DNA of 64,000 nucleotides from a virus: the IMG/VR virus record IMGVR_UViG_3300009128_001551, positions 33,254 through 97,253 of that record. One strand, 5' to 3'. The position numbers and the translations under genes were made by a program. Shown here piece by piece: positions 1 to 64,000 of the stretch (positions within the stretch are counted from its first letter, which is position 1; every line of letters begins with the position of its first letter). Below the pieces are notes generated by a model, which saw only the letters and a program-made list of their open reading frames with translations, did no database searches and had not been told where the DNA came from.

Positions 1-2
1 AA

Positions 3-524
3 AGAAAGGGTGTGATCGTTCCTGATGACTCAACAGAATATTACTCCTCAAAGGAGGTAAAGGCAGCGGGTCTTCTTCCAGAGGCGGTGTTTCAGGAGTT
101 CATTGAGGAGAGAAAGCTACGTCACATCACAAGAAATCGTGAGATGATAGATGTCTTGAACAGGTTACATGACGAAGGGTACTGGATTCAGATCATCACA
201 GCGAGGCCAAGCGATAACCTTCTTTGTCTCTATGACACATATTTCTGGCTTGAGCACGCAGGATTAAAGTTTCATCACCTTGATTTTTCACCAGAAAAGT
301 TTAGATGGCTTGTTCAGAAGGATTTCTACGATGCTGACGGTGTTGTGTGTGCGATAGATGACTCAGCCAAGCATGCGAGTGAGTATGCTAAGCATGGCGT
401 TAAGGTTTTATCACCTGAGATGTCATATAATCAGGAGCTTAAAAAAGTTTCAGATGTCACCATGTACACGGATGTTAATTCGGTATATGATCTAGTGCAC
501 AGCTTAACAAAAAAGGAAAGATGA
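3..524 (+). CDS. HAD-family hydrolase, probable 5'(3')-deoxyribonucleotidase (5' end outside window)
   Basis: The reading frame is open to the left edge, so the N-terminus with the nucleophile Asp motif (DxDxT) is probably outside the window. What remains has a HAD motif II-like segment (IITARPS, about residue 59 counted from an internal GTG at 12) and a motif IV-like acidic pair (AIDDSAKHASEYAKHG). HAD proteins of this sort dephosphorylate nucleoside monophosphates. The gene lies directly before thyX, which fits a role in balancing dNMP pools. A second HAD gene lies at 45018-45506. The exact substrate cannot be read from the sequence. Confidence 0.6.
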   Translation, partial: RKGVIVPDDSTEYYSSKEVKAAGLLPEAVFQEFIEERKLRHITRNREMIDVLNRLHDEGYWIQIITARPSDNLLCLYDTYFWLEHAGLKFHHLDFSPEKFRWLVQKDFYDADGVVCAIDDSAKHASEYAKHGVKVLSPEMSYNQELKKVSDVTMYTDVNSVYDLVHSLTKKER

Positions 525-525
525 A

Positions 526-1512
526 GTGCCGCAAAATAAAGATCTTGACCCCGTAACCCTACCGATGTCCCTGAGATTCAATGAGGATCCAACAACAGAA
601 TTTTTAAATGATCTCGATGCTCTTCAAATTGAGCTTGTTGACCACCCGACCGCTGAGCAGATGAGAGATACAGCGTGGAGATATGTCAAGGCGACGTGGG
701 CAGATAGCCCAGAGATGTCAGATCCAGACAGCGCTACAAGACATGAGTTAAGCGAGAACCTAGAAGATGTGCTAAATTTCAGGGCATTACCAACGCCCAT
801 GGAGATCTTTAGCTTCACGTTTAAGTTTGCAGGAATTGACCTTCAAACCGTAACACATCTTATCAGGCACAGGGCAGGATCGTACGCAGCTCAATGTACA
901 GGTGACAGATTTCTTCACCACGAGCCATGCCTGGTTCCATCATCTGTTGAGAATAGTCCAGAGATGTATCGTCGGTGGAAGCGTCATGTTGAGGATGCAA
1001 AGCAGCTCTACGCTGACATGGTTGACACGAAGCAGATCTCTATGATGGACGCTAGAACAGTTCTTCCTAAGTGCCTGTCAACATTCTATTATGGTAGGTT
1101 CAACCTCAAGGATATCATAGGCTTTGTCAAGCAGCGCGCTGACAAGCAGATCCAGCCGGCTGCAGATAATCTGATCGCAGCGAAGATGGCGTTAGAGGTG
1201 ATCAAGGTGTTACCAGAGGCTAGCACTGTCATTGGAACAAAAACGCTAACTAGTCCGGCGTGGCATTATGTAAAGAATGTTCGATCAGGAACTGGAACAA
1301 ATCTGTACTGGCCTGACAGTGATAGCGACGATCATGTTGAGTATCACCCCAACGACACGATCTATCAAGCTCTTAGATCTGACCTCAATGGAACGAATCC
1401 ACCTGATGAGGAGTCAGCTGGAAACACAAAATTTAGACAGATATGGCGCGAGATCTTGAGTGAGATCAGCGCTCTTGAAGCTGAATATAATCTTATAAAG
1501 GAGAATGAATAA
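526..1512 (+). CDS. thyX: Flavin-dependent thymidylate synthase ThyX-like
   Basis: A 328-residue protein, longer than typical ThyX (about 220-250). Family members methylate dUMP to dTMP using FAD, NADPH and methylene-THF. The signature is at about residues 113-128: RHRAGSYAAQCTGDR, which matches the RHRx7S motif except that the usual Ser is Cys. A downstream Tyr/Arg-rich segment (CLSTFYYGRFNLKDIIGFVKQR) resembles the dUMP-binding part, and QRADKQIQPA follows. It starts at GTG 526 after an AAGGA-type ribosome site, two bases after the HAD gene, and its stop overlaps the next ATG. The extra C-terminal 80 residues are unassigned. Confidence 0.8.
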   Translation: MPQNKDLDPVTLPMSLRFNEDPTTEFLNDLDALQIELVDHPTAEQMRDTAWRYVKATWADSPEMSDPDSATRHELSENLEDVLNFRALPTPMEIFSFTFKFAGIDLQTVTHLIRHRAGSYAAQCTGDRFLHHEPCLVPSSVENSPEMYRRWKRHVEDAKQLYADMVDTKQISMMDARTVLPKCLSTFYYGRFNLKDIIGFVKQRADKQIQPAADNLIAAKMALEVIKVLPEASTVIGTKTLTSPAWHYVKNVRSGTGTNLYWPDSDSDDHVEYHPNDTIYQALRSDLNGTNPPDEESAGNTKFRQIWREILSEISALEAEYNLIKENE

Positions 1513-1952
1513 TGAAGGCGTATATTGCTAGCTCATGGTTTACACCCACTGCATATGAGGAGGTAGAAACAATAAAGGAATTGTTAACAAAACATTCATT
1601 TGAGTATTTCTCTCCAAAGGATTTTTTCATCTGCCCGCCAACTGCTGATCTTAATACACAACGTGAAACGTTTGACGGTAATGTTGAACACATACTGGGA
1701 AATGATTTTGTGCTGTGCAACACCAGAGATAAAGATATGGGTAGCATCTTTGAGGCGGGAGTAGCATATCAGTCAGATACTCCGATCGTGTATTTCTGTG
1801 CTGGGCTACCCGAAGGCGCGCCGTTCAATCTGATGTTATCTCAAAGTGGAATCAAGGTTTGTACGACATTTGATGAGCTTGACGACTATCTTTTCAGGTG
1901 TAGCAAAAAAGGAGAGCTCATTTTTGAGCCGTACTATGGGACAATTGAATAG
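1512..1952 (+). CDS. Nucleoside 2-deoxyribosyltransferase-like protein
   Basis: A 146-residue protein with the layout of the deoxyribosyltransferase family: an N-terminal strand MKAYIASSWF, a central FDGNVEHILGNDFVLCN segment and DMGSIFEAGVAYQ, which corresponds to the conserved D-x-G-T-x-F/W-E-x-G-x-A motif carrying the catalytic Glu. Such enzymes move deoxyribose between bases or hydrolyse deoxynucleoside monophosphates. ATG 1512 has a strong AAGGAG about 9 bases upstream. It sits in the nucleotide-metabolism run with thyX. Transferase versus DNPH1-type hydrolase activity is not distinguishable here. Confidence 0.7.
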   Translation: MKAYIASSWFTPTAYEEVETIKELLTKHSFEYFSPKDFFICPPTADLNTQRETFDGNVEHILGNDFVLCNTRDKDMGSIFEAGVAYQSDTPIVYFCAGLPEGAPFNLMLSQSGIKVCTTFDELDDYLFRCSKKGELIFEPYYGTIE

Positions 1953-2109
1953 GGAAGAAAGAGTCAGGCTGTGGAATAAAGCATTTTTTAGCAAGTGCTG
2001 CGGTGGATACTATAGTGATAAACCCTGTCGAGCAAACACATGCAACAGTGATCATGAGTATTGTAAGGCACACATAGCTATAGCTGATAAGAAACTACAA
2101 AAGACGTGA
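1936..2109 (+). CDS. Small Cys-rich hypothetical protein
   Basis: A 57-residue protein starting at ATG 1936, inside the end of the preceding gene (17-base overlap). The longer frame starting at 1846 would be out-of-frame shadow. It contains [11 protein letters not shown] and CNSDHEYC, six cysteines plus histidines, suggesting a small zinc-binding fold. Its stop overlaps the GTG of dnaJ, so it is translationally coupled in the operon. No family recognised. Confidence 0.5.
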
Positions 2110-3152
2110 AAGACTACTATAAAATACTAGGTGTAAAAAAAGACGCAAGCGTCGATGATATAAAGAAGTCATATAGAAAGCTAGCATTACAGTATCATCC
2201 AGATAGAAACAGGGAAGACAAAGACGCAGAAGAAAAGTTCAAGGAAGCGACTGAGGCATATGAGGTTCTCTCGAACAAAGAGAAAAGAAGCGAATACGAT
2301 TCAGGAGGTCTTCATAATTTTTCATTTTCTGGTAATCCAAACGACATATTTGAAAGTTTTTTTTCTGGATTCAGAGGGTTTGACAACAACTTCTTCAACC
2401 AGCAAAGACAAGGAACTCGACCTCCACCACAACAGGGTGAAAATTTACACATAGGAATCAACGTCTCTTTAAGAGATGCATTTTCAGGAACAGAAAGAAA
2501 CATCATGTTTGAGAGAGGCATTCAGTGTAGTAGATGTCTCGGCGAGGGAATTGAAAATTCTAATGATCTACAAGAGTGCGGCTCTTGTAAGGGATCTGGA
2601 AAGGTTCATCATAAAGCTGCATTTTTAAACATTTCAATGACATGTTCATCTTGTGGTGGAAGTGGAAAAAAGGTAATTAAACATTGTTCGATGTGCAGTG
2701 GTGCAGGAAGGACTGCTGAGAGTAAGTCTATTAATATTAAAATTCCTAAGGGGATAATGTCAGGAGAGATGCTAAGGATTTCAAAAATGGGACATTGCCA
2801 TCCCGCTTCAAATATTTTTGGAGATTTGATAGTGAGAGTTGATGTCATGCCCCATGAGAAGTTTGAAAGAGAGATGAATGACATTCATGGAAATGTTTTG
2901 ATATCTTATGGTCAGGCAGTTTTAGGAGACAGTATTAGAATAGAGACACTCCACGGTGATGTTACATTTAACATACCTGCAGGAACAAGGGAAAAAGATG
3001 TATTTTCACTATGTGGATTGGGAATGATAAGGGGGGACATGAGTCCGGGAGATCATTATGCTCATGTTAAAATTGACATTCCAAAAGAGATAAGTGAAGA
3101 AGAACGGTCTTTAATTGAAAAGCTTGAAAAAATAAGACAAAAAAATCAATAA
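2106..3152 (+). CDS. dnaJ: Chaperone DnaJ (type A Hsp40)
   Basis: A 348-residue full-domain DnaJ. The J domain (residues 1-70) carries the HPD triad (YHPDRN) that stimulates DnaK ATPase. A Gly/Phe-rich linker ([18 protein letters not shown]) follows, then four zinc-finger repeats [32 protein letters not shown] (about residues 140-200), then the C-terminal substrate-binding domains. It starts at GTG 2106, overlapping the previous stop. It lies directly upstream of dnaK, the reverse of the common dnaK-dnaJ cellular order. Full-length type A DnaJ is unusual in phages. GrpE is not visible in the window. Confidence 0.95.
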
Positions 3153-3227
3153 AAGGGTTTCCTCTTATAAAATCGTGTCTACATTTATGATAGGAAAATT
3201 CCGATAAAACAAATCTAGGAGATAAAA

Positions 3228-5093
3228 ATGGGAAAAGTACTAGGAATTGATTTGGGCACAACAAATAGTTGCGCTTCAGTCATAGAGGGTGATACACCAA
3301 AGATAATTACAAACGAAGAAGGAAGCAGAACAACACCTTCTGTTGTTGCATTTACAAAGGAGGGTGAGAGGCTTGTAGGTGATCCTGCCAGAAGACAGGC
3401 CGTTGTTAATCCAGAAAACACAGTATTTTCTATCAAGAGGTTCATGGGGGCGAGATTTTCAGATTCAAAAGATGATATTAAGAATGTGCCGTACAATGTT
3501 GTCTCAGGTGAGGGTGAGCTATGTAGCGTAAAGATAGATGATAAGAAGTATACGCCACAGGAGATAAGTGCACAGATTCTTTTAAAGTTGAAAAGGTCAG
3601 CTGAGTCATATTTTGGATGTGAGATAAATGAAGCAGTAGTAACTGTTCCTGCATATTTTAACGATGATCAAAGGCAGGCCACAAAGGATGCTGGGCAGAT
3701 TGCTGGTCTTGATGTAAAGAGAATTATTAATGAGCCGACGGCTGCAGCATTAGCGTATGGATTTGACAAAAAAAAGGATCAAAAAATTGCTGTATTTGAT
3801 CTCGGAGGTGGAACATTTGACATATCAATTCTTGAAATAGCAGAAGGCGTTGTTGAGGTGCTTAGCACAAATGGAGATACTCGACTAGGCGGCGACGATG
3901 TTGATCAGATATTAATATCATGGCTGATTGAAGAGTTTAAGAACAAAACAGGTATCGACGTCAGCGGAGATAAGATGGTCTTACAGCGACTAAAAGATGC
4001 ATCTGAAAAGGCAAAAATAGAGCTTTCCAGCACCCAAAAAACAGAGGTAAACTTGCCATTTTTAACAGCAGATTCAACAGGGCCAAAACATCTTCAAGTT
4101 GAGCTTCTAAGGTCAAAATTTGAACAGATGATTGAGTCATTTGTTGAAAGAACGCTGAAGCCTACAAAGAGAGCCCTAAAGGATGCAGGGCTAAATGTTG
4201 GTGACATTGATGAGGTAATACTCGTAGGCGGATCAACAAGAATCCCTGCAGTTAAGTCTGCAGTTGAGAAGCTCTTTGACAAAAAGTCTAACAGCTCTGT
4301 AAATCCTGATGAAGTTGTCGCATTAGGTGCAGCAGTTCAAGGAGGGGTATTCTCAGGTGATGTTCACGATGTTCTCTTGCTAGATGTAACACCTTTGTCT
4401 CTTGGAATTGAGACTCTGGGCGGTGTTATGACTAGGCTAATTGATAGAAATTCAACAATACCGTGTTCAAAAAATGAGACATTTAGCACAGCAGCTGATG
4501 GTCAGACGTCTGTTGATATTCATGTTCTTCAGGGTGAAAGGCAGTTTGCAAAGAACAACAAGAGTCTTGGAAGGTTTAGGCTAGACGGCATACCAGTCGC
4601 ACCGAGAGGGATCCCGCAGATCGAGGTTACATTTGATATCGATGCAAACGGAATTGTTAGTGTTTCAGCAAAAGACAAGGCGACAGGAAAAAATCAGTCT
4701 ATTAGAATAGAGGGTAAAGGATCACTGTCTGATGACGATATTGAAAGAATGATTAATGATGCAAAGCAACATGAAGAGGAAGATGCAATTAGAAAGAAAG
4801 ACGTAGAAGATAGAAATAGATGCGACAGTCTAGTCTATCAGGTTGAAAAAATGACAAAGGATTCAGGTGGGCAGATATCAGATCAGACTCTTGCTGATAT
4901 TACGTCTGCAGTTGCTGATGCCAAGGATGCGTTGTCTGGGGATGACAGAGAGGCTCTCTTAAGCGCTCTTGAGAAGCTTGAAGAGGTATCTCAAAATGCC
5001 GGAAGGGAAATGTATGAGAATGCATCAAAAAATGAAGAGACATCTCATGAAAGCGATGACTTCTCTGAAGCAGAGTATGAAGAGGTTGACTAA
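3228..5093 (+). CDS. dnaK: Chaperone DnaK (Hsp70)
   Basis: A 621-residue, near full-length Hsp70. The N-terminal ATPase begins [10 protein letters not shown], with [15 protein letters not shown] in the middle and [10 protein letters not shown] near residue 335. The linker region reads [18 protein letters not shown], followed by the beta-sandwich and helical lid. It ends exactly in ...AEYEEVD, an EEVD terminus like cytosolic eukaryotic Hsp70, whereas bacterial DnaK usually runs a few residues past it. A good ribosome site (AGGAG, 6 bases from ATG) is present. It sits 75 bases after dnaJ. Probable role: folding virion or replication proteins together with phage DnaJ. Confidence 0.97.
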
Positions 5094-5111
5094 CGATTTA
5101 AGTCATAATTC

Positions 5112-5140
5112 TTGTTCATCTTGCATGCGTGTGGTAAAAT
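5112..5140 (+). promoter_or_regulatory. Possible sigma70-like promoter upstream of the DnaE gene
   Basis: TTGTTC, 17 bases, TAAAAT, located 20 bases before the polymerase start codon in the 67-base dnaK-dnaE gap. The -35 resembles a classic sigma70 box rather than the RTGTAA box found elsewhere in this window. Confidence 0.35.
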
Positions 5141-5160
5141 TATGATATTCATGCGGTAAG

Positions 5161-8100
5161 ATGCTAATGTCAATTAATAAAATTTCTCCGCCCAGACGAT
5201 TTGTCGGATTACATGCACATGATGGATCAAGTGTCTATGACGGTCTAGGCTATCCTAATGAGCACATCGATTTCATTCTTGAGAACGGAATGAATTCTCT
5301 AGCCTTAACAAATCACGGTCACATGAATTCAGCAGCTCATGCGCATAACTATGCAAAGAAGCTAAAGACAAAAGGGAAGCAGTATAGGCACATATACGGA
5401 TGTGAGTGCTATTTCGTTGATGATCTATCAGAATGGAGAAATGACTACAATAAGCATCGTGAGAGGGTTAGGCTTGAGAGAGAGACCAAAAGAAAGATCT
5501 CTGTAGATGACGGAGACGAAAGTGAGGGTCTCATTGTTGAAAATGAAAATGAGACAAAGAAAGATAGAGGTGAATACCCAGAGTGGAAGAGGAGATATCA
5601 TCTTGTTGTTATAGCGAAAAATTTCAAAGGTCTCCAAAATCTTTTTAGGCTTATTAAGATGTCATATAAGGAAGGGTTTTATAGATTTCCAAGGATTGAC
5701 TTCAAGATGCTAAAGGAAAATTCTGATGGGCTTATTGTATCTACAGCATGTGTGGGAGGCCGAGCATCAGGTCACATATTCCAGGAATTTCCAGATAAGC
5801 AATTTGATGAGCTATCACCAGGATTAGTTGATGATCCCTATGTTCTCAAGTCAGTGATGAGAAAGCTTGAGAACATGACTGATAGATTTGTTGATGCTGT
5901 TGGCAGAGAAAATTTCTTTTTAGAGTTGCAATTTAACGATCTTGTCGCACAACACCTTACAAATCGATGTCTTCTAGAGCTGTCAGATAAAACTGGTATC
6001 CCGCTTATCTCAACTGCTGACTCACATTATTGCAGGCCTGAGATGTGGGAGGCACGAGAGATGTATAAAATTTTAGGAAGAATGGGATCTAGAGATGATG
6101 AGATGCCAAAACTTCCAGAGAAGAGTGAGCTAAAGTGCGAGCTATACCCAAAGAATGCTCAACAGATGTGGGAGTCATTTAAGAAAGGCTATGATCAATA
6201 TGACTTCTATCGCGGTCATGAGAACACAGTAAAGGATTCAATTGGGAGAACCTATGGCATTGCGTGGGATATGTGTGATGAGGTTTGGTTTGACGGTAAC
6301 AGCGCAAAACTTCCAGACTTTACAACACCCCAAAGGTCAGCATTCGGACAATTAGTTGATCAGGTAAAGGAAGGAATGATAAAGTCAGACCTTCATGAGA
6401 AGCCTGAATATCTCGTCAGGGTCAAAGAAGAGCTTTCTGTCATTAAAGAACTAGGGTTTGAAAACTACTTTTTAACCTTAACTAAAGTGTTTGATAAGGC
6501 TAAGAATCAAACCCTGATAGGTCCGGGAAGGGGATCAGGTGCGGGTAGTCTTGTTAATTATGTCTTAGGAATAACTCATGTTGATCCAATAAAGTATAAT
6601 CTTCTCTTTGAGAGATTTTTGGGTCTTCATAAAGCAAGCTGGCCTGATATTGATACAGACGTCGGAGATCGAGATGTTTTAATCGATGTGTCAAGAGAGC
6701 TCTTTGGAGACGATTCTGTAATTCCTGTATCAAATTTTAATACATTAAAACTCAAATCATTGATCAAAGATGTGTCTAAGTTTTACGGGATTCCATTTGA
6801 TGAAGTCAATAAGCTCACAAACCCTTTAGAAAGAGAGGTGATGCCTCGTGCTATGGGAGACCACGAGGAAAAATCAACATATGTTTTGACTCATGAGGAT
6901 TGCATGAAATATAGTGAACCATACCAGAAGTTTATGAAAAAATACCCTAAGGTTTCTGAGCATGTTCAAACACTATTTATGGAGTTGAGGTCTATTGGCA
7001 GACACGCTGGCGGCGTCTTGGTGTGTCCTGATCTTGAGACCCACATGCCGATAGTCAAAGTCAGAGGTGAGTTGCAGACACCGTGGTCTGAAGGAATGAA
7101 CTTTAGGCATCTAGAAGAGAATGGATTTCTAAAGTTTGACTTTCTTGGTCTTGCGACATTGAAGATGGTGGAGGACACCATTAGGCTAGTTTTAAGAAAG
7201 AAAGGTGTTGAAAATCCTTCATTCGATCAGATAAATAAGTTCTTTGATGATCACTTAAACAGCAGATATCATGACATGGATGATCAAAGGGTGTGGGAAT
7301 ATGTGTATCATGGTGGGCGATTCGTTCAAATCTTTCAGTTTGTAAATTCTGGTGCAAGAAAGTTTTGTCAAAATGCAAAGCCACGATCGATTGATGATCT
7401 TGCTACAATTACCGCAATATATCGTCCAGGACCTTTAGCAGCAAAGGTCGATAAGAAGTATGTAAAGACTAAGCAAGAAGTTGATGCCGGTAAGAAAATA
7501 TCATACGACCATCCTGTCATAGAGGAGGTTACAGGCAAGACATATTCCTATCTGTGTTTTCAAGAGCAGTTTATGATGTTAGCACAGAAGCTAGCAGGGT
7601 TTGATAAAGGTGAGTCTGACAAGATGAGAAAGACTCTTGTAAAGAAATCTCTTGATTCAAACGCAGCAAAGGTTCAGGAAAGAATTGATCTTAGAAAGAA
7701 ATTTGTAGATGGGTCAGTCAACCTAAGCGGAATGGATAGGGAAAAGGCCGAGAAGCTATATGAGACAATAGAATATTTCTCAGGATATGGCTTTAACGCA
7801 AGTCACGCTGTATCGTATGCAGTTGACTCATATTACTCTGCATGGCTTCACACATATTATGAAAAAGAGTGGCTGGCGACATGCCTTCAGACGTGGAACG
7901 GCTCACCAAAGTTTGGAAAGATAATGGCGGAAATAAAATCTCTTGGATATAAGTTTCTTCCTCCTGACATCAATACATCATCTGACGTCTGGGTTTACAG
8001 TGATGATCGAGAAGGATTTGTTCCTCCTCTCACAGCAATAAAGGGTGTGGGTAAGTCAGCAGTTCAGGAAATAATGATGCGAAGGCCATTTACATGCATA

Positions 8101-8763
8101 GACCAGATGCTATTTACCGATGAAGGAACGTGGAAACCTTCAAAGATGAATAAGACGTGTTTCGATTCACTTTGTAAGGTTGAGGCATTTGGATCTCTTG
8201 ATGAGATGAAAAGTGGAAAGATCTTAAATCATAGACAGCTTCATGAGATAATTGTTGGAAATTATGATCTTCTTAAGAAGGGTAGACACGGTATGACAAA
8301 AACAGCTGTGAAGAGAATGATAAAAGATACAGGTCGAGTTCCTGTCTTTATCAACGAGAAGATTCTTGAAAGTCACGATCTTAGCGACTGGTCAAGGTCT
8401 GAAAAAATTGAGATGTGTGTTGATCTAATGGCAGGTGCAGATGAGGATCTAATTTTTCCTCCACAGCTTATGAAAAAGATAAATGAGTCTGGCGTGAAGT
8501 CAGTTGTTAGCATGAGTGGAAGCGAGAAGACAGTTGCATGGTTCTGCATTCAATCTATTGAAGAGAGAACTACAAAAAATGGAAAGGTGTTCTATAGAAT
8601 GAAGGTATGTGACAATAATTCAGAAAGCGCCTGGCTTCGCGTGTGGACGAAGTTTAAAACTGTCCCAGGCTTGTACACAATATGGCTGGCTGAGGTTTCG
8701 TCCAGTGAATCGTGGGGGTGTTCTACGTCGTCATATAAGATGAAACAGGTGAACGTGGCATAG
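5161..8763 (+). CDS. dnaE: DNA polymerase III alpha subunit (DnaE-like)
   Basis: A 1200-residue C-family replicative polymerase, close to the size of bacterial DnaE. An N-terminal PHP domain begins FVGLHAHDGSSVYDG and LTNHGHMNSAAHAHNYAKK. The palm has GPGRGSGAGSLVNYVLG and the catalytic acidic motif WPDIDTDVGDRD (about residues 500-506); a third palm segment FDFLGLATLKMVEDT follows. Fingers-type segments ITAIYRPGPLA and FSGYGFNASHAVSYA are present, as is a C-terminal OB-like part. No strong ribosome site is seen; ATG 5161 or 5167 could be used. Most phages use family A or B polymerases, so this implies DnaE-type phage replication. Confidence 0.95.
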   Translation: MLMSINKISPPRRFVGLHAHDGSSVYDGLGYPNEHIDFILENGMNSLALTNHGHMNSAAHAHNYAKKLKTKGKQYRHIYGCECYFVDDLSEWRNDYNKHRERVRLERETKRKISVDDGDESEGLIVENENETKKDRGEYPEWKRRYHLVVIAKNFKGLQNLFRLIKMSYKEGFYRFPRIDFKMLKENSDGLIVSTACVGGRASGHIFQEFPDKQFDELSPGLVDDPYVLKSVMRKLENMTDRFVDAVGRENFFLELQFNDLVAQHLTNRCLLELSDKTGIPLISTADSHYCRPEMWEAREMYKILGRMGSRDDEMPKLPEKSELKCELYPKNAQQMWESFKKGYDQYDFYRGHENTVKDSIGRTYGIAWDMCDEVWFDGNSAKLPDFTTPQRSAFGQLVDQVKEGMIKSDLHEKPEYLVRVKEELSVIKELGFENYFLTLTKVFDKAKNQTLIGPGRGSGAGSLVNYVLGITHVDPIKYNLLFERFLGLHKASWPDIDTDVGDRDVLIDVSRELFGDDSVIPVSNFNTLKLKSLIKDVSKFYGIPFDEVNKLTNPLEREVMPRAMGDHEEKSTYVLTHEDCMKYSEPYQKFMKKYPKVSEHVQTLFMELRSIGRHAGGVLVCPDLETHMPIVKVRGELQTPWSEGMNFRHLEENGFLKFDFLGLATLKMVEDTIRLVLRKKGVENPSFDQINKFFDDHLNSRYHDMDDQRVWEYVYHGGRFVQIFQFVNSGARKFCQNAKPRSIDDLATITAIYRPGPLAAKVDKKYVKTKQEVDAGKKISYDHPVIEEVTGKTYSYLCFQEQFMMLAQKLAGFDKGESDKMRKTLVKKSLDSNAAKVQERIDLRKKFVDGSVNLSGMDREKAEKLYETIEYFSGYGFNASHAVSYAVDSYYSAWLHTYYEKEWLATCLQTWNGSPKFGKIMAEIKSLGYKFLPPDINTSSDVWVYSDDREGFVPPLTAIKGVGKSAVQEIMMRRPFTCIDQMLFTDEGTWKPSKMNKTCFDSLCKVEAFGSLDEMKSGKILNHRQLHEIIVGNYDLLKKGRHGMTKTAVKRMIKDTGRVPVFINEKILESHDLSDWSRSEKIEMCVDLMAGADEDLIFPPQLMKKINESGVKSVVSMSGSEKTVAWFCIQSIEERTTKNGKVFYRMKVCDNNSESAWLRVWTKFKTVPGLYTIWLAEVSSSESWGCSTSSYKMKQVNVA

Positions 8764-9674
8764 TGTTATCATTTCCAGCACATACAATATTTGTAGAGGG
8801 TCCAGACTGTTCAGGAAAGACGTCTCTGATTCGGGAGATTCATAAAAAAACTGGGTATCGGTGGCACCTCATGGATAGATCACAGCTATCTAGAAAGGTG
8901 TTTTCAGAGATGTATGGTAGGTCTATTGACTATATGGAAGACCATCTACACAGAGAGATGTACAATTTAAATAACAGGTATGTTATCATCGATCTGCCGT
9001 TTAGGGTAATAAAGAAGAGATTTGAAAAGAGAGGAGATGAGATCCACGACGCTAGATCTTTAAAGTCTGTTCATAGGTCGTTTAAAAAAGAGTTTAAGCG
9101 TTTAAATGATCATCCGTTAGCTGTAAGAATAACATCTGAAAGCTCACCAATAAATGATATAGCTGATCATGTTATAGATGAATTAACGTCACATGAAAAA
9201 TTTCAGCTCAAAGATGTTGCAGGTATTGTAGCTAAGGTTGTAAGACAGACAGAGAGGAGTGAGGTCTTCCCGCTCCAGCTGACACTGCATGACGACGGAG
9301 AATTTAGGGAAGCAACACCAAAAAGTTTAGAATTTGAGCCAGAGTCAGAATACTACATAAAGATATTCTTAGCACTTCTTAAAAAGATAGAATCAGAGAT
9401 GTCAGGAGAAAATGAGTATCTGAGAAAGGAAGATATTTTTTCTAGAAGGTTTGTATACACTGATGATTCTTGTATATCATTTATTCAAGTTAGTCAGAGA
9501 AATAAAATAATGGATTTTCATTGTGTGATAAGATCATGCGATGTTGTCAGGCTGTTTGAACACGACTTAAGGTTTCTTTACTATCTTGCGTCGGAATGTT
9601 GGAAAAGAATTGGTGTAAATTGTACATCTGCGAGAATTAGAATGAATTTAAACTCTGCGCACATAATTGAGTAA
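8763..9674 (+). CDS. P-loop dNMP kinase fused to thymidylate-synthase-like C-terminal domain
   Basis: A 303-residue protein. Residues 1-150 look like a thymidylate-kinase-type P-loop kinase: EGPDCSGKTSL is the Walker A. The C-terminal 120 residues contain RSCDVVRLFEHDLRFL and end NSAHIIE, resembling the RS-x-D nucleotide-binding and terminal SAHIY elements of ThyA-type synthases/hydroxymethylases. No ThyA-type catalytic Cys motif (PCH) is evident before that part. The GTG start overlaps the DnaE stop. Family knowledge: dTMP kinases make dTDP. The TS-like tail may bind dUMP/dTMP rather than catalyse. Confidence 0.65.
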   Translation: MLSFPAHTIFVEGPDCSGKTSLIREIHKKTGYRWHLMDRSQLSRKVFSEMYGRSIDYMEDHLHREMYNLNNRYVIIDLPFRVIKKRFEKRGDEIHDARSLKSVHRSFKKEFKRLNDHPLAVRITSESSPINDIADHVIDELTSHEKFQLKDVAGIVAKVVRQTERSEVFPLQLTLHDDGEFREATPKSLEFEPESEYYIKIFLALLKKIESEMSGENEYLRKEDIFSRRFVYTDDSCISFIQVSQRNKIMDFHCVIRSCDVVRLFEHDLRFLYYLASECWKRIGVNCTSARIRMNLNSAHIIE

Positions 9675-9696
9675 AATTAATGAGAATGGAGAAAAG

Positions 9697-10701
9697 ATGA
9701 AAAGAGCTTTAGTGACCGGAGGTTGCGGATTTATTGGATCAAATCTAACAAAGCGTCTTGTGAGTGATGGCTGGAAGGTTGATGTAGTTGATGATATGTC
9801 AAATGGACATCTTGAATTGCTTGAAGGTGTAGCCATGAGAGTTGTTCCTGTAGATTTATTGCAAAATTTTTACAGTGCTGTAACAGATAGAGATGATAAG
9901 GCAGTTCTCGTGATACAGGGAGATTTTTCTCATAAGGAGATCATTAGGAACATATCAGAAAAAATGTATGATGTGGTATTTCATCAGGCAGCGATTCCAA
10001 GGGTATCATATTCAGTTGAAAATCCATCGCTGACAACTGATGTAAATATAGCAGGGACTATTAGGCTCTTTGAGGTATGCGTGAATAACGTCGACCGTGT
10101 CGTGTGGGCATCATCATCGTCAGTCTATGGCGGCGCAGAAGTTCTTCCTACAGGAGAGGAAACACAAAAATCACCTAAGTCACCATATGCCTGGCAAAAA
10201 AGTGCAATAGAGGATGCTGCAAGGCTATTTGGCGACCTTTATGATCTTGACATCGTGTGTTTAAGATACTTTAATGTATTCGGGCCAGGACAGTATGGAG
10301 ATTCACCATACTCCACAGCGATATCAGCGTGGTGTAATGCAATTAAAAATGGTCTCCCGCTAAGAAGTGACGGTGATGGAAGTCAGTCAAGAGACATGTG
10401 CTATGTTGACAATGCAGTTGAGGCAAACGTCTTAGCAGCAACATCTAACAAGTCATTTTTAGGAAGTGCATATAATGTATCGTGTGGAGATAGGACATCT
10501 AACAAGGAAGTTCTTGACTTTTTTACTAATAGGTTTAGTCATGCTGTTGTTAGACACGCTCCGTGGCGTCCTGGAGATGTAATGCATACACAGGCAGACA
10601 TCTCTAAGGTTCAGCGAGATCTCGGGTATGAGGTGCAAGTGAGATTTTGGGAAGGTCTTGAGAGAACACTTAGGTGGTGGGGAGTAAATGAAGATGAATA
10701 A
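9697..10701 (+). CDS. NAD-dependent epimerase/dehydratase (SDR superfamily)
   Basis: A 334-residue extended short-chain dehydrogenase. The Rossmann motif TGGCGFIG is at the N-terminus, the catalytic YxxxK is in SPYAWQKSAIED (about residue 160) and the Ser precedes it in ASSSSVYGG. RYFNVFGPGQ is typical of UDP-sugar 4-epimerases (GalE/WbpP type). ATG 9697 is preferred over an upstream ATG because GGAG sits 7 bases before it. It overlaps the following cupin gene. Probable role: nucleotide-sugar interconversion for host surface or phage glycan modification. Confidence 0.85.
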   Translation: MKRALVTGGCGFIGSNLTKRLVSDGWKVDVVDDMSNGHLELLEGVAMRVVPVDLLQNFYSAVTDRDDKAVLVIQGDFSHKEIIRNISEKMYDVVFHQAAIPRVSYSVENPSLTTDVNIAGTIRLFEVCVNNVDRVVWASSSSVYGGAEVLPTGEETQKSPKSPYAWQKSAIEDAARLFGDLYDLDIVCLRYFNVFGPGQYGDSPYSTAISAWCNAIKNGLPLRSDGDGSQSRDMCYVDNAVEANVLAATSNKSFLGSAYNVSCGDRTSNKEVLDFFTNRFSHAVVRHAPWRPGDVMHTQADISKVQRDLGYEVQVRFWEGLERTLRWWGVNEDE

Positions 10702-11089
10702 GTGCTCGTGGAAAGGACGCAGTGAAAAAGTTAAAAAGCCATGGGGTTATGAGATTGTCTGGAGTGCACTACCAGGAGTTCATGGAAAAATTTTATCCAT
10801 TGAAGCAGGAAATAGAACAAGTTTAAAATATAATAATCATAAGGATGAGGTGTTATATGTGCTTAGCGGAAAGGTTTTAATACAGCATGGAGATCAATTG
10901 ACATTGACAAAAGAGGATGAAAGGCCGTATGTGATTGATGAGTTTTTTCCAGGTGATGTGTTGCACGTCCAGTCATGTAGCCCGTATAGAATTACTGCAA
11001 TTGAAAATAGTGAGATTATTGAAATAGGAAATAATAAGAAAAGTCAATTCACAAGACTAGATGATGACTATGGGAGAACGTGCAAGTGA
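10688..11089 (+). CDS. Cupin protein, phosphomannose isomerase type II-like
   Basis: A 133-residue single cupin barrel. KKPWGYEIVW near the N-terminus and SLKYNNHKDEVLYVLSGKV match the opening of the cupin domain in mannose-6-phosphate isomerase/GDP-mannose pyrophosphorylase proteins, and FFPGDVLHVQS matches the second motif. It overlaps the epimerase by 14 bases and the thymidine kinase by 10, and probably acts with the epimerase in sugar metabolism. The normal nucleotidyltransferase half is absent, so isomerase activity is only inferred. Confidence 0.65.
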   Translation: MKMNKCSWKGRSEKVKKPWGYEIVWSALPGVHGKILSIEAGNRTSLKYNNHKDEVLYVLSGKVLIQHGDQLTLTKEDERPYVIDEFFPGDVLHVQSCSPYRITAIENSEIIEIGNNKKSQFTRLDDDYGRTCK

Positions 11090-11646
11090 GATCGCCTGAG
11101 TTTATAATATTTACAGGACCAATGTTTGGATCAAAGACAACGAGACTGTTAGGCGCAGTTGATAGATTCAGGTATCAGAATAAAACTGTTCTATCGTTTA
11201 AGCCAAAGTTAGATGATAGGTATGCAAGCGGAGATATAACAACGCATAATGGTGGAATGTTGAAGGCTATAATAGTTGAGAGCGGAGACGATATAGTTAA
11301 TCACGTCAAGAGCTCAGATGGCTCAGCTAATGTTATTGCTGTTGATGAGGCATTTATGATCGATGACGTTGCTAGAGCTCTTATTTATCTTTTTAGAAAG
11401 GGAAAGACGATTGTCGTTTCATCTCTACAGTTATCTGCGACAGGAAAGGTATTTGAAGAGGTTCGAGACATGATGCCCTGGGCAACAAAGATCGAGATAT
11501 GTCCGGCAGTTTGTCCAGTAACAGGAAGAGATGCATATTACACTCATAGAAAAAGTGATTGTATTGATGAGATAACCATTGGTGGATCAGATTTATATGA
11601 GCCTCGCTGTTGGGAATATCATAGTTTTGTAAACAATCTGGACTAA
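11080..11646 (+). CDS. tdk: Thymidine kinase (type II)
   Basis: A 188-residue enzyme, the usual size. Walker A GPMFGSKTT is near residue 14, VIAVDEAFMID holds the catalytic Glu/Walker B, and a C-terminal zinc/lid region has CPAVCPVTGRDAYYTHRK and IGGSDLYEPRCWEYH. It phosphorylates thymidine to dTMP, complementing ThyX and the dNMP kinase. It starts at GTG 11080 inside the cupin gene. Confidence 0.92.
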   Translation: MQVRSPEFIIFTGPMFGSKTTRLLGAVDRFRYQNKTVLSFKPKLDDRYASGDITTHNGGMLKAIIVESGDDIVNHVKSSDGSANVIAVDEAFMIDDVARALIYLFRKGKTIVVSSLQLSATGKVFEEVRDMMPWATKIEICPAVCPVTGRDAYYTHRKSDCIDEITIGGSDLYEPRCWEYHSFVNNLD

Positions 11647-11649
11647 TAT

Positions 11650-12702
11650 ATGGCAAGACCTAATCCAAATGACGTAGATTTGGTGATCTATCATAAGAAC
11701 TGTAGTGATGGGCAGGGAAGTGCATATGCAGCATGGAAGCTGCTTGGTAATAGAGCAGCATATGTTGCATGTGCTCATGGAGATGCTCCGCCAGACGTCG
11801 AGGGAAAAAACGTCGCGATCTGCGATTTCAGTTTTAGCAATGAGACAACAAAGGAGCTGATTGAAAAGGCAAATTCATTAATTGTTCTTGATCATCACAA
11901 GTCAGCAGTTGTTGAGCTACATGATATCACGGAGACAATATTTGACCTGAAACATTCTGGGACGATAATCTCATGGAATTTCTTCCACCCAGGAAAGGAA
12001 CCACCTAAATTCCTTAGGTATATCGAGGATCGTGACCTGTGGAAGTGGGAACTACCTTACTCAAAAGAATTTTCAGCGTCATTTGACATGGTTCCGTTTG
12101 ACTTTGAGGAGTTTGAGAAATTTGAAGATGACTCAGTGTTTGACGCAGCAGTTAAGAAAGGTAGTTACATCCTTGAGTATTCTAAGTCAGTTGTTAGAAA
12201 GGTGTGTGAGAAAGCAAAACCGAGAAAATACATGGGTCATGATGTTCTTGTCGTCAATGCATCGCACTGGATGTCTGAGATCGGTGCAAGGTTATCACAT
12301 GACTGTGACTTTGCGGTGATATGGTATTACGACCATGAGAAGAGGAACATCAGGGTGAGCCTTAGGGCATTTCACGACAAGGTCGATGTGTCAGAGGTTG
12401 CAAAGGAGTTTGGCGGCGGCGGGCATCCGAAGGCAGCAGGATTTACACTGACTGGAAACACAATTGTTGACAATCTCTTTGATGTTGTTGAGGAGAAGGT
12501 TGACACGTCAAGTGCCCGTGAGGAGATAAAAAAGATAAAGGAGTCACTTGAGAAGAAGGGTGACACTGACAAGAACGTCGTCGTCGAAGGTCTTGAGTCA
12601 CTTCTAGATGAGCTAGAGAAGCCAGAGAAAAAGGATGAGCCCAAAAAACCAAAAAAGAGTGCAGGAAAGGGTCGAAGAAGCAGCAAGAAGCCTAAGCAGT
12701 AA
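11650..12702 (+). CDS. DHH/DHHA1 family phosphoesterase
   Basis: A 350-residue protein. The DHH domain opens LVIYHKNCSDGQGSAYAAW, with IVLDHHKSA as the DHH motif (about residue 81). The DHHA1 motif EFGGGGHPKAAGF follows near residue 260. Relatives degrade nano-oligonucleotides, pAp or cyclic dinucleotides using Mn2+. The C-terminal 60 residues are a Lys/Glu-rich tail without defined fold. A phage-encoded copy may recycle small oligonucleotides after host DNA/RNA breakdown, or remove signalling nucleotides; the substrate is not determinable here. Confidence 0.85.
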   Translation: MARPNPNDVDLVIYHKNCSDGQGSAYAAWKLLGNRAAYVACAHGDAPPDVEGKNVAICDFSFSNETTKELIEKANSLIVLDHHKSAVVELHDITETIFDLKHSGTIISWNFFHPGKEPPKFLRYIEDRDLWKWELPYSKEFSASFDMVPFDFEEFEKFEDDSVFDAAVKKGSYILEYSKSVVRKVCEKAKPRKYMGHDVLVVNASHWMSEIGARLSHDCDFAVIWYYDHEKRNIRVSLRAFHDKVDVSEVAKEFGGGGHPKAAGFTLTGNTIVDNLFDVVEEKVDTSSAREEIKKIKESLEKKGDTDKNVVVEGLESLLDELEKPEKKDEPKKPKKSAGKGRRSSKKPKQ

Positions 12703-12862
12703 GCTGCCAGAGACCTCGAAGCATCCAAAAGGTAGGAATGCCCATGCACACATCTGGAAGACAATCAGAGACATTCTAGGTGAGTCTTATAAGGATCTAG
12801 ATGACTCCTTTGTTGATGACATCATGGAGATAATTCGATACTGTGAGGAGAATCCCTTTTAG
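12635..12862 (+). CDS. Small hypothetical phage protein
   Basis: Up to 75 residues, overlapping the Lys-rich tail of the DHH gene by 68 bases. The C-terminal half (HAHIWKTIRDILGESYKD) looks like a folded helical unit, so the true start may lie later than ATG 12635. No known domain. It is followed by a 14-base gap and a strong ribosome site for the deaminase gene. Confidence 0.45.
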   Translation: MSPKNQKRVQERVEEAARSLSSKLPETSKHPKGRNAHAHIWKTIRDILGESYKDLDDSFVDDIMEIIRYCEENPF

Positions 12863-12876
12863 TTCGGGAGGTTACA

Positions 12877-13287
12877 ATGGAGCATAGACCGAAATGGGAT
12901 CAGATCTGGATGGAGTTTGCACATTCAATTGCAAGAAGGTCGATTGATCCAAGACACAAGGTCGGTGCAATTGTTGTAACGTCAGATAACACGCAGGTCT
13001 TAGCAGTAGGATATAACGGGGATCACAAAGGTGGTCCAAATGAGGTGGAGTCACTAACACCAGGTGAGTCTGGAATGCTACATGCAGAAATTAATGCACT
13101 GCTTAAGATGGACTATAACAATCCAAAGGACAAAATAATGTATGTCACCTTAAGTCCATGTCGAATGTGCAGCAAGGCCCTTATTAATGCAGGAATAAAA
13201 AAGGTGATATATGATGAAGAATATAGGGATTCCAGTGGGCTAAGCGTTCTCACAGATAGCAATATCATTGTTAAAAAACTTATCTGA
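12877..13287 (+). CDS. dCMP deaminase
   Basis: A 136-residue zinc deaminase. It has the substrate-site opening RSIDPRHKVGAIVV, the zinc/catalytic motif MLHAEINALLK and the PCRMCSKALINAGIKKVIY cysteine pair. It converts dCMP to dUMP, the substrate of ThyX. ATG 12877 follows GGGAGGTT. It is the last gene of the nucleotide run before virion-like genes. Confidence 0.9.
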   Translation: MEHRPKWDQIWMEFAHSIARRSIDPRHKVGAIVVTSDNTQVLAVGYNGDHKGGPNEVESLTPGESGMLHAEINALLKMDYNNPKDKIMYVTLSPCRMCSKALINAGIKKVIYDEEYRDSSGLSVLTDSNIIVKKLI

Positions 13288-13288
13288 T

Positions 13289-13317
13289 ATTTCTCATACT
13301 TAATATATTGGTATAAT
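13289..13317 (+). promoter_or_regulatory. Possible promoter, strong TATAAT -10
   Basis: TATAAT at 13312-13317 lies in the 60-base gap after the dCMP deaminase gene, 30 bases before the next start codon, preceded by AT-rich sequence. The -35 (ATTTCT at 17 bases) does not match either the sigma70 or the RTGTAA consensus, so only the -10 is convincing. Confidence 0.35.
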
Positions 13318-13347
13318 AAAACATTGTGAGAAGTTTGGAGAGTCCAG

Positions 13348-14577
13348 TTGGCAATCTTTAAGGAAATACCGCAGTCTGATATACGTGCGGGAAGATCGTT
13401 TCTTCATCAGTTGGTTGATATATCCCAGCAGAGAATATCTGGATCGTCATCAAGAAAGAAGCGTCAGACGTTTATGACAGGAGGCCAGGGTCCTGGCATA
13501 ACATCATCATTATTTCAGACAGTCTATGATAATAATTTTTCTCTACACTCAGCTAATCCTGTCTTTGACATAACAGTTGGTCTATATAGCGGAAGCACAA
13601 CTGTAACAGATGCAGTGACAAGCGTAGATTATTATGGGAAATTTTTATTTTCATCGCAGTCTGTTATGATGAATGAGAAGATAGACATATACAGACAGTA
13701 TTCTCAGCTTCTTCTTGGTAGTGCAGATATTCAGTTCAGATCACCTGTAACTGGCACACTTGAGTCTGATAAGATAGATGAGGCATTGTTTATAAGTTTT
13801 AAGCGTCAATTTACCAGAGATGAGATAAAACCTGAGACATTTGCGATGAAGTTTTTTTCAACCGCGTCAGTTGTCGATCATCCTCATAATCCTGGATTTA
13901 ATTTAAGCGTTACATCAGAGACAGGATCTCACATCTTCACAGACGTTGGATCAACAGCCACACAGACAACGATGTTTGGTGGAAAGGTTGGTCATATAGC
14001 TAATGCAGACAATCCTACAAAAAAGATAGTAGGGTCTCTATGGTATAAAAAAGGAATAGCCGTTTTAGATCTAAATAAGATAATGTCAGGATCACAGCAT
14101 GTTTCAGGTGTAATATGCGCTATAAATGAAAATAGTCCGGCTGTTGGACCACCCACTGGAACTATGGTAATAGGGTCATCGGGATCAGGCAACCCTAAGG
14201 CGAGATATATTCCAGATCTCATGGTGTCTGCGTCAGTTGATGATATTCTTGATCATGTCTGTACATGTAGATTTAGCTCTGGAACATACACAGCCATGAC
14301 ATTTCAAAATGCAACAAATATTAATTCGACCTTGATTTTTTGTAGGGTGGGATCAGATGAGTTTAATTATTCATCGAATCCAACATATACAGATGAAAGC
14401 GACACAATAAACGTGCTTGAGGGAGGAGTGGAGAACAGGCAGCAATCATTTACATTTTTTACATCTGTAGGGCTATATGATGCACACGATAATCTTCTTG
14501 CAGTTGCTAAACTAAGCAGACCCGTTGAAAAAAACAATGAGAAGAGCTTGTCTCTCAGGGTCAGACTTGACTTTTAG
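13348..14577 (+). CDS. Probable virion structural protein
   Basis: A 409-residue protein starting at TTG 13348 with GGAG 7 bases upstream. It is Ser/Thr/Gly-rich beta-type sequence without catalytic motifs. It ends GLYDAHDNLLAVAKLSRPV...RVRLDF, a C-terminal pattern that I associate with tail or baseplate proteins of marine myoviruses (recollection, not a search). It opens a block of virion-like genes. It could also be an adhesin or neck protein. Confidence 0.5.
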   Translation: MAIFKEIPQSDIRAGRSFLHQLVDISQQRISGSSSRKKRQTFMTGGQGPGITSSLFQTVYDNNFSLHSANPVFDITVGLYSGSTTVTDAVTSVDYYGKFLFSSQSVMMNEKIDIYRQYSQLLLGSADIQFRSPVTGTLESDKIDEALFISFKRQFTRDEIKPETFAMKFFSTASVVDHPHNPGFNLSVTSETGSHIFTDVGSTATQTTMFGGKVGHIANADNPTKKIVGSLWYKKGIAVLDLNKIMSGSQHVSGVICAINENSPAVGPPTGTMVIGSSGSGNPKARYIPDLMVSASVDDILDHVCTCRFSSGTYTAMTFQNATNINSTLIFCRVGSDEFNYSSNPTYTDESDTINVLEGGVENRQQSFTFFTSVGLYDAHDNLLAVAKLSRPVEKNNEKSLSLRVRLDF

Positions 14578-14633
14578 AATTAAATAACCAAGAATTCTTG
14601 ATATTTATATTGAGGCATCACACGGAGAAAGTG

Positions 14634-14906
14634 TTGGAAACATACACAAAAGATGATATACAAAATATTGTTAATGAAATAAGGCCTCGTGTGATTGAAG
14701 GCTTAGATCTCTTTGTCGGAAAAGGTGACGATAAAAGATTAATTGTAAGACCTGGGCTGAAGATAAAGCATAAAGAAACAGGAATCGACTATACAGTTGT
14801 ATATGTTGACGTATCAGACAGGTCAAATCCAAAAGTTATATGTAATAGGCCTGGTATGACAATAGAGATACAAAAGAAAGAGTTTAAAGACTATGAGAGG
14901 AAATAA
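14634..14906 (+). CDS. Small hypothetical protein
   Basis: About 90 residues. GGAG at 14625 supports TTG 14634 (or GTG 14631) rather than the upstream in-frame TTG 14598. The sequence is charged alpha/beta (IVNEIRPRVIEGLDLFVGK, then YTVVYVDVSDRSNPKV) with a likely small beta domain. A perfect AAGAATTCTT palindrome sits just upstream (14590-14599). The last base overlaps the next ATG. Confidence 0.5.
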   Translation: METYTKDDIQNIVNEIRPRVIEGLDLFVGKGDDKRLIVRPGLKIKHKETGIDYTVVYVDVSDRSNPKVICNRPGMTIEIQKKEFKDYERK

Positions 14907-15613
14907 TGTCAAGCTTTACAAATGATGATCTAAGAAAGAACATACGAGATTCACTTGGTCTAGACAATGATGCTAGAGACGACAAGACTCTAGATGAGGC
15001 ATATGTTGCACAGCCAAAGCATCATGATCTTCCTACAGAGCTTTTAAGCATGGCAAATAAAAAGAGCCATGTCGCACTATACGAGGGCTATGTTGAAAAA
15101 TTTAATAGGATAAGTGCTGAGCTAGACGCTGTTAATCGATCAGAGGCAGATTCAAACTATTCTAAGTTTAGATCGTTAAAGATTGATGAAGTTCACAATA
15201 TGAACGCAGCTTATTTGCATGAGCTATACTTCTCAAATATAAGTGATCTTCATAGCAATATATCAATGGATTCACTTTCATATATGCGGCTTTCTAGAGA
15301 CTTTGGGACCTTTGATGCCTGGCAAGAGGACTTCATAGCATGCTGCATGTCATCTAGATGTGGCTGGGCTATGACGGTGTATAATTCATATCTTCAGCGA
15401 TATATGAACTGCGTCGTTGACCTTCACAGCATACAAGTTCCTGTTGGCTCATATCCGATCATAGCCTTAGACCTGTGGCAACATGCGTACTATCGAGACT
15501 ATTTAACAGATGTAAGAACATATGTTCATGCAATGATGAAACAATTAAATTGGACTGTGATCGAGGGAAGAGTTAACAGGGCAGAAAAAATTCAGAATGC
15601 CTTAAGGACATAA
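14906..15613 (+). CDS. Fe/Mn superoxide dismutase-like protein
   Basis: A 235-residue protein with a unique N-terminal 45 residues and then an SOD-like fold. All four likely metal ligands are present: His in NKKSHVALYEGYV (about residue 50), His in AYLHELYFSNI (about 106), and Asp and His in IALDLWQHAYYRDYL (about 195-199). TYVHAMMKQLNWTVIEGR matches the SOD C-terminus. Cellular SODs dismutate superoxide; here the gene is embedded among virion-type genes, so it could be a virion component using the fold, or an active enzyme. ATG 14906 overlaps the previous stop. Confidence 0.7.
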   Translation: MSSFTNDDLRKNIRDSLGLDNDARDDKTLDEAYVAQPKHHDLPTELLSMANKKSHVALYEGYVEKFNRISAELDAVNRSEADSNYSKFRSLKIDEVHNMNAAYLHELYFSNISDLHSNISMDSLSYMRLSRDFGTFDAWQEDFIACCMSSRCGWAMTVYNSYLQRYMNCVVDLHSIQVPVGSYPIIALDLWQHAYYRDYLTDVRTYVHAMMKQLNWTVIEGRVNRAEKIQNALRT

Positions 15614-15614
15614 C

Positions 15615-16214
15615 ATGATTGACAAAAAGACACTTAGAAGACTAATACTTGAGCAGATGGATGAGATGATGTCACCTGACAGTAGTGATGAAAAAAGATC
15701 AGCTGACTCTGTTGATGATCAGATTGATGCATTTTTAATAAAGTTTGAAAAGGATTCAATGTCATCTGATGATGATATGATGATGGAGTCAATGTCGTCA
15801 ACATCTCTTAGAAAGCTATTTTTAGAACAGGATGCTGAAGAGGGTGAAGAGGGTGCTGCTGATGATGAAGAGGAGGTAGATGATGACAGTGAGACAGATA
15901 GCGAAGAGAGTGATGAGTCTCTAGAGCCGCCTAAGCCCCCTATTGACATAGACGCCTTTACAAAGAGAGTTGCAAGACTTGTAATGAATAATGAGGTTCT
16001 TCTTGACATAAAGGCAGCGATCGTGAATCGAGCATCAAGTTTTCTTGCAGATCATTACGACAATGATCATGTGAGTGAGATGAAGGAAATACTACACACA
16101 CAGTTTGACATCAGCATTGACGACGATGCCGATCATCCTGTAGCTCCGTTTGCTACAGGTGCATGGGCTGGGGGCACGGGAGGCCTTGGCGGCGGTGGTG
16201 GAGGAGCGGTGTGA
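15615..16214 (+). CDS. Acidic hypothetical protein with LRRLILEQM-type N-terminus
   Basis: A 199-residue protein. It begins MIDKKTLRRLILEQM, the recurring N-terminal peptide seen on several unrelated proteins here, and has a second copy-like segment SSTSLRKLFLEQD near residue 62. A long Asp/Glu/Ser region follows, then a helical segment (VSEMKEILHTQFDIS), then a Gly-rich end (GGTGGLGGGGGG). Probably a virion-associated or scaffolding-like protein; no enzyme motif. Confidence 0.5.
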   Translation: MIDKKTLRRLILEQMDEMMSPDSSDEKRSADSVDDQIDAFLIKFEKDSMSSDDDMMMESMSSTSLRKLFLEQDAEEGEEGAADDEEEVDDDSETDSEESDESLEPPKPPIDIDAFTKRVARLVMNNEVLLDIKAAIVNRASSFLADHYDNDHVSEMKEILHTQFDISIDDDADHPVAPFATGAWAGGTGGLGGGGGGAV

Positions 16215-16501
16215 GCAAAGACTATGTTGATTTTGAAACAAAGAAGTCAATTCACTTCACAACAACTCGAGAAACACATAGTGCCGTAAGAATAGCTTGT
16301 TTTAAAAATAGATTATCGATGCAAGAGATATTTGAAGAAATATCACAGAGAATAGCATCTGAGTCTCCTGACATGATGAGAATGATGGAAGAGCTCTCGC
16401 AGAAAAAACGTGATAAAATCATTAAGAAGTTATCAAGGACTGATGCAGAGTCATTATTTGAAATAATAGCTGCAGATAATCCTCTTGATAAGAAGGATTA
16501 A
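16211..16501 (+). CDS. Possible ribbon-helix-helix protein
   Basis: A 96-residue protein starting at GTG 16211 in a GTGA overlap. SIHFTTTRETHSAVRIAC forms a likely strand then helix, followed by LSMQEIFEEISQRIASE, the pattern of Arc/MetJ-type DNA-binding proteins. The rest is a charged helix. The function as a DNA-binding regulator is an inference from this pattern. Confidence 0.45.
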   Translation: MSKDYVDFETKKSIHFTTTRETHSAVRIACFKNRLSMQEIFEEISQRIASESPDMMRMMEELSQKKRDKIIKKLSRTDAESLFEIIAADNPLDKKD

Positions 16502-16505
16502 GCTA

Positions 16506-16808
16506 ATGTTTCAGAAGATAAGATGTTTTTTAAATAATCTTTTTAAAAGGTTTTCTACAAGCAATGGCAAAGATAGTGTGCCTAGTAATAGAGATGAGAT
16601 AATGAAAAAGATATCATCTCTTGAAGATGTGATTTATGATCTTGAAACTGTCATTATAAAGCAGTCATATGTAATATCGACGCTTGGTGCTGTTCAAAAT
16701 GAAATTCTTGATACGATATCTATGTTTGATCAGAAGACTGCTGGAAAGGGTGGGACAGGGAGTATCATATTCACAATACCAGATGTCGACGATGATTTAA
16801 TTAATTGA
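16506..16808 (+). CDS. Hypothetical protein, helical
   Basis: 100 residues from ATG 16506 (AAGGA about 8 bases upstream). It has a basic aromatic N-terminus (FQKIRCFLNNLFKRF) and a heptad-like middle (SLEDVIYDLETVIIKQSYV), then GKGGTGSIIFTIPDVDDD. No domain recognised. Membrane-peripheral or coiled-coil role possible. Confidence 0.45.
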   Translation: MFQKIRCFLNNLFKRFSTSNGKDSVPSNRDEIMKKISSLEDVIYDLETVIIKQSYVISTLGAVQNEILDTISMFDQKTAGKGGTGSIIFTIPDVDDDLIN

Positions 16809-16870
16809 TTAAGAAATTTTATATTTTCACTACTTCTATATATAATTTTTAATCAAACAGGAGAATAAGC

Positions 16871-17104
16871 ATGAATGGCTTAAAAGAATTATTAAAAAAG
16901 TGGAAGGTTGAGGTTTATCTTGTAGGTGGTGCTCTCGTTGTTGCAACTACATATGGTAAATGTGTATATGAACCGTCGGCTGTCGAGTCAGATGATGTTG
17001 AAACAGTCGAGGTAGCAACAGAGACAACAGAAACTACAACACAGGCCGCAGAGGCCGCAGAGACGGCTGAGGCGAACACAGAGACAACTGAAAACGAGAA
17101 CTAA
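16871..17104 (+). CDS. Small membrane-anchored protein with Thr/Glu/Ala repeat tail
   Basis: 77 residues. VYLVGGALVVATTYGKCVY is one short transmembrane segment; the tail is low complexity (TETTETTTQAAEAAETAEA). A ribosome site (AGGAG) is 8 bases before ATG. A TATAAT at 16841-16846 lies just upstream with no clear -35. It is the first of four consecutive small membrane proteins that look like a lysis cassette. Confidence 0.5.
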   Translation: MNGLKELLKKWKVEVYLVGGALVVATTYGKCVYEPSAVESDDVETVEVATETTETTTQAAEAAETAEANTETTENEN

Positions 17105-17105
17105 T

Positions 17106-17294
17106 ATGATAAAAGGTCATTTAGACAGCCTTCTAGAAAAGATGATCTCTAGAAAGCTGTTAGTGTTTCTATCAGCAACAGGCCTGATGGTGTGGGATGG
17201 ATTGACGTCTGAAACATGGGGCATGATAGCAATAGTGTACATCGGTAGTCAGGCTGCGGTTGATGCCATGAAGGCATACCGACACAATAGCTAA
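17106..17294 (+). CDS. Holin-like small membrane protein
   Basis: 62 residues with two hydrophobic stretches, KLLVFLSATGLMVWDGL and GMIAIVYIGSQAAVDAM, separated by a short polar turn. The size and topology are holin-like. It sits between two other small membrane proteins with 1-base gaps. No endolysin is found beside it, so the assignment is by topology and context only. Confidence 0.45.
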   Translation: MIKGHLDSLLEKMISRKLLVFLSATGLMVWDGLTSETWGMIAIVYIGSQAAVDAMKAYRHNS

Positions 17295-17295
17295 A

Positions 17296-17700
17296 ATGAA
17301 ATTTTTTAAACTTAGGCACGTATTAAAAAAAATTAGCGTCTGGGTGAAGTCTCACTGGGAATTATCGCTAGCAATCCTTTCATTTGCTATTATTAGTGTA
17401 GTATCTCGAAATAAAACTAGATCATTAAGTGAAGCTCTTGATAAAACAAGACAGCTATATAATGATGAAATAAATGTGATAAATTCATCATATGAGAGTC
17501 AAATTGAAAAAATGCTTGAGCTTGAAAATGTAAGAAAGGTAGCTATAAAACAGATAGAGGAAAAATATGAGCTTGAAAATAAAAAGCTTGATAAGAAAAA
17601 AAGAAAAGAGGTTGAGAAGGTTCTTGAGGAAAATCTTGATGACCCAGATACAATTACAAAAAGGCTTGCAGACATCACGGGCTTTGAGATAATGCTATGA
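17296..17700 (+). CDS. Membrane-anchored coiled-coil protein (i-spanin-like)
   Basis: 134 residues: an N-terminal basic segment, one membrane span (ELSLAILSFAIISVV, about residues 24-40) and a long charged coiled coil. The N-in, C-periplasmic layout resembles an Rz-type inner-membrane spanin. It overlaps the next gene in ATGA. Alternative: a generic membrane scaffold. Confidence 0.45.
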   Translation: MKFFKLRHVLKKISVWVKSHWELSLAILSFAIISVVSRNKTRSLSEALDKTRQLYNDEINVINSSYESQIEKMLELENVRKVAIKQIEEKYELENKKLDKKKRKEVEKVLEENLDDPDTITKRLADITGFEIML

Positions 17701-18137
17701 TGTTTTTCTTATTTTCTCTGTTCCCTTTGTGTGGATCATCATACGCACAGGACTCTGAGCAGGTCACAACTATTCAGGCAGGTGAGGAAGCACCGTTTTC
17801 TGGAACTCTATTTAGCACAAATGCATCAGCAAGATTGTTAATTGAGTTAGAAAGCTCACAGGAGCTTTGTGAGCTTAAGATGAGTGAGGCTTTAGACGTT
17901 CAAGAAGCAGAAACACAATATCTTATTGATGTTGAAAGAGTTAAAGCAGAATCCTGTGAGGAAAGAAGCAGTCAAATAATCGATCTAAAGAATGATCACA
18001 TAGAGCTTTTAACTGATGAGATGTTAAAAAGAAATAGCCCGTCAGTGTCAGCATGGTATGTAGGAGGAATTTTGACAGGAATACTAGCAACATCTGTTGG
18101 AGTTTGGGCTGTTTCTCAGGCAAATACAGCAAATTAA
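17697..18137 (+). CDS. Exported protein with C-terminal membrane anchor
   Basis: 146 residues. The N-terminal signal peptide MMFFLFSLFPLCGSSYA is followed by EEAPFSGTLFSTNASARLL, a helical Cys-containing middle and a C-terminal span (AWYVGGILTGILATSVGVW). APFSGTL-type openings occur in phage periplasmic helper proteins near holins, as I recall. Probably the last gene of the envelope/lysis cassette. Confidence 0.5.
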   Translation: MMFFLFSLFPLCGSSYAQDSEQVTTIQAGEEAPFSGTLFSTNASARLLIELESSQELCELKMSEALDVQEAETQYLIDVERVKAESCEERSSQIIDLKNDHIELLTDEMLKRNSPSVSAWYVGGILTGILATSVGVWAVSQANTAN

Positions 18138-18172
18138 GCGACATCTTAGATACCTATTGTTGAGAGGTTTTG

Positions 18173-19972
18173 ATGCGTGTCATAGTAAATAAGCGTGCCC
18201 TGAGAGATGCAATAGGAAGAATTCTATCTGAAGATAGAAGTCCGAAGTCTAGCAATATCAGCGACATCCCAGCGAAGAGTGATGAAGAGCCAATAGAACC
18301 AACCCCCCAGATGGCTGTCCAGCTATCTGCTGACATTCCTCCTGTTGATGATCCTGAGTACATTCCATCAAATCAGGAGGAGCTATCGAGGGCGTCATCT
18401 GTGATATCTAATGAGGTTCCTGCTGATCAAATAGAATTTTTCTATAGACGATTACATCAGCTTCTAGACCTGTCCATTGACAAGCACGATGAAAAAGTCT
18501 ATGGAAAAAGTGATGATGATCAAACGACGATTCATGAGAAAGCGTTTAGGCAGATAGTTGAGGGAATGCTTGATGATCTAGATGATGATCTTGACAGACC
18601 GCTTAGCATAGAAGATGATGTTCAGGTTGCAACTGATGCTATTGTTGATTATTTTATGAAAAATCCTGCGCTATTTGCCAATGTTGATATAGATTCTGAG
18701 ACTGGTCACTCTGTGGTTAGAGGAACTGACACAAGATTAGTTCATCTTAAGGCAATCGGAGAGATGAGAAATAATCGAAGAATTAAGCAGATGATGAAAG
18801 ACCTCTCTGATGATGAAAAGAAAGAGGTTAGGGGAAAGGTCTTAGAATATCTATCATCAGTTCTTGGAAGCAGAGATGTCACCCCTGAAGAGGTTGCTGG
18901 ATATGTTGCAGCAGGAAAAGAAGAGGCAGAATCAAGATCATCAACCAAAGAGCTTGCAAAGATTAGAAAGGAAACAGGTCTAACAGGTGTTAACTTGGCT
19001 AGTGCTCTTAGGGCCAGGGCAGATGAGATCGCGGCCCAGGGTGATGTGCAAGGAGCAAAAAGACTCAAAGCTCTTGCTGATGAGACAGAACAAGAAGCAA
19101 GAGAGCCAGAAAATACCGTTGATCAGATCGCAGCCGATGAAAATATAAACCCAGATGAGGCAGCAAAGATAAGAAGGCAGCTGAGAGATGAGATTCTTGA
19201 GGATGAGGGAATTGGATTGCAAATGTCACAAAAAGCAATGCAAGCATTAAAGGATAGAATATCTGATGAGACGGGATTAAAGACAAACAATATTCAGAAC
19301 ATTCTATATGATGATTTAAAGGTTTTTGGATTCGATCCAGAAGATGCAGCTACGCTGGGCTTTCCGACGACAAAGAAGATTCCATCAACATATGATCCGC
19401 TGAAATTAAAGGCGCAAGATCAGATAGTTGCAGCAATTTATAATGTGTTTAGGTCTGTTTTAAGAGATTATGTCGAGTCAGTTGGATATGATGATGACGC
19501 TGAGATGACAATTGTCAATGATCTTCTTGATGCAGACAATTCCATTTTTCCAGATGTTGACTCTGATGATCCTGATGATCCTGATGGACTTGGTGGATAT
19601 CTTGTTGTTCAAAACACTGCCATCAACACAAGAGACGTTGATGTTGAGTCACAGTCATATATTGATAAAAGAAATGCATTTGAGTCTGTTGTTGCATTTA
19701 TACAACAGGTTGCAAAAGACGTCCTTGATGCAGACAAGACAAAAGGCGCAAAAGAGGGTGGAGTCCGTGCATTTATTCAACAGCTCAATGCCGATGGTGT
19801 ATTTAGGCGATCTAGCGATGATGAAATTTATTCATCAGAAAAATATGATGACTATATGATAGGAATAATCAATGATATTGAAAATATTGTTTTTGATGAA
19901 GAGGCTTCATATAGGATGTTAGAGAAGGCTCTCGCTACAGCTCCAAAGCGTGTTTCAAAGTTTAGAAGGTAG
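18173..19972 (+). CDS. Large acidic virion-like protein
   Basis: About 600 residues from ATG 18173 (GAGAGG upstream). It opens with VNKRALRDAIGRILSED, the recurring LRxxIxxxL peptide. The rest is Asp/Glu-rich and helical with several DDDLDRP- and DDPDDPDG-type acidic stretches and no enzyme motif. Size, acidity and N-terminal peptide suggest an internal virion or scaffold-type protein. The neighbours are unknown proteins of the same acidic style. Confidence 0.5.
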   Translation: MRVIVNKRALRDAIGRILSEDRSPKSSNISDIPAKSDEEPIEPTPQMAVQLSADIPPVDDPEYIPSNQEELSRASSVISNEVPADQIEFFYRRLHQLLDLSIDKHDEKVYGKSDDDQTTIHEKAFRQIVEGMLDDLDDDLDRPLSIEDDVQVATDAIVDYFMKNPALFANVDIDSETGHSVVRGTDTRLVHLKAIGEMRNNRRIKQMMKDLSDDEKKEVRGKVLEYLSSVLGSRDVTPEEVAGYVAAGKEEAESRSSTKELAKIRKETGLTGVNLASALRARADEIAAQGDVQGAKRLKALADETEQEAREPENTVDQIAADENINPDEAAKIRRQLRDEILEDEGIGLQMSQKAMQALKDRISDETGLKTNNIQNILYDDLKVFGFDPEDAATLGFPTTKKIPSTYDPLKLKAQDQIVAAIYNVFRSVLRDYVESVGYDDDAEMTIVNDLLDADNSIFPDVDSDDPDDPDGLGGYLVVQNTAINTRDVDVESQSYIDKRNAFESVVAFIQQVAKDVLDADKTKGAKEGGVRAFIQQLNADGVFRRSSDDEIYSSEKYDDYMIGIINDIENIVFDEEASYRMLEKALATAPKRVSKFRR

Positions 19973-19974
19973 TG

Positions 19975-20367
19975 ATGAGAACGCTTTTAGACCTGATTGA
20001 TAATAAAAAATTTATAGAGTGTCGAGGAGATCGCAAGAGAAGCGAGAGAATTGTTGAGTCAATTGTTGGAATGCCATCTAGTGATTCTCCGATAAAGGCT
20101 TCTATTTCATCATGGCAGGTTTTACATGAGCCAGAGAGGCTAGTCAAAGGCTTTCAGTTTGATAACTATGACAGAGCAAGATACTTTATTAATGAGGTAC
20201 TAGGTGAGCAAAAAAGAATACATCACGATATTATGATCATCGTCGATGGCCTGTTAGTTAGAATTGAGACATTTACCAAAGATGTAAACGGTGTAACAGA
20301 ACAGGATCAGAAAATATCACGATTTTGTGATGAGATATATGATGACACAAGATATATCAGCTTATAA
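19975..20367 (+). CDS. Hypothetical protein
   Basis: 130 residues; GTG 19972 overlaps the previous stop and ATG 19975 follows directly. Mixed alpha/beta sequence with FQFDNYDRARYFINEVLG and a hydrophobic strand HHDIMIIVDGLLVRIETF. No domain recognised. It is coupled to the large acidic gene upstream. Confidence 0.45.
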   Translation: MRTLLDLIDNKKFIECRGDRKRSERIVESIVGMPSSDSPIKASISSWQVLHEPERLVKGFQFDNYDRARYFINEVLGEQKRIHHDIMIIVDGLLVRIETFTKDVNGVTEQDQKISRFCDEIYDDTRYISL

Positions 20368-20368
20368 G

Positions 20369-20728
20369 ATGACGAACATTAATAAAAAATCTGTAATAAT
20401 GAGCGATTCACTGGTTGAAAAGATTGATATCACACAGTTCTATAATGATGTAGAAGCTAGCATAATGTGCAAAATTATCTTAGAAAACGATAAAATTGAG
20501 CGCTATGTTAAAAAGATAGAAAAGAAGCAAGATGAGATAACGATATCATTTTCATGCAATGCAATTAAGGCGATGAACCTTCTTTCTGGAAGAATTAAAA
20601 AAATTAAGATACTAGAGACAAGCTCTGGTTCGTCGCTTAATTTAGACAGCGTAAATGTTATGAGACAGTCGTCGATCTTTATTGGTGAAGATGAATATGA
20701 TTGTGAGATAACAGTAACGAACCAATAA
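20369..20728 (+). CDS. Hypothetical protein
   Basis: About 119 residues from ATG 20369, one base after the previous stop; ATG 20399 is an alternative. No strong ribosome site. KIEKKQDEITISFSCNAIKA and SIFIGEDEYDCEITVTNQ are beta-rich segments, probably a small beta domain. Unrecognised. Confidence 0.4.
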   Translation: MTNINKKSVIMSDSLVEKIDITQFYNDVEASIMCKIILENDKIERYVKKIEKKQDEITISFSCNAIKAMNLLSGRIKKIKILETSSGSSLNLDSVNVMRQSSIFIGEDEYDCEITVTNQ

Positions 20729-20758
20729 CACAAATAGTTATCTTTAAAGGGTGATTAC

Positions 20759-20935
20759 ATGAGCCAAAAATTTAATTTTGATAAGTTTATCGATGATATA
20801 TGCAACCGGGAAAAGATTGATCACAATATGACAAATGAAGATACAGGAAGGCCTGAAGAGATTCCCCAGAGACAGTATAATCGTCTATATCGTGAGCTAT
20901 GGCAAAATAGAATAAAGTATGGAGAGAAAAAATGA
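20759..20935 (+). CDS. Small hypothetical protein (58 aa)
   Basis: ATG 20759 preceded by AAAGGG at 8 bases; the stop overlaps the next ATG (ATGA). The sequence opens MSQKFNFDKFIDDIC and ends LWQNRIKYGEKK, charged and helical. Ribosome site, coupling and base composition support a real gene. Confidence 0.5.
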   Translation: MSQKFNFDKFIDDICNREKIDHNMTNEDTGRPEEIPQRQYNRLYRELWQNRIKYGEKK

Positions 20936-21612
20936 GCACAGTAAGACTTAAGAGCACCGATGATGTTGAGATGTTTTTAAAGATTTTAGCTGAAGAAAGT
21001 GTAAAAGAGGCGACGTCTGCAGTGTCAAATGTTGATCCTATGCAAGGTAGAATCTCTGACATGCTTAAGGTTGATAAAGATGTATATAAGGTTGATGAAC
21101 AAGACAGTCAATCAGGTGACGTAGATGATGATCTATCGCTGTCTACAAAATCAGAAGACGATAATGAGCCTACGCAGCCTGAAAGCGATGAAAATGACAT
21201 AGAGGTATCTCTTGATAGTGTTGCAGATGCAATCAAGACTCTACGAAGCGGAAGGTCTGTTGATGATAGTCAAATAAGTGCTCAGATGAGAACATATTTT
21301 GACAGACTAGATGATCAAGAGAGGCAGGTCCTTCTAATTTTCTTGAGATCATTTGCTGGGATATTGACAGGATCAGTGACCGGTGCAGATGCGCAAGATC
21401 CTAGTGAGCCCCCAGAAAATATAAAAATGTCTGCTGGAGAAGAAGACATTGTTCAAGAGCCAGAGAAAGATACAGCAGGGATAGATCATACAGATGATGA
21501 AGAGGAAGAAGAAGAGAAGCACGGCCCAGAAGATACATCTCCTCCGATTCGAGTTGGAGAACAGAGGGTAAATGAGATAAGAGAGAAAGTAAGAAGCTTG
21601 ATGTCTCTATAA
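20932..21612 (+). CDS. Acidic hypothetical phage protein
   Basis: 226 residues, very acidic. A conserved-looking core (about residues 90-150: SVADAIKTLRSGRSVDDSQI, YFDRLDDQERQVLLIFLRSF, ILTGSVTGADAQDPS) sits between low-complexity acidic arms. The C-terminus VNEIREKVRSLMSL recalls the LRxxI helix found elsewhere. A scaffold or virion-assembly role is possible but unproven. Confidence 0.45.
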   Translation: MSTVRLKSTDDVEMFLKILAEESVKEATSAVSNVDPMQGRISDMLKVDKDVYKVDEQDSQSGDVDDDLSLSTKSEDDNEPTQPESDENDIEVSLDSVADAIKTLRSGRSVDDSQISAQMRTYFDRLDDQERQVLLIFLRSFAGILTGSVTGADAQDPSEPPENIKMSAGEEDIVQEPEKDTAGIDHTDDEEEEEEKHGPEDTSPPIRVGEQRVNEIREKVRSLMSL

Positions 21613-21617
21613 TAATT

Positions 21618-21646
21618 GTGTACTTTTAAAGAAAGCCCTGTATGAT
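21618..21646 (+). promoter_or_regulatory. Phage-type promoter, GTGTAC-N17-TATGAT
   Basis: A variant of the window-wide RTGTAA-N17-TATAAT consensus. The predicted transcription start falls about at the ATG 21652 of the next gene, which lacks a Shine-Dalgarno, so its mRNA may be leaderless. Confidence 0.5.
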
Positions 21647-21651
21647 AAATC

Positions 21652-21864
21652 ATGCAGAAAAAAATAATACAGCTACCTGGTGGTGGTAGTCTTGAGGTAG
21701 ATCTGACTGAGTCATTCTTGCTGCATGTAAGAAATCACTTTAAAATTCCTGATGGCGATGATGTAACTGATGATGATATAAGGATGTTTATTCACGGAAG
21801 TGTAAAGTCGGCCCTTGATAATGTTGAATCAGATCCAGACTGGGTTGTTGTTGATGAATCATAA
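21652..21864 (+). CDS. Small hypothetical protein, probably from a leaderless mRNA
   Basis: 70 residues opening IIQLPGGGSLEVDLTES, then a helical part (DDDIRMFIHGSVKSALDNV). No AGGA-type site precedes ATG 21652; the -10 box ends 6 bases upstream. Function unknown. Confidence 0.5.
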   Translation: MQKKIIQLPGGGSLEVDLTESFLLHVRNHFKIPDGDDVTDDDIRMFIHGSVKSALDNVESDPDWVVVDES

Positions 21865-21906
21865 ACACTAATATTAAAACATATTTATCGTTGGAGGCGT
21901 TCTCTA

Positions 21907-23223
21907 ATGGGTGACTATAGTGACGTAATGAGGCAAGTGGCAGAGTCTCTTGTGTCGATGTCAGATGGCACTGCAGCAGACTATGGGTCTAGAGTTCACA
22001 TAGATGACTTAGAGTCTATGATATCAAGATTAATTCTCGTAAAAAACTCTTTGAGAAAAGGCCCTAATAGGCTGAAGCATAGAAAAGAGATGCATAGAAT
22101 TCAAGATGCCATAGGTGCCTTAAGATATCTAAAGAAAGTAGCAGAGAGAGAAGGGATAAAATCAGGAATTCTGAAGGAGGGTGGTCTCAAGGCCCCTCAT
22201 CTCACATCTCATGTAAAGATCGATCCAGAGATAGTTTCAATGACATTTGACGTCTATAGGATTGTCATTGACATGTGGAATAAGCATCTTGAGTCTGAAG
22301 GAATGGAAGCCGTCAAGGTGGTGACTACTGTGGGATCATCTTACTATCATCTTGTTGACGATCCCGATGCAGAGTATGGTGACATAGACGTATCAGTGTC
22401 ATTTCCTGTTGGTGTCGAGTCTGGTGCATCACCTGATGAGATAAGGAAAGCAGAAAACCTGACAAAGAAGAAGTATGTCTCTTCATTGATTGATTTTTTA
22501 AACCAGTCTGTTGAGATTGAAAAATATGTTAACACTGCAGCAACTCTTCATGGAGCAGATAAAAACCCAGATTCAGCTCTTTTGCTCATACTGAGACTGC
22601 CAAGCGGTGATCACGTTCAAGCAGATACGATTGTTACATTTCCGCTCTATGTAAAAGAGGACGATTCATCTCAAGATGAGTCGGGATGGATGCCGTGGAG
22701 ATGGATTCCTGAAAAAGGGAAGAAGGGATATACGATAGGAAATCTCTATACAGCACTTGGAAGCTATTTCAACATGTCAATAGGAGACAGAGGCGTTCTT
22801 GCAAAGGTAAGAGACGGTGAGATAGTTCCGTTTAGACAGAGAAAAGATACATCTTTGGTCTTGGTTAGCAAGAATATCAAAACATTTTTACGAGATATTG
22901 CAAGGGAATTTATTGGTGATGAGTTTACAGAAAATGAATTATTGACACAATATCCCGGTGTTGACCCTAAAGATATCACAATCAGAAGTCTATCTCTTGG
23001 AATAAAGGGTCTTGCACTGACACTTGCTGAAAATGATGTGATATCATCTTCTAATGAGATGCTTGATGAAATTCTTGTGCTGTATAAAGACGGCTTAAGA
23101 AAGAACATTGATAAAAAGCTTTCTCTTGGAATAGATGATAAAAAATATAAACAACTTGAAAGATTAAATGATAGTGTTCTAAGCATCGTAGGGGATATCT
23201 TTAGCATGAATGGAAAGCAATAG
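21907..23223 (+). CDS. Pol-beta-superfamily nucleotidyltransferase-like protein
   Basis: 438 residues. Around residues 140-162, VTTVGSSYYHLVDDPDAEYG followed by DIDVSVSF matches the hG(S/G)...DhD signature of the DNA polymerase beta nucleotidyltransferase superfamily, with metal-binding Asp residues in GDIDV. A further Asp in HVQADTIVTF (about 240) could be the third. Helical N- and C-terminal regions flank it. GGAGG precedes ATG 21907. It is coupled to the phosphoesterase gene next and then to the giant nucleotidyltransferase/ligase gene, so the three likely work together, perhaps in nucleic-acid end repair or RNA modification. Confidence 0.6.
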   Translation: MGDYSDVMRQVAESLVSMSDGTAADYGSRVHIDDLESMISRLILVKNSLRKGPNRLKHRKEMHRIQDAIGALRYLKKVAEREGIKSGILKEGGLKAPHLTSHVKIDPEIVSMTFDVYRIVIDMWNKHLESEGMEAVKVVTTVGSSYYHLVDDPDAEYGDIDVSVSFPVGVESGASPDEIRKAENLTKKKYVSSLIDFLNQSVEIEKYVNTAATLHGADKNPDSALLLILRLPSGDHVQADTIVTFPLYVKEDDSSQDESGWMPWRWIPEKGKKGYTIGNLYTALGSYFNMSIGDRGVLAKVRDGEIVPFRQRKDTSLVLVSKNIKTFLRDIAREFIGDEFTENELLTQYPGVDPKDITIRSLSLGIKGLALTLAENDVISSSNEMLDEILVLYKDGLRKNIDKKLSLGIDDKKYKQLERLNDSVLSIVGDIFSMNGKQ

Positions 23224-23867
23224 TGGATTTCTTTACAGCAGACACGCACTTTAGCCATAGGAATATCATAAAGTACTGTGATCGTCCATACGACAGCGTT
23301 AATCAGATGAATGATTCGTTAATTGACAACTGGAACAGTGTTATAACAGACGATGATAGGGTTTTTCTTGTAGGAGATGCATTTCTTAGAGGGTGTGACG
23401 ATCCAAAAGGTATAATAGACAGATTAAATGGATATAAGATCCTTATAAAAGGAAACCATGATCAGTCTAAAAGAAGAATGATCGAAGCAGGGTTTGATGA
23501 ATATCATCGATCTATAGAATATGATATGCCGTGTGGAAAAAATGCCCTGGTCCAGCATCACCCCCTTCCTGAGCCTCTCTTTGAAAGATTTGACGTATTA
23601 ATTCACGGACACATCCACAAGGGAGAAAGGGTTCGAGGTGGCAGGGTGAATGTCTGCTCAGACTTATGGAACTATACACCTGTTTCAATTGATGAAATAG
23701 CGATGCTAAATGTTAAAAAGTGTGGAGATGACAATGTGTGGTGTGATAGTCATGTAAGCGGAAATATGATTAGGTCTCACATCGCTGTGCATGTTCATGA
23801 TTTTTCAGGTGTCATTGAACATATTTATTCAACGATAAACAGATCACAGGACGGAAGGAATAAATGA
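23223..23867 (+). CDS. Calcineurin-like metallophosphoesterase
   Basis: 214 residues with the full metal-site series: DTHFSH (DxH), GDAFLRG (GD), KGNHDQSK (GNHD), VQHHPLP and HGHIHKG (GHxH). Family enzymes hydrolyse phosphomonoesters or diesters, including nucleic-acid ends. GTG 23223 overlaps the preceding stop and its own stop overlaps the ATG of the giant gene. A second phosphoesterase is at 60151-60879. Confidence 0.88.
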   Translation: MDFFTADTHFSHRNIIKYCDRPYDSVNQMNDSLIDNWNSVITDDDRVFLVGDAFLRGCDDPKGIIDRLNGYKILIKGNHDQSKRRMIEAGFDEYHRSIEYDMPCGKNALVQHHPLPEPLFERFDVLIHGHIHKGERVRGGRVNVCSDLWNYTPVSIDEIAMLNVKKCGDDNVWCDSHVSGNMIRSHIAVHVHDFSGVIEHIYSTINRSQDGRNK

Positions 23868-26800
23868 AATTAGGTCTCTATGGTGGTGGATTTAAACCGT
23901 TTCACACGGGTCACTTTTCAAAATTGCTTCTTGCTTTAGGTGAGAATGATAAGGTTCTTTCTTTTTTTGGGATTCAAAAGCAAAAGCTAAATAAAAAAGG
24001 AAAGCCTTTAAAAACAAAGTTTAGAACATTTGGAGATACAGGCAGGCTATATACTGAACCTCTCCAGGACGCTGTATTTGCTGTGTATGAAAAAGCATTA
24101 CAGGATAGATATCCTGACAAGCTTGATGTGATTTCTGCAAAGCACACGTCTCCAATCAATAATATTCACAATATTCTTGACAGGTTCGCATACGCCCATC
24201 TAACAGATGAAGAAAGAAAGAGAGCTAAAGACGAGGCAGGACAGTCAAGAAACCCGGCGCTTGCAGTTGGAAATCTCACGACAAAACATAGCAGTCCTGA
24301 GGGTGACATAGATCTATCTGCAGTAGATAGCATAACCGTGTATGCAGGAGACGATGAGATAAACTCATATGCCTTTTTGTTAGGAATGAAAAAAAGGGCT
24401 GAAAGAGGTGACGCAGTCATCGGAGAAAAGGTGTATGAGCTAATTGACAAAGGAAAGATATCATTTAAATCAGGCATGTCTAATGTATCGGACCTCGTAA
24501 ACCTATTGAAAGATTATCATCCAGACGCATCTGAGGAGATGATCAATGTTAGGGGAACTGACGTTCGAGGGTTCATTGGCTCTGGTGACATCGAGTCATT
24601 TAAGAGATATCTTCCGGGTGTTTTAAGCGATGCTGAAAAAGACGAGATTGTCAAGATAATTATCAGTGATGAAAATGTCAGTGAGTCACGTTTATCATCA
24701 GCTATAAGCAGCTCAACGATTCTAAGGGCAGCATCTAGATTTACTGCGATGAAATCGATTAGAGAGGCAACATCGAGACCAGAAGGTCACATCCCGGGCC
24801 TAACTGAAGATATGAATCTTACGTTTGATAATCTGAAACAGCTAATAGAGGATGTTCTTAGCGGAAGAATTGATCACATCGAGGAAAAGATGGATGGTCA
24901 AAATTTCACATTTACAGTTTTAGACGATGGCGAAATACGACAGTACGGAAAAGGTCCAAGAGTTTCTACTCTTGAAAAAGGCGGAAAGGGAAGAGATGAC
25001 ATAAGAAACATTCAGACGTGGGGAGAAAAGACAAAAGATGCATTTGCCTCAGCCTATGATGTCTTAGATGAATATGTAAAAAAGCTAGACATAAACAAAG
25101 TAAGACAGTTATTTTTAAATGGTAAGGTTGTTGTAGAGGGTCAGATACTCACACCAATAAACCCCAACACGATTCCCTATACTGAGAATCACTTTAGATT
25201 TATAAGACCTTCATCTCCATATCCAGATATCGACATAGATGTTGATATATACAATGACCTCTTTATGAATGATGATATTGAGATACAGGATAATTCTGAC
25301 AGATCGTGGTCTGTCGGTACAGTTCCTAAACTAGAGCAGACAAAGCAGGTCGCATCAGAGATAATAGGCCAGATAAATGAGCTCAAAGGTGAAATTGATT
25401 CACTTTTAAAAAGATTTGATCACCCACCCAAGACAGTAGGTGAGTATGCAACGCTTGTGATGAAAGACTATCTAAGTCACTATGCTCCTGAGCTAGATAG
25501 CATGCCTGATGACATACGAACCAGGGCAGTTCATCGACTTTTAGATAAATTTCACGTAGGCTCTGAAAAGTTTATAGAAAAAAGAATTTCAAGTCGAGAA
25601 ATGGATTCTGTTCACTGGAAGGTATTTCAAAAAATTGATAAGATGGCAACAGCACACGTTGTTGCTGCAATTGTTGATCTTGAAAAAATTATTCAAAAAT
25701 TAGGATACTATTTCTTTGAGACGCTAGAATTTACCTTGGCGACAAATGACGGTGTTACAGCTGATCTCGCAAGCGAGGTTGATAGAATACAAAGTGCGTT
25801 ACAGTCTAGCACCATACATGTAAGGAATGTTGAAAGTGGTGAGATAAGCGACATCGTTGACACAGCCTGGGCAACAAAGCTAGATACGTCGATTTCACGA
25901 GTTGAACAGATGTCTATGTTTAAAAAGGCTGTTGAGGGTGTCGTCCTCAGGCTCCCAGGAAAAGAGGGTAGAGATATATCTGTTAAGTTAACAGGAATGT
26001 TTACACCGGTCCATAGGCTTGTAACGCTGTTTAGATATCCGTCTAGGGGTGAAGTTCTTTTTATTGATGAACCTGAAGATGTAAACATGTCTGACTCTGA
26101 TGAAGAGGCGCTATCAGAAGCTTTAAAGATATTTAAAAAGATCTTGTCTGAAGGAGGAAAGGCCTTCAAGAGATCGATAATTGATGCCGACGGAAAGAAG
26201 AAAAAGGTTGTTGTCACATCACAGGAAAAGATATCTAGGGACCAGGCAAACAGACTTATCTCATCGTTAAAAAAGAACGTCTTAGATCCTCTTGGAATTG
26301 ATCTCAACATAGAGAAAAGTGAGTCTGGAAATAGCCTTCTTGGAAGCACGGGAACAGATGCAGACATCTTGGGTGATATAGACTTGCTGGCAGTCATTAC
26401 AGATGACATGATTGACAAATATTCTAGCGATGTAGAAGAGCTAAGGCAGCAGAGAAAAAAGAAAAAGAGGAAAGATGATCCTGTAAAGGAAACACTAGAG
26501 GCAATGCTTCGTAGTTCACCGTTCCTGCAGAAAGAGCTGGTGCCAGGGGTTTCTAACATTGTTGTCGGAGGAAGCATGGTGAGTGTAATGCTTAGAGATC
26601 CTGATTCTGATGACAGTAGTGCTCCTCTGCAAGATGAGCTATTTCAAATAGATCTTGTCTCTGAGAGACCTGAACATGCTGGTGATACATGGTGGGAGTT
26701 AAGGGGCGGACATAAGGGAAAGGTAAAGGGTGTGTATAGAAATCTGATGCTATCTCTTCTTGCAAACATCACGGGAAGAAGCAGAACAACGCCTGACGAT

Positions 26801-27961
26801 GTCGTAAAGGTGACATTAAGATGGCCAGGAGGATATACAGAAAATATAAACGGTGAGGAGGTTAAGAGGATCAGAGATCCAGATGAGTATCTTCCGCTGA
26901 TAGGCTTGAGCGGCATTGATAAGTTTAAAATTGACTCATTTGAAGAGCTAGTCGATCACATGTCAAAGTCTAATGATGAAATACTGTTGCAGGCGTTAGA
27001 TGAATTTGAGGAATATCTTCCTGGATACCTGCCGGCTGAGGAGTCTGAAAGGGCTGTTAGTTATGTCAATCAGTCGATGTCGTCAGCTTTGTCTGAGTCA
27101 AAGGTGAGATCACTCATCAAAGAAGCAATTATTAAACTAGGAGATGACGCATTTGACATGTCAGACCTAGAGGTGCTCTCTGTTATAAAATATATTAGAG
27201 ACGATCTAAAGATTGATAAGTTTACGCCTGAGTCTGGATTTGAATCGTTTCTACTAATGCTGGATGATACAAATGCTGAAAGGGTGAGAAATGTGATGAA
27301 AAACTCCATACCAAAAAGTCTACAAACAGTTACAATGGAAATCCTGTCACAACTCCGCGGCAATATAAACAGCGCTCTCTTTTCAGCTACACCCGGCGAG
27401 AGAGTTATAGTTCCTGAGGAGCTTCTACCTCTTGCTGAGTATAGATCGACAAGAAGAGGAGGAAGTCAAACAGGTGCCGGTGAATTGATTGTTCCATTTT
27501 TATTTAACGATGCCAGTGTTTCAGTCGGCACAGCTCCATTTGATGTTACAATAGGCGGATTAAACTGGGAGGTTAAAGCAGCAAAAAAGTCAAATGGAAT
27601 AAAGCTAGGATCAGCAAAGGGAAAAAAGGTTTTAGACGGAAGGCTTTACAAGAGATTGATGTCCCTGGGCCTTTATCACAGCGACCTTAGTGATATCGGT
27701 TCAGTGGCCTTAAAGTCATTTGCACGTGATGTTGTAAGTCAATTCTCTATAAAGGATGATACCGGCGACGTAATAGAGACGGCTGAGAGATTTTTAGATG
27801 TCTTGTCTCAAGACGCCAGAGACACAGCATTGAAGGATGTTGAGGGAATTATCTGGTATCACAAGGGAAGGCTTTCGTTTACTCCTAAAGAGAGGCTATT
27901 TGTTAAGAGAACAACGCAGGGAAGATATGTTGTGTACGAGAAGGCTGTAAGTGCAAATTAA
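23864..27961 (+). CDS. Giant multidomain protein: HxGH nucleotidyltransferase + KxDG ligase-like + Pol-beta-like nucleotidyltransferase + possible PD-(D/E)XK
   Basis: 1365 residues. (1) Residues 1-280: cytidylyltransferase-type, MKLGLYGGGFKPFHTGHFSK with the HxGH site. (2) Residues about 335-700: nucleotidyl-ligase-like, EEKMDGQNF (KxDG, Lys 342), GKVVVEGQILTPINPN, EGVVLRLPGK (about 691) and VKLTG, matching motifs I, III/IIIa, IV and V of ATP-dependent DNA/RNA ligases. (3) Residues about 820-960: SLLGSTGTDADILGDIDLLA, Pol-beta-like. (4) Residues about 1080-1100: LSESKVRSLIKEAIIKLG, like the recurring N-terminal peptide. (5) Residues about 1220-1240: PFDVTIGGLNWEVKA, a D...ExK arrangement. It is coupled to a phosphoesterase and a nucleotidyltransferase. 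Related HxGH-plus-ligase proteins occur in marine phages as I recall; the four-part arrangement is unusual. Confidence 0.7.
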   Translation: MKLGLYGGGFKPFHTGHFSKLLLALGENDKVLSFFGIQKQKLNKKGKPLKTKFRTFGDTGRLYTEPLQDAVFAVYEKALQDRYPDKLDVISAKHTSPINNIHNILDRFAYAHLTDEERKRAKDEAGQSRNPALAVGNLTTKHSSPEGDIDLSAVDSITVYAGDDEINSYAFLLGMKKRAERGDAVIGEKVYELIDKGKISFKSGMSNVSDLVNLLKDYHPDASEEMINVRGTDVRGFIGSGDIESFKRYLPGVLSDAEKDEIVKIIISDENVSESRLSSAISSSTILRAASRFTAMKSIREATSRPEGHIPGLTEDMNLTFDNLKQLIEDVLSGRIDHIEEKMDGQNFTFTVLDDGEIRQYGKGPRVSTLEKGGKGRDDIRNIQTWGEKTKDAFASAYDVLDEYVKKLDINKVRQLFLNGKVVVEGQILTPINPNTIPYTENHFRFIRPSSPYPDIDIDVDIYNDLFMNDDIEIQDNSDRSWSVGTVPKLEQTKQVASEIIGQINELKGEIDSLLKRFDHPPKTVGEYATLVMKDYLSHYAPELDSMPDDIRTRAVHRLLDKFHVGSEKFIEKRISSREMDSVHWKVFQKIDKMATAHVVAAIVDLEKIIQKLGYYFFETLEFTLATNDGVTADLASEVDRIQSALQSSTIHVRNVESGEISDIVDTAWATKLDTSISRVEQMSMFKKAVEGVVLRLPGKEGRDISVKLTGMFTPVHRLVTLFRYPSRGEVLFIDEPEDVNMSDSDEEALSEALKIFKKILSEGGKAFKRSIIDADGKKKKVVVTSQEKISRDQANRLISSLKKNVLDPLGIDLNIEKSESGNSLLGSTGTDADILGDIDLLAVITDDMIDKYSSDVEELRQQRKKKKRKDDPVKETLEAMLRSSPFLQKELVPGVSNIVVGGSMVSVMLRDPDSDDSSAPLQDELFQIDLVSERPEHAGDTWWELRGGHKGKVKGVYRNLMLSLLANITGRSRTTPDDVVKVTLRWPGGYTENINGEEVKRIRDPDEYLPLIGLSGIDKFKIDSFEELVDHMSKSNDEILLQALDEFEEYLPGYLPAEESERAVSYVNQSMSSALSESKVRSLIKEAIIKLGDDAFDMSDLEVLSVIKYIRDDLKIDKFTPESGFESFLLMLDDTNAERVRNVMKNSIPKSLQTVTMEILSQLRGNINSALFSATPGERVIVPEELLPLAEYRSTRRGGSQTGAGELIVPFLFNDASVSVGTAPFDVTIGGLNWEVKAAKKSNGIKLGSAKGKKVLDGRLYKRLMSLGLYHSDLSDIGSVALKSFARDVVSQFSIKDDTGDVIETAERFLDVLSQDARDTALKDVEGIIWYHKGRLSFTPKERLFVKRTTQGRYVVYEKAVSAN

Positions 27962-28229
27962 TGATAGAATAAGAGAGCAGGTCGAGTTTGTTGCAAGCTA
28001 TGCCGGTGACTGTGATGACTGGGTTACGATAAAAAAACAGATAATGCTTGGAATACCATCTCACTTAAGAAAGAATTTTTCACGAAGGGATCAAAAGACA
28101 AAGGAGCAGTGGCTCAATGACTTTGAGATATATCTGATTAGTTATTATAAGGATCTAACAGGGGTTGACCTAAAGCTAAGAACACTAGCAGAAAGAAGGG
28201 AGTTATTCGGTGACATCAGAAAAATATGA
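27951..28229 (+). CDS. Hypothetical protein
   Basis: 92 residues from GTG 27951, overlapping the giant gene by 11 bases and the next gene by 20. FVASYAGDCDDWVTIKKQIM and RRDQKTKEQWLNDFEIYLIS are helical, charged segments. No domain recognised. It is likely part of the same transcript. Confidence 0.45.
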   Translation: MQINDRIREQVEFVASYAGDCDDWVTIKKQIMLGIPSHLRKNFSRRDQKTKEQWLNDFEIYLISYYKDLTGVDLKLRTLAERRELFGDIRKI

Positions 28230-28974
28230 CAATGTGAGACTTTCTAGGGTAATAAGTGAAATAATGGGTGATATAGGCTTCACTCTCGGAGCCCAACGAC
28301 AGACAAATAGAAATGATAGCTTTTTTGAGATGTTTGGAGAGGTCCAAACCAGCGGCCTTGGACGATTCATACCGAGCTCAATTATTAGCAGAGCTGGAGG
28401 AATCATAGGTCTCTTAGGCGTCTATGGACCAGAGACGTATGAAAAGATCAAGAATACAATCGGTCTTGAAGATGACTTTATTACAAAAAGTCTTATTGAT
28501 ATGTTTAATGACATCTTTCAGAAGTCTGGCTCGCTATTCGGTGATCACTTTCCAAGAGTTAGTGAGGTGCTCGGAGGTAAAATTGGTGATGATATTGAAA
28601 CAATAGAGGAAGGGAATCTTGGAAGATTTATTCCTGCTCTTAGTCAGGATGTTGAACAGATAACATCTATGCTGTCACGCATCTCCGACGGAACTGTGAG
28701 CGAGATAGTTAATGAACTCAACGAGATGGCGAAGTCTGAATCAGATGCTGAAAGAATAATTGGAGAAATTTTATCAAAGCTAGATGTCGACCAGATCGAT
28801 TCTCTTCGACATATTATTGTTACAAATGTGATTCCTGCAATTTCTACCCTTCTGATTGCGTCTTGGGAGTCTTCGTTCCTAGATATGACAGAGGATTTTC
28901 CCGGTGAGGCTGCAGCTATTAAAGGGATTTTTAATGATGCCAGGGTTACACTGGGATTAGAAGGTAGCATTTAG
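28210..28974 (+). CDS. Hypothetical helical protein
   Basis: 254 residues from GTG 28210. Two similar segments, LGRFIPSSIISRAGGIIGLL and LGRFIPALSQDVEQITSML, suggest an internal duplication of a LGRFIP unit. Hydrophobic helical stretches (VTNVIPAISTLLIASW) are present but no clear signal. Unknown function; possibly virion-internal or membrane-interacting. Confidence 0.45.
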   Translation: MTSEKYDNVRLSRVISEIMGDIGFTLGAQRQTNRNDSFFEMFGEVQTSGLGRFIPSSIISRAGGIIGLLGVYGPETYEKIKNTIGLEDDFITKSLIDMFNDIFQKSGSLFGDHFPRVSEVLGGKIGDDIETIEEGNLGRFIPALSQDVEQITSMLSRISDGTVSEIVNELNEMAKSESDAERIIGEILSKLDVDQIDSLRHIIVTNVIPAISTLLIASWESSFLDMTEDFPGEAAAIKGIFNDARVTLGLEGSI

Positions 28975-29029
28975 CATAAACGTTTCAGGGTGTGTGTGAA
29001 ATAATTCACTTATTCTATTAGGAGATTAA

Positions 29030-29380
29030 ATGAGCAATACATCTAATTGGGTTCCAGAGATACTATATGAGGAAAATACTGACGGATCATCTTCAAGCAT
29101 TCCGTTTGTAATGGTTCCTGAAGATGAAGACATGCCGACCTTCTTGTACATTTTTGAATCAAGAGAGACAGGAGAGTTTGAGCCAGGTCTAGATGGAGAA
29201 GACGTACCTGTTTCACAGTGGGATCTTCACCAATATGCTGATATGGCTGTTCTTAAGGAGAGGCTTGATCGAGATACATACGATGTTGTGAGAGTTTCTC
29301 TCGGCCTAGACCCCCTGGCCGCAGCTGTTAAAAAAGGCCAAGCGATATCAAGTAATGTTAAAAATAATCTTGAAACATGA
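29030..29380 (+). CDS. Hypothetical protein
   Basis: 116 residues; AGGAG 8 bases before ATG 29030. PEDEDMPTFLYIFESRETGE and DRDTYDVVRVSLGLDPL suggest a compact alpha/beta domain. The C-terminus is basic. Not recognised. Confidence 0.5.
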   Translation: MSNTSNWVPEILYEENTDGSSSSIPFVMVPEDEDMPTFLYIFESRETGEFEPGLDGEDVPVSQWDLHQYADMAVLKERLDRDTYDVVRVSLGLDPLAAAVKKGQAISSNVKNNLET

Positions 29381-29440
29381 CAATAGTGAGGGATGTTTTT
29401 TTTAATGGGTCATATTTAATCTATGCTGGAGAAATTTAAT

Positions 29441-29866
29441 ATGAACTTTGACGTAAATAGGCTTTCTAAGTTAGCAGGATTACCATCTTCTGAGTCTGAG
29501 ATGCTAACAGAAGCGCAGAATAGAAGCAGACATGATGACCCTGGTGTCGATGACCCAGATCAGGCTGAACAATTAAATGAGTTACAATCTGATGAAGAGG
29601 GTGATTTAGAAGAAGGTGAATCTATTGATGAAGATGAGGTTCTTGAGGTTGATGAGAATGAACTAAGAGAGGCCGTTTTAAGCATGAGAAGACAAAATCT
29701 TGAAGAGTCACGACTTCGCGAGGCAGTTCGAGGAGAGATAAGAACTGTTCTTGAAGATCTTGGAATGCTTGAAAGTGATAGTAAGTGGCTGTATGGTGAA
29801 AATCAGCCCTCCAACAGCAGAAAGGGATTGATAAATCTCGCATTTCCTGGAATTGGATTTAAGTAA
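29441..29866 (+). CDS. Acidic hypothetical protein, possible head-assembly factor
   Basis: 141 residues. ATG 29441 is favoured over ATG 29423 because GGAG lies about 9 bases before it. It opens NFDVNRLSKLAGL, has a Glu/Asp-rich middle, then LRLREAV-like helices (SRLREAVRGEIRTVLEDLG) akin to the recurring LRxxI peptide. Similar openings occur in phage prohead proteins (recollection). It ends before a strong terminator. Confidence 0.45.
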   Translation: MNFDVNRLSKLAGLPSSESEMLTEAQNRSRHDDPGVDDPDQAEQLNELQSDEEGDLEEGESIDEDEVLEVDENELREAVLSMRRQNLEESRLREAVRGEIRTVLEDLGMLESDSKWLYGENQPSNSRKGLINLAFPGIGFK

Positions 29867-29892
29867 GATTCGTTAGTATACCTCCAGATAAA

Positions 29893-29926
29893 ACAGCCTG
29901 CCTTTAAAAAGGTGGGCTGTTTTTGT
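29893..29926 (+). terminator. Rho-independent terminator
   Basis: A 13-base stem (ACAGCCTGCCTTT / AAAGGTGGGCTGT, one G-T pair) with a 2-base loop, directly followed by TTTTTG. It separates the virion-like run from the following operon, and is the only classic intrinsic terminator I see in the window. Confidence 0.85.
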
Positions 29927-29973
29927 ATATTATTGATGATTTATGATGTATATTTCCTTCAACGGGAGAGGTT

Positions 29974-30377
29974 ATGGGCTATAGTGTTGGTCAGATAGTG
30001 TATTTACTGTCAAGGAAGAATTCTCGTATTTTTCCATCATTGATCACTGAGCAGGTGTCAAGAAGAACTCTTGAATCTGAGGAGGTGTCGTATGTCGTGA
30101 AGCTGCCTGATAAAAAAATGAGCTGTGTTTCTCTTGACAATCTTGATGTCGATGTGTTTACATCTCTCGATGAGCTAAAGGAAAAGCTGATAAGTGATGC
30201 GCTAGAGACAGTAAATAGTATGGTGCTATCGGCAAACGAGATGAAAAAGAATATATTTGGTGATGATGCACCTGATGTCGATTTATCACAGACTCCGGGC
30301 AGTGATGAATACTCTGAAAAAATATCTGTAGATCTAGGAGACGGAACGAAGGCGAGTTTTAATATCGAAGGTCTTAC

Positions 30378-30381
<4 letters not shown>
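29974..30381 (+). CDS. Hypothetical protein with SH3-like opening
   Basis: 135 residues; GGGAGAGG precedes ATG 29974. The opening GYSVGQIVYLLSRKNSRIFP resembles the G(D/Q)xV start of the small barrel proteins elsewhere, followed by PDKKMSCVSLDNLDVDVFTS and a helical acidic tail. Role unknown. Overlaps the next gene in ATGA. Confidence 0.45.
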
Positions 30382-32293
<1,912 letters not shown>

Positions 32294-32350
32294 TCTTTAT
32301 TTCAATTTGGTCGACATACCTATCTATGTGGAAGTGAAAAACGCCTAGAC

Positions 32351-32734
32351 ATGTCAGAAAACCATCTATTAAAAAGCATTGTTAAGATGATTTTAAGCGA
32401 GCAGTCTGCTGGTCTTAGATTAAAGTCTGATCTTGTGAACATAACTTGTCGACTGACAATGGTTAGTGACGCTCACGTTCCTGACACACTTACAAGAATC
32501 AGGGTTCTACCAACGGTTGCTGTTGTTGGACAAAAGGAACCTGTTCAGAGAGCAGGAGATAAAAATACGATTCTTGAGGTGTACGTTAAATTTTTACCGA
32601 GAGCGGGAAGCGATTTAAAAAATCTAAAATCTATAGGAAAGTTAATAAAGGGCCTGCCTGGCGTTAAGATTGTAACAGTTTTGACGCTAAACAATAAGAA
32701 GGTCTTATATAATGGAAAGCCGATTGTGATCTAA
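32351..32734 (+). CDS. Hypothetical protein with LLKSIVKMIL N-terminus
   Basis: 127 residues. The opening SENHLLKSIVKMILSEQ is similar to the recurring N-terminal peptide. A beta-rich part (LTRIRVLPTVAVVGQKEPV, TILEVYVKFLP) follows. I looked for GroES features because it follows groEL, but found no GroES loop. Virion or assembly role possible. Confidence 0.5.
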   Translation: MSENHLLKSIVKMILSEQSAGLRLKSDLVNITCRLTMVSDAHVPDTLTRIRVLPTVAVVGQKEPVQRAGDKNTILEVYVKFLPRAGSDLKNLKSIGKLIKGLPGVKIVTVLTLNNKKVLYNGKPIVI

Positions 32735-32968
32735 GTGAAAAGACCCAATTCAAAAAAATCTATAATTATTGCAACATATGTAACAGACTTGCAGTTAGCG
32801 ATAAGGTGGGCAAAGCTAAATAAGGCCTTAGTTTCAATGGGTGAAATTAGAGAGATAGGCAACAAGGGTGTAAAAAAGTATGCTGTCTCCGTCAGGACAC
32901 GAATTCCAAAATCACAGTTACACCTGCTAATAAAGGATAGGTTTGGAACGTTTGTAAATGTTTCTTAG
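32735..32968 (+). CDS. Small hypothetical protein
   Basis: 77 residues from GTG 32735, immediately after the previous stop. Basic, with alternating strand-like segments (SIIIATYVTDLQLAIRWAK, KYAVSVRTRIPKSQLHLLI). Probably coupled with the previous gene. Unrecognised. Confidence 0.45.
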   Translation: MKRPNSKKSIIIATYVTDLQLAIRWAKLNKALVSMGEIREIGNKGVKKYAVSVRTRIPKSQLHLLIKDRFGTFVNVS

Positions 32969-32972
32969 TTTC

Positions 32973-33001
32973 ATGTAAACTTAGCTTTGCTTTGGTATAA
33001 T
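32973..33001 (+). promoter_or_regulatory. Phage-type promoter, ATGTAA-N17-TATAAT
   Basis: Exact match to the shared consensus with TTTC just before the -35 box. It lies 28 bases upstream of the ATG 33029 gene and its AAGGAGGT ribosome site. Confidence 0.7.
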
Positions 33002-33028
33002 AAACATGCACCGTTAAAAGGAGGTAGC

Positions 33029-33262
33029 ATGAGAAGACTAGACTATGATGAGCTTCTGAAGATGGATGAGCATGAGCTTAACAGGATCTTCAATAATCTG
33101 ACACGTCGAATTGAAAGAACAAGAGACAGAGGCAGTAGAGAGTTTCTAGAGACTGAACTATGCTATGTTCACAGAGAGCTAGAGGTGAGACGTGCCAGAA
33201 AGATTGCTCACATAAACTACACAGCATCACTAGAAAACAGGCGTCGAAATACATCTTTCTAA
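33029..33262 (+). CDS. Small Arg-rich hypothetical protein
   Basis: 77 residues from ATG 33029, with a perfect AAGGAGGT ribosome site and a promoter upstream; the longer frame from 32987 would begin before the transcript. The sequence is an Arg/Glu-rich helix (HELNRIFNNLTRRIERTRDR). Possible nucleic-acid or RNA-polymerase-binding protein, but no family known. Confidence 0.6.
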   Translation: MRRLDYDELLKMDEHELNRIFNNLTRRIERTRDRGSREFLETELCYVHRELEVRRARKIAHINYTASLENRRRNTSF

Positions 33263-33320
33263 ATACCCCTTTTCTATTCTAGATGGGTGTCTATATTAAT
33301 CATTAGGAACACGTATTTTC

Positions 33321-33349
33321 GTGTAACTTTTCACAATCAGCGATTAAAT
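33321..33349 (+). promoter_or_regulatory. Phage-type promoter upstream of the sigma gene
   Basis: TTTTC-GTGTAA, 17 bases, TTAAAT, 23 bases before the sigma ATG. Because the sigma factor is the candidate reader of this promoter class, the gene may be autoregulated. Confidence 0.6.
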
Positions 33350-33371
33350 GATCTAAGAATCGGAGTTTATA

Positions 33372-34133
33372 ATGTCGCAATCACTTGATTCATACTTTAA
33401 AGATGTTTCAAAAACAAGCCTTCTAACAAGAGAGGAGGAGGTAATTCTCTCTAAGCGAATTGAAAAAGGAGACGCAGAAGCCAGAAGCATTATGATTGAA
33501 TCTAATCTTCGTCTTGCAATTAGTATAGCAAAAAAATATTATAAAAGCGGATGTGATATGGAAGACCTCATCCAAGAGTCAAATATCGGCCTAATGAAAG
33601 CTGTTGAAAAGTTTGACTGGAGAAGGGGCTTCAAGTTTAGCACATATGCATGCTGGTGGATAAAGCAGTCTGTTTGTCGACACATCAGCACAAATAGAAA
33701 CACAGTTAAGGTTCCAGCACACACAGCATCTTTGGCCTATAAGGTCAGAATGATCATGAAGGAATATGAGAGCGATCTTGGACAGAAGCCTAGCATTGCT
33801 GAGATATCTGAACTTCTCGGTGTTACAGAGAATATGGTCAAGGCAAGCCTTGAGTCTATAAAGTTTCAAAATATGATTTCAATTGATAGCACAATGGGAA
33901 ATGATGAAGGCGGAAGGTCAATTATTGAGGTCATCGCTGATAATGATAATGTAGATGTTGATAGTATTCTAGACAAGGAAAAGGTTTTAATCATGATCAA
34001 ATCATGTCTGTCAAGACTCTCGCAGAGAGAAGAGCAAATTCTAAGACTTAGATTTGGAATATCTGATAATTTTAACAGTACAGATGAATTTGATATCGAT
34101 GAAGCCGCTGTGGCCAAGATTGTGGAGGGATAA
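33372..34133 (+). CDS. RNA polymerase sigma-70 family factor, region 4.2 missing
   Basis: 253 residues. Region 1.2 (SLDSYFKDVSKTSLLTREEE), region 2 (NLRLAISIAKKYYKSGCDME; DLIQESNIGLMKAVEKFDW; FKFSTYACWWIKQSV), region 3 (GQKPSIAEISELLGVTENMV) and region 4.1 (LSRLSQREEQILRLRFGI) are clear. The expected helix-turn-helix of region 4.2 (TLEEIG...RIRQIE) is absent; the protein ends DEAAVAKIVEG. It should direct RNA polymerase to phage promoters. A small HTH protein begins 4 bases later and may supply region 4. Confidence 0.92.
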   Translation: MSQSLDSYFKDVSKTSLLTREEEVILSKRIEKGDAEARSIMIESNLRLAISIAKKYYKSGCDMEDLIQESNIGLMKAVEKFDWRRGFKFSTYACWWIKQSVCRHISTNRNTVKVPAHTASLAYKVRMIMKEYESDLGQKPSIAEISELLGVTENMVKASLESIKFQNMISIDSTMGNDEGGRSIIEVIADNDNVDVDSILDKEKVLIMIKSCLSRLSQREEQILRLRFGISDNFNSTDEFDIDEAAVAKIVEG

Positions 34134-34137
34134 AGAT

Positions 34138-34419
34138 ATGTCAATGCCAAAAGGTTATAAAACTGATCATGGATATGCAACTGTTAGATCTCAAGATGAT
34201 GGTCTAGGATATAGAGAGATCGCTGAGATGATGACATCAATGGGTCACAAAATGAATCACTCTACGGCTAGAAACATCTTTCTATCTGCGATGACAAAGT
34301 TTGTTGAGAATACTTGTAGGCTATATGACATCAAACTAACAGATGAAAATGTAAAGAGAATCTCATCTGATCCCAGGTTCCAGTCTGGAATTCTTGACAT
34401 GTTAAAGCTGTTAGACTAG
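34138..34419 (+). CDS. Small HTH protein, possible separate sigma region 4
   Basis: 93 residues from ATG 34138 (GGAGGGA 8 bases upstream). GLGYREIAEMMTSMGHKMNH followed by STARNIFLSAMTKF has the layout of a sigma region-4-like helix-turn-helix ending in a long helix. It starts 4 bases after a sigma factor that lacks region 4.2. T4 uses a comparable split between gp55 (sigma) and gp33 (flap-binding coactivator). An independent regulator is the alternative. Confidence 0.55.
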   Translation: MSMPKGYKTDHGYATVRSQDDGLGYREIAEMMTSMGHKMNHSTARNIFLSAMTKFVENTCRLYDIKLTDENVKRISSDPRFQSGILDMLKLLD

Positions 34420-34458
34420 GCTTTGAATAGTTAATGTTATAGGGAGAGAAAGTCTGTT

Positions 34459-34737
34459 ATGGGTATCAGTTGGAATTTTTTTGTAGGAAGAAGAAGGGTG
34501 AACGTTCAGGAGTTTTTTAAAAAGAATAACATTCGAACACGAGAGGAGTTTATTGATGTGCTTCTTGCAGAAGACATCAGTGCACCGGATGATGACACAG
34601 TAGATAGCTTACTATCATCATTTGGTTTGGGTAATCCTGATCTATTTAGACCGAAAAAAGTCATAAGTAATCTTGCTAAAAAATCAGTGAAGGTAAAAAA
34701 TAATAACAAAAAAAAAGAGACATCCACAAAAAAATAA
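34459..34737 (+). CDS. Hypothetical protein with Lys/Asn-rich tail
   Basis: 92 residues. WNFFVGRRRVNVQEFFKK opens a helical domain; the tail is KVKNNNKKKETSTKK, encoded by long A runs. It lies directly before a methyltransferase frame that has no normal start codon; the A runs could allow frameshifting into it. Confidence 0.45.
   Translation: MGISWNFFVGRRRVNVQEFFKKNNIRTREEFIDVLLAEDISAPDDDTVDSLLSSFGLGNPDLFRPKKVISNLAKKSVKVKNNNKKKETSTKK
34707..34736 (+). other. Possible slippery A-runs at the junction of two frames
   Basis: A run of nine A at 34708-34716 and a run of seven A at 34728-34734 lie just before the stop of the preceding frame. A -1 shift at either would continue into the methyltransferase frame, which is open from 34707 without any ATG, GTG or TTG before 34848. 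Speculative. Confidence 0.3.
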
Positions 34738-34847
34738 ATGATACGTGGAAAGACGTCTCACCAGGGTGGAAGCACATTAAGCCTCCTGGAGATGCGGTAA
34801 GAAAGAAAAAGCACCATGTTCAAAGATCATTTTCAAGATGTATTGAG

Positions 34848-35426
34848 ATGATTGACATGAGCGATATCACATCAGTCTTAGACTGGGGACCTGGATCGTG
34901 CTGGACGTCTGAGATGATAAGTGATGGAAGGGATGTTCACCTTGTTGACGTGTCACAGGATGTTCTTGATGTCGCAGCTGCTGTGATTCCAGCAGCAACT
35001 ACGTATCTTATAGATAGTACGTCAACATTTAAAGATGTGTCTGACGTACTAGGGTCTACAAGGATAGACCTTTTAACAGTATTTTCTGTGATCTATCACT
35101 TTCCGTCTCTTGAGTATTTTCATGCAATGGCATCTCTGTGGAGAAGAATTTCACCGTCATACATAATCATTAAGACAATGATCGCACATGATGAAACATG
35201 GGAGAGGGCTTCATATGAGGAATACGAGAATTCAAACGGATATATTCGTGGGTTGCTGTTGTCTGAGCGTGAGATAAAAAAGACGCTAAAGGATTATGAC
35301 TTGATCTTCTCACACGACGATGAAGTTGTTCCAGGACTGTTTGGAAGCATCAATAAGATGAAAGAGATTGAGGTTGTCCCTGACCACAGATCAAAGCTGT
35401 ATGTCTTTAAAAAAATAGATATCTGA
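34848..35426 (+). CDS. SAM-dependent methyltransferase-like protein, start uncertain
   Basis: 192 residues if ATG 34848 is used. VLDWGPGSCWTSEMI is a Rossmann motif I and VHLVDVSQDVLDVA the following acidic strand, as in class I methyltransferases; IDLLTVFSVIYHF is motif IV-like. The frame is open further upstream and encodes a plausible extension (WKDVSPGWKHIKPPGDAVRK), yet contains no ATG/GTG/TTG, so translation may begin by frameshift from 34459-34737 or at a rare start. Substrate unknown. Confidence 0.6.
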   Translation: MIDMSDITSVLDWGPGSCWTSEMISDGRDVHLVDVSQDVLDVAAAVIPAATTYLIDSTSTFKDVSDVLGSTRIDLLTVFSVIYHFPSLEYFHAMASLWRRISPSYIIIKTMIAHDETWERASYEEYENSNGYIRGLLLSEREIKKTLKDYDLIFSHDDEVVPGLFGSINKMKEIEVVPDHRSKLYVFKKIDI

Positions 35427-35476
35427 CATCATTGTTAACATAGATATTCTATGATCATCACATTTAGAGGTGCAGT

Positions 35477-35728
35477 GTGAATAGTCTTACGATCTTAACA
35501 GAAAATATATGGATAGACACTGACACAGACGTAGTGGTTATATCAATTGACAGGACATCTATCGCATTTCCCGTTGAAGAGTTTTTAAGCTTTTGCGATG
35601 AGGTTGAAGAGTCTCGTAAGTCTCTTCTTAAAGATGATAGATACATAACTGGAAAAATAACAGATGGAGAAAATCAAAAGGAATTTCTCATAAGAAAGCC
35701 AGATGTACCTGATGAATACGACAATTAG
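35477..35728 (+). CDS. Hypothetical protein
   Basis: 83 residues from GTG 35477 with AGAGGT upstream. A beta-type N-terminal half (NIWIDTDTDVVVISIDRTSI) is followed by a helix and charged strand. Unknown. Confidence 0.5.
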   Translation: MNSLTILTENIWIDTDTDVVVISIDRTSIAFPVEEFLSFCDEVEESRKSLLKDDRYITGKITDGENQKEFLIRKPDVPDEYDN

Positions 35729-35794
35729 GATCGAAAAGAAGGGAAAGTTTCACAATCATAACATATTTAATAATGTTCTGGAGAGATAAAACAA

Positions 35795-36208
35795 ATGCGA
35801 ATTACAAAAAGCCAGCTTCGACAGGTCATTAGAGAAGAATTAGAAAGACATCTATTTGAACAAGCCGGTGATGATAAGCTTGAGGCGGCAGCTCGACTTG
35901 TTCATGCAGCCCTCCCTAGCAGACATAATACAGTTAAGCATGGAACGATGAAAAGTGCCTTAGAGGGCGGTGATTGGCAGTCAGTGATTGATCAGGGTGC
36001 TAAGTTTAATGTTACACCTGAAAGTGCATATGAAGCCTTGGCAGACTCTGTCAACTTTCCTGGCCTAAGGGGAGATGTTCTTGCTGCTATGTTTGATGGC
36101 CATCGCGAACGAGACGAACTTAAGGCTATTTCATGGGCAAAAGAGCAAGACGCAGAATTTGGTGATGATCCCGCTATAGCTGATTCAATGATTGTGTGGG
36201 TAAAATAA
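35795..36208 (+). CDS. Hypothetical protein with LRQVIREEL N-terminus
   Basis: 137 residues. MRITKSQLRQVIREELERH is the best example of the N-terminal peptide shared by several proteins in the window. After a short linker, residues 30-137 are a separate helical domain (PSRHNTVKHGTMKSALEGGD...). GGAGAG precedes ATG 35795. The peptide may be a targeting or assembly tag. Confidence 0.55.
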   Translation: MRITKSQLRQVIREELERHLFEQAGDDKLEAAARLVHAALPSRHNTVKHGTMKSALEGGDWQSVIDQGAKFNVTPESAYEALADSVNFPGLRGDVLAAMFDGHRERDELKAISWAKEQDAEFGDDPAIADSMIVWVK

Positions 36209-36269
36209 CTACCTGATTTCATGCAAGCGCCTAGTGCGTATGGTATTATCTAAGCAAGAGGTAATACTG

Positions 36270-36824
36270 ATGATTCTAAAGCTTTCCTTTATTCTTTCTC
36301 TTTTTTCATGCTCTGAGCCAAGCCAGACATCACTTGTTTCACAGTCTCGAATTAACGCAGGTCCATACGTCAGGTCTGAGAAGACATTTGTACTTCCAGT
36401 CACCGGAGAGACAATTGTCCAGATTCAAGGCTCTACCCAAAAAGACCTTGACGACTTGAATAATGTTGTATCTGAAGCTGTGATGTTTGTATCTAATCAT
36501 GTGGCCAGCCTGATAGATGATCAGCCATGTAGAAAGGGTCTTATCAATGTTCACATTATTTCTGATGATAAGCTGAATGATCGATCTGTTATGACATTTA
36601 CAAAAGATAGAATGCCTGGAAAGGAATTCTATGGAATTACGACATATATCTATCCAGATATCGCATGGTCATTTATCTGTTCAGACTGTGATGAGTCTGC
36701 AGATGATATCTTTGTTCATGAGCTGACTCACTTTTACATGGCACAGTGTGGTATTCCGCCAGAAAGTCAAGATGAAGACGACTGTCATGATATGGTCAAT
36801 GCATATAGGGAGTCTAAGCTGTAA
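36270..36824 (+). CDS. Lipoprotein with HExxH metalloprotease motif
   Basis: 184 residues from ATG 36270 (AGAGG upstream). The signal peptide has a lipobox, ILSLFSC, so Cys 13 would be lipidated. Near the C-terminus IFVHELTHFYMAQCG contains HELTH, a zinc-protease HExxH. There are several Cys pairs (FICSDCDES). It is exported to the envelope and could be a protease acting on host surface proteins. It is one of several exported proteins from this phage. Confidence 0.65.
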   Translation: MILKLSFILSLFSCSEPSQTSLVSQSRINAGPYVRSEKTFVLPVTGETIVQIQGSTQKDLDDLNNVVSEAVMFVSNHVASLIDDQPCRKGLINVHIISDDKLNDRSVMTFTKDRMPGKEFYGITTYIYPDIAWSFICSDCDESADDIFVHELTHFYMAQCGIPPESQDEDDCHDMVNAYRESKL

Positions 36825-36841
36825 GACAAAATCATAAAGAA

Positions 36842-36875
36842 ATGAAATTCACAATTTCATCTGTGGGTATATAAT
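36842..36875 (+). promoter_or_regulatory. Possible promoter overlapping a hairpin
   Basis: ATGAAAT-TCACA-ATTTCAT is a perfect 7-base-pair inverted repeat at 36842-36860; it holds a TTCACA box spaced 16 bases from TATAAT (36870-36875), upstream of the GTG 36903 gene. It could be a promoter with an operator, or just a hairpin. Confidence 0.4.
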
Positions 36876-36902
36876 TAATATTGCATGAGTGAGGTGTTAT
36901 AA

Positions 36903-37352
36903 GTGGGCGTTGATAATAGAGCAAAACAGGGAGTAAATTTTACTCCAGCATATGAGGTTTCAGGTGTTCCTTTTGTCACTAGTTCAGCAGCAAGTGAGGT
37001 CGTGACTGAGGCAGTTCGAGTTAAATTTCCATATGTAACTCGCTTCTTTGTTGTCCAGAACACAAGTCAAAACTGGCTCCGTGTCGGATTTTCTGAAAAT
37101 GGTGTTACAGGAACTCTGGGTTCAAAAGAGACAAATAACTATCTATTAGTCTCAGGAAATCAGGCGACTCCGCGTCTTGAGCTAAGGTGCAAGGAGCTGT
37201 GGTTTGCTGCGGATGCTGGAACAGCTCCTGCAAGTTTCAGCCTTGTTGCCGGCCTAACGGGAATCCAAAGCGATCAGTTCCCAGTTCTCACAGGAACACT
37301 AACTGGAAGCAACAACAACTATCAGAGCTCTAAGTTTGAAGGTGTGGGATAG
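36903..37352 (+). CDS. Probable virion structural protein
   Basis: 149 residues from GTG 36903. Beta-rich sequence with VRVKFPYVTRFFVVQNTSQN, WLRVGFSENGVTG and FSLVAGLTGIQSDQFPVLTG; I recall this pattern from structural proteins of marine phages. A Gly/Ser/Asn-rich end. No catalytic motif. Confidence 0.5.
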   Translation: MGVDNRAKQGVNFTPAYEVSGVPFVTSSAASEVVTEAVRVKFPYVTRFFVVQNTSQNWLRVGFSENGVTGTLGSKETNNYLLVSGNQATPRLELRCKELWFAADAGTAPASFSLVAGLTGIQSDQFPVLTGTLTGSNNNYQSSKFEGVG

Positions 37353-37363
37353 AGCTCTTATCC

Positions 37364-37393
37364 TTGTAAAAGTTTAACGTATGTGTTAAACTT
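37364..37393 (+). promoter_or_regulatory. Weak phage-type promoter plus 9-bp inverted repeat
   Basis: TTGTAA, 17 bases, TAAACT overlaps AAGTTTAAC-GTATGT-GTTAAACTT (37370-37393), a perfect 9-base-pair inverted repeat. It lies 7 bases before ATG 37400, which has no Shine-Dalgarno. The palindrome could be an operator or control access to the start codon. Confidence 0.4.
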
Positions 37394-37399
37394 ACCCTT

Positions 37400-37627
37400 A
37401 TGGTTGTAGGAAGTCTTGTAAGACTGTCTGAGTCTGCGATGTTATCAGCCGGTTGGGAGCCTAGTGCTTCACCTGGCGGGATGTACGGGATAGTGATCGG
37501 CTCAGATATCATGCAGATGGATGAGAAGTTTCCTGAGATCATGATAGTTATGGTGTCAGGAAAATCTGAGATGTTCTTTAGGGAGGACCTTATTTTAATT
37601 GGAGAAAGCTATGGGCAAGAAGTGTAG
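37400..37627 (+). CDS. Small SH3-like hypothetical protein
   Basis: 75 residues. VVGSLVRLSE is a variant of the GDLVR opening of the barrel family at 56-63 kb, followed by GGMYGIVIGSDI and a strand-rich remainder. No ribosome site; a leaderless transcript is possible. It overlaps the next gene by 17 bases. Confidence 0.45.
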   Translation: MVVGSLVRLSESAMLSAGWEPSASPGGMYGIVIGSDIMQMDEKFPEIMIVMVSGKSEMFFREDLILIGESYGQEV

Positions 37628-38069
37628 AGATACTGTGGCAGTAAGCGGAGGATTTGATCCGATTCATGTTGGTCACGTTAGGATGATATTAGATGCGGCG
37701 AGGCACGGAGAGGTGATAGTGATCCTTAATAGCGATAGGTGGCTTAGAAATAAAAAAGGATATGTGTTCATGCCTTGGGATGAGAGGGCAGAGATATTGC
37801 GATCAATCAAGGGAGTTGTGGATGTCGTGTCAGTTAATGATAGTGATAGAACAGTATGCGATGCGCTAAATACGCTAAAAGAAAGTGTTGATCTTACGTA
37901 TTTTGCAAACGGGGGTGATAGAATTAACACAAACACTCCTGAAATTAGCATATGTAAAAAGTTAGGAATTGATCTTCTGTGGAATGTTGGTGGAAAAAAG
38001 GTGCAAAGTAGTAGCACACTTGTCAATGACCACAGAGGAATGAGAGATAAAATAGAGGACAAGAAATAA
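37611..38069 (+). CDS. Cytidylyltransferase-like nucleotidyltransferase
   Basis: 152 residues from ATG 37611 (GGAG upstream). SGGFDPIHVGHVRMI holds the HxGH motif and FANGGDRINTNTPE plus VQSSSTLVND resemble the ISSTxI-like C-terminal motif. Family members make CDP-glycerol, ADP-heptose or FAD. Substrate not determinable; a sugar or lipid head-group role is possible, as the phage also has an epimerase and cupin. Confidence 0.82.
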   Translation: MGKKCRDTVAVSGGFDPIHVGHVRMILDAARHGEVIVILNSDRWLRNKKGYVFMPWDERAEILRSIKGVVDVVSVNDSDRTVCDALNTLKESVDLTYFANGGDRINTNTPEISICKKLGIDLLWNVGGKKVQSSSTLVNDHRGMRDKIEDKK

Positions 38070-38542
38070 TGAGACATCCAATAACACAGAACGGATATAA
38101 TGATCTTGCAAGAGAGCTAAACAATCTATCAACTGTTGTAAGACTAGAGATAGCAAAAGAGATAGAGGTAGCGCGTGAATATGGCGACATCAGTGAAAAT
38201 GCAGAGTTCACATATGCGAAGGATAGACAGCAGCAAAATGAGATGAGAATTAATCAGATACAAAACTTTCTCAGTGAGACAGAGGTGATTTACAATATCG
38301 GCTTACCAAGAGACGGAAGGGTCGTATTCGGTGTCAAAGTCAAGCTTCTTAATTGTGACACAGAGAAAGAGGTAACATATAGAATTGTAGGTGAGACAGA
38401 GTCTGATATAAAGGGTGGAAAGATAAGCTATAAGTCTCCTCTGGCATCTGAGCTAATAGGGCTATCTGTTGGTGATGATGTTGAGATCGACGCACCGAGT
38501 GGCGTAAAGTATTTTGAAATTCTTGATGTAATTTACGATTAG
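38069..38542 (+). CDS. greA: Transcription elongation factor GreA
   Basis: 157 residues, full GreA size. The coiled-coil hairpin with its acidic tip is in VAREYGDISENAEFTYAKDR (about residues 35-55), matching GD(I/L)SENAEY. The C-terminal FKBP-like domain has KISYKSPLASELIGLSVGDD. GreA stimulates RNA cleavage by backtracked RNA polymerase. It overlaps the preceding stop (ATGA). Its presence near a phage sigma factor suggests help in transcribing the phage genome. Confidence 0.93.
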   Translation: MRHPITQNGYNDLARELNNLSTVVRLEIAKEIEVAREYGDISENAEFTYAKDRQQQNEMRINQIQNFLSETEVIYNIGLPRDGRVVFGVKVKLLNCDTEKEVTYRIVGETESDIKGGKISYKSPLASELIGLSVGDDVEIDAPSGVKYFEILDVIYD

Positions 38543-38588
38543 CATCCAGCCTATGTAGAATTGTCTCTGTAAGCTCCTGGGTCATTTA

Positions 38589-38663
38589 ATGATAATCACA
38601 TCAGATGAATGGCTTGGTGGCTGCCCAGAGCTGAATAATAATCAGCTACAGGAACATGTGTGA
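38589..38663 (+). CDS. Possible 24-residue peptide
   Basis: ATG 38589 opens MIITSDEWLGGCPELNNN and stops by overlapping the next ATG. There is no convincing ribosome site, so it may be a leader peptide for the following gene or not translated. Confidence 0.25.
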   Translation: MIITSDEWLGGCPELNNNQLQEHV

Positions 38664-38848
38664 TGAAAAAAGAAGATATAGATAAAATAGTTGATGTAAG
38701 AAATATCGTTTTAAATGCATATAACTCTCTTGATGGAAGGTCAAGTCCATCAGTGTCGGTCATTAAGCAGCAAAACGTTGCTGCGATGTGTGAAAGTGTC
38801 ATTAAAAAAATTGATGATATTCTCTCTCCTTACGTTAATTTTAAGTAG
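38663..38848 (+). CDS. Small hypothetical protein
   Basis: About 61 residues, helical (DIDKIVDVRNIVLNAYNSLD; VAAMCESVIKKIDDIL). AGGA about 8 bases before ATG 38663. No domain. Confidence 0.45.
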   Translation: MKKEDIDKIVDVRNIVLNAYNSLDGRSSPSVSVIKQQNVAAMCESVIKKIDDILSPYVNFK

Positions 38849-38908
38849 AGTCTAGACAAGACTAGATCGACATTTTACGCATAGCACATATGTATATCTG
38901 AGGGTGTT

Positions 38909-39841
38909 ATGCAGCTGGGTCTGCCCGATAGTTATCTGTCTTTAGCTTGTCAAAAGACCTGCATGTTCATATTGTCTCTTGCTGGCGTGCTTTTTATGCT
39001 GTCTGGGTGCAGTAGCGATTTTAAGATGACTGATCAGTCTGAAACTCGTGTCATTGTTGATTCATTTACACAGGTTGATAAAATAGATAGTCTTGATGTG
39101 CTTGTTGTGCTTGACACGTCATGTAGCATGAGTGATAACTTTTCAACAGTTGCAAGCGGAATGGATCTTCTTCGACTAGATATTGAGATGCTTACATCCA
39201 ATTACCAGTTTGGATATATCACGGCTGATTCAACAAATCTGGGATATCAAGGACCATATGACATCAACTCAGGTACCCTAGACATGTTGATGGCACCAAG
39301 CCTCTTACCCTCAACATTCTATGAGGAAGGCTTTGCAGCAACATACACGTTTTTAACGTCGTCAGAAGGTGTAGAATTTTCAAGAGATGAGTCTGATTTT
39401 TTACTATTTTTTATTTCTGACGAGGATGAACAAAGTAATATAACTCCATCTATTTTTAAAGATTGGATGGACGCGTCATTTGTTGACGTTGACCATGATG
39501 TTGTGTCAATAACGACAATTGATAGCGGCGACAGCGAGTGTCCGTATACGTGGGAATATGGATATAAGTACACAGAGCTAGCTAGTCTATATGGAAAGGA
39601 TTCGATTGATATTTGTGCAGATGACTGGTCTTTATGGTTATCTGAATCATCGTTTATAACGCAGATGAGAGACAGCATAGTTTTGAGTTCCGATGATCCA
39701 GTCGTTAAATCAATAGTGGTTTATGTCGAAAGAGTTCAGACACATGACTGGGAATATATTGAAGAGATGAATGCCGTGAGATTGGGATTTATTCCTGATT
39801 ATGGTGAGCTTGTTGAGGTTGGATATAAGGTCTCCCTATAG
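38909..39841 (+). CDS. vWA-domain lipoprotein
   Basis: 310 residues. The signal sequence ends VLFMLSGC, a lipobox. The vWA domain begins LDVLVVLDTSCSMSDNF with a DxSxS metal-ion-dependent adhesion (MIDAS) motif, and continues with YQFGYITADSTN and FLLFFISDEDEQS. The end (VKSIVVYVERVQTHDWEYIE...VEVGYKVSL) is alignable by eye with the end of the 50683-52275 protein, so the two are paralogues. Exported and lipid-anchored, it probably binds other envelope proteins; a superinfection-exclusion or host-adhesion role is conceivable. Confidence 0.7.
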   Translation: MQLGLPDSYLSLACQKTCMFILSLAGVLFMLSGCSSDFKMTDQSETRVIVDSFTQVDKIDSLDVLVVLDTSCSMSDNFSTVASGMDLLRLDIEMLTSNYQFGYITADSTNLGYQGPYDINSGTLDMLMAPSLLPSTFYEEGFAATYTFLTSSEGVEFSRDESDFLLFFISDEDEQSNITPSIFKDWMDASFVDVDHDVVSITTIDSGDSECPYTWEYGYKYTELASLYGKDSIDICADDWSLWLSESSFITQMRDSIVLSSDDPVVKSIVVYVERVQTHDWEYIEEMNAVRLGFIPDYGELVEVGYKVSL

Positions 39842-39880
39842 AGAAATGTGTCTTGAGAGAAATGAAAGCGGAGAGTAAAA

Positions 39881-40045
39881 TTGCTAAGACATCTTCAATT
39901 TTGGTATCTCATACTTGCAACAAATATATCAGTAATAATTCTCTCTGCGGTGCTTTCAAACGTTTCATCATTTTGCTTTAGCTCTGTTGGTGCGATTTCA
40001 AGCATCATGATGATAGTAATATTAGACAGGTTGTATGACCAATAG
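39881..40045 (+). CDS. Small two-span membrane protein (54 aa)
   Basis: A short gene starting at TTG 39881 with GGAG 7 bases before it. FWYLILATNISVIILSAVL and VGAISSIMMIVILDRLYDQ form two hydrophobic spans with a polar turn. It lies between the vWA lipoprotein gene and the tRNA-Leu promoter. Function unknown; holin- or antiholin-like size. Confidence 0.5.
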   Translation: MLRHLQFWYLILATNISVIILSAVLSNVSSFCFSSVGAISSIMMIVILDRLYDQ

Positions 40046-40046
40046 C

Positions 40047-40075
40047 GTGTAAACCTGTAGAAGCTGATGTATAAT
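40047..40075 (+). promoter_or_regulatory. Phage-type promoter for tRNA-Leu
   Basis: Perfect GTGTAA-N17-TATAAT, 26 bases before the mature 5' end of tRNA-Leu. Confidence 0.75.
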
Positions 40076-40100
40076 ATTTCTGAAATGAGATACAAGCTTT

Positions 40101-40187
40101 GGGGTGATGTCGGAATGGTCTACGAGGCGGGCTTAAAACCCGCTGGGCAATTTGCCCTTGAGGGTTCGAGTCCCTCTCGCCCTACCA
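40101..40187 (+). tRNA. tRNA-Leu (anticodon UAA)
   Basis: 87 nt with encoded CCA. Acceptor GGGGTGA/TCGCCCT, anticodon stem GCGGG/CCCGC with loop CTTAAAA (anticodon TAA), a long variable arm (TGGGCAATTTGCCCT) typical of class II tRNA, and T-arm GAGGG-TTCGAGT-CCCTC. It reads UUA, a codon suited to the AT-rich genome. Confidence 0.95.
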
Positions 40188-40239
40188 CAATTAACATAGC
40201 AGTGTCAAAAATAGCGGGATAGAATAAAAATACAAGATT

Positions 40240-41856
40240 ATGTTTGACTATACTAAATTATTTCCACACGAAAAGATCAGAGATTGTCAGGTTAAAGCAA
40301 TTAACTTTGCGTTAAATGCATTTATCAACAATGAAAAAAAGCTAGTTATCTTAGAGTCAGGAACTGGAACAGGAAAATCAGCAATTGGACTAACTGTTTC
40401 AAGATATTTAAATAACAATCTTGGCAGTGTCGATGAATATTCTCCTGGATCATATTTTGTAACGACTCAAAAGATCTTGCAAGATCAATATGAAAATGAC
40501 TTCGGATGCCGTCGTGGGAGCATGAAGTCAATAAAGTCTTCGTCAAATTATAAGTGCTCATATCATAAAAAAAATTCATGTCAAGAATCGCAGAGGCTAA
40601 TAAGAAATGAAGACAAAGACAGTCGCTTCTTTAAGGTGTGCACATATAATTGCACATACAAAAATGCAAAACAAAAGTTTCTAGATTCACCTTCGTCTGT
40701 TACAAATTTTCCATATTTTCTAACAGAAGCAGCATTTTCTAGAAAGATAACCCCTAGACGCGTTCTTGTGATAGATGAGTGTCACAATATTGAATCTGAG
40801 CTGAGTAAGTTTGTTGAAGTAACAGTCTCTGAGAGGTTTGTTAAGCACGCATTGAAGATATCATGGCCTGTCCACACCACACAGTTTCAGGTTGTGAAGT
40901 GGATGAAGGAGACATATTTTCCTAAGATCAAATCACAGCTTAGCCACATGGATAAGACGCTTAAAGAGACGGGTCTTAAAAGCAGAATTAAGGAATTTGC
41001 ATCACTTTCAAAGCAGTATGACATGCTAAAGTCTCACGTTGGAAAAATTGAAAAGTTTCTCAAGGTATACGATAAAGATAACTGGGTGATGGATAGTGTC
41101 AGCGCATACGGTCGATCGAAGAGGAAGTTTGTATTCAAGGCAATTGATGTGTCTCCTTTTGCTGACGAATATCTGTTCAGGTTGGGTGATAAGATTCTTA
41201 TGATGTCAGCGACGATATTAGATCACAAGACATTTTGTAGATCTCTAGGTCTTGATGAGTCTGATGTCGCATTTATTTCAATTCCCTCACCGTTTGCTGT
41301 TGAGAATCGACCCGTGATATCATATCCGATTGGAAGTATGAGTGCTAAAAACATTGATATGTCTCTTCCGAAAATGACGCAAGCGGTTAGAGAAATTCTA
41401 AAGGAACACAAGAATTCGAAGGGAGTTATTCACTGCCACACTTATCGAATTGCAAAATATCTAAAGAGTCACATTAGGTCAAAGAGGCTTTTAATTCATA
41501 CTAGTGAAAACAGGGATGAGATTCTAAGAAAGCACATGAGATCAAAAGAGCCGACAGTTTTACTATCACCTTCAATGTCTGAGGGTGTTGACCTTCACGG
41601 TGATCTATCAAGATTTCAGATCATAATGAAGATTCCATATCCCTATCTTGGAGATCCGCTTATAAAGAAGAGAATGAATAAGTGGAAAGGATGGTATCCC
41701 CTACAGACTGCAAAAAAGATAGTTCAGTCTGCAGGACGAAGTGTAAGATCAGAAGATGATAGTGCTGTAACGTACATTCTAGATTCTGACTGGGAAAGAT
41801 TCTTTAGACAGAATAGAGATATGTTTCCTGAAGAGTTTAAGAAAAGCTTTGTGTGA
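40240..41856 (+). CDS. XPD/DinG-like superfamily 2 helicase
   Basis: 538 residues. Walker A ESGTGTGKSAIG (about residue 46), DEAH-type box RVLVIDECHNIES, and late motifs SPSMSEGVDLHGD and IVQSAGRSVRSEDD (motif VI). Between Walker A and DECH are cysteines (YKCSYHKKNSC; VCTYNCTY) placed like the XPD/DinG iron-sulphur cluster ligands. These are 5'-3' DNA helicases of repair and R-loop removal. A DnaE-based replication system would need a helicase, but this type is usually accessory. Its stop overlaps the IMPDH gene. Confidence 0.85.
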   Translation: MFDYTKLFPHEKIRDCQVKAINFALNAFINNEKKLVILESGTGTGKSAIGLTVSRYLNNNLGSVDEYSPGSYFVTTQKILQDQYENDFGCRRGSMKSIKSSSNYKCSYHKKNSCQESQRLIRNEDKDSRFFKVCTYNCTYKNAKQKFLDSPSSVTNFPYFLTEAAFSRKITPRRVLVIDECHNIESELSKFVEVTVSERFVKHALKISWPVHTTQFQVVKWMKETYFPKIKSQLSHMDKTLKETGLKSRIKEFASLSKQYDMLKSHVGKIEKFLKVYDKDNWVMDSVSAYGRSKRKFVFKAIDVSPFADEYLFRLGDKILMMSATILDHKTFCRSLGLDESDVAFISIPSPFAVENRPVISYPIGSMSAKNIDMSLPKMTQAVREILKEHKNSKGVIHCHTYRIAKYLKSHIRSKRLLIHTSENRDEILRKHMRSKEPTVLLSPSMSEGVDLHGDLSRFQIIMKIPYPYLGDPLIKKRMNKWKGWYPLQTAKKIVQSAGRSVRSEDDSAVTYILDSDWERFFRQNRDMFPEEFKKSFV

Positions 41857-42923
41857 GAAATATTGCGGGAGATCACATGCTTATTAGTAAGAAAAATTAT
41901 GAAAAATTTATGACAGGCCTTTGTTTTGATGATGTCCTGTTGGTTCCACAGTACTCTGAAATTAGAAGCAGGTCTAAGATAGACATAGGATCATCTTTGG
42001 AGAGGGTCGGTCGATTAGGTCTTCCTATTTTTTCAAGCCCAATGGATACTGTAACTTGCGGAGCTATGGCAGAGAAGATGTGCCTATCTGGTGGAATGGG
42101 AATAATTCATAGATACAATACAATCGACGATCAGGTGTCTGAGGTTTTGATCGCACGAAGGAATGGAGTAAAAAATGTTGGCGCAGCTATTGGAATAACA
42201 GGTGATTATGTTGATAGAGCAGTAGAGCTAGTGAGATCAGGTGTAAAAGTTCTATGTGTTGATGTTGCTCATGGTCATCACACAATGATGAAAACTGCTC
42301 TTGAGGCTCTTCGTAAAGAGATTAGAGATGTTCATATCATGGCAGGAAATGTTGCAACAAGAGAAGGGTTTGATGACCTGTCAAGGTGGGGCGCGACAAG
42401 TGTTAGAGTAGGTGTGGGAGGTGGATCGATATGTTCCACTCGAATTCAAACTGGTCATGGTGTTCCAACATTTCAATCTATTCTTGACATATCGTCATCA
42501 GAGTTTGCTGGATCTGTACAGATTGTTGCGGATGGCGGAATTAAAAATAGCGGAGATATCGTCAAAGCTCTTGCGGCAGGTGCAGACTTTGTAATGCTAG
42601 GGTCAATGTTATCAGGCACACTTGAATCTCCAGGTGAGATAATTTATAAAGGTGATAAGACGTATAAGGCCTATCGTGGAATGGCATCTGCAGAGGCTCA
42701 AATTGACTGGCGAGGTCACGCGTCATCTCTTGAGGGAGTGTCAACCATAGTTCAGACAAAGGGGTCTGTCGATAGCGTCTTAAGAGAGATAGGCGCAGGA
42801 ATCAGATCAGGTTTGTCATATACCGGCGCAATAAACATCGATGAGCTTCATGCAAAGGCAAGATTCATCTGTCAGACATCATCAGGAGCGATTGAAAGCT
42901 CCACTCACATTAAGTTGCTATAG
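41853..42923 (+). CDS. IMP dehydrogenase / GMP reductase family enzyme without CBS domains
   Basis: 356 residues forming only the catalytic barrel. [15 protein letters not shown] opening; catalytic-loop [20 protein letters not shown] with the active Cys; [30 protein letters not shown] flap-side motif; [21 protein letters not shown] normally has two CBS domains here, which are absent. The GMAS and TRIQTGHG forms are intermediate between IMPDH and GMP reductase, so the direction is uncertain. It would raise or rebalance guanine nucleotides during replication. GTG 41853 or ATG 41877 start. Confidence 0.85.
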
Positions 42924-42924
42924 T

Positions 42925-42953
42925 GTGTAATTTCTTTGCCTATTGTGTATAAT
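42925..42953 (+). promoter_or_regulatory. Phage-type promoter, GTGTAA-N17-TATAAT
   Basis: Exact consensus match in the 41-base gap. The -10 ends 11 bases before ATG 42965, so the expected leader is about 5 bases. Confidence 0.75.
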
Positions 42954-42964
42954 AAGGATATATC

Positions 42965-43210
42965 ATGAAAAAGAAGATGCTAACACAGATGTCAAATAAC
43001 TATCTGTACGGTGACAGAGTTCAATGTCAAAAAACAGGCAAACTTGGAACAGTCATGGAGGTCTATCCACTCGATAAGATCCAAGTCGTCTGGGATGACT
43101 GGGTCAGAGTCTGGCTTGATGTCAACAACACACATAATCCAGGATATGTCAAGGGCATCAGCAAGATCATCGGTGAGGCTTTTACTTCTGATGAGAATGA
43201 GCAACAGTGA
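42965..43210 (+). CDS. Small SH3-like protein
   Basis: 81 residues. YLYGDRVQCQKTGKLGTVME and KIQVVWDDWVRVW show a KOW/Tudor-like barrel pattern related to the GDLVR family. It is GC-richer than its neighbours. It lies immediately before tRNA-Asn (0-base gap) and could be cotranscribed. Confidence 0.5.
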   Translation: MKKKMLTQMSNNYLYGDRVQCQKTGKLGTVMEVYPLDKIQVVWDDWVRVWLDVNNTHNPGYVKGISKIIGEAFTSDENEQQ

Positions 43211-43285
43211 TGGGGTGTAGTTCAATGGCAGAACGCGGCACTGTTAATGCCGAAGCTGGAGGTTCGACCCCTCCCGCCCCAGCCA
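43211..43285 (+). tRNA. tRNA-Asn (anticodon GUU)
   Basis: 75 nt with CCA. Acceptor TGGGGTG/CGCCCCA with discriminator G; anticodon stem CGGCA/TGCCG, loop CTGTTAA (GTT). T-loop TTCGACC follows GGAGG. Standard class I tRNA. Confidence 0.93.
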
Positions 43286-43292
43286 CTTTTTC

Positions 43293-43321
43293 GTGTAAAT
43301 GTGTAACGATTAGAATATAAT
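43293..43321 (+). promoter_or_regulatory. Phage-type promoter, GTGTAA-N17-TATAAT
   Basis: Exact consensus match, 20 bases before the tRNA-Ile-like gene. Confidence 0.75.
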
Positions 43322-43340
43322 TGACATAGATGAATTATTT

Positions 43341-43425
43341 GGGCACGTATCCCAGCGGTCTTATATACCGTGCATAAAACTAGGGTAATTGGTGCATGTA
43401 GGTTCGAGTCCTACCGTGCCTACCA
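43341..43425 (+). tRNA. Atypical tRNA-Ile-like gene (anticodon UAU), D-arm missing or displaced
   Basis: Acceptor GGGCACG/CGTGCCT, discriminator A, CCA; T-arm GTAGG-TTCGAGT-CCTAC; anticodon stem GCGGT/ACCGT with loop CTTATAT (TAT, Ile AUA). Only 7 nt (TATCCCA) separate acceptor and anticodon stem, so no D-arm fits. Conversely 26 nt lie between anticodon and T stems (43372-43397), including TAGGGTAATTGGTGCAT, which looks like a D-arm. A rearranged or permuted tRNA, or an intermediate that needs special folding. Confidence 0.6.
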
Positions 43426-43461
43426 AATTTTGCTATCAAAACAACATAAGGGAGAAATAGT

Positions 43462-43878
43462 ATGATCACAGTTAGGTTTAAAAATACAGCAGAGGAAACA
43501 GATAATGTTGAGGTGGAAGACGCCGTTGAGACGGTGTATACCGTGACAAAATTCGATGAGATCGACTGTTACAAGCGTGCTGAGACATACTCTAACGTTG
43601 TCGGCACGTTCAAGAGCCGCGAGGACGCTGAGCGTTGTCTTGTAAAGGAGTATACAAAGATGTACCTCTATGACAGCTGGAATGAGGAGGACATGTGGTG
43701 TGACATCCCTGCTCGGATCAATGCAGGGATTGAGTGGGCTGACCTCCACGCTGACGGTGAGCCGTGCCTGAGTGATCTCGTGATGTTCTTTCAGTGCCAC
43801 GCTGATGAGCTGTGGGAGCCAGAGTATATCAATGAGACAACCTTCAGGGTTGAGATCACCGAGACCACGCTCTCGTAA
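43462..43878 (+). CDS. Hypothetical protein, GC-rich
   Basis: 138 residues; AGGGAG 9 bases before ATG. TFKSREDAERCLVKEYTKMY is reminiscent of small phage proteins with a central helix. ADLHADGEPCLSDLVMF follows. Codon use is GC-richer than its neighbours, like the 57-63 kb array. Unrecognised. Confidence 0.5.
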   Translation: MITVRFKNTAEETDNVEVEDAVETVYTVTKFDEIDCYKRAETYSNVVGTFKSREDAERCLVKEYTKMYLYDSWNEEDMWCDIPARINAGIEWADLHADGEPCLSDLVMFFQCHADELWEPEYINETTFRVEITETTLS

Positions 43879-43914
43879 GTTAGACAGCTCGTTCTTTTCG
43901 TTCTTTTACTTATT

Positions 43915-43980
43915 GCCTCCGTCGCATAGTGGCCTATTGCACTTTATCTTATCCTAAACAAAAGTTCGAATTGTCTATAT
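43915..43980 (+). pseudogene. tRNA remnant, 5' half
   Basis: GCCTCCG (43915-43921), TC, then a D-arm-like GCATAGTGGCCTATTGC (Glu-type TCG...TAGTGGCC pattern) and, 40 bases on, a T-loop-like GTTCGAAT. No matching 3' acceptor follows. GCCTCCG is perfectly complementary to CGGAGGC at 44888-44894. Confidence 0.4.
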
Positions 43981-43991
43981 AATAGATATGT

Positions 43992-44756
43992 ATGTCAGCA
44001 AACAAAATGAAACACTGCGAGTTGTGCAATGACTATTTTAGTGCTAATAATATTAGTAAGCATATAGTAGCTTGTAATGGAGAAGGATCAAAAAATCGAA
44101 AAATACAAAGGCGTAGAGATTTAAACGCGCTAGGAAATCATAAATGTGATGAGTGTAGTAGACAGTTTGATACACACAGGGCGCGAGCAGCTCATAATCG
44201 ATTCTGCAAAAGATCATGGAACGAAGTGGGATGGGCCATTAAAAGAAATATTTTGATCCAAGAAGTAAATTTCAAATGTTCAGAGTGTGGGTTTGATAAA
44301 ACGAGAAAGTGTGGAAGTTCAATACTAGAGATCGATCACATTGATGGAAATCATAAGAATAATTCAAAAGATAATCTCAGGGTTTTGTGTCCAAATTGTC
44401 ATGCACTAACTTCAAATTTTCGAAACTGGGGCAGGAAAAGCAACAAGAAAACGTCAGCTAGAATTCGAAAAGGAAACAAGGATTTTGAAAAATATCAGAA
44501 AGAAAGATCGACCTTGAAAGAATTGAAAGAAGAGTTTAATAAGAAGTTCGTAGAGAAAGTAAAAGATTTACACGAATCTGGAGAAATTGATTTTTCAAAG
44601 TTTGGGTGGGTAGAAAAGCTTAGCGAACGTTTTGGCGAAGTTTCTCAAGTTACAGGCAGGCGATTGAGACGATTGATGCCAGAATTTTATGATGAACATT
44701 GCTTCAGGAGAGGCTATAGTAAGTATAAAAATTTTAATGCTCAGATGTCCGAGTGA
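43992..44756 (+). CDS. HNH homing-type endonuclease
   Basis: 254 residues. N-terminal zinc-finger-like segments (CELCNDYF...HIVAC; CDECSRQFDTHRARAAHNRFC), then an HNH domain: CSECGF, LEIDHIDGNHKNNSKDNL, VLCPNCHALT. The C-terminus is a basic coiled coil. Such free-standing nucleases cut near tRNA genes and spread by homing. Its last 18 bases are the first 18 bases of the next tRNA gene, and the -10-like TATAAT at 43978 is 9 bases before its ATG. Situated between two tRNA remnants. Confidence 0.85.
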   Translation: MSANKMKHCELCNDYFSANNISKHIVACNGEGSKNRKIQRRRDLNALGNHKCDECSRQFDTHRARAAHNRFCKRSWNEVGWAIKRNILIQEVNFKCSECGFDKTRKCGSSILEIDHIDGNHKNNSKDNLRVLCPNCHALTSNFRNWGRKSNKKTSARIRKGNKDFEKYQKERSTLKELKEEFNKKFVEKVKDLHESGEIDFSKFGWVEKLSERFGEVSQVTGRRLRRLMPEFYDEHCFRRGYSKYKNFNAQMSE

Positions 44757-44825
44757 TCGAAGGAACAGGTTTTGTAATCCTGATACGAAAGTACGTCGTG
44801 GGTTTGAATCCCACTCTGAGCTCCA
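44739..44825 (+). tRNA. Class II (Ser-like) tRNA with UGU (Thr) anticodon
   Basis: 87 nt. Acceptor GCTCAGA/TCTGAGC, discriminator T, CCA; D-stem TCC/GGA; anticodon stem CAGGT/TCCTG with a T-T mismatch, loop TTTGTAA (TGT); variable arm ATACGAAAGTACGTC with TAC-GAAA-GTA hairpin; T-arm GTGGG-TTTGAAT-CCCAC. The body is Ser-like, while the anticodon reads ACA (Thr). Its 5' end overlaps the HNH gene stop. Confidence 0.75.
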
Positions 44826-44831
44826 TTCTCA

Positions 44832-44898
44832 GGGCACTTAATTCAGTGGTTAGAATCTCCGCGGCCAGTTCTCAGTTCGAATCTGACCGGAGGCTCCA
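44832..44898 (+). pseudogene. tRNA remnant with intact 3' end
   Basis: A D-arm (ATTC-AGTGGTTA-GAAT) and a T-loop with CGGAGGC-T-CCA 3' end are present, but only 13 bases lie between them, too few for an anticodon arm, and the 5' segment GGGCACT does not pair with the 3' acceptor. CGGAGGC pairs exactly with GCCTCCG at 43915. Confidence 0.45.
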
Positions 44899-44903
44899 CA
44901 ACT

Positions 44904-44991
44904 AGTGAGGTGGCCGAGAGGCTTAAGGCGCAGGTCTTGAAAACCTGAGTGTTGTAAGGCACCGTGGGTTCGAATCCCACCCTCACTGCCA
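44904..44991 (+). tRNA. tRNA-Ser (anticodon UGA)
   Basis: 88 nt. Acceptor AGTGAGG/CCTCACT, discriminator G, CCA; anticodon stem CAGGT/ACCTG with loop CTTGAAA (TGA); long variable arm; T-arm GTGGG-TTCGAAT-CCCAC. A normal class II tRNA. Confidence 0.95.
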
Positions 44992-45017
44992 TATTTATCT
45001 TTAAAAAGGTGCGCAAG

Positions 45018-45506
45018 ATGAACATTGGAATTGATTTTCACGACACGCTTTCATATTCTCCTGACTTTTTTATAGAGCTAATAAGACTTTGGAAGGGAAA
45101 GATCTACATAGTAACTGGAACACCTGCTTCTAGAAAAAATGAGATATCTGAAGGTCTGAATAGCTTGAAAATCACTGAAGATATGTATGATGATATTTTG
45201 TGCGGCTTTGAGTATGATAAATCAGATATGACCCTTGATCATTTTAAGAGAATGGCGGATCACAAGCTAGATCAGATAAGATCTCATAACATATCTGTTT
45301 ATTATGATGATAATCCGTTCTATGTAAAAAAGATGAAAGATAGCGGAGTCATAACATTTCAGACAATCATAGATGAAAAGTATCTAAAGGAATTTGAAGA
45401 GAAGGATCCGTTTTTTACATGCAATCTTCAGAAGCTACAGTTTGATTATCTTGATGATCTTTCTAATGATTCGATGTTAAAGGATGATAGTGAGAGAGAT
45501 AAGTGA
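45018..45506 (+). CDS. HAD-family phosphatase, nucleotidase-like
   Basis: 162 residues from ATG 45018 (AAAGGTG upstream). NIGIDFHDTLS contains the DxxDT nucleophile motif I; IYIVTGTPAS is motif II. VYYDDNPFYVKKMKDSG is motif IV. Similar in layout to the HAD protein at the left edge. Substrate unknown; nucleotides or polynucleotide 3'-phosphates are possible. It follows the tRNA cluster and overlaps the SpoU gene. Confidence 0.7.
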   Translation: MNIGIDFHDTLSYSPDFFIELIRLWKGKIYIVTGTPASRKNEISEGLNSLKITEDMYDDILCGFEYDKSDMTLDHFKRMADHKLDQIRSHNISVYYDDNPFYVKKMKDSGVITFQTIIDEKYLKEFEEKDPFFTCNLQKLQFDYLDDLSNDSMLKDDSERDK

Positions 45507-46021
45507 ATACGCGAAGCAATACTAGAAGAGAGAGATATAGCCTAAAATTGAAAAATGCTAAGTCATACCCCGTTAGTCTTTGTTGTATTAATTTTATGCA
45601 TGATGGAAATCTTGGGTATCTAATAAGGGCTGCAGCATGTTTTGGAGCAGAGCGAGTGCATGTAATCGGATCAGTTCCGAAACGAAAGATGTTAAACCCT
45701 TTGTCTGGAAGTCTATGTGACTTTGTAGATATCAAACAACACTCATCACCTCGCGATTTTTTAGATTGGGCTGAGGGTGAAAGGATCAAACTCGTATCAG
45801 CAGAAATCTGCGAGGGATCAAGACCAATTGGCTCTTATAGATTTGACTTTACATGTCGAGTGTGTCTGGTGGTTGGCAATGAGGAGACCGGAGTCCCAGC
45901 AGAGATTCTAAGAAATAGTGACATTATTCACATTCCCATGCCCGGTGTTGGATACTGTTTAAACACATCACAGGTCGCAAATATACTATTATATGAAACT
46001 GTTAAACAGATGGGATTTTAA
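45503..46021 (+). CDS. SpoU/TrmH-family 2'-O-ribose methyltransferase
   Basis: 172 residues from GTG 45503. The three SPOUT motifs are present: motif 1 NLGYLIRAAACFGAERVHVI, motif 2 CLVVGNEETGVPAEILRNSD and IIHIPMPG, motif 3 CLNTSQVANILLYET. It lacks an extra N-terminal RNA-binding domain. Such enzymes methylate ribose 2'-OH in tRNA or rRNA. Adjacent to the tRNA genes, it likely modifies phage or host tRNAs. Confidence 0.88.
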   Translation: MNTRSNTRRERYSLKLKNAKSYPVSLCCINFMHDGNLGYLIRAAACFGAERVHVIGSVPKRKMLNPLSGSLCDFVDIKQHSSPRDFLDWAEGERIKLVSAEICEGSRPIGSYRFDFTCRVCLVVGNEETGVPAEILRNSDIIHIPMPGVGYCLNTSQVANILLYETVKQMGF

Positions 46022-46024
46022 TCA

Positions 46025-46249
46025 GTGAAAAAAGAATCGATATCTAAAGTCTTTAAGGAGTTTAAAAAAGGATTGCCTAAGATGCTATCATGTGAATATG
46101 ATGCAAAAATATGCTATAGCTCATTTGGCTCCTTGATAGAGGTAGTAGCAAACCCTGAGGATTCTGAAAGTGTTAGAAGGTCATTGCCTCTGACGTTTAT
46201 GGGATATCAGGTAGTTGTTATTATAGATAGAATTGACTTAGACAGCTGA
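46025..46249 (+). CDS. Small hypothetical protein
   Basis: 74 residues from GTG 46025. SFGSLIEVVANPEDSESVRR and LTFMGYQVVVIIDRI suggest a small alpha/beta fold. Close to the SpoU gene (3-base gap). Unknown. Confidence 0.4.
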   Translation: MKKESISKVFKEFKKGLPKMLSCEYDAKICYSSFGSLIEVVANPEDSESVRRSLPLTFMGYQVVVIIDRIDLDS

Positions 46250-46256
46250 GTGATGT

Positions 46257-46285
46257 GTGTAAATAAAAGAAGATATTGTTATTAA
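46257..46285 (+). promoter_or_regulatory. Phage-type promoter, GTGTAA-N17-TATTAA
   Basis: Consensus -35 with an imperfect -10, upstream of the GTG 46300 gene. Confidence 0.45.
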
Positions 46286-46299
46286 GGATAAATTGCGCT

Positions 46300-46545
46300 G
46301 TGACTAAAAAATATAATAAAGGTGATACAGTTGCCATCTTAATAAATCCATCAGTTGTTGATGGAGTTGTGACATATGATAAAAAGGAAGCTGGGACGAT
46401 ATTAGGATCATATGAGATATCATTGTATGACAGCATGTCAAATGGCAAGAGCACTTTGTCAGTCAGTTATTCTGTTAGTGTAAACGGAGCTAGGAAAAGC
46501 TTTCTTGAAGAAGAGCTAGATGTGATGCAGCAATTTACTGAATGA
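46300..46545 (+). CDS. Small SH3-like protein
   Basis: 81 residues from GTG 46300, chosen because the family pattern KYNKGDTVAIL then starts near the N-terminus. GVVTYDKKEAGTILGSYEIS is barrel-like. Member or relative of the GDLVR family. The longer frame from 46276 would begin within the promoter region. Confidence 0.45.
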   Translation: MTKKYNKGDTVAILINPSVVDGVVTYDKKEAGTILGSYEISLYDSMSNGKSTLSVSYSVSVNGARKSFLEEELDVMQQFTE

Positions 46546-46585
46546 ATCTCTATTCTCATGCTTATAATAGATGAAAGGAAGTGGC

Positions 46586-46840
46586 ATGATTAAGAAGTTT
46601 TTATTATTGCAAGCGGTTTTTATGATAATGGGTGCAGCATCTGCTCACACTGATATCTCTCATAATTCTCACAAGAGGCAGCACGCAGCAAGACACAATT
46701 CTCATCTTGTATGGAAGTGGATTCCACGACACAGCGTCAGGGGTGTAGTTGTAAGAGGTCACTGGAAGCTGACTGAGTGTCATTATCACACAAGAATGAA
46801 TCATCACAGACATCATCATCACAGACATCATCATCACTGA
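46586..46840 (+). CDS. Exported His-rich protein
   Basis: 84 residues from ATG 46586 (GGAAG upstream). The signal peptide is FLLLQAVFMIMGAASA. The mature part is dominated by His (HTDISHNSHKRQHAARHNSH) and ends RHHHHRHHHH; the middle WKWIPRHSVRGVVVRGHWK is Trp/Arg-rich. His clusters suggest binding of Zn, Ni or Cu in the periplasm. Unusual for a phage; the function is not known. Confidence 0.55.
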   Translation: MIKKFLLLQAVFMIMGAASAHTDISHNSHKRQHAARHNSHLVWKWIPRHSVRGVVVRGHWKLTECHYHTRMNHHRHHHHRHHHH

Positions 46841-46894
46841 ATTTATTCATAGTTATATATACAAAATTGTTAGTAGCAATATAGTTACAAACAG

Positions 46895-47092
46895 ATGATA
46901 AAGATCGGAGACAAAGTTGCACCGTTTCACAATATGAGCCAAAAGGGCGTCGTGATTGACATGTATCATCAGGTAAGCTCACAATGGATGGTTGGTGGTG
47001 CAATGGAGCCTCTGTTCATGATAAAGGTAAAACTCAACAATAACGATGAAGTTGTTGAGTTTAGGGCTGATGATCTCATGAGGCTCGATTAA
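46895..47092 (+). CDS. Small SH3-like protein (GDxV family)
   Basis: 65 residues opening MIKIGDKVAPFHNMSQKGVV, then IKVKLNNNDEVVEFRADDLM, the same strand order as the array proteins at 56-63 kb. Its end abuts the next ATG. Confidence 0.5.
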   Translation: MIKIGDKVAPFHNMSQKGVVIDMYHQVSSQWMVGGAMEPLFMIKVKLNNNDEVVEFRADDLMRLD

Positions 47093-47361
47093 TGGGGACA
47101 AAACAGATAAGATCATCGGCTCCAGATCTTATTATTGAAAGCTCGCTTTGTTTTAAACGGTGCAAGAATGGCTTTTATAAAAAAGTTGAAAAGACGTTTG
47201 CTAAAAATATTCACACTGGAAAAAGAACAGCACAAGACGTGATAGAGTCAGATGAGTATTATGATCTTGTGACTGGTGACGACTACGACTATGAGACAAC
47301 AATTCAAGATATTGACGGTAGAGACATTTTACTACGATTTAAGCTAACTGAAATAGAATAG
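47092..47361 (+). CDS. Hypothetical protein
   Basis: 89 residues. A basic N-terminal half (SLCFKRCKNGFYKKVEKTFA) and an acidic C-terminal half (DYDYETTIQDIDGRDILLRF). Overlaps the next GTG. Unknown. Confidence 0.45.
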   Translation: MGTKQIRSSAPDLIIESSLCFKRCKNGFYKKVEKTFAKNIHTGKRTAQDVIESDEYYDLVTGDDYDYETTIQDIDGRDILLRFKLTEIE

Positions 47362-47660
47362 TGAAACCGTGGTTTGTATATGTTGTGTCATGTTCAGATG
47401 ACACATTGTATACGGGAATTACAACAGATGTCTCTCGTAGAGTTAAAGAGCACAATGAGTCAAAGAGAGGTGCAAAGTATACGAGGTCAAGAAGACCAGT
47501 TATGTTAATTTGGTGGGCTCAGTTTGAGTCACGATCTATTGCACTAAAAGAAGAGTGTAAATTTAAAAAACTTAACAGATCTCAAAAGCTTGAAAGAATA
47601 AAGGCATCAAAAAACTGTGAAATACAACATAAAAAGACTTGTAAGGCAGGAAGATCTTGA
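47361..47660 (+). CDS. GIY-YIG nuclease domain protein (YhbQ-like)
   Basis: 99 residues. WFVYVVSCSDDTLYTGIT is the GIY-YIG strand pair (YVV...YTG), followed by DVSRRVKEHN (Arg) and KEECKFKKLNRSQKLERI with a conserved Glu. Single-domain YhbQ-type proteins. It may be a small nuclease or a mobile-element remnant. Starts at GTG overlapping the previous stop. Confidence 0.8.
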   Translation: MKPWFVYVVSCSDDTLYTGITTDVSRRVKEHNESKRGAKYTRSRRPVMLIWWAQFESRSIALKEECKFKKLNRSQKLERIKASKNCEIQHKKTCKAGRS

Positions 47661-48024
47661 CAAAAGTGGACTTCTTAAAAGTGATGTATTTTTTACCTGG
47701 ATATATGATGAACTCATAAAACATGCCGAATCGATGTCTGGATTAAAATGTCTAATAAAGCATATTTCAAAAATTGACATTGTTAATCCCGTAAGAAAAG
47801 ATAACATGCTAGAAGTCAGGATCGGAGTTAAAAATATAGGTTCGTCATCGTTGTCTCTCGAAGCAAAGGTCACAAACATTGAAAACAATAGTGATTTTTT
47901 AATAATTGAAAACATCATAATCGTTTCAGTTGATAGTGACTTTAAACCAGTAAGACATAATATTAAAGATGTCGAATCTGTATTTATTCCGTGCGGCTGG
48001 ATGAAATTTAACGAAAAAGAGTGA
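47617..48024 (+). CDS. Hotdog-fold thioesterase-like protein
   Basis: 135 residues from GTG 47617, overlapping the nuclease by 44 bases. LVRQEDLDKSGLLKSDVFFT and WIYDELIKHAESMSGLKCLI match the opening helix of acyl-CoA thioesterases (the E/D-L...G...W-D pattern), then DNMLEVRIGVKNIGSSSLSL and LEAKVTNIE form the hotdog strands. These hydrolyse acyl-CoA. A phage-encoded copy is unexpected. Catalytic Asp/Gln assignment is uncertain. Confidence 0.5.
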   Translation: MKYNIKRLVRQEDLDKSGLLKSDVFFTWIYDELIKHAESMSGLKCLIKHISKIDIVNPVRKDNMLEVRIGVKNIGSSSLSLEAKVTNIENNSDFLIIENIIIVSVDSDFKPVRHNIKDVESVFIPCGWMKFNEKE

Positions 48025-48209
48025 TGTTTTTGTTTTTGTTTGTATCTTCTGTTGTAATAATAATTCTTTTAATCTACTTGTTTGTCGTGATTCCGTCACA
48101 GGAAAGAAAAGACTGGAATGAGTTTGAAAGACAAATAGTGCAAAGACATCGCATTAAAAGCCTATATCCAGATAAAATTCATCCGAGTAAAAAAAAGAAT
48201 AAAGAGTAG
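48024..48209 (+). CDS. Small membrane protein
   Basis: 61 residues from ATG 48024. A single span (FLFLFVSSVVIIILLIYLFV) precedes a basic tail KKKNKE. GTG 48021 overlaps the previous stop. Unknown. Confidence 0.45.
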   Translation: MFLFLFVSSVVIIILLIYLFVVIPSQERKDWNEFERQIVQRHRIKSLYPDKIHPSKKKNKE

Positions 48210-48244
48210 ACAGCGAGTGTTATACTTCTTTAAGGAGTAAAAAA

Positions 48245-48469
48245 ATGACAGAAAAAAATCAATATGAATATAGTCCAACAGCAGATGAAATTGATAGTAC
48301 AGTAGCATTTATGCTTAATTGTTCTGATAGCGATCTCGAAACAGCATGGGTTAAAGTTGCTGATGAGTGGAATATTTTATCTGTTATGTCTGTCCATAGA
48401 GAGCTTTGCAAGTCAGGAAGAATCAACCTGCTAATTAGTGAAATAGAAAAGAAAAATATGAATTCGTGA
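48245..48469 (+). CDS. Small hypothetical protein
   Basis: 74 residues; AAGGAG 8 bases before ATG. YSPTADEIDSTVAFMLNCSD and WNILSVMSVHRELCKSG are helical. No domain. Confidence 0.45.
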   Translation: MTEKNQYEYSPTADEIDSTVAFMLNCSDSDLETAWVKVADEWNILSVMSVHRELCKSGRINLLISEIEKKNMNS

Positions 48470-48473
48470 ATAG

Positions 48474-49100
48474 ATGAAAAAATGGATGCCAATTCTGTTT
48501 TTTGGTTTATCGTGTAATCAGCATGACGATAAGATCAACAATGATCGAGATGTCTCAGTTGGTGAAGAGGTGTCTAGTCATGAGCCTGATCTAATAGCAT
48601 CCTGGAGAACGACACCCTGGGTTAAAATTTGCCCTGACTCGCCTGCAAGAATAGAGAGAGTAAGATCTGCCTTAAAGTTTTGGAAAAATCTAGGGTACAT
48701 GATTGGAAGTATTTCTTTTGATCATGGTACAATTTGCTTTACAAATAGCACGCCCTTTGGAGCCATAACAGTTGAAATGAATGGTTCTTCAATGAAAGAA
48801 CAGCATTCTGGGCAGACTGCTCTATATTATGACCCTAATACAAGAGAGGCAATTGGTGCAAGAGTGTATATTAGAAACACCACTGCTACGTGGGATAGAG
48901 TTCTTGAGCATGAATTTGGTCATTCTCTTGGGTGGGGCCACCTTAATAGAAGAAGTCACATAATGAATCCTGCACATGATCGAGGTGGATTTGACAATTT
49001 TGGTCTAGCTAGACTTAGACAGTTGCAGCGATTACCTGATAGAGACATAGCGCTAACAGATCAAAATATTAAAATTGCTACTTTTATTCATGAGAATTAA
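48474..49100 (+). CDS. Metzincin-type metalloprotease lipoprotein
   Basis: 208 residues. A lipobox-like signal (ILFFGLSC) at the N-terminus would lipidate Cys 14. The zinc site is VLEHEFGHSLGWGHL, HExxHxxGxxH of metzincins, followed by a Met-turn SHIMNP. The preceding part (WVKICPDSPARIERVRSALK) resembles matrixin-like domains. Exported enzyme, probably on the host surface. Confidence 0.8.
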   Translation: MKKWMPILFFGLSCNQHDDKINNDRDVSVGEEVSSHEPDLIASWRTTPWVKICPDSPARIERVRSALKFWKNLGYMIGSISFDHGTICFTNSTPFGAITVEMNGSSMKEQHSGQTALYYDPNTREAIGARVYIRNTTATWDRVLEHEFGHSLGWGHLNRRSHIMNPAHDRGGFDNFGLARLRQLQRLPDRDIALTDQNIKIATFIHEN

Positions 49101-49103
49101 ACC

Positions 49104-49328
49104 GTGAAAGACAGTCGAGAAAGTGATGCTGGGTGGTGGATGCATAAGGTTGAATTACTTGAAAAGCGACTTGAAGAGCTAGAAGTAGAAAATTTTGAGC
49201 TAAAAAAGACCATCAGAGAAAGCATACAAAACTTACAAAAACACAACTCTGAGATGAAAGAGTCAATCAAATCAACAGAAAACATTCTTAGACCTAAGTT
49301 TAAAAAGCCAAAATGGGAAAGAGCTTGA
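49104..49328 (+). CDS. Small coiled-coil protein
   Basis: 74 residues from GTG 49104. WMHKVELLEKRLEELEVENF and ELKKTIRESIQNLQKH form a long coiled coil; the end is basic. No function known. Confidence 0.45.
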   Translation: MKDSRESDAGWWMHKVELLEKRLEELEVENFELKKTIRESIQNLQKHNSEMKESIKSTENILRPKFKKPKWERA

Positions 49329-49373
49329 TCTTTACACTAGACTTGTAGATAGTTATCTCTAGGGTTTAGACAA

Positions 49374-50108
49374 ATGATTAAAAAGGCTGCTTTGCTTCTT
49401 TTTCTATTTTTTATTTTATCAAATATTTGCTATGGTTCTAGTGATCTAAAGTCGATTTTATCTCTTGACTATGTTGGAAGCACATCAAGCTTGTCAACAG
49501 TTGAGAATAAGATTAGATCAGCTGCTGTCAAGGTTCAGTCGCGAGGAGGCCACGGATCTGGAACATATGTAACAATTCAAGGGTTTCATGTAATAATAAC
49601 TGCAGCACACGTTGTCAGTGATGGATCAAATCAGTTTCTTATTCTGGGTGAAAATGAAAGAATAGTTGGTCATTTGATATACAAGGATGAAAGCATAGAT
49701 GTTGCAGCTCTATTGATATCTCCAATGAGGAGCAGATCTCCGATAAAATATAATCCTACTTCTGATGCTGCGCCCATCGGGACACAAATAATATATTCAG
49801 GCTTTCCATCATCTCACAGTCTTTTGACGATAAGGGGAATGATATCCGGATATGAGAAAGATCAGTCAGGAAAGGAAATAATAATACTTCATTCCTATGG
49901 GTGGTTCGGATGTTCAGGATCGGGTGTATATGACATTAATGGAAACTTTGTTGGCGTTCTTTGGGGAATTGACGTCCAGAGGAGGCAGGGCACACACATA
50001 ATTGAGGACATAATTTGGGTAACCCCGTCTAGTAGAATTAGTGAAGATGAAATTCTTAGAGGGATTTGTAGAAGCATCCTGACATCATCAAATGTGTGTC
50101 AGGACTAA
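49374..50108 (+). CDS. Exported trypsin-like serine protease
   Basis: 244 residues. Signal peptide LLLFLFFILSNICYG. Catalytic His in VIITAAHVVSDG, Asp in ESIDVAALLISP and Ser in GWFGCSGSGVYDINGNFVG (GxSGSGxY), consistent with a chymotrypsin-fold protease of the S1/trypsin-2 group. It acts outside the cytoplasm. It converges with and overlaps the thioredoxin-like gene on the other strand by 4 bases. Confidence 0.85.
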   Translation: MIKKAALLLFLFFILSNICYGSSDLKSILSLDYVGSTSSLSTVENKIRSAAVKVQSRGGHGSGTYVTIQGFHVIITAAHVVSDGSNQFLILGENERIVGHLIYKDESIDVAALLISPMRSRSPIKYNPTSDAAPIGTQIIYSGFPSSHSLLTIRGMISGYEKDQSGKEIIILHSYGWFGCSGSGVYDINGNFVGVLWGIDVQRRQGTHIIEDIIWVTPSSRISEDEILRGICRSILTSSNVCQD

Positions 50109-50686
50109 TCTGTAATCAGATCTTGAATTTTTTGATCTAAAAGATGTTCGCTATATCCGATCATTTCATCAACAAGTTTCATTTTATCGTCTATAAAATA
50201 AAACGTGGGCCAGCTTGTCAGATTCCACCCTGTTTGTGACGAATAGTCTATCATGTCTCTGCTTCCTGCAAGAACTCTTGGATCAATTATTCCATATTGA
50301 TCTGCCCACACTTTACAGTCGTCAGATGTTGGCTCTGTTCCCACAGGTGTCTCTATTAAAATTGTGATGTATGATAGGTTGTACTCAGAGTATTTGTCAC
50401 TTGTCTCCTGAATTTCCTCTGCTGCAGCCTGACACGGTGGACACCACATTGCACTTAGGTCTAAGACGATAGGCTGTCTATAAAAATCATATAGAGATAC
50501 TTCGTTTCCATTCTGGTCTAAGAGAGTAAAATTGCAAGGATGGTCTCCCGTTGACTGTGAGCATGTATCCCACGGATATATTACTTCATTTGTATCATCG
50601 CTGTCTTTTGTAAGAGTTGGTAGGCATGATGAGCACCCAATAAGTAATGCAACAGAATATATTAAAAGGCTTTTTAAGCTTTTCAT
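50105..50686 (-). CDS. Thioredoxin-fold lipoprotein (TlpA/redoxin-like)
   Basis: 193 residues on the - strand. The lipobox ALLIGC ends the signal peptide. SAMWCPPCQAAAEEI is the CxxC thiol-disulphide site, followed by VWADQYGIIDPRV and SWPTFYFIDDKMKLV with the cis-Pro. It probably moves disulphides in the periplasm. It overlaps the end of the vWA gene by 4 bases, so the two are one operon; many phage lipoproteins here have Cys pairs. Confidence 0.82.
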   Translation of the reverse strand: MKSLKSLLIYSVALLIGCSSCLPTLTKDSDDTNEVIYPWDTCSQSTGDHPCNFTLLDQNGNEVSLYDFYRQPIVLDLSAMWCPPCQAAAEEIQETSDKYSEYNLSYITILIETPVGTEPTSDDCKVWADQYGIIDPRVLAGSRDMIDYSSQTGWNLTSWPTFYFIDDKMKLVDEMIGYSEHLLDQKIQDLITD

Positions 50687-52275
50687 TGACAGTCACCGTA
50701 TATTGCATATGTTATTTCAATATTGCTTCCCTCAGGAGGTGATACACTAAACACAACTGAATTTATAGATTGATTGTATGACCACGCAAATGACTCTACT
50801 CCGTCAACATAAACCTCTATTGTATCCTCTATTGGTGTTTTGCTTAGAGAAAAGCTAAATGATGAAATTGAATCTCTTGCCAGGGCATCCATTTGAACAC
50901 CCCAGTCAGTTGCACATATTGACATAAATGTTCCGTTAAAGTCATTCACAACGTCATAATATCCGTCACCAAATTGTGCATAGCCGTTTCCAGAGCAACC
51001 ACCGGGATAGTCACCTGCAACAGCGTGCGCAATAATCAAGTTGTTCGAAGGTTTCAGGCTTCTTAGATGTGAAGAGTAATCAGAAGGAGACATCCACGGA
51101 GAGTAATTGCTAGATGCATCAGGTTCATCTGACACATAAATTACAACTAGTCTTGCATTATTTCTCATAAACTGACTGCCTGGACCTGCAGAAGCTCCCG
51201 CCAGTGTTGCTTCATATGAATATTTTAGACCTTTCTCTACTGGATTTCCAGATATTCCTATGCTATCAATGATGTCATTGACTGCCAGGATGGGGTTTTG
51301 TGTTGATGGAGTAATAATAGCATTATCAATTATTTCTGCGCTATCTGTTGTTATAAATGCAATTTGATAATCCGCACCCGACGTCGAAAATACATTTATA
51401 AATGAATCAAAATTATTCTTAAGGTTTGTTTGATGGCCGCTCATTGAACATGAGTTGTCTATGACAAATAAAACATCAGACATTATGTCTTCTTTTTGCT
51501 CAAACTCGTCTATGACATATGCAAAATAGTCACCGTCACCACCCTGCTCAACAGTCTTGACAGGTGTCTGAGGATCGTTTGATGAAATGTCAATATATCC
51601 TGCATCAAAGATATCATCTAGCGGTGCATAGTCGATAAACATCTCAGCATAGTTTCCTGGCGGAATAATCCACGGAAAGAGTCCATTCACTTGTTCATTC
51701 TTGTCTATGTCAAGATTAACTGGATGAGATATAAAGTAGTTAATTGAGCTAATTTCAAGATCAGCATTTCCAATGTTAGAAATTGTGACAGGTAAAGAAT
51801 CATCACATCCAACGATGACGTTTCCAAAGTCATAATATTCTGGCTGAACGTGTATTATGGGTGCATCACCAGACCCATTAATTGGAACTTCAACAACTTT
51901 GTCAGTAGGATCATTTGATTCAATTAAGATAACATTTTGATCTGATGAATATGTACTTGGTTCATAATAAATGAAAAACTCTGTTTTATCTCCAGGGTCT
52001 ATGCTTTTATCACTAATTGAGGTAATTGTGTGGACACCTGTTGAAAATTTAAGATAGACGTTTTCAACATTTAAATCATCTGTTCCGATGTTTTCTATTT
52101 CTATCTCTTGCACACCGACGTCGTTACCAGATAAAAGTGTACCAAAGTCAACGCTGTCTGGTGACACACGTATATCAGGCATCTTAGTAGGATTGTTTGA
52201 AAGCTCATAGTCAATACAACTAATGGAAGTGACTGCGAGCAGTGAAACAATAATGCTCTTACGAATATTGATCAT
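50683..52275 (-). CDS. vWA lipoprotein with choice-of-anchor-D-like repeats
   Basis: 530 residues from ATG 52275 (the frame extends upstream but the lipobox LLAVTSISC favours this start). Two repeats of about 100 residues each (DSVDFGTLLSGNDVGVQEIE; YYDFGNVIVGCDDSLPVTIS) resemble the choice-of-anchor-D/HYDIN-like beta-sandwich. The vWA part has DVLFVIDNSCSMSGHQ (DxSxS) and RLVVIYVSDEPDA. The C-terminal domain (PIEDTIEVYVDGVESFAWSY) is shared with the vWA lipoprotein at 38909-39841. Exported and probably adhesive. It is transcribed divergently from 52333-52587. Confidence 0.72.
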   Translation of the reverse strand: MINIRKSIIVSLLAVTSISCIDYELSNNPTKMPDIRVSPDSVDFGTLLSGNDVGVQEIEIENIGTDDLNVENVYLKFSTGVHTITSISDKSIDPGDKTEFFIYYEPSTYSSDQNVILIESNDPTDKVVEVPINGSGDAPIIHVQPEYYDFGNVIVGCDDSLPVTISNIGNADLEISSINYFISHPVNLDIDKNEQVNGLFPWIIPPGNYAEMFIDYAPLDDIFDAGYIDISSNDPQTPVKTVEQGGDGDYFAYVIDEFEQKEDIMSDVLFVIDNSCSMSGHQTNLKNNFDSFINVFSTSGADYQIAFITTDSAEIIDNAIITPSTQNPILAVNDIIDSIGISGNPVEKGLKYSYEATLAGASAGPGSQFMRNNARLVVIYVSDEPDASSNYSPWMSPSDYSSHLRSLKPSNNLIIAHAVAGDYPGGCSGNGYAQFGDGYYDVVNDFNGTFMSICATDWGVQMDALARDSISSFSFSLSKTPIEDTIEVYVDGVESFAWSYNQSINSVVFSVSPPEGSNIEITYAIYGDCQ

Positions 52276-52332
52276 TTGATAATACATATGCTGAGTTTCT
52301 ATATTCTTGAATTCAAAATATGTAGAAATATA

Positions 52333-52587
52333 ATGACAATTAAAAAAGGTGATCTTGTTCAGTATGTTTCTCATCACAATACATCAGCACACAATGTGAT
52401 TCCTGATGGCAAACATCCAATTGGTCTTGTTCTAGAGATAAAGGAATATGTGATAGGTGAAAATCTTGAAACTGGCGCAATTATGAAAACAATTATTGTT
52501 AAATGGTCAGATGAAAAATGGAATACAACACTAGGAGTATCAGAAGAGTTTGAACTTGATTTGAATCTTATTCAAAATATTTCATAA
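52333..52587 (+). CDS. Small SH3-like protein (GDLVQ family)
   Basis: 84 residues from ATG 52333. MTIKKGDLVQYVSHHNTSAH, then GKHPIGLVLEIKEYVIG and KTIIVKWSDEKW, the same scheme as the 56-63 kb array. The 57-base space to the divergent vWA gene must hold promoters for both. Confidence 0.6.
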   Translation: MTIKKGDLVQYVSHHNTSAHNVIPDGKHPIGLVLEIKEYVIGENLETGAIMKTIIVKWSDEKWNTTLGVSEEFELDLNLIQNIS

Positions 52588-52599
52588 TTAATAAATAGA

Positions 52600-53028
52600 A
52601 TGCTAATAACAGAAAACCAGCTTAGACAGACGATTAGAAGAATGCTAGATGGTCGTAATTCACACAAGATAGAAATATATGTGAATTCTCAGCCGCTATA
52701 TGTTGAGGTTGCTGACACAGACGTCTCACGAGATGTAGGCCTAATGAATAGAGCAGATCTAAAGAGAAATGAGGGCATGCTTTTTATCTTTCCAGATTCT
52801 AGCAGAAGAGCATTTTGGATGAAAAATACGTACATTCCGCTGTCAATTGCATACCTCAATGAGTCAGGTGAAATATTAAATATAGAAAAAATGTCACCAC
52901 AGTCTGATGAACGTGTATGGTCTAGTGGCCCTGCGATGTATGCGCTTGAAGTCAATGATGGATGGTTTGATTCAAACAAAATTTCCATCGGTGACATTGT
53001 TAGAGGCCTTCCGACGATTTCAAAATGA
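52600..53028 (+). CDS. DUF192 protein with LRQTIRRML N-terminus
   Basis: 142 residues. Residues 1-20 (MLITENQLRQTIRRMLDGR) are the recurring N-terminal peptide. The rest is a DUF192 domain: DVSRDVGLMNRADLKRNEGM, LFIFPDSSRRAFWMKNTYIP, LSIAYLNESGEI, ALEVNDGW. Family function is unknown, usually exported proteins. Here the tag replaces a signal peptide. Overlaps the next gene (ATGA). Confidence 0.78.
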   Translation: MLITENQLRQTIRRMLDGRNSHKIEIYVNSQPLYVEVADTDVSRDVGLMNRADLKRNEGMLFIFPDSSRRAFWMKNTYIPLSIAYLNESGEILNIEKMSPQSDERVWSSGPAMYALEVNDGWFDSNKISIGDIVRGLPTISK

Positions 53029-53363
53029 GACAGATGGGTGATAGAGATATAGTCAAAGGTGATATTGTTGTTATTGTAATAGAGAACTCACCTGACGGTT
53101 TTTCAACAGGAACACCCACTAAAGATGGTGGGTTAAAAATTTATGAAAGAATTGATCTTACAAATTATCCGTCACACAGTGATTTTTTTGGAAAGTCAAT
53201 AGTTGTAAGAGACGGAGACGTCGCAACAGTTATCAGATGCGTCGGAAGGCCTAGCAGACTAAGCAGGGCAGGCAGGTGGAGCATGTATGACGTGTATGAA
53301 ATTCTTGTTCATGGCAGCGTATATCACGTATTTAGGCAAAACATTAAATTAGTTAAGAAATAG
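53025..53363 (+). CDS. SH3-like hypothetical protein
   Basis: 112 residues. IVKGDIVVIVIENSPDGFST is the GD(I/L)V opening, with IVVRDGDVATVIRCVGRPSR further on and VYHVFRQNIKLV at the end. An extended relative of the GDLVR family. Confidence 0.45.
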   Translation: MRQMGDRDIVKGDIVVIVIENSPDGFSTGTPTKDGGLKIYERIDLTNYPSHSDFFGKSIVVRDGDVATVIRCVGRPSRLSRAGRWSMYDVYEILVHGSVYHVFRQNIKLVKK

Positions 53364-53381
53364 ATATTATCAGGTGACAAA

Positions 53382-53750
53382 ATGATAAAGCCACTTGTAG
53401 CATCATTAGTTTTATTATGCGGCTGTTCAGTAAAATTACATTATGCCGGAAAGAACTTTGAACCAAGCCAGAGCATGTGTGTAGATTCTCTTCTTGTTAA
53501 CATGGACGTGGCAGGATGTGACACAGTATATTATGGGTATTCTCAAAGCAGAGGAGCGTTTAAAGTAAGATGTGTCAGTTTTAATGAAAAACTTTCTGAT
53601 GATGAACAAGTCTTACGTGAGTGGACAACATATTCATTTTTTGTATCTCCATCGTTTGCTCCGCTCCCGTCAGAATCAGACCTAATACCAATATGCTCAG
53701 ATAGAAATGCAACAATATATTTTTTAGATGAAGATTCACAAGGGCAATAG
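53382..53750 (+). CDS. Small lipoprotein
   Basis: 122 residues. LVASLVLLCGC is a lipobox signal; mature part has paired Cys (MCVDSLLVNMDVAGCDTVYY). AGGTGAC upstream of ATG. The function is unknown; it is one of the exported set. Confidence 0.55.
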   Translation: MIKPLVASLVLLCGCSVKLHYAGKNFEPSQSMCVDSLLVNMDVAGCDTVYYGYSQSRGAFKVRCVSFNEKLSDDEQVLREWTTYSFFVSPSFAPLPSESDLIPICSDRNATIYFLDEDSQGQ

Positions 53751-53751
53751 A

Positions 53752-55230
53752 GTGAAACTTTCTAAGAAGTCTCTTAAGAAAATAATAAAAGAAGAGCTGA
53801 TTAACGAAATTGGAATGGGCCAAAATCTGTATGGTGACGTTCACGCTGGAGATGATCGATCTATAGAGGTCGTGTCAAGTGCCATAGAGCATGGAAATGA
53901 GATTGATGAAAGACTTCGAATTGCAATGAGAGAAAGAGCTGTTCGTGATTTTTCCTCTCTTTATGTGAATGCTATTCGTGATGAATTAAGACAGTTCATA
54001 GAAGACAACCCAGGAATTGAAAGTCAAGATGACTTATCACCTGACAAACTTAGGGAGATAAAAGAAACATCAGCGAAAAAGGCTCTTAGGAGATACAAGT
54101 CATCTTATACAAACACTAAGCTGATATCAGACTATACTGAAAGAGTTGAAAGAATTATTGGAAAACCAGTTCCACCGACATTTCGACAGCTACTAATAAG
54201 ATATGCAAAAGATTTCGCATATCAGTTCGTCTTTGGTTTTTTAGACAATGTAATTTTGATTCTTGCGGGAGCAGCAATTGACGACTATATTAAGCTTGTA
54301 TTTGGCGCTGAAAAACTTCAAAGAGCACTTTCACCAGACGATCTTGCTTTCATCACAGACGGTATTGGAAACGCAATATCTGATGGTGTTGGAGATGTCG
54401 GCGGTAGTGCTGTAGAGGGTGCGGTTGATAGTTGGTCTTGGTTGGATGATGCAGCAACTGATAAACAGCTTGAGATAGCAACACCGTTTCAGAAAATGAT
54501 GGCAAAGACTGCTACATTTACAGGGGTCGTTTTAGGGTGTCTAGCTGCAATACCCGTTGGAATACTTGTTCTTAAAGGGTTGACAGCTATGGGAATCTCA
54601 GCAACAGCAGGTATGGGAGCAACGGGAAGTTATTTGTCTGGTGGGTTAGGGCTTGTTGCATCAGCGCTGATGATAAAAACTGCAATCGATGAATTTAAAA
54701 TGCTTGATGAGGCAGCACAAGACACAATGAACTCTGCCTTAAGCGTTGTTATGTCAAGAGTGTATAAGAAGAGAAAAGAAGCAGGCATAGAGCTACCACC
54801 TCGACAACAATATACAGTTGATAATTTTGCAGGTGACGTAGTAGATGATAGAGATATAGCTCAGATCATATGGAATGATGAGATGGATTATTCAAAACTA
54901 GCATCTCATCACGATATGAATTATAACGACGTCTGGATAACTGTTGATGCGCTGTCTAATCGATTTGGCTTAGATAATCCAAACAGAACTCGATTAGATG
55001 AAAGTAACAAAGATCAGCTAGTCTACATGATACGACATCTGATTATTGCTGAATCAGGAAAAAAGAAAAAATACAGAGGCTATCATCCAGATGAATCTTA
55101 TGAAAAGGGTACTGTTAAGAATTTAATGCTAGATCAACCAAGCTCTCATGGAGGCTGGCCAGAAGGAGAATACGATCCTAAAGTTAATGATAGAATAACT
55201 AAATGGCTAAAAGATATGGAAATGATTTAA
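53752..55230 (+). CDS. Large membrane protein with LKKIIKEEL N-terminus
   Basis: About 492 residues from GTG 53752. It opens KLSKKSLKKIIKEELINE, the recurring peptide. Membrane-type segments occur in the middle: DFAYQFVFGFLDNVILILAG and TFTGVVLGCLAAIPVGILVL, then SGGLGLVASALMIKTAI. Hydrophilic ends. Could be a virion-internal protein that enters the host membrane during ejection, or a host-membrane protein. It starts one base after the lipoprotein gene ends. Confidence 0.5.
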   Translation: MKLSKKSLKKIIKEELINEIGMGQNLYGDVHAGDDRSIEVVSSAIEHGNEIDERLRIAMRERAVRDFSSLYVNAIRDELRQFIEDNPGIESQDDLSPDKLREIKETSAKKALRRYKSSYTNTKLISDYTERVERIIGKPVPPTFRQLLIRYAKDFAYQFVFGFLDNVILILAGAAIDDYIKLVFGAEKLQRALSPDDLAFITDGIGNAISDGVGDVGGSAVEGAVDSWSWLDDAATDKQLEIATPFQKMMAKTATFTGVVLGCLAAIPVGILVLKGLTAMGISATAGMGATGSYLSGGLGLVASALMIKTAIDEFKMLDEAAQDTMNSALSVVMSRVYKKRKEAGIELPPRQQYTVDNFAGDVVDDRDIAQIIWNDEMDYSKLASHHDMNYNDVWITVDALSNRFGLDNPNRTRLDESNKDQLVYMIRHLIIAESGKKKKYRGYHPDESYEKGTVKNLMLDQPSSHGGWPEGEYDPKVNDRITKWLKDMEMI

Positions 55231-55262
55231 TTAATTTTTCATATCGAAAAGAAGACAAGACA

Positions 55263-55538
55263 ATGAAAAAGACCGAGAAGGATATGATAGAGAAGATCTA
55301 TCTCTCAAGAGAAGCTTATTTAGACTTGCTAAGCCTAAAGATAGAATCATTGCATAAATGCTTAGAAAATCTTAAATCAAAGATAAAAAATGAGGGACAT
55401 AGGGGATACTATAGTTGCAATTCAGATGTCATAAGATATAGTCAGGAGATATGGAAAGCATGTAATTCTCTTTGTGTAATGAAAGAAATTGAACAAGATT
55501 TAATAAAAAAATCATCTAAAAAGAAGAGAAAGAAATGA
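55263..55538 (+). CDS. Small helical hypothetical protein
   Basis: 91 residues from ATG 55263. LDLLSLKIESLHKCLENLKS and a Lys-rich end (KKSSKKKRKK). Overlaps the next ATG. Unknown. Confidence 0.4.
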   Translation: MKKTEKDMIEKIYLSREAYLDLLSLKIESLHKCLENLKSKIKNEGHRGYYSCNSDVIRYSQEIWKACNSLCVMKEIEQDLIKKSSKKKRKK

Positions 55539-55735
55539 TAATTGACATGTACGTTCATAGCAGAGCTCATCATATTTCTAAGCACATAAAGACCAGTGAA
55601 TATCATAAATTGCTTGCGACGCTAAAGAAAAGTTCAAAAAGCGGAGAGCCGTCAATGTTTAAATTTGAAGACGGATCAATTATCAGACTATCAGACATTC
55701 AATATATTAACACATCACCTGATATTCCATTTTAA
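55535..55735 (+). CDS. Small hypothetical protein
   Basis: 66 residues. HISKHIKTSEYHKLLATLKK then FKFEDGSIIRLSDIQYIN. No domain known. ATGA overlap with the previous gene. Confidence 0.4.
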   Translation: MIIDMYVHSRAHHISKHIKTSEYHKLLATLKKSSKSGEPSMFKFEDGSIIRLSDIQYINTSPDIPF

Positions 55736-55738
55736 ACA

Positions 55739-56065
55739 ATGATTTCATTAATGATAATTTTTCTCTCTGCTTTCAACGCCCCGGCAGAGGGCTTTAGAAT
55801 CAGTCAAAATATATCTATGCAAGATTAAGGAGACAGACTGTTTCAGTCAAAGGCATGCAAGACATGTCACACATCAGGAGTGTGTCCTGACCTGTCGGGA
55901 TTTTCATCACGAAAGATGATTGCCGGCGTTCTTGAGAATACTCCTGAAAATCTTGCACGATGGCTAAGGGATCCAGATAGTGTTAAGCCCGGTACAACAA
56001 TGCCAAATCTATATTTGAGCGATGTTGAGATTCAGATCTTAGTTGAACATCTTCAAAAAATGTAG
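55739..56065 (+). pseudogene. Class I cytochrome c-like gene interrupted by an in-frame TAA
   Basis: One frame reads a signal peptide (MISLMIIFLSAFNAPAEG), then TAA at 55826-55828, then GDRLFQSKACKTCHTSG, with the CxxCH haem-binding motif, and TMPNLYLSDVEIQILVEHL, with a Met axial ligand candidate (TMPN). Joined, this is a normal small exported c-type cytochrome of about 108 residues. TAA could be a single mutation from GAA or CAA. AAGGAG sits right after the stop, and a CTG 5 bases on could restart translation without the signal peptide. Either decay, sequencing error, or stop readthrough. Confidence 0.65.
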
Positions 56066-56102
56066 TAATATAGGTTATATTAAGGAGAAAGACTCATGCC
56101 CA

Positions 56103-56459
56103 GTGTACTATCGAGCTCGTAAATTAGCAATTAATAACGGAAGAGCTTATCACGTTGCTGCAATCTTAAGGCGTCGGGGAAAGATTGTTAAGATCGGTGA
56201 AAACACTTGTAAGACTCATCCAAGATTTAAAAGAATATATCCTGATGGAACGACAGGCTCTCATATGCATGCTGAGATGAACGTTTTGAGATTTGCTATG
56301 GAAGGTGATGAAATAGAGGTTATGAGATTTAAAAGATCTGATGACGGTTTTGCAATGGCTAAGCCATGTAAGCATTGTATGTTTCACATTAAAGACGCAG
56401 GAATAAAGAGGGTTAAGTATACCGATGAAAACGGCATGTGGAATGAGCTAGTTCTGTGA
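56103..56459 (+). CDS. Zinc deaminase-like protein, start disrupted by a 1-base shift
   Basis: About 118 residues if GTG 56103 is used. SHMHAEMNVLRF is the HxE zinc/catalytic motif and AKPCKHCMFHIKDAGIKRVK the PCxxC pair, as in cytidine/dCMP deaminases. An ATG with AAGGAG at the right distance lies at 56096 but is out of frame by one base: ATGCCCAGTG; with CC instead of CCC the frame would run straight in. So the gene may carry a frameshift or a sequencing error. Confidence 0.6.
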   Translation: MYYRARKLAINNGRAYHVAAILRRRGKIVKIGENTCKTHPRFKRIYPDGTTGSHMHAEMNVLRFAMEGDEIEVMRFKRSDDGFAMAKPCKHCMFHIKDAGIKRVKYTDENGMWNELVL

Positions 56460-56496
56460 TATGATGAAGACATAAACCGGTCAAGGAGTCAAGCTG

Positions 56497-56616
56497 ATGG
56501 CTGACGAGATAGAAGAATTCTACTATGCTAATGGCGACGTCATCAACGTCGGAGATCTAGTTCGTTACATATGGGAAAGACATGTCTCAAACGTGATTAA
56601 GGCAAGAGAAAGATAA
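56497..56616 (+). CDS. Short GDLVR-family protein (39 aa)
   Basis: ATG 56497 with AAGGAG 9 bases upstream. YYANGDVINVGDLVRYIWER shows the family's GDLVR motif, but the protein is truncated compared with relatives of 60-110 residues. Confidence 0.5.
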   Translation: MADEIEEFYYANGDVINVGDLVRYIWERHVSNVIKARER

Positions 56617-56621
56617 GATTC

Positions 56622-56650
56622 GTGTAACTTCATCGATATCATGGTAGAAT
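56622..56650 (+). promoter_or_regulatory. Phage-type promoter, GTGTAA-N17-TAGAAT
   Basis: Near-consensus match preceding the ATG 56671 gene (AGAGG ribosome site between). Confidence 0.65.
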
Positions 56651-56670
56651 ATATCTAGAGGTAAACAATA

Positions 56671-56772
56671 ATGAATTCTTTTCTAGTAACATCTGCACAT
56701 ACTGTTACCTTTATTGTATTTTATCACTTTGGTATGGTACTTAGAACGATCATCGAGTCTTCTTTGATGTGA
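56671..56772 (+). CDS. Small membrane peptide (33 aa)
   Basis: ATG 56671, AGAGG about 9 bases upstream, promoter before it. SAHTVTFIVFYHFGMVLRTI is a short hydrophobic span. Likely real given the signals; function unknown. The 87 bases that follow show no gene. Confidence 0.45.
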   Translation: MNSFLVTSAHTVTFIVFYHFGMVLRTIIESSLM

Positions 56773-56859
56773 AAGTCTTCTGGGCGTTTTTAATTCTATT
56801 GCAGGTGCTGTAGATAGTCAAGAAGCAAGTCTATGACAAAATATCAAGAAGGTGATGTG

Positions 56860-57168
56860 ATGTACCAGGTTGGTGACATGGTTGCAGCGTGGAATCACAC
56901 GGATGACAAGGAAGATGTGGGCGTGATCGTTGAGATCAGACCACTTCACAAACCTACACGATCTGACGAGTCTGAGTTCATGGTTCTCATCGGCGGCGAC
57001 GTGTGGAATCTGAGTGATGATGATGTGTTTCCGATCGGCAGTGCGAGGCCAAATGATCCTGACGTGTCAGTTGGAAAGAGATTCTTCTCTCGTCAGCGGA
57101 AGTTCGGTCGTGAGGATCTCATGCAAAAGATCCACGTGAGTGAGACCTGTTGGAGAAATAGAGAATGA
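56860..57168 (+). CDS. GDLVR-family small protein
   Basis: 102 residues from ATG 56860 (AGAAGGTGATG upstream). YQVGDMVAAWNHTDDKEDVG, then VIVEIRPLHKP and FMVLIGGDVWNLSDDDVFPI; then a basic C-terminal extension. First large member of the tandem array. GC content rises from here. Confidence 0.55.
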   Translation: MYQVGDMVAAWNHTDDKEDVGVIVEIRPLHKPTRSDESEFMVLIGGDVWNLSDDDVFPIGSARPNDPDVSVGKRFFSRQRKFGREDLMQKIHVSETCWRNRE

Positions 57169-57380
57169 AGGTGGGCGATCTAGTTCAGTACGATATGATA
57201 GGATCATTTGAGACGATATGCACATATGTTGGATTGATCACTCGCATGTACACAGACGAAGAAAAGTGTAGAATTATAGGAACTGTAAACTTACATAGAT
57301 GGGATGGAGAGATGATGTTCGACGTGCTAATAAATGGTAGGGAATATGTTATATCATCAGGCGTGTTAAGGAAGGTTTAG
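57165..57380 (+). CDS. GDLVQ-family small protein
   Basis: 71 residues. MKVGDLVQYDMIGSFETICT, then YVGLITRMYTDEEK and MMFDVLINGREYVISSGVLR. ATGA overlap with the previous gene. Confidence 0.55.
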   Translation: MKVGDLVQYDMIGSFETICTYVGLITRMYTDEEKCRIIGTVNLHRWDGEMMFDVLINGREYVISSGVLRKV

Positions 57381-57381
57381 T

Positions 57382-57693
57382 ATGAGCAATGGCTGGAAAT
57401 ACGGGTTGATCAAGGTCGCCATCGAGGATGAGGGAACTGACTTTGAGTCACAGGTTAATCTTCTTGTTGAGCTATATCCTCTTGGCGACGACGGTGATTA
57501 CGCTGCCTGGTGTGTTGCCAGGCCGCAAACTCTTGAGGAGCTTGAGATGGCACAGCGAGACATCCAGCGGGACGGGATCAATGAGCATTTTTTTGACAAC
57601 GGAACCTTTGTGTTCAATCACTGTGAGAAGTGCGGTGAAGGACGCTGGGATTACGTGCCAAACGACTGTGAGAGGTATGATGTAAATGAGTAA
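57382..57693 (+). CDS. Hypothetical protein with C-terminal CxxC
   Basis: 103 residues; AAGGAAGG upstream of ATG. KVAIEDEGTDFESQVNLLVE then an acidic middle and FNHCEKCGEGRWDYVPNDC, a possible zinc knuckle. Overlaps the next gene by 8 bases. Confidence 0.45.
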   Translation: MSNGWKYGLIKVAIEDEGTDFESQVNLLVELYPLGDDGDYAAWCVARPQTLEELEMAQRDIQRDGINEHFFDNGTFVFNHCEKCGEGRWDYVPNDCERYDVNE

Positions 57694-57940
57694 AACGGTA
57701 GAGATAAGAAAGGGTGATGTCCTTATTCGGCGCGTCCGTAACGGATGGGAGGTGCTAACTCCCAATGAGAATGACTCAGAGTACATTGACACCTGGGTGT
57801 ATGACGACACTGCTGGGATCCATGAGGCACTTCAGCAGCTTCTCTGGGATCACTTTTCAGGATATTATCAGAGCAAGCACATGGGCGGTCTGGTTGTCGA
57901 TGTGAGAGAGATGGGAAAAGAGGCGGAAGAAGATGAGTAA
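57686..57940 (+). CDS. Small hypothetical protein
   Basis: 84 residues. VEIRKGDVLIRRVRNGWEVL recalls the GD-barrel family; the second half (HEALQQLLWDHFSGYYQ) is helical. Unknown. Confidence 0.45.
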   Translation: MSKTVEIRKGDVLIRRVRNGWEVLTPNENDSEYIDTWVYDDTAGIHEALQQLLWDHFSGYYQSKHMGGLVVDVREMGKEAEEDE

Positions 57941-58637
57941 AAAATATAAAGTTCCGCAGGTCTTCTATGGTGACTGGAGTGATGATCTTCTATCAGAACA
58001 TGAGAACTACTGGTGGGATATCAGCACGATTGCAAATTGGATCGGCTATGCTCTTGTCGGGGGAACCCACGGATGTAGAGTCGACCTATGTAGGTCAAAC
58101 ACAATACATGTGTCTCAGACCAAAGAAAAGTTCGGAGGTGTCCGAGTTTACTGTCACTTTGCATCTGAGGAACAGGTTCAGGAGAGGTATGTAAAGGAGA
58201 TTTCTCACATTATTGAGCAGAATAGGAGGTACTTTGCTTGGAAGCAAGGAACTGTGACACCTGACTCATGTGAATATCCCGCGAAGTACATGATCAAGCT
58301 ATACGAGGATCAAGAAAGTTATCCGGTCAAGACACCAGACATTGATGAGTTCAGGGAAGCATGCAGGTTCCGCGACGCTCAGCACTACCGCTGGACATAT
58401 CGAGACGCCGTTAGGCTCTGGCCGCAGTATGAGTCAGCAATTGTCAATTCATCTAACTTCTATGAACTGCTATTCGAGACAGAGATAGAGCTTGATAAAT
58501 ATTACGATATGCGAAGAAAGGATCTAGAGAAATCTGATTATCTCACTGACGAGCAAAAGAAAGAGCGAGCTGATGAGCTAGAGAGAGATCGTCAGCATGT
58601 AAAGAATGTGAGTGGATTCGAAACTAAAAGTGAATAG
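57933..58637 (+). CDS. Phage KEKFGGxR-type hypothetical protein
   Basis: 234 residues. HVSQTKEKFGGVRVYCHFAS carries the K-E-K-F-G-G-x-R-x-Y motif of a phage family of unknown function. The C-terminal half is a charged helix. Overlaps the previous gene by 8 bases. Confidence 0.5.
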   Translation: MSKKYKVPQVFYGDWSDDLLSEHENYWWDISTIANWIGYALVGGTHGCRVDLCRSNTIHVSQTKEKFGGVRVYCHFASEEQVQERYVKEISHIIEQNRRYFAWKQGTVTPDSCEYPAKYMIKLYEDQESYPVKTPDIDEFREACRFRDAQHYRWTYRDAVRLWPQYESAIVNSSNFYELLFETEIELDKYYDMRRKDLEKSDYLTDEQKKERADELERDRQHVKNVSGFETKSE

Positions 58638-58853
58638 ATGTGTAACGATGACCTGAAAGAGGGTGATCTCGTAAGATTAACTGAGCCTGACACTGGTAGC
58701 GGTTACGATGAATATACTGCAATTCTCGTTGAGGAGCCGAGAGATTCTTACGTGTTTCCTCACGGTGGGCACATCACATCTTGTAAGGTCCTGCATGGCG
58801 GAAAGGTCATGGATGTTGATGCCACATATTGGACAGTAAGTAAGGTAAAATAA
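58638..58853 (+). CDS. GDLVR-family small protein
   Basis: 71 residues. DDLKEGDLVRLTEPDTGSGY, then YTAILVEEPRDSYVF and DVDATYWTVSKVK. No gap after the preceding stop. Confidence 0.55.
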   Translation: MCNDDLKEGDLVRLTEPDTGSGYDEYTAILVEEPRDSYVFPHGGHITSCKVLHGGKVMDVDATYWTVSKVK

Positions 58854-58870
58854 GCTCAATCTGGCTTTTC

Positions 58871-58899
58871 ATGTAATCCGACCGATGGCAGGATATAAT
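58871..58899 (+). promoter_or_regulatory. Phage-type promoter, ATGTAA-N17-TATAAT
   Basis: Exact match. The -10 overlaps the codons of an alternative start at 58885, so ATG 58906, lying at the predicted transcription start, is the likely start of a leaderless mRNA. Confidence 0.7.
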
Positions 58900-58905
58900 A
58901 ATAAC

Positions 58906-59130
58906 ATGTACAGGAACAATCACGGATCATGGGCCAAGATCGGAGATCTTGTTGAGATCCTGTCACCTGTCCAGCATTCCACCGGCATCTTCGGCGTTGT
59001 TGTAGAGGAGAGATGGGTTGGCATTCATGGCACGAGAAATCTTAATGTTCTCTGCTCTGATCATGATGTCGATGGAAAGATGTTGACGTGGGTGAAGGAT
59101 TGCTGGGTGAAGATCGTGGAGGAAGAATGA
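58906..59130 (+). CDS. GDLVE-family small protein, probably leaderless
   Basis: 74 residues from ATG 58906. YRNNHGSWAKIGDLVEILSP, GIFGVVVEERWVGIHG and LTWVKDCWVKIVEEE. No ribosome site upstream; the promoter -10 ends 6 bases before the ATG. Confidence 0.55.
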   Translation: MYRNNHGSWAKIGDLVEILSPVQHSTGIFGVVVEERWVGIHGTRNLNVLCSDHDVDGKMLTWVKDCWVKIVEEE

Positions 59131-59318
59131 AAGAGGGTGATCTCGTAAAGATTGACTACCCTGCTGATCCTTGTGGACATAAGATTGGATTAGTTTTCTT
59201 TACGTCATTTGATGATATTGATGATGCTAACCCAGGTTTAGATTGGGTAGCATGTCTGGTGGATGGAAACCCTATTGAGCCATATTCTTTAACACAATGC
59301 GAGGTGATCAGTGAATGA
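59127..59318 (+). CDS. GDLVK-family small protein
   Basis: 63 residues from ATG 59127 (overlap ATGA). MKEGDLVKIDYPADPCGHKI, GLVFFTSFDDI, ending CEVISE. The end carries GAGGTGATCA, serving the next gene. Confidence 0.55.
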   Translation: MKEGDLVKIDYPADPCGHKIGLVFFTSFDDIDDANPGLDWVACLVDGNPIEPYSLTQCEVISE

Positions 59319-59691
59319 GTTCTACCGAGGAAAGGCATCCCTACCGCGTCAGGTGAGAAATGCCGATAACATCCGCGTGGCTCTGACAGAGTACAGGGAA
59401 CGTCGACTATCGCACGTTGTCAACGCCTGCGCGGACTCTGATGATCAGTTTCGTGTTACATTTTCTGAGGTCCACGACAGATATGCAAGCGTCGTTCATG
59501 AGATGACAGATCGGCTAACAGATGATGAGCTAACTTCGTGGCTGACAGATGAGGTGATAATGTTGCAGGATGAGTTCGACGCCTCAGGTGTGACAGGCGC
59601 GACGAGAGAGGCGATCGCTCTCATCGGTGCGGAGCTAGAGATGATGTGCGACGTGTACTATGACACAGGGCGTGGTAAGATAGAAAAATAG
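59311..59691 (+). CDS. Hypothetical helical protein
   Basis: 126 residues from GTG 59311, 10 bases after GAGGTGATCA. EYRERRLSHVVNACADSDDQ and ATREAIALIGAELEMMCDVY are helical; not a GDLVR member. Unknown. Confidence 0.45.
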   Translation: MNEFYRGKASLPRQVRNADNIRVALTEYRERRLSHVVNACADSDDQFRVTFSEVHDRYASVVHEMTDRLTDDELTSWLTDEVIMLQDEFDASGVTGATREAIALIGAELEMMCDVYYDTGRGKIEK

Positions 59692-59702
59692 GGAGGTGAC
59701 AG

Positions 59703-60026
59703 ATGTCACTGTTATCAAAGGCTAGATACGAGATCTGTGAGTTGATCGGCTACGTCCTGTGTGAGTTCTCATTCAGGTGGTGGGATCTATTCGATAAGCC
59801 AGTCGGCGACTGGCGATGGTGGAATCACGTGATCTACCATGTTGGCCGCCCAACTTACATCGTTGGGTGTTTCTTCTACGGGCTAAATGATAACGAGCCG
59901 TGTGACATCATTCTTGAGCTTAGCGATGGTACCTCTGATCCTGGTGAGTGTGAGCGATGCGGCGCACCCTGTTGTGCATGTTGCGGCATTTGTGATCCTT
60001 GCAATGAAGCAGAAGATGAGGAGTGA
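59703..60026 (+). CDS. Hypothetical protein with Cys-rich end
   Basis: 107 residues; GGGAGG upstream of ATG. Trp-rich SFRWWDLFDKPVGDWRWWN, then a Cys cluster ECERCGAPCCACCGICDPC, likely metal-binding. No family recognised. Confidence 0.5.
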   Translation: MSLLSKARYEICELIGYVLCEFSFRWWDLFDKPVGDWRWWNHVIYHVGRPTYIVGCFFYGLNDNEPCDIILELSDGTSDPGECERCGAPCCACCGICDPCNEAEDEE

Positions 60027-60029
60027 GTG

Positions 60030-60185
60030 ATGAGAAGGCGCCTCGAGGATGGTTTTGTCGTTCTGATCATCGTCAGCGTTGTTCTGGTCATGATGTATTG
60101 CAAACCTGTCAAGCAGTGTATGGAATCACCTATCTTTGGAGAGATAAAAAGTGAAAGTCAGGATCCTATCAGATCTACACCTTGA
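60030..60185 (+). CDS. Small membrane protein (51 aa)
   Basis: ATG 60030 follows the previous stop by 3 bases; the end overlaps the phosphoesterase start by 35 bases. GFVVLIIVSVVLVMMYCKP is one membrane span. Unknown. Confidence 0.4.
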   Translation: MRRRLEDGFVVLIIVSVVLVMMYCKPVKQCMESPIFGEIKSESQDPIRSTP

Positions 60186-60879
60186 GCACACCGGTTATCG
60201 ACGTGAGTTCGTTGACGGGCTTGACAGCGGTTGTGATCTTCTCATTCTAGCGGGTGACATCGACTCGTGTCTGGACATTGACAGAACCCTCGACATATTC
60301 TGTGAGAGGTTCAGCGAGGTCATCTATGTGCCAGGGAATCACGTGTATTACATGTCGTCACCGGATAAGGTACACGACATCCTGTCCGCGGCCAGTGACA
60401 AGAATAACAATCTTCACTACCTCCACCCAGAGAATCCCACAGTTGAGATCGACGGGAGAACATTCCATGGGTCAACAGGCTGGTTCCGAGATGACCCGCT
60501 AAATATTCACTACGAGCGGAACTTGGGTGATTTCAATCACATCTCCGGATTCAAGCCCTGGGTGTATGATCAGCAGGAGGCGTTCCAGCGACACCTTGAG
60601 GAGAACCTGGATGAGGGTGACATCGTCATCACGCATCACCTTCCCAGTGAGTTCTGTGTGGCTAGGGAGTGGAAGAACTCCATGCTGAACAGATTCTTTG
60701 TCTGTGACCACACTGATCTCATCCTTGATCGCAAGCCAGCGTTCTGGTTCTTCGGTCACACTCACACGGGATTCGATGACGTTCTCGGAGTGACAAGGCT
60801 GATCTGTAATCCGAGAGGATACCCTAATGAGCCAAGTGCCCAGATGTTTAACACACATCTAGACGTTGATCTATCGTGA
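60151..60879 (+). CDS. Calcineurin-like metallophosphoesterase
   Basis: 242 residues from GTG 60151 (GGAGAG upstream). LSDLHLEH (DxH), ILAGDIDS (GD), VPGNHVYY (GNH), VITHHLPS and FFGHTHTG (GHxH) give a complete dinuclear metal site. Unlike 23223-23867, it ends with NPRGYPNE. Phage enzymes of this group act on cyclic nucleotides, proteins or nucleic-acid ends; substrate unknown. It overlaps a GDLVM gene. Confidence 0.9.
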   Translation: MKVRILSDLHLEHTGYRREFVDGLDSGCDLLILAGDIDSCLDIDRTLDIFCERFSEVIYVPGNHVYYMSSPDKVHDILSAASDKNNNLHYLHPENPTVEIDGRTFHGSTGWFRDDPLNIHYERNLGDFNHISGFKPWVYDQQEAFQRHLEENLDEGDIVITHHLPSEFCVAREWKNSMLNRFFVCDHTDLILDRKPAFWFFGHTHTGFDDVLGVTRLICNPRGYPNEPSAQMFNTHLDVDLS

Positions 60880-61097
60880 AATCAGGTGATCTTGTCATGA
60901 TCTCTCTCGATGAGATGTACCTTCCTAACTACCTCGAGGGCAAGGTGGGTGTTGTCATCGACAGTGACAATTCGATCTTTGTGAGCGAGAAGGGCGAAAA
61001 TTCCGTGGTAACTATCATGACATACTCAGACGAGTACAGTGCTGAGTGCTGGACCTTAGGAATAAAACATCTTGAGGTGATCAGTGAAGGTGGGTGA
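60876..61097 (+). CDS. GDLVM-family small protein
   Basis: 73 residues from GTG 60876. MKSGDLVMISLDEMYLPNYL, EGKVGVVIDSDNS, ending LEVISEGG, where GAGGTGATCA overlaps the next start by 14 bases. Confidence 0.55.
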   Translation: MKSGDLVMISLDEMYLPNYLEGKVGVVIDSDNSIFVSEKGENSVVTIMTYSDEYSAECWTLGIKHLEVISEGG

Positions 61098-61371
61098 TCC
61101 CGTCAGGTGGGTTGGTAACAACCCTCATCATCCTCCCACTGGTGTCAATAGAGATGACATCGGTATCCTCGTGTATAGATACACCCTCGAGGATTTCAGG
61201 AGAACGCTGATGACCATGTCAAACTTTGAGGGAAACATCGTTTGCGCTGACATCGAGAAGGAGATTGAGATAATCGAAAGTAACATCGTTAGGCACGGTG
61301 ATTACTGGGAGGTCTCGTATAGAAACGGTTTGTTCACATTATTTGAGGATGAATTGGAGTTGTTAACATGA
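61084..61371 (+). CDS. GDPVR-family small protein
   Basis: 95 residues from GTG 61084. MKVGDPVRWVGNNPHHPPTG, DIGILVYRYTLEDF, and FTLFEDELELL at the end. Confidence 0.5.
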   Translation: MKVGDPVRWVGNNPHHPPTGVNRDDIGILVYRYTLEDFRRTLMTMSNFEGNIVCADIEKEIEIIESNIVRHGDYWEVSYRNGLFTLFEDELELLT

Positions 61372-61574
61372 CGAAGGGTGACCTGGTTCAGTACATCGGA
61401 TTGGTTGACCGCCCGCCGCCGTTCGGCATCATCGTTGAGGTGATCGTCAGGCATGATGTCACGTCGTATGTCGTGTCGTTCGGTGATGAGGGTGTCCACG
61501 AGGTTGAGAGGACAGAGATCGTCCGTGTTCCTGACAGGATTATTTCGTGTAACCCTGCTGGGGATAAGGTATAA
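61368..61574 (+). CDS. GDLVQ-family small protein
   Basis: 68 residues. MTKGDLVQYIGLVDRPPPFG, IIVEVIVRHDVTSYVV and VERTEIVRVPDR, the most compact KOW-like member. It overlaps the promoter for the next gene. Confidence 0.55.
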   Translation: MTKGDLVQYIGLVDRPPPFGIIVEVIVRHDVTSYVVSFGDEGVHEVERTEIVRVPDRIISCNPAGDKV

Positions 61575-61575
61575 T
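61547..61575 (+). promoter_or_regulatory. Phage-type promoter, GTGTAA-N17-TATAAT
   Basis: Exact consensus inside the end of the GDLVQ gene. The predicted transcript starts near 61582, before AGGAGG and ATG 61595, which decides that start over ATG 61574. Confidence 0.7.
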
Positions 61576-61594
61576 GAAACACATAGGAGGTATC

Positions 61595-61843
61595 ATGTAT
61601 TGCAGGATCTGTGGAACAGAGAGAAACGTGGAGTTCAGAATCAGCCACTCGTGGAACATGTGTGATCACTGTCACGGTAACTCAGACAAGCACGTTCTCT
61701 CATACGGAGAGTTCAATGACGAGTACTGGGATGAGGATGATGATGTTCCCTTCTGCACGAGAAATGAGTTCTACAGCGATTACAGGTCGTCAGGCCTGGC
61801 ATATGAGGATTACGTGAGAGAAACAAGCGAGGTGATCTCATGA
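61595..61843 (+). CDS. Small zinc-finger-like protein
   Basis: 82 residues from ATG 61595 with a strong AGGAGGT site. MYCRICGTERNVEF and WNMCDHCHGNSDKHV form a CxxC...CxxC zinc ribbon; the end is acidic and finishes TSEVIS, carrying GAGGTGATC for the next gene. Confidence 0.55.
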   Translation: MYCRICGTERNVEFRISHSWNMCDHCHGNSDKHVLSYGEFNDEYWDEDDDVPFCTRNEFYSDYRSSGLAYEDYVRETSEVIS

Positions 61844-62049
61844 AGGCGGGTGACCTGGTTGGTGTGTACCCAAGGGATATGGAGCGGTCAGAATTGGTTC
61901 CGATGTATGTCGGGATGTACATGGGTTATGATGAGATTGACGATGGACCTGAGGTGCTAATCGACGGATCTGTTCTGACATATGCTAGGATCTGGTGGGA
62001 TGTAAGGAGGATCAACGATGCGCAGTGGCGTCAACAGATCCGCACGTAA
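61840..62049 (+). CDS. GDLVG-family small protein
   Basis: 69 residues. MKAGDLVGVYPRDMERSELV, YVGMYMGYDEI and VLIDGSVLTYARIWW. Overlaps the next gene by 32 bases. Confidence 0.5.
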   Translation: MKAGDLVGVYPRDMERSELVPMYVGMYMGYDEIDDGPEVLIDGSVLTYARIWWDVRRINDAQWRQQIRT

Positions 62050-62209
62050 GCGCCTGCTAGAGATGGGATTGACAGGATCTGAAACAGTTGTCATCATCGA
62101 CGAGAGCGCGCTCGGAGTTCGGGTAAAAATAAGAAACGCAGAGTACGTCATGTCACACGGAATGATGCGGATCCTAAGAGATACATTGTCATCGCTAGAG
62201 GTACGATAA
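62018..62209 (+). CDS. Small hypothetical protein
   Basis: 63 residues from ATG 62018 (AAGGAGG upstream). RSARKRLLEMGLTGSETVVI then VRVKIRNAEYVMSHGMMRIL, strand-rich and possibly a variant barrel without the GDLV opening. Confidence 0.45.
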   Translation: MRSGVNRSARKRLLEMGLTGSETVVIIDESALGVRVKIRNAEYVMSHGMMRILRDTLSSLEVR

Positions 62210-62213
62210 GAAC

Positions 62214-62543
62214 ATGAGAAGGCTATTCAAGATCCTCAGCGAGTGGAGCGATTACCTCTCAGGAATGTTGCTAGGTGCGATCCTCTGGGGTTTCCTCGTG
62301 TCACAGGCGAAGGATGACACGATCGCCGAGCTACATCAGGACTATAGGGCAAGATTGGAGAAGGCGTCAGAGGAACATCGTCAGATCATTGATAACCTGC
62401 CGGACGTCGACGAGGAGTGCGCCGAGCTACTTGAGAGAAACCTCAACCTCGAGGTTGACGTCGTCAGGATGAAACAGGAACTGTATCAATCTGCAGTTGA
62501 TTGTGCGATGTTGGTGAGAAGAACAAGGAGGAACTGTGAGTGA
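62214..62543 (+). CDS. Small membrane-anchored coiled-coil protein
   Basis: 109 residues. One span (YLSGMLLGAILWGFLVSQ), then a charged coiled coil (AELHQDYRARLEKASEEHRQ). Resembles a spanin-like topology, but there is no partner lipoprotein beside it. Confidence 0.45.
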   Translation: MRRLFKILSEWSDYLSGMLLGAILWGFLVSQAKDDTIAELHQDYRARLEKASEEHRQIIDNLPDVDEECAELLERNLNLEVDVVRMKQELYQSAVDCAMLVRRTRRNCE

Positions 62544-62764
62544 AACCAGGTGATCTAGTCAGGGTGTCAGATGTCGTTCTGAACGACATTGTCGTTCATC
62601 AGGATGATATACCCAGCAACAGGATGGGTATCATCGAATCTATCTCGCCTGAGAGATATGATGACATCTTTAGAATCATGTTCCCTGGGACAGGCGCAAC
62701 GCTTAGGTTCCACAGGTCACACATCACGGTCATCTCACACGCGGACGAAGAGTGGAAAGAATAA
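62540..62764 (+). CDS. GDLVR-family small protein
   Basis: 74 residues from GTG 62540. MKPGDLVRVSDVVLNDIVVH, RMGIIESISPERYD, and LRFHRSHITVI. Its first 25 bases are nearly identical to those of the gene at 63017. Confidence 0.55.
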   Translation: MKPGDLVRVSDVVLNDIVVHQDDIPSNRMGIIESISPERYDDIFRIMFPGTGATLRFHRSHITVISHADEEWKE

Positions 62765-63030
62765 ACATCGGTGACCTGATAAGGGTGATACAGATCACAG
62801 ATTACAGAACTGGCGGCGGAACCGAGGTGAGCAAGGGTCTGGTGGTTGACCTGGTCACTGACGACGACGAGGACCCCGGTGTTGTCAACATCCTGGATGA
62901 CACAGGTCACATAAGAAGGATCGACCTGTCACAGTCGTCACAGGTGTTCAGCTACTCCTCGGTGGGAGATATAAAGAGAAATTATGTGTATCACGTCGAG
63001 ATATTGAGCGAGAGCGATGAAACCCGGTGA
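62752..63030 (+). CDS. GDLIR-family small protein
   Basis: 92 residues from GTG 62752. RINIGDLIRVIQITDYRTGG, GLVVDLVTDDDED, YVYHVEILSESDE. Overlaps both neighbours. Confidence 0.5.
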   Translation: MERINIGDLIRVIQITDYRTGGGTEVSKGLVVDLVTDDDEDPGVVNILDDTGHIRRIDLSQSSQVFSYSSVGDIKRNYVYHVEILSESDETR

Positions 63031-63250
63031 TCTAGTCAGGGTGAGCGGGCTACCCAACGATAATAACAGCGGTCGCATCTGCATGATCATAGAGTTCCGC
63101 CCGGGAGATGTGATCCCAGAGTACAAGAACATATCAGAGATAAGAGAGAATATTGCGTTGCGTGAGATCATCTACGTCGACACCTGGCTTGTCCTCGCTG
63201 ACAACGGAGAGATGTATAACTACAATGAGCGCTTTCTTGAGGTGATATGA
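63017..63250 (+). CDS. GDLVR-family small protein
   Basis: 77 residues from ATG 63017. MKPGDLVRVSGLPNDNNSGR, ICMIIEFRPGDVIP, ending RFLEVI. Its end has GAGGTGATATGATG as the junction to the next gene. Confidence 0.55.
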   Translation: MKPGDLVRVSGLPNDNNSGRICMIIEFRPGDVIPEYKNISEIRENIALREIIYVDTWLVLADNGEMYNYNERFLEVI

Positions 63251-63504
63251 TGAGAGAGGAGGGTGACCTGGTTCGCATCATTGATCAGGATGGTGACGAC
63301 ATAGGCGTCGCGATGTTCATCGACACGTTTAAGCCTGTCGACCGAGGTGTCAATCTGATCGAGATAAACTCACGATACGTTCTTCACTCCAGGATGTTCG
63401 ACATGAAAGGTAACGCGATCACCCACTGGCACCACGAGGTGCTATTCGAGGGCGAGCTGAAGTGGTTACACACAGATTGTTTTACGCTGATACCCGCGCT
63501 GTAG
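63247..63504 (+). CDS. GDLVR-family small protein
   Basis: 85 residues. MREEGDLVRIIDQDGDDIGV, AMFIDTFKPVDRGV, ending HTDCFTLIPAL. The last array member visible. Confidence 0.55.
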   Translation: MMREEGDLVRIIDQDGDDIGVAMFIDTFKPVDRGVNLIEINSRYVLHSRMFDMKGNAITHWHHEVLFEGELKWLHTDCFTLIPAL

Positions 63505-63537
63505 ATAATGTGAGGATCGTTCATAAGGAGAACACGA

Positions 63538-64000
63538 ATGATTAAGATGATAACAATTCTCGCTGGATTACTTCTAGTGACACCCGCTAACGCGGAAACG
63601 ACAAATAGCTTAGGATTTGCAGCGGGTGGGACCTATGGTATCGGCCTATCATATTCACATGACAATGACGTGTGGGGTTACCAGATAACCGGATTACCGG
63701 TATGGGACGAGAGCGATGGCGGTCGAGTTTTTGGTGGGGTGAACCTAAAGAGAAACTTCCACGAGAACGGAAAGGTCGGGCTATACGGCTCGCTTGGCCT
63801 CGCCGGTGGGTTCTGGCGTGACACGTATGAGGAGTGCGTGTGGAACGAGGACACGAAATCTGACGACTGCGAGGAAACGACCGATGAGGGTTGGGGCGCG
63901 GTGACAGGTCCAGGTGTCGGGATGCAAGTCACGTTCTGGGACAACATGCTATTCAGGTTCGAGCTACCCCTCGGATTCAGATACGGTTCTGACGGGTTCG
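63538..64000 (+). CDS. Outer-membrane beta-barrel-like protein (3' end outside window)
   Basis: 154 residues visible from ATG 63538 (AAGGAG 7 bases upstream), running off the right edge. The signal peptide is MITILAGLLLVTPANA. The mature part alternates Gly/aromatic strands (SLGFAAGGTYGIGLSYSHD; KVGLYGSLGLAGGFWRD; MLFRFELPLGFRYG) as in small outer-membrane barrels. A further exported phage protein; could alter host surface or block superinfection. Confidence 0.6.
   Translation, partial: MIKMITILAGLLLVTPANAETTNSLGFAAGGTYGIGLSYSHDNDVWGYQITGLPVWDESDGGRVFGGVNLKRNFHENGKVGLYGSLGLAGGFWRDTYEECVWNEDTKSDDCEETTDEGWGAVTGPGVGMQVTFWDNMLFRFELPLGFRYGSDGF

Follow-up and report, generated by a model that had tools for sequence, protein, structure and literature searches.

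A single marine phage gene encodes a chain of 1365 residues in which an HxGH adenylyltransferase domain, a ligase resembling T4 RNA ligase 1, a Pol-beta-like nucleotidyltransferase and a C-terminal module with a nuclease-like motif follow one another, separated by three linkers. All five [IL]xE[GAS] sites that a motif scan finds in this protein lie in those linkers, which is where cuts by a head protease would be expected. The prohead protease of phage T4, gp21, cuts after L/I-x-E (PMC9026906), and because the joints carry this T4-type head cleavage sequence, the chain may be a repair kit that is packed whole and cut on site. We assign a probability of roughly 55% to the reading, built on sequence evidence, that the protein is a head-packaged, protease-cut multi-enzyme precursor for the mending of nucleic acid. 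On this reading, a four-module chain whose linkers look cleavable adds a further form to the phage enzymes that virions deliver.

The gene resides in the window that we analyzed, a stretch of 64,000 nucleotides that corresponds to positions 33254-97253 of an IMG/VR virus record of 97,253 bases; this 97-kb record looks as if it may be a fragment. The open reading frame is intact, starts with ATG within a 4-nt overlap with the stop of the preceding gene, and has the N-terminus MKLGLYGGGFKP. The relevant features, in window coordinates, are as follows.

23864..27961, + strand: four-module fusion open reading frame, 1365 aa (ORF call; orthologues L006, L008 and L092)
23864..24673, + strand: HxGH (HIGH-superfamily) adenylyltransferase domain, residues 1-270 (AlphaFold model, fold search, profile match)
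24674..24781, + strand: linker 1, residues 271-306, with IRE/A at 299 and pLDDT <50; the genes of L007 and L009 are split here
24782..26044, + strand: Rnl1-like nucleotidyltransferase/ligase, residues 307-727 (conservation, Pfam, fold matches)
26045..26155, + strand: linker 2, residues 728-764, with LSE/A at 750, LSE/GG at 761 and pLDDT <50
26156..27058, + strand: Pol-beta superfamily domain, residues 765-1065 (invariant residues, model, fold search)
27059..27151, + strand: linker 3, residues 1066-1096, with LSE/S at 1076, IKE/A at 1085 and an internal tag-like segment
27152..27958, + strand: C-terminal module with a nuclease-like motif, residues 1097-1365 (motif only)
23223..23867, + strand: calcineurin-like phosphoesterase, the upstream neighbor (PHROG phosphoesterase, E 4.6e-42; synteny)
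21907..23223, + strand: separate second gene with the Pol-beta-like motif GSSYYHLVDDPDAEYGDIDVSV (ORF list, motif scan, synteny)

The original prediction called the N-terminal domain an HxGH cytidylyltransferase. Both the HxGH site and the fold are borne out, and the fold matches indicate that the domain is better named NMN- or phosphopantetheine-adenylyltransferase-like. HTGH occupies residues 14-17 and V-R-G-T-D-V-R residues 229-235, and the segments GGFKPFHTGH and VRGTDVR are both conserved among relatives. Residues 1-270 were modeled by AlphaFold with pLDDT values mostly of 65-93, and the top Foldseek match is NadM (2qjo_C; E 1.8e-4, prob 1.00), with NMNAT and PPAT matched as well at prob about 1.00 and a profile match to NadM at E 0.0014. 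Thus, the domain combines the HxGH motif, the Rossmann-type fold and the second S/G-T-x-V-R motif of the NMNAT/PPAT type of the HIGH superfamily. These matches support a NadM-type, NMN-adenylyltransferase-like assignment, with NMN as a candidate substrate. The fold and the HxGH motif are common to NadM (PDB 2qjo) and domain 1, whereas NadM has a Nudix domain and the phage chain has a ligase partner in its place.

The second domain carries the predicted KxDG and EGVVLR ligase motifs at motif I (EEKMDG, residues 340-345, with K342 as the candidate lysine for adenylylation) and motif IV (EGVVLR, 691-696). An aligned region near 417-429 corresponds to motif III, and KLTG at 708-711 provides the lysine of motif V, such that motifs I, III, IV and V are all present within residues 307-727. 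Among 28 relatives, conservation reaches 90% or more at K342, D344, G345, E691, G692, K708-LTG and other residues. Residues 1-740, modeled from an alignment of 28 sequences (mean pLDDT 77.8), form two confident domains, with disorder at 271-306, and the best non-HxGH match of this model by Foldseek in the PDB is T4 Rnl1, at a modest prob of 0.63-0.75. Matching viral models in BFVD include several phage RNA ligases, and models of cytidyltransferase-like proteins from uncultured phages match much of the chain. Furthermore, the Pfam RNA_ligase match begins at EEKMDG, in keeping with the proposed placement of the ligase lysine; its score (E 5.5e-4, 20.6 bits) is below the cut-off of 27, and we therefore file the domain as Rnl1-like rather than as a member of the RNA_ligase family. 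With this modest fold support, residues 307-727 are predicted to form a nucleotidyltransferase/ligase whose nearest counterpart is T4 RNA ligase 1.

The proposed Pol-beta-like G-S...D-I-D site is likewise upheld. It corresponds to GSTGTDADILGDID (residues 827-840), with GST at 827, D838-I-D840, and a third aspartate in QID930, and neither the GST...GDxD pattern nor the third D varies among five orthologues. In a model of residues 728-1365 only the Pol-beta part is good (pLDDT mostly 55-90), with low confidence for 728-764 and for everything beyond about residue 1077. All of the best 50 PDB matches to domain 3 are DNA Pol beta or lambda (best E 8.2e-5, prob 1.00), so the second nucleotidyltransferase fold is present as anticipated, and the domain has the G-S, the D-x-D, the third D and the palm fold of the Pol-beta superfamily. 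Pfam does not recognize domain 3 by sequence, and RlaP is not among the Pfam hits of the whole protein or of this domain.

For the C-terminal module, the proposed compatibility with a PD-(D/E)XK nuclease persists at the level of the motif. Its candidate residues are E1207, D1227 and E1236-V-K1238 (WEVK, 1235-1238), a D...EVK pattern that 5.5% of shuffled versions of this tail also contain. At least one pattern of this type occurs in each of nine orthologous tails, which belong to four unrelated sequence types, and in 3-19% of their shuffles. The tail model has pLDDT values of about 22-39, and searches of the tail or of its relatives' tails against Pfam and PDB profiles returned no match, even with a six-member alignment. 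Since no profile or fold backs it, we consider the module nuclease-like by motif only, its sequence being only compatible with PD-(D/E)XK, and refer to it as a probable nuclease. A weak local match of the tail to L092 was discarded because it mapped to the N-terminal region of that protein, and a match of the C-terminal part to Enterococcus phage record H29 lies inside an arginine-deiminase-like reading frame and was attributed to chance.

The limits of linkers 1 and 2 come from low model confidence and owe nothing to the cleavage motif, and linker 3 begins at the end of Pol-beta homology. Across nine orthologues compared with shuffled sequences, 23 [IL]xE[GAS] sites lie in linkers (5.3 expected), 11 in domains 1-3 (19.7 expected) and three in tails (9.5 expected), counts that are descriptive only because the orthologues are not independent. 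For 23 non-redundant members of the family, the counts are 10 in the N-terminal 25 residues (1.1 expected), 21 in the 25-residue segment preceding the ligase (2.5 expected) and five in the ligase interior (18.6 expected). The control motif [IL]xD[GAS] has zero sites at the N-terminal and pre-ligase positions and is not depleted within the ligase, and [IL]xK[GAS] exhibits neither effect. Two further controls behave less cleanly: [IL]xQ[GAS] is likewise scarce in the ligase interior, and the segment ahead of the ligase also has an excess of the frame-shifted [IL]xxE[GAS]. Matches to the motif occur within domains of some orthologues (IAEGF, LVEGV). The commonest pre-ligase form is LxEGG, whose spacing from the ligase start is nearly constant (-7), and LxEGG or IxEGG opens the Pol-beta domain as well. 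LxEGG ahead of these two domains could be a structural element of the domains themselves.

T4 internal proteins bear a 10-residue N-terminal targeting sequence that is later removed (PMC9026906), and many N-termini in the HxGH+ligase family have the shape of a T4 propeptide (for example, MNELTKFLVE/S). The L/I-x-E motif and the propeptide type of the T4 internal proteins and Alt (PMC9026906) therefore resemble those of this family, but the fusion protein differs in having several enzymes per chain and internal linker sites. It also has no N-terminal capsid targeting sequence, as the chain opens directly in the HxGH domain. An internal tag-like segment, LSESKVRS (1076-1083), had been proposed to mark a boundary. 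Scored with a matrix built from eight N-terminal tags of the window, it reaches 6.0 bits, which is under the median best score of 7.6 bits in shuffles of the protein and hence at chance level in this protein alone. Tag-like sequences, helices of the type that begins other proteins of these phages, nevertheless recur at the homologous position in relatives: in L090 and L091 the two best tag matches of the whole protein lie at the ligase/Pol-beta and Pol-beta/tail joints, and in L095, L092 and L006 the top or second match lies at the Pol-beta/tail joint. The proposed boundary mark thus gains its statistical support from the relatives. The neighboring tagged proteins that were compared with PHROGs had no informative match.

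A single-protein search of viral contigs returned nothing, and an alignment of the ligase domain, seeded from three weak matches and then used to search the contigs, was required to find relatives. This search confirmed at least 484 HxGH+ligase stretches in viral contigs among the first 600 candidates. The same ligase family has two matches in about 85,000 prokaryotic genomes, both of them metagenome-assembled, and no full-length relative is present in the 50,697 annotated phage records of INPHARED. HxGH+ligase is thus a large, widespread, poorly annotated and almost phage-only family, and a ligase family of hundreds of members that had gone unannotated is now identified. A pneumococcal PspA match of the A6 profile was taken as a coiled-coil-like chance hit.

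Annotated homologs include the Mel-JY01 ‘cytidylyltransferase like protein’ (WWT39297, from a Microcystis phage) and proteins of the huge-phage records LR756500 and LR756508, which combine HxGH with the same ligase family. Their ligase half is unannotated, and they are without the C-terminal Pol-beta and nuclease-like extension. In LR756500 the two parts are adjacent genes, unlike the single chain of Mel-JY01. The accessible portions of the literature on HxGH and RNA ligase fusions comprise related reviews and do not describe this fusion.

The relatives also reveal how the modules are combined. The closest, L006, is 45% identical across residues 1-1069, and the full four-module layout recurs in L008 and L092. 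Of the 23 complete, non-redundant relatives recovered by the ligase search, 18 have HxGH joined to the ligase in one chain. In L007 and L009 HxGH is a separate gene directly upstream, ending in a tag-like helix (EAYLRYLIRGIIRG, EAYLRAFVRSVIRG), and the ligase gene begins right after it. L058 arranges the same three domains differently, with ligase first, Pol-beta second and HxGH last; in L095, linker 2 between ligase and Pol-beta is interrupted by an additional domain of roughly 220 aa; and the tail is swapped among orthologues for unrelated sequence types. Given these split, reordered, inserted and tail-swapped versions, we regard the modules as units that phages excise, rejoin and swap at the joints.

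Several observations connect this family with the phage head. Genes for a T4-type protease (Peptidase_S77) are found in 18 of 30 relatives' records and for a gp23-type capsid protein in 14 of 30, and both are present in G001, the 160-kb contig of the closest relative, where small tagged proteins lie between the protease and scaffold genes. A prohead protease gene is absent from the 97-kb record of the fusion, which is possibly incomplete. The capsid proteins of G001 and Mel-JY01 carry LREQ and ISEA near residue 60, about where T4 gp23 is cut. In Mel-JY01 the HxGH-ligase gene is followed at about 2.6 kb by the large terminase gene and at 8 kb by the protease gene, with the capsid genes likewise downstream. 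HxGH/NMNAT-like proteins have been reported in virions of the T4-like cyanophages S-CREM2, S-CBWM1, S-SZBM1 and S-SCSM1, with contamination not excluded by the authors (PMC10665884). One of these, gp154 of the Synechococcus T4-like phage S-CREM2, was detected by mass spectrometry and is an HxGH enzyme whose N-terminus, MKNFSSFLTE/A, resembles a T4 propeptide; unlike the fusion, it is a single domain of 286 aa in which no ligase or Pol-beta part is seen. Our search of the literature on phage polyproteins cut by prohead proteases yielded none describing such a case.

The original prediction proposed a repair machine or a polyprotein cut into enzymes. The confinement of LxE sites to linkers, the split, reordered and insertion-bearing relatives, and the T4-type prohead protease encoded on contig G001, none of them available to that prediction, now make this the leading idea, with packaging, cleavage, delivery and substrate being steps that we infer. 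In outline, the prediction holds for three domains and for the polyprotein. On this model, four enzymes (NMNAT-like, Rnl1-like ligase, Pol-beta-like and probable nuclease) joined by disordered linkers would be drawn into the prohead by tags, where a T4-type protease would cut the linkers to release separate enzymes. These would be delivered together with the genome to act early in infection, when the ligase and Pol-beta units and the neighboring phosphoesterase could mend nucleic acid cut by host defenses and the NMNAT-like unit could supply NAD+ or activate a substrate. A more elaborate version, to which we give somewhat less than even odds, is that the protease that matures the capsid also activates an injected kit for repair and counter-defense, and that HxGH and ligase serve one undescribed activation-sealing pathway. 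If the model is correct, T4-style targeting of single proteins extends to whole enzyme pathways in one chain, the little-annotated ‘cytidylyltransferase-like’ proteins of T4-like phages are tied to nucleic-acid repair, and the presence of LxE in linkers with its depletion in domains becomes a sequence rule for spotting head-packaged cargo in uncultured phages.

RNA, probably tRNA, is the more likely substrate, because the ligase is Rnl1-like, phage RNA repair by a ligase and a Pol-beta-type enzyme is known (PMC7824862), and tRNA genes are present (five in the window and record). The fold matches of domain 3 to DNA polymerases lean away from RNA, and DNA ends are still a possible target in view of the Pol X-like fold and the nuclease-like tail. 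A dedicated DNA end-joining machine, resembling LigD or a Pol X and ligase pair and serving to trim, fill and seal the ends of injected or restriction-cut genomes, would explain the DNA Pol lambda/beta matches of domain 3 and would make use of the nuclease-like motif and the phosphoesterase neighbor in end processing. We judge it the least likely of the alternatives, as the fold of the ligase resembles that of T4 Rnl1 and of several phage RNA ligases, with a weak Pfam RNA_ligase match besides, and as the PDB matches of domain 3 may be biased by the many Pol beta entries.

It is also unlikely, but less so, that the protein is a virion-borne polyvalent protein with unrelated counter-defense targets, whose NMNAT-like part rebuilds NAD+ drained by NADase defenses, whose ligase and nucleotidyltransferase mend tRNAs, and whose tail attacks host nucleic acid. 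The fusion of HxGH to ligase in most relatives fits one shared pathway better, and NMN is no more than a candidate substrate of domain 1; NadM is nonetheless its top fold match, NMNAT-like proteins are reported in cyanophage virions (PMC10665884), the tail is swapped between relatives, and polyvalent proteins join unrelated activities and are encoded near late genes (PMC5512222). Like the fusion, polyvalent proteins have many enzymatic domains per chain together with a proposed role early in infection and proposed processing, but their processing is credited mainly to zincin-like metallopeptidase domains (PMC5512222), whereas the sites described here fit a head protease. Falling between these two alternatives in our estimation, and thus still doubtful, is a cytoplasmic repair enzyme that is never cut, in which fusion keeps end processing, gap filling and ligation together, the linkers are hinges, and LxEGG is a structural N-cap. 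The near-fixed spacing of LxEGG suits such an N-cap, yet this element stands before two unrelated folds, and proteins that lack GG ahead of the ligase (IREA in the fusion, IKES in L006) keep I-x-E-(A/S). Depletion within domains affects the whole motif and not its D control, and tags adjoin the sites and sit at the termini of split genes. An uncut enzyme does agree with the continued fusion of ligase, Pol-beta and tail even in L007 and L009, and phages are known to pair a ligase with the Pol-beta nucleotidyltransferase RlaP for RNA repair (PMC7824862). The pairing of an RNA-ligase-like and a Pol-beta-like enzyme is shared with the phage ATP-grasp RNA ligase and RlaP sets described there; the fusion differs from them in being one chain that also has HxGH and a tail, with no Pfam match to RlaP.

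The gene order around the fusion is common to the window and to L006, L007, L008 and L009, with synteny in L006-L008 reaching from about position 17 kb through GroEL to the sigma factor. Genes resembling DnaJ, DnaK, GroEL and sigma-70 were spotted by eye in the window and record. The phosphoesterase gene adjoins the fusion gene also in L006, L007 and L008. Moreover, the separate Pol-beta-like gene (21907..23223) has LKE/GG at residue 89, ahead of its GSSYYHLVDDPDAEYGDIDVSV motif.

The fusion has a neighbour with a related motif.

Window 21907-23223: separate gene of 438 aa with the Pol-beta-like motif GSSYYHLVDDPDAEYGDIDVSV

In this gene the motif is preceded by LKEGG at residue 89. Gene order here is the same in the window and in the stretches of three relatives (L006, L007 and L008), and thus two Pol-beta-like domains lie side by side in these phages.

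The fusion's domains also occur in other arrangements.

L095:5230-5970: extra domain, roughly 220 aa long, inserted between the ligase and Pol-beta parts of a fusion orthologue
L058:2854-7674: 1606-aa relative with ligase, Pol-beta-like domain, HxGH domain and ParB-like stretch
L003:7935-11193: ligase gene and neighbouring 653-aa gene of huge phage LR756500
Window 37599-38069: second, short HxGH nucleotidyltransferase gene (GGFDPIHVGH)

Searches of Pfam and PHROG returned no match for the inserted domain. The 1606-aa relative, whose Pol-beta-like domain carries GST...NDID, differs from the fusion in domain order; it also contains repeated NPxTGxxIxVxTAL segments. In LR756500 a separate ligase gene adjoins the 653-aa gene. 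The latter has its HxGH domain at the end; the stretch that opens it, SENLDGSTVYVQKID, is ligase-like and may represent a degenerate second ligase. The short HxGH gene stands apart from the fusion.

At their N-termini, eight window proteins carry a common helix tag with the pattern LRxxIRxxLxE.

Tagged ORFs: window starts 14906, 15615, 18170, 28210, 32351, 35795, 52600 and 53728

Because small proteins encoded between the protease and scaffold genes of another stretch (L088) open with similar tags, this helix may serve this phage group as a signal for targeting to the head core.

A further side observation lies upstream of the window, in the same viral record.

L086:7620-9831: RecA/UvsX-like gene, apparently interrupted

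An intein-like stretch in another frame appears to split this gene, and a possible homing-endonuclease-like gene follows it.

Follow-up and report, generated by a model that had tools for sequence, protein, structure and literature searches.

The window analysed here, a stretch of 64,000 nucleotides, is part of an IMG/VR contig of 97,253 bases. On its plus strand, a frame of 108 codons (55739-56065), the exact span of which was verified from the sequence and its translation, reads MISLMIIFLSAFNAPAEGFRISQNISMQD*GDRLFQSKACKTCHTSGVCPDLSGFSSRKMIAGVLENTPENLARWLRDPDSVKPGTTMPNLYLSDVEIQILVEHLQKM*. A leader part of 29 codons is followed by a TAA codon at 55826-55828 and by 78 sense codons up to the TAG at 56063-56065; the TAA is the sole internal stop, and the remainder of the frame is undamaged. 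An earlier note on this DNA had described a cytochrome c gene with an in-frame stop, in which a CxxCH site and a Met-ligand segment lie in one frame interrupted only by the TAA at 55826. The translation bears out this description, and a Pfam match above the cutoff, homologues and an intact phage relative confirm the identity of the gene. The locus and its surroundings contain the following features:

50105-50686, minus strand: ResA/TlpA-like lipoprotein thioredoxin (WCPPC), 5 kb from the cytochrome (PF00578, 2.6e-12; NCBIfam ResA, 1.8e-9, which is under that model's cutoff)
55535-55735, plus strand: upstream ORF of 66 aa, no Pfam match, with its stop 3 bases before the cytochrome ATG (sequence)
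55739-55825, plus strand: leader of 29 codons, consisting of a Sec signal-peptide-like N-terminus (MISLMIIFLSAFNAPA) and a linker, ending at the in-frame stop (sequence; aligned to the leader of L157, the intact phage relative)
55826-55828, plus strand: TAA interrupting the gene, immediately 5' of the cytochrome domain (sequence; opposite a sense codon in L157-L159)
55827-55832, plus strand: AAGGAG, Shine-Dalgarno-like, overlapping the TAA and followed after 5 bases by CTG (55838), which is not a usual start codon (sequence)
55829-56065, plus strand: complete class I monohaem cytochrome c domain of the CoxB type (caa3 subunit II, C-terminal), 78 aa, stop TAG at 56063-56065 (PF00034, 2yev_B and CoxB matches, AlphaFold2, Foldseek)
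55856-55870, plus strand: CKTCH haem-attachment site, domain residues Cys10, Cys13 and His14 (sequence; invariant across three alignments)
56000-56002, plus strand: Met58, presumed distal haem ligand, within PGTTMPNL (sequence; invariant across three alignments)
56103-56459, plus strand: downstream deaminase-family gene (PF00383, 4.4e-7; 62-71% identical in the related contigs G001, G009, G010 and G012)

The domain encoded behind the stop (55829-56062) reaches 25.9 bits against Pfam Cytochrom_C (PF00034), the gathering score of which is 21.3. Among all six frames, it is the cytochrome frame whose codons match the codon usage of the phage core genes best, and tblastn searches against bacterial coxB genes gave E-values down to 3e-17. 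The Pfam score, the fitting codon usage and the strong homologues show that the domain is not a chance match. The best sequence match in the PDB is chain B of 2yev, subunit II of the Thermus caa3 oxidase, which is matched over its C-terminal cytochrome c domain with an E-value of 9.6e-11. The domain is also matched by 293 plasmid records, the best of which are annotated as coxB, and among 66 bacterial loci the best matches are either small cytochromes with a single domain or the C-terminal domains of proteins that have the length of CoxB. All sequences of the widest alignment share the CxxCH motif, the Leu of P-x-L, Pro49 and Met58, and those of a narrower one share Pro20, Trp45 and Pro54-Gly55; the domain thus has a CxxCH motif near its N-terminus and a downstream Met ligand, formed by the invariant residues Cys10, Cys13, His14 and Met58. 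An AlphaFold2 model based on an alignment of 15 rows (mean pLDDT 95.7, pTM 0.84) has the all-helical fold of class I cytochromes c. In a Foldseek search of the PDB with this model, 2yev_B was the sole match with an E-value below 0.001 (TM-score of 0.85 on the query), and other cytochromes c came next. The models for ExtS and SoxX match the domain weakly and far under their cutoffs. The caa3/CoxB origin of the domain, which had no place in the earlier note, is identified by the present analysis.

Homologues are scarce among viruses. No PHROGs family matches the cytochrome, the domain model has no significant match among the predicted viral structures of BFVD, and 50,697 phage records contain no homologue of either the window's cytochrome or its relative L157. 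The IMG/VR matches L003-L005 were rejected, as they consist of an 'ARWLRDPD' stretch in a GC-rich contig without a haem motif. A profile search of viral contigs, however, revealed one further phage cytochrome, which is found on three near-identical contigs (L157-L159; 50.9, 41.7 and 60.2 kb) and provides the intact relatives for which the earlier note had asked. In L157, the gene (L157:7845-8255) is a frame of 136 codons that is open from a TTG at 7845, has no stop and keeps the leader continuous with the domain; the protein consists of a hydrophobic leader with a lipobox-like IASC, a linker and a CSTCH haem site, and it passes PF00034 with 30.9 bits. Its neighbours, named from their sequences, are apparently genes for a phosphoribosyltransferase, a nucleosidase and a DNA ligase and differ from those in the window. 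About a dozen other genes are common to L157-L159 and the window's contig, which assigns these contigs, judged by gene content, to a phage that is more distant but falls within the same broad group.

The window's protein aligns to the L157 protein over its full length, including leader and linker across the stop, and the position aligned with the stop is a sense codon just 5' of the conserved Gly of the domain. In the two phage proteins, 5 and 7 residues separate the haem His from the Pro of P-x-L, compared with at least 10 in the bacterial homologues inspected; for its first three rows, the automatic count was replaced by a reading by eye. Given the alignment of the intact relative across the stop and the shortened haem loop of both phage proteins, the sequences place the gene in a phage-borne cytochrome c family, albeit a thin one with a single other distinct phage sequence; two further scans yielded no third member. 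Between the window's gene and that of L157, different codons are used for 28 of the 48 identical residues and third positions diverge most, as expected if the gene was kept for its protein since the two copies split.

The earlier note had also read the leader as a signal peptide. Its core is hydrophobic and is followed by APA, but its N-region lacks Lys or Arg, and its hydropathy alone is not distinctive, since 33 of the 926 open ATG stretches in the window score about equally. The reading is strengthened by the alignment with the leader of the intact phage relative, and the window's leader is probably a signal peptide. In the window's copy, the export signal is not continuous with the domain, as the in-frame leader is cut off by the TAA. 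For the earlier note, relatives with no signal peptide in frame would have made the match accidental; the relatives carry a signal-peptide-like leader in frame.

The contig is that of a genuine large phage, which encodes a polymerase of the DNA polymerase III alpha type, a DnaB-like helicase, a UvsX-like recombinase, a ribonucleotide reductase, an endolysin, GroEL and tRNAs. Twelve related contigs were found, eleven of them via the polymerase (56-75% identical) and one via the deaminase. Because the deaminase gene and, likewise, genes upstream of the cytochrome have homologues in related phage contigs, the cytochrome gene is embedded in phage DNA. With its flanks conserved and with replication and lysis genes on the same contig, it is a metabolic gene within phage DNA and a candidate auxiliary metabolic gene, which would affect the metabolism of the host during infection. 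The 3-base gap to the upstream 66-aa ORF suggests that this ORF and the cytochrome may be translationally coupled. No oxidase gene or other cytochrome gene was seen near the locus. In the fetched DNA of the twelve related contigs, all of which are possible fragments, no cytochrome was detected by phmmer with the --max option and a scan for CxxCH; a Pfam search of these contigs is uninformative alone, as it misses even the window's own copy.

Several other genes of this phage were inspected. The Shine-Dalgarno sequence of the deaminase gene (AAGGAG, 56082-56087) points at an ATG at 56096, which is out of frame with the deaminase, and the same layout is found in all relatives checked (L006/L019, L020, L021 and L022; window region 56082-56120). 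The deaminase either starts at the GTG at 56103 with a long spacing or requires a frame shift directly behind the ATG. Thioredoxins of the ResA/TlpA-like kind reduce apocytochrome thiols, and the one encoded 5 kb from the cytochrome is possibly relevant to periplasmic thiol reduction. It was rejected as a dedicated maturation partner: it is also present in related phages in which no cytochrome was found, and G010 has several homologues. Positions 50683-52377 on the minus strand encode a predicted lipoprotein that contains choice-of-anchor D and von Willebrand A domains and weakly resembles Bdellovibrio MIDAS adhesins and Myxococcus CglD. These weak adhesin-like matches give a hint that the host might be found among predatory or gliding bacteria. 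The region 49374-50108 encodes an exported trypsin-like protease (Trypsin_2, 6.7e-15), and 53728-55230 encodes a protein of 500 amino acids with a TMEM65 match (1.8e-9) preceded by an N-terminal KKSLKKIIKEEL-like segment; such a segment recurs close to the N-terminus in several of the phage's proteins. The UvsX-like gene, located outside the window (L027; G000:C1, 7620-10333), is split. Its first ORF closes with an intein-like start (CVNPETTKIKIRY), and a second ORF, which has its own Shine-Dalgarno sequence and ATG, closes with an intein-like C-terminus (NGHINHN/TTPGG). Then follows about 1 kb that contains an endonuclease-like ORF, behind which the UvsX frame resumes. Rfam gave no intron match at the gathering score in this region; the arrangement is possibly a split intein with a further insertion.

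For the stop itself, the earlier note had offered decay, a sequencing error or readthrough. Decay by a single nonsense change is favoured here, an error keeps a smaller place, and readthrough is disfavoured. In tblastn comparisons with the ORFs of all relatives, the cytochrome is the only genuine gene on the 97-kb contig whose homologue alignment crosses an internal stop; the other stop-crossing cases, which were read by eye, are gene boundaries or ORFs that overlie real genes in antisense or out of frame. The absence of internal stops from the other genes indicates that the consensus is not poor overall, the cytochrome gene contains no frameshift, and single substitution errors are uncommon in assembled contigs. 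All this weighs against the view that the phage has an intact gene like its relative and that the TAA either arose as an error of consensus or assembly or represents a minority variant. Such a view fits with the existence of the intact relative and with the lack of further decay in the frame, and an exact 34-base pattern yielded no second copy of the contig among viral contigs, a collection that may omit the window's own and near-identical records. On balance, an error is unlikely, albeit to be taken seriously, and we infer that the stop is real rather than an artefact.

Expression of the gene despite the stop, either by readthrough of the TAA or by re-initiation behind the AAGGAG that overlaps it, is improbable. 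The contig offers one parallel, as its UvsX-like gene continues in a second ORF with its own Shine-Dalgarno sequence and ATG. However, TAA is in ordinary use, ending about a third of the 123 contig ORFs with homologues (TAA 43, TGA 41, TAG 39; some overlapping spurious ORFs are included), and ARAGORN found no suppressor tRNA on the contig, so that neither a reassigned TAA nor a suppressor tRNA, as in a recoded gene, is indicated. A tRNA-Leu(taa) was rejected as a suppressor, as the name gives the anticodon. The earlier note's suggestion that the AAGGAG could permit re-initiation meets the difficulty that it is followed by a CTG and that the nearest usual in-frame start past the TAA, the GTG at 55880, lies downstream of the CxxCH haem site. 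A product started at the CTG would include the haem site and have no export signal, and the attachment of c-type haem takes place outside the cytoplasm. Furthermore, the relative manages without a stop at the aligned position. Least credible of all is that the match is accidental or that leader and domain are unrelated to each other. The leader alone is not distinctive by hydropathy; however, the strong homology, the confidently predicted fold and the intact phage relative, in which a single frame encodes leader, linker and domain, speak against an accident, which is refuted for the domain. The window's copy is most likely interrupted by one nonsense change and, judged from its reading frame, most likely non-functional. 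As everything else in the frame is intact, the loss would be recent or still segregating.

The observed gene, frame, stop, homology, predicted fold and intact phage relative are best accounted for by an auxiliary gene of phages that encodes a small, exported cytochrome c with one haem, the window's copy of the gene having been broken by one nonsense codon; we give this reading a probability of about two in three. In this scheme, the gene would derive from the part of a caa3-type oxidase subunit II (CoxB) that forms its C-terminal cytochrome c domain, and would have acquired a signal peptide of its own. The intact form, as seen in the related phage, would be secreted, would receive haem c at its CxxCH motif from the maturation machinery of the host and would act as a mobile or membrane-tethered carrier that feeds the terminal oxidase of the host, thereby sustaining respiration and ATP supply during infection to the presumed benefit of the phage. 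On the window's contig, the nonsense codon lies between signal peptide and domain, and no holocytochrome would be expected. The cytochrome c domain of caa3 oxidases is the entry point for electrons into the oxidase (PMC5928083). The simplest role of a free, exported copy would be the transfer of electrons to the terminal oxidase of the host.

A different function would be compatible with the same explanation of the gene. Class I cytochromes c serve many partners, and the protein could have another redox task, for example donating electrons to a periplasmic peroxidase or reductase, or drawing them off as a sink and so altering the respiration of the host. The weak ExtS and SoxX matches and the ResA-like thioredoxin encoded 5 kb away would agree with such a task; those two matches are, however, far under their cutoffs, and the closest homologues by both sequence and fold are caa3 subunit II domains, so that another task is possible but rather unlikely. 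Beyond the single gene, a lineage of large phages may have its own short-loop, stand-alone caa3-type cytochromes c, which would be delivered to the periplasm of the host, would supplement or bypass the host carrier at the terminal oxidase during infection and would have been repeatedly gained and lost among related phages. This idea is tentative and, as it stands, somewhat doubtful.

The phage cytochrome shares the CxxCH, P-x-L, NTPENL-x-x-W and PG-x-x-MP signatures and the C-terminal cytochrome c domain with caa3 subunit II (CoxB/IIc; Thermus 2yev chain B). Unlike this subunit, it is phage-encoded and free-standing with its own leader, has neither the CuA domain nor the membrane helices nor an adjoining subunit I, its loop behind the CxxCH motif is cut to 5-7 residues, and the window's copy is interrupted. 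Small single-domain c-type cytochromes also occur as stand-alone proteins in bacteria, such as WP_134492883.1 of Methylocella tundrae, the gene of which adjoins that of cytochrome c oxidase subunit 3, and Massilia ORFs of 155-169 aa; these differ from the phage protein by a longer haem loop and a chromosomal or plasmid location and are 37-44% identical to it. Among the carriers supplied by phages, cyanophage plastocyanin is a photosynthetic one and shares the trait of being mobile, but carriers of this type are neither haem c proteins nor of the caa3 type. SoxD and other respiratory auxiliary genes of phages are similar in that respiratory or c-type cytochrome proteins are phage-encoded. SoxD is a sulfane dehydrogenase subunit, and its phage copies lack one or both cytochrome motifs (PMC8190135), whereas the haem motif is complete here and the protein is a stand-alone carrier. 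Genes for subunit I of cbb3 oxidases have been found in viral reads (PMC3474794).

No report of a stand-alone caa3-type cytochrome c in a phage was found in the literature covered, which consisted of open-licence papers. Photosynthetic electron carriers are known from phages, as are some respiratory genes for sulfur and nitrogen. In a study of nitrogen genes encoded by viruses, the authors noted that they saw no cytochromes or similar electron carriers in their phages (PMC8115048). Judging from the two sequences described here, some phages seem to supply their hosts with a respiratory electron carrier, and the intact relative allows the idea of a phage cytochrome to be tested by an ordinary expression experiment. 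If true, an oxidase-type haem c carrier would mean that phages also act on the last step of aerobic respiration.
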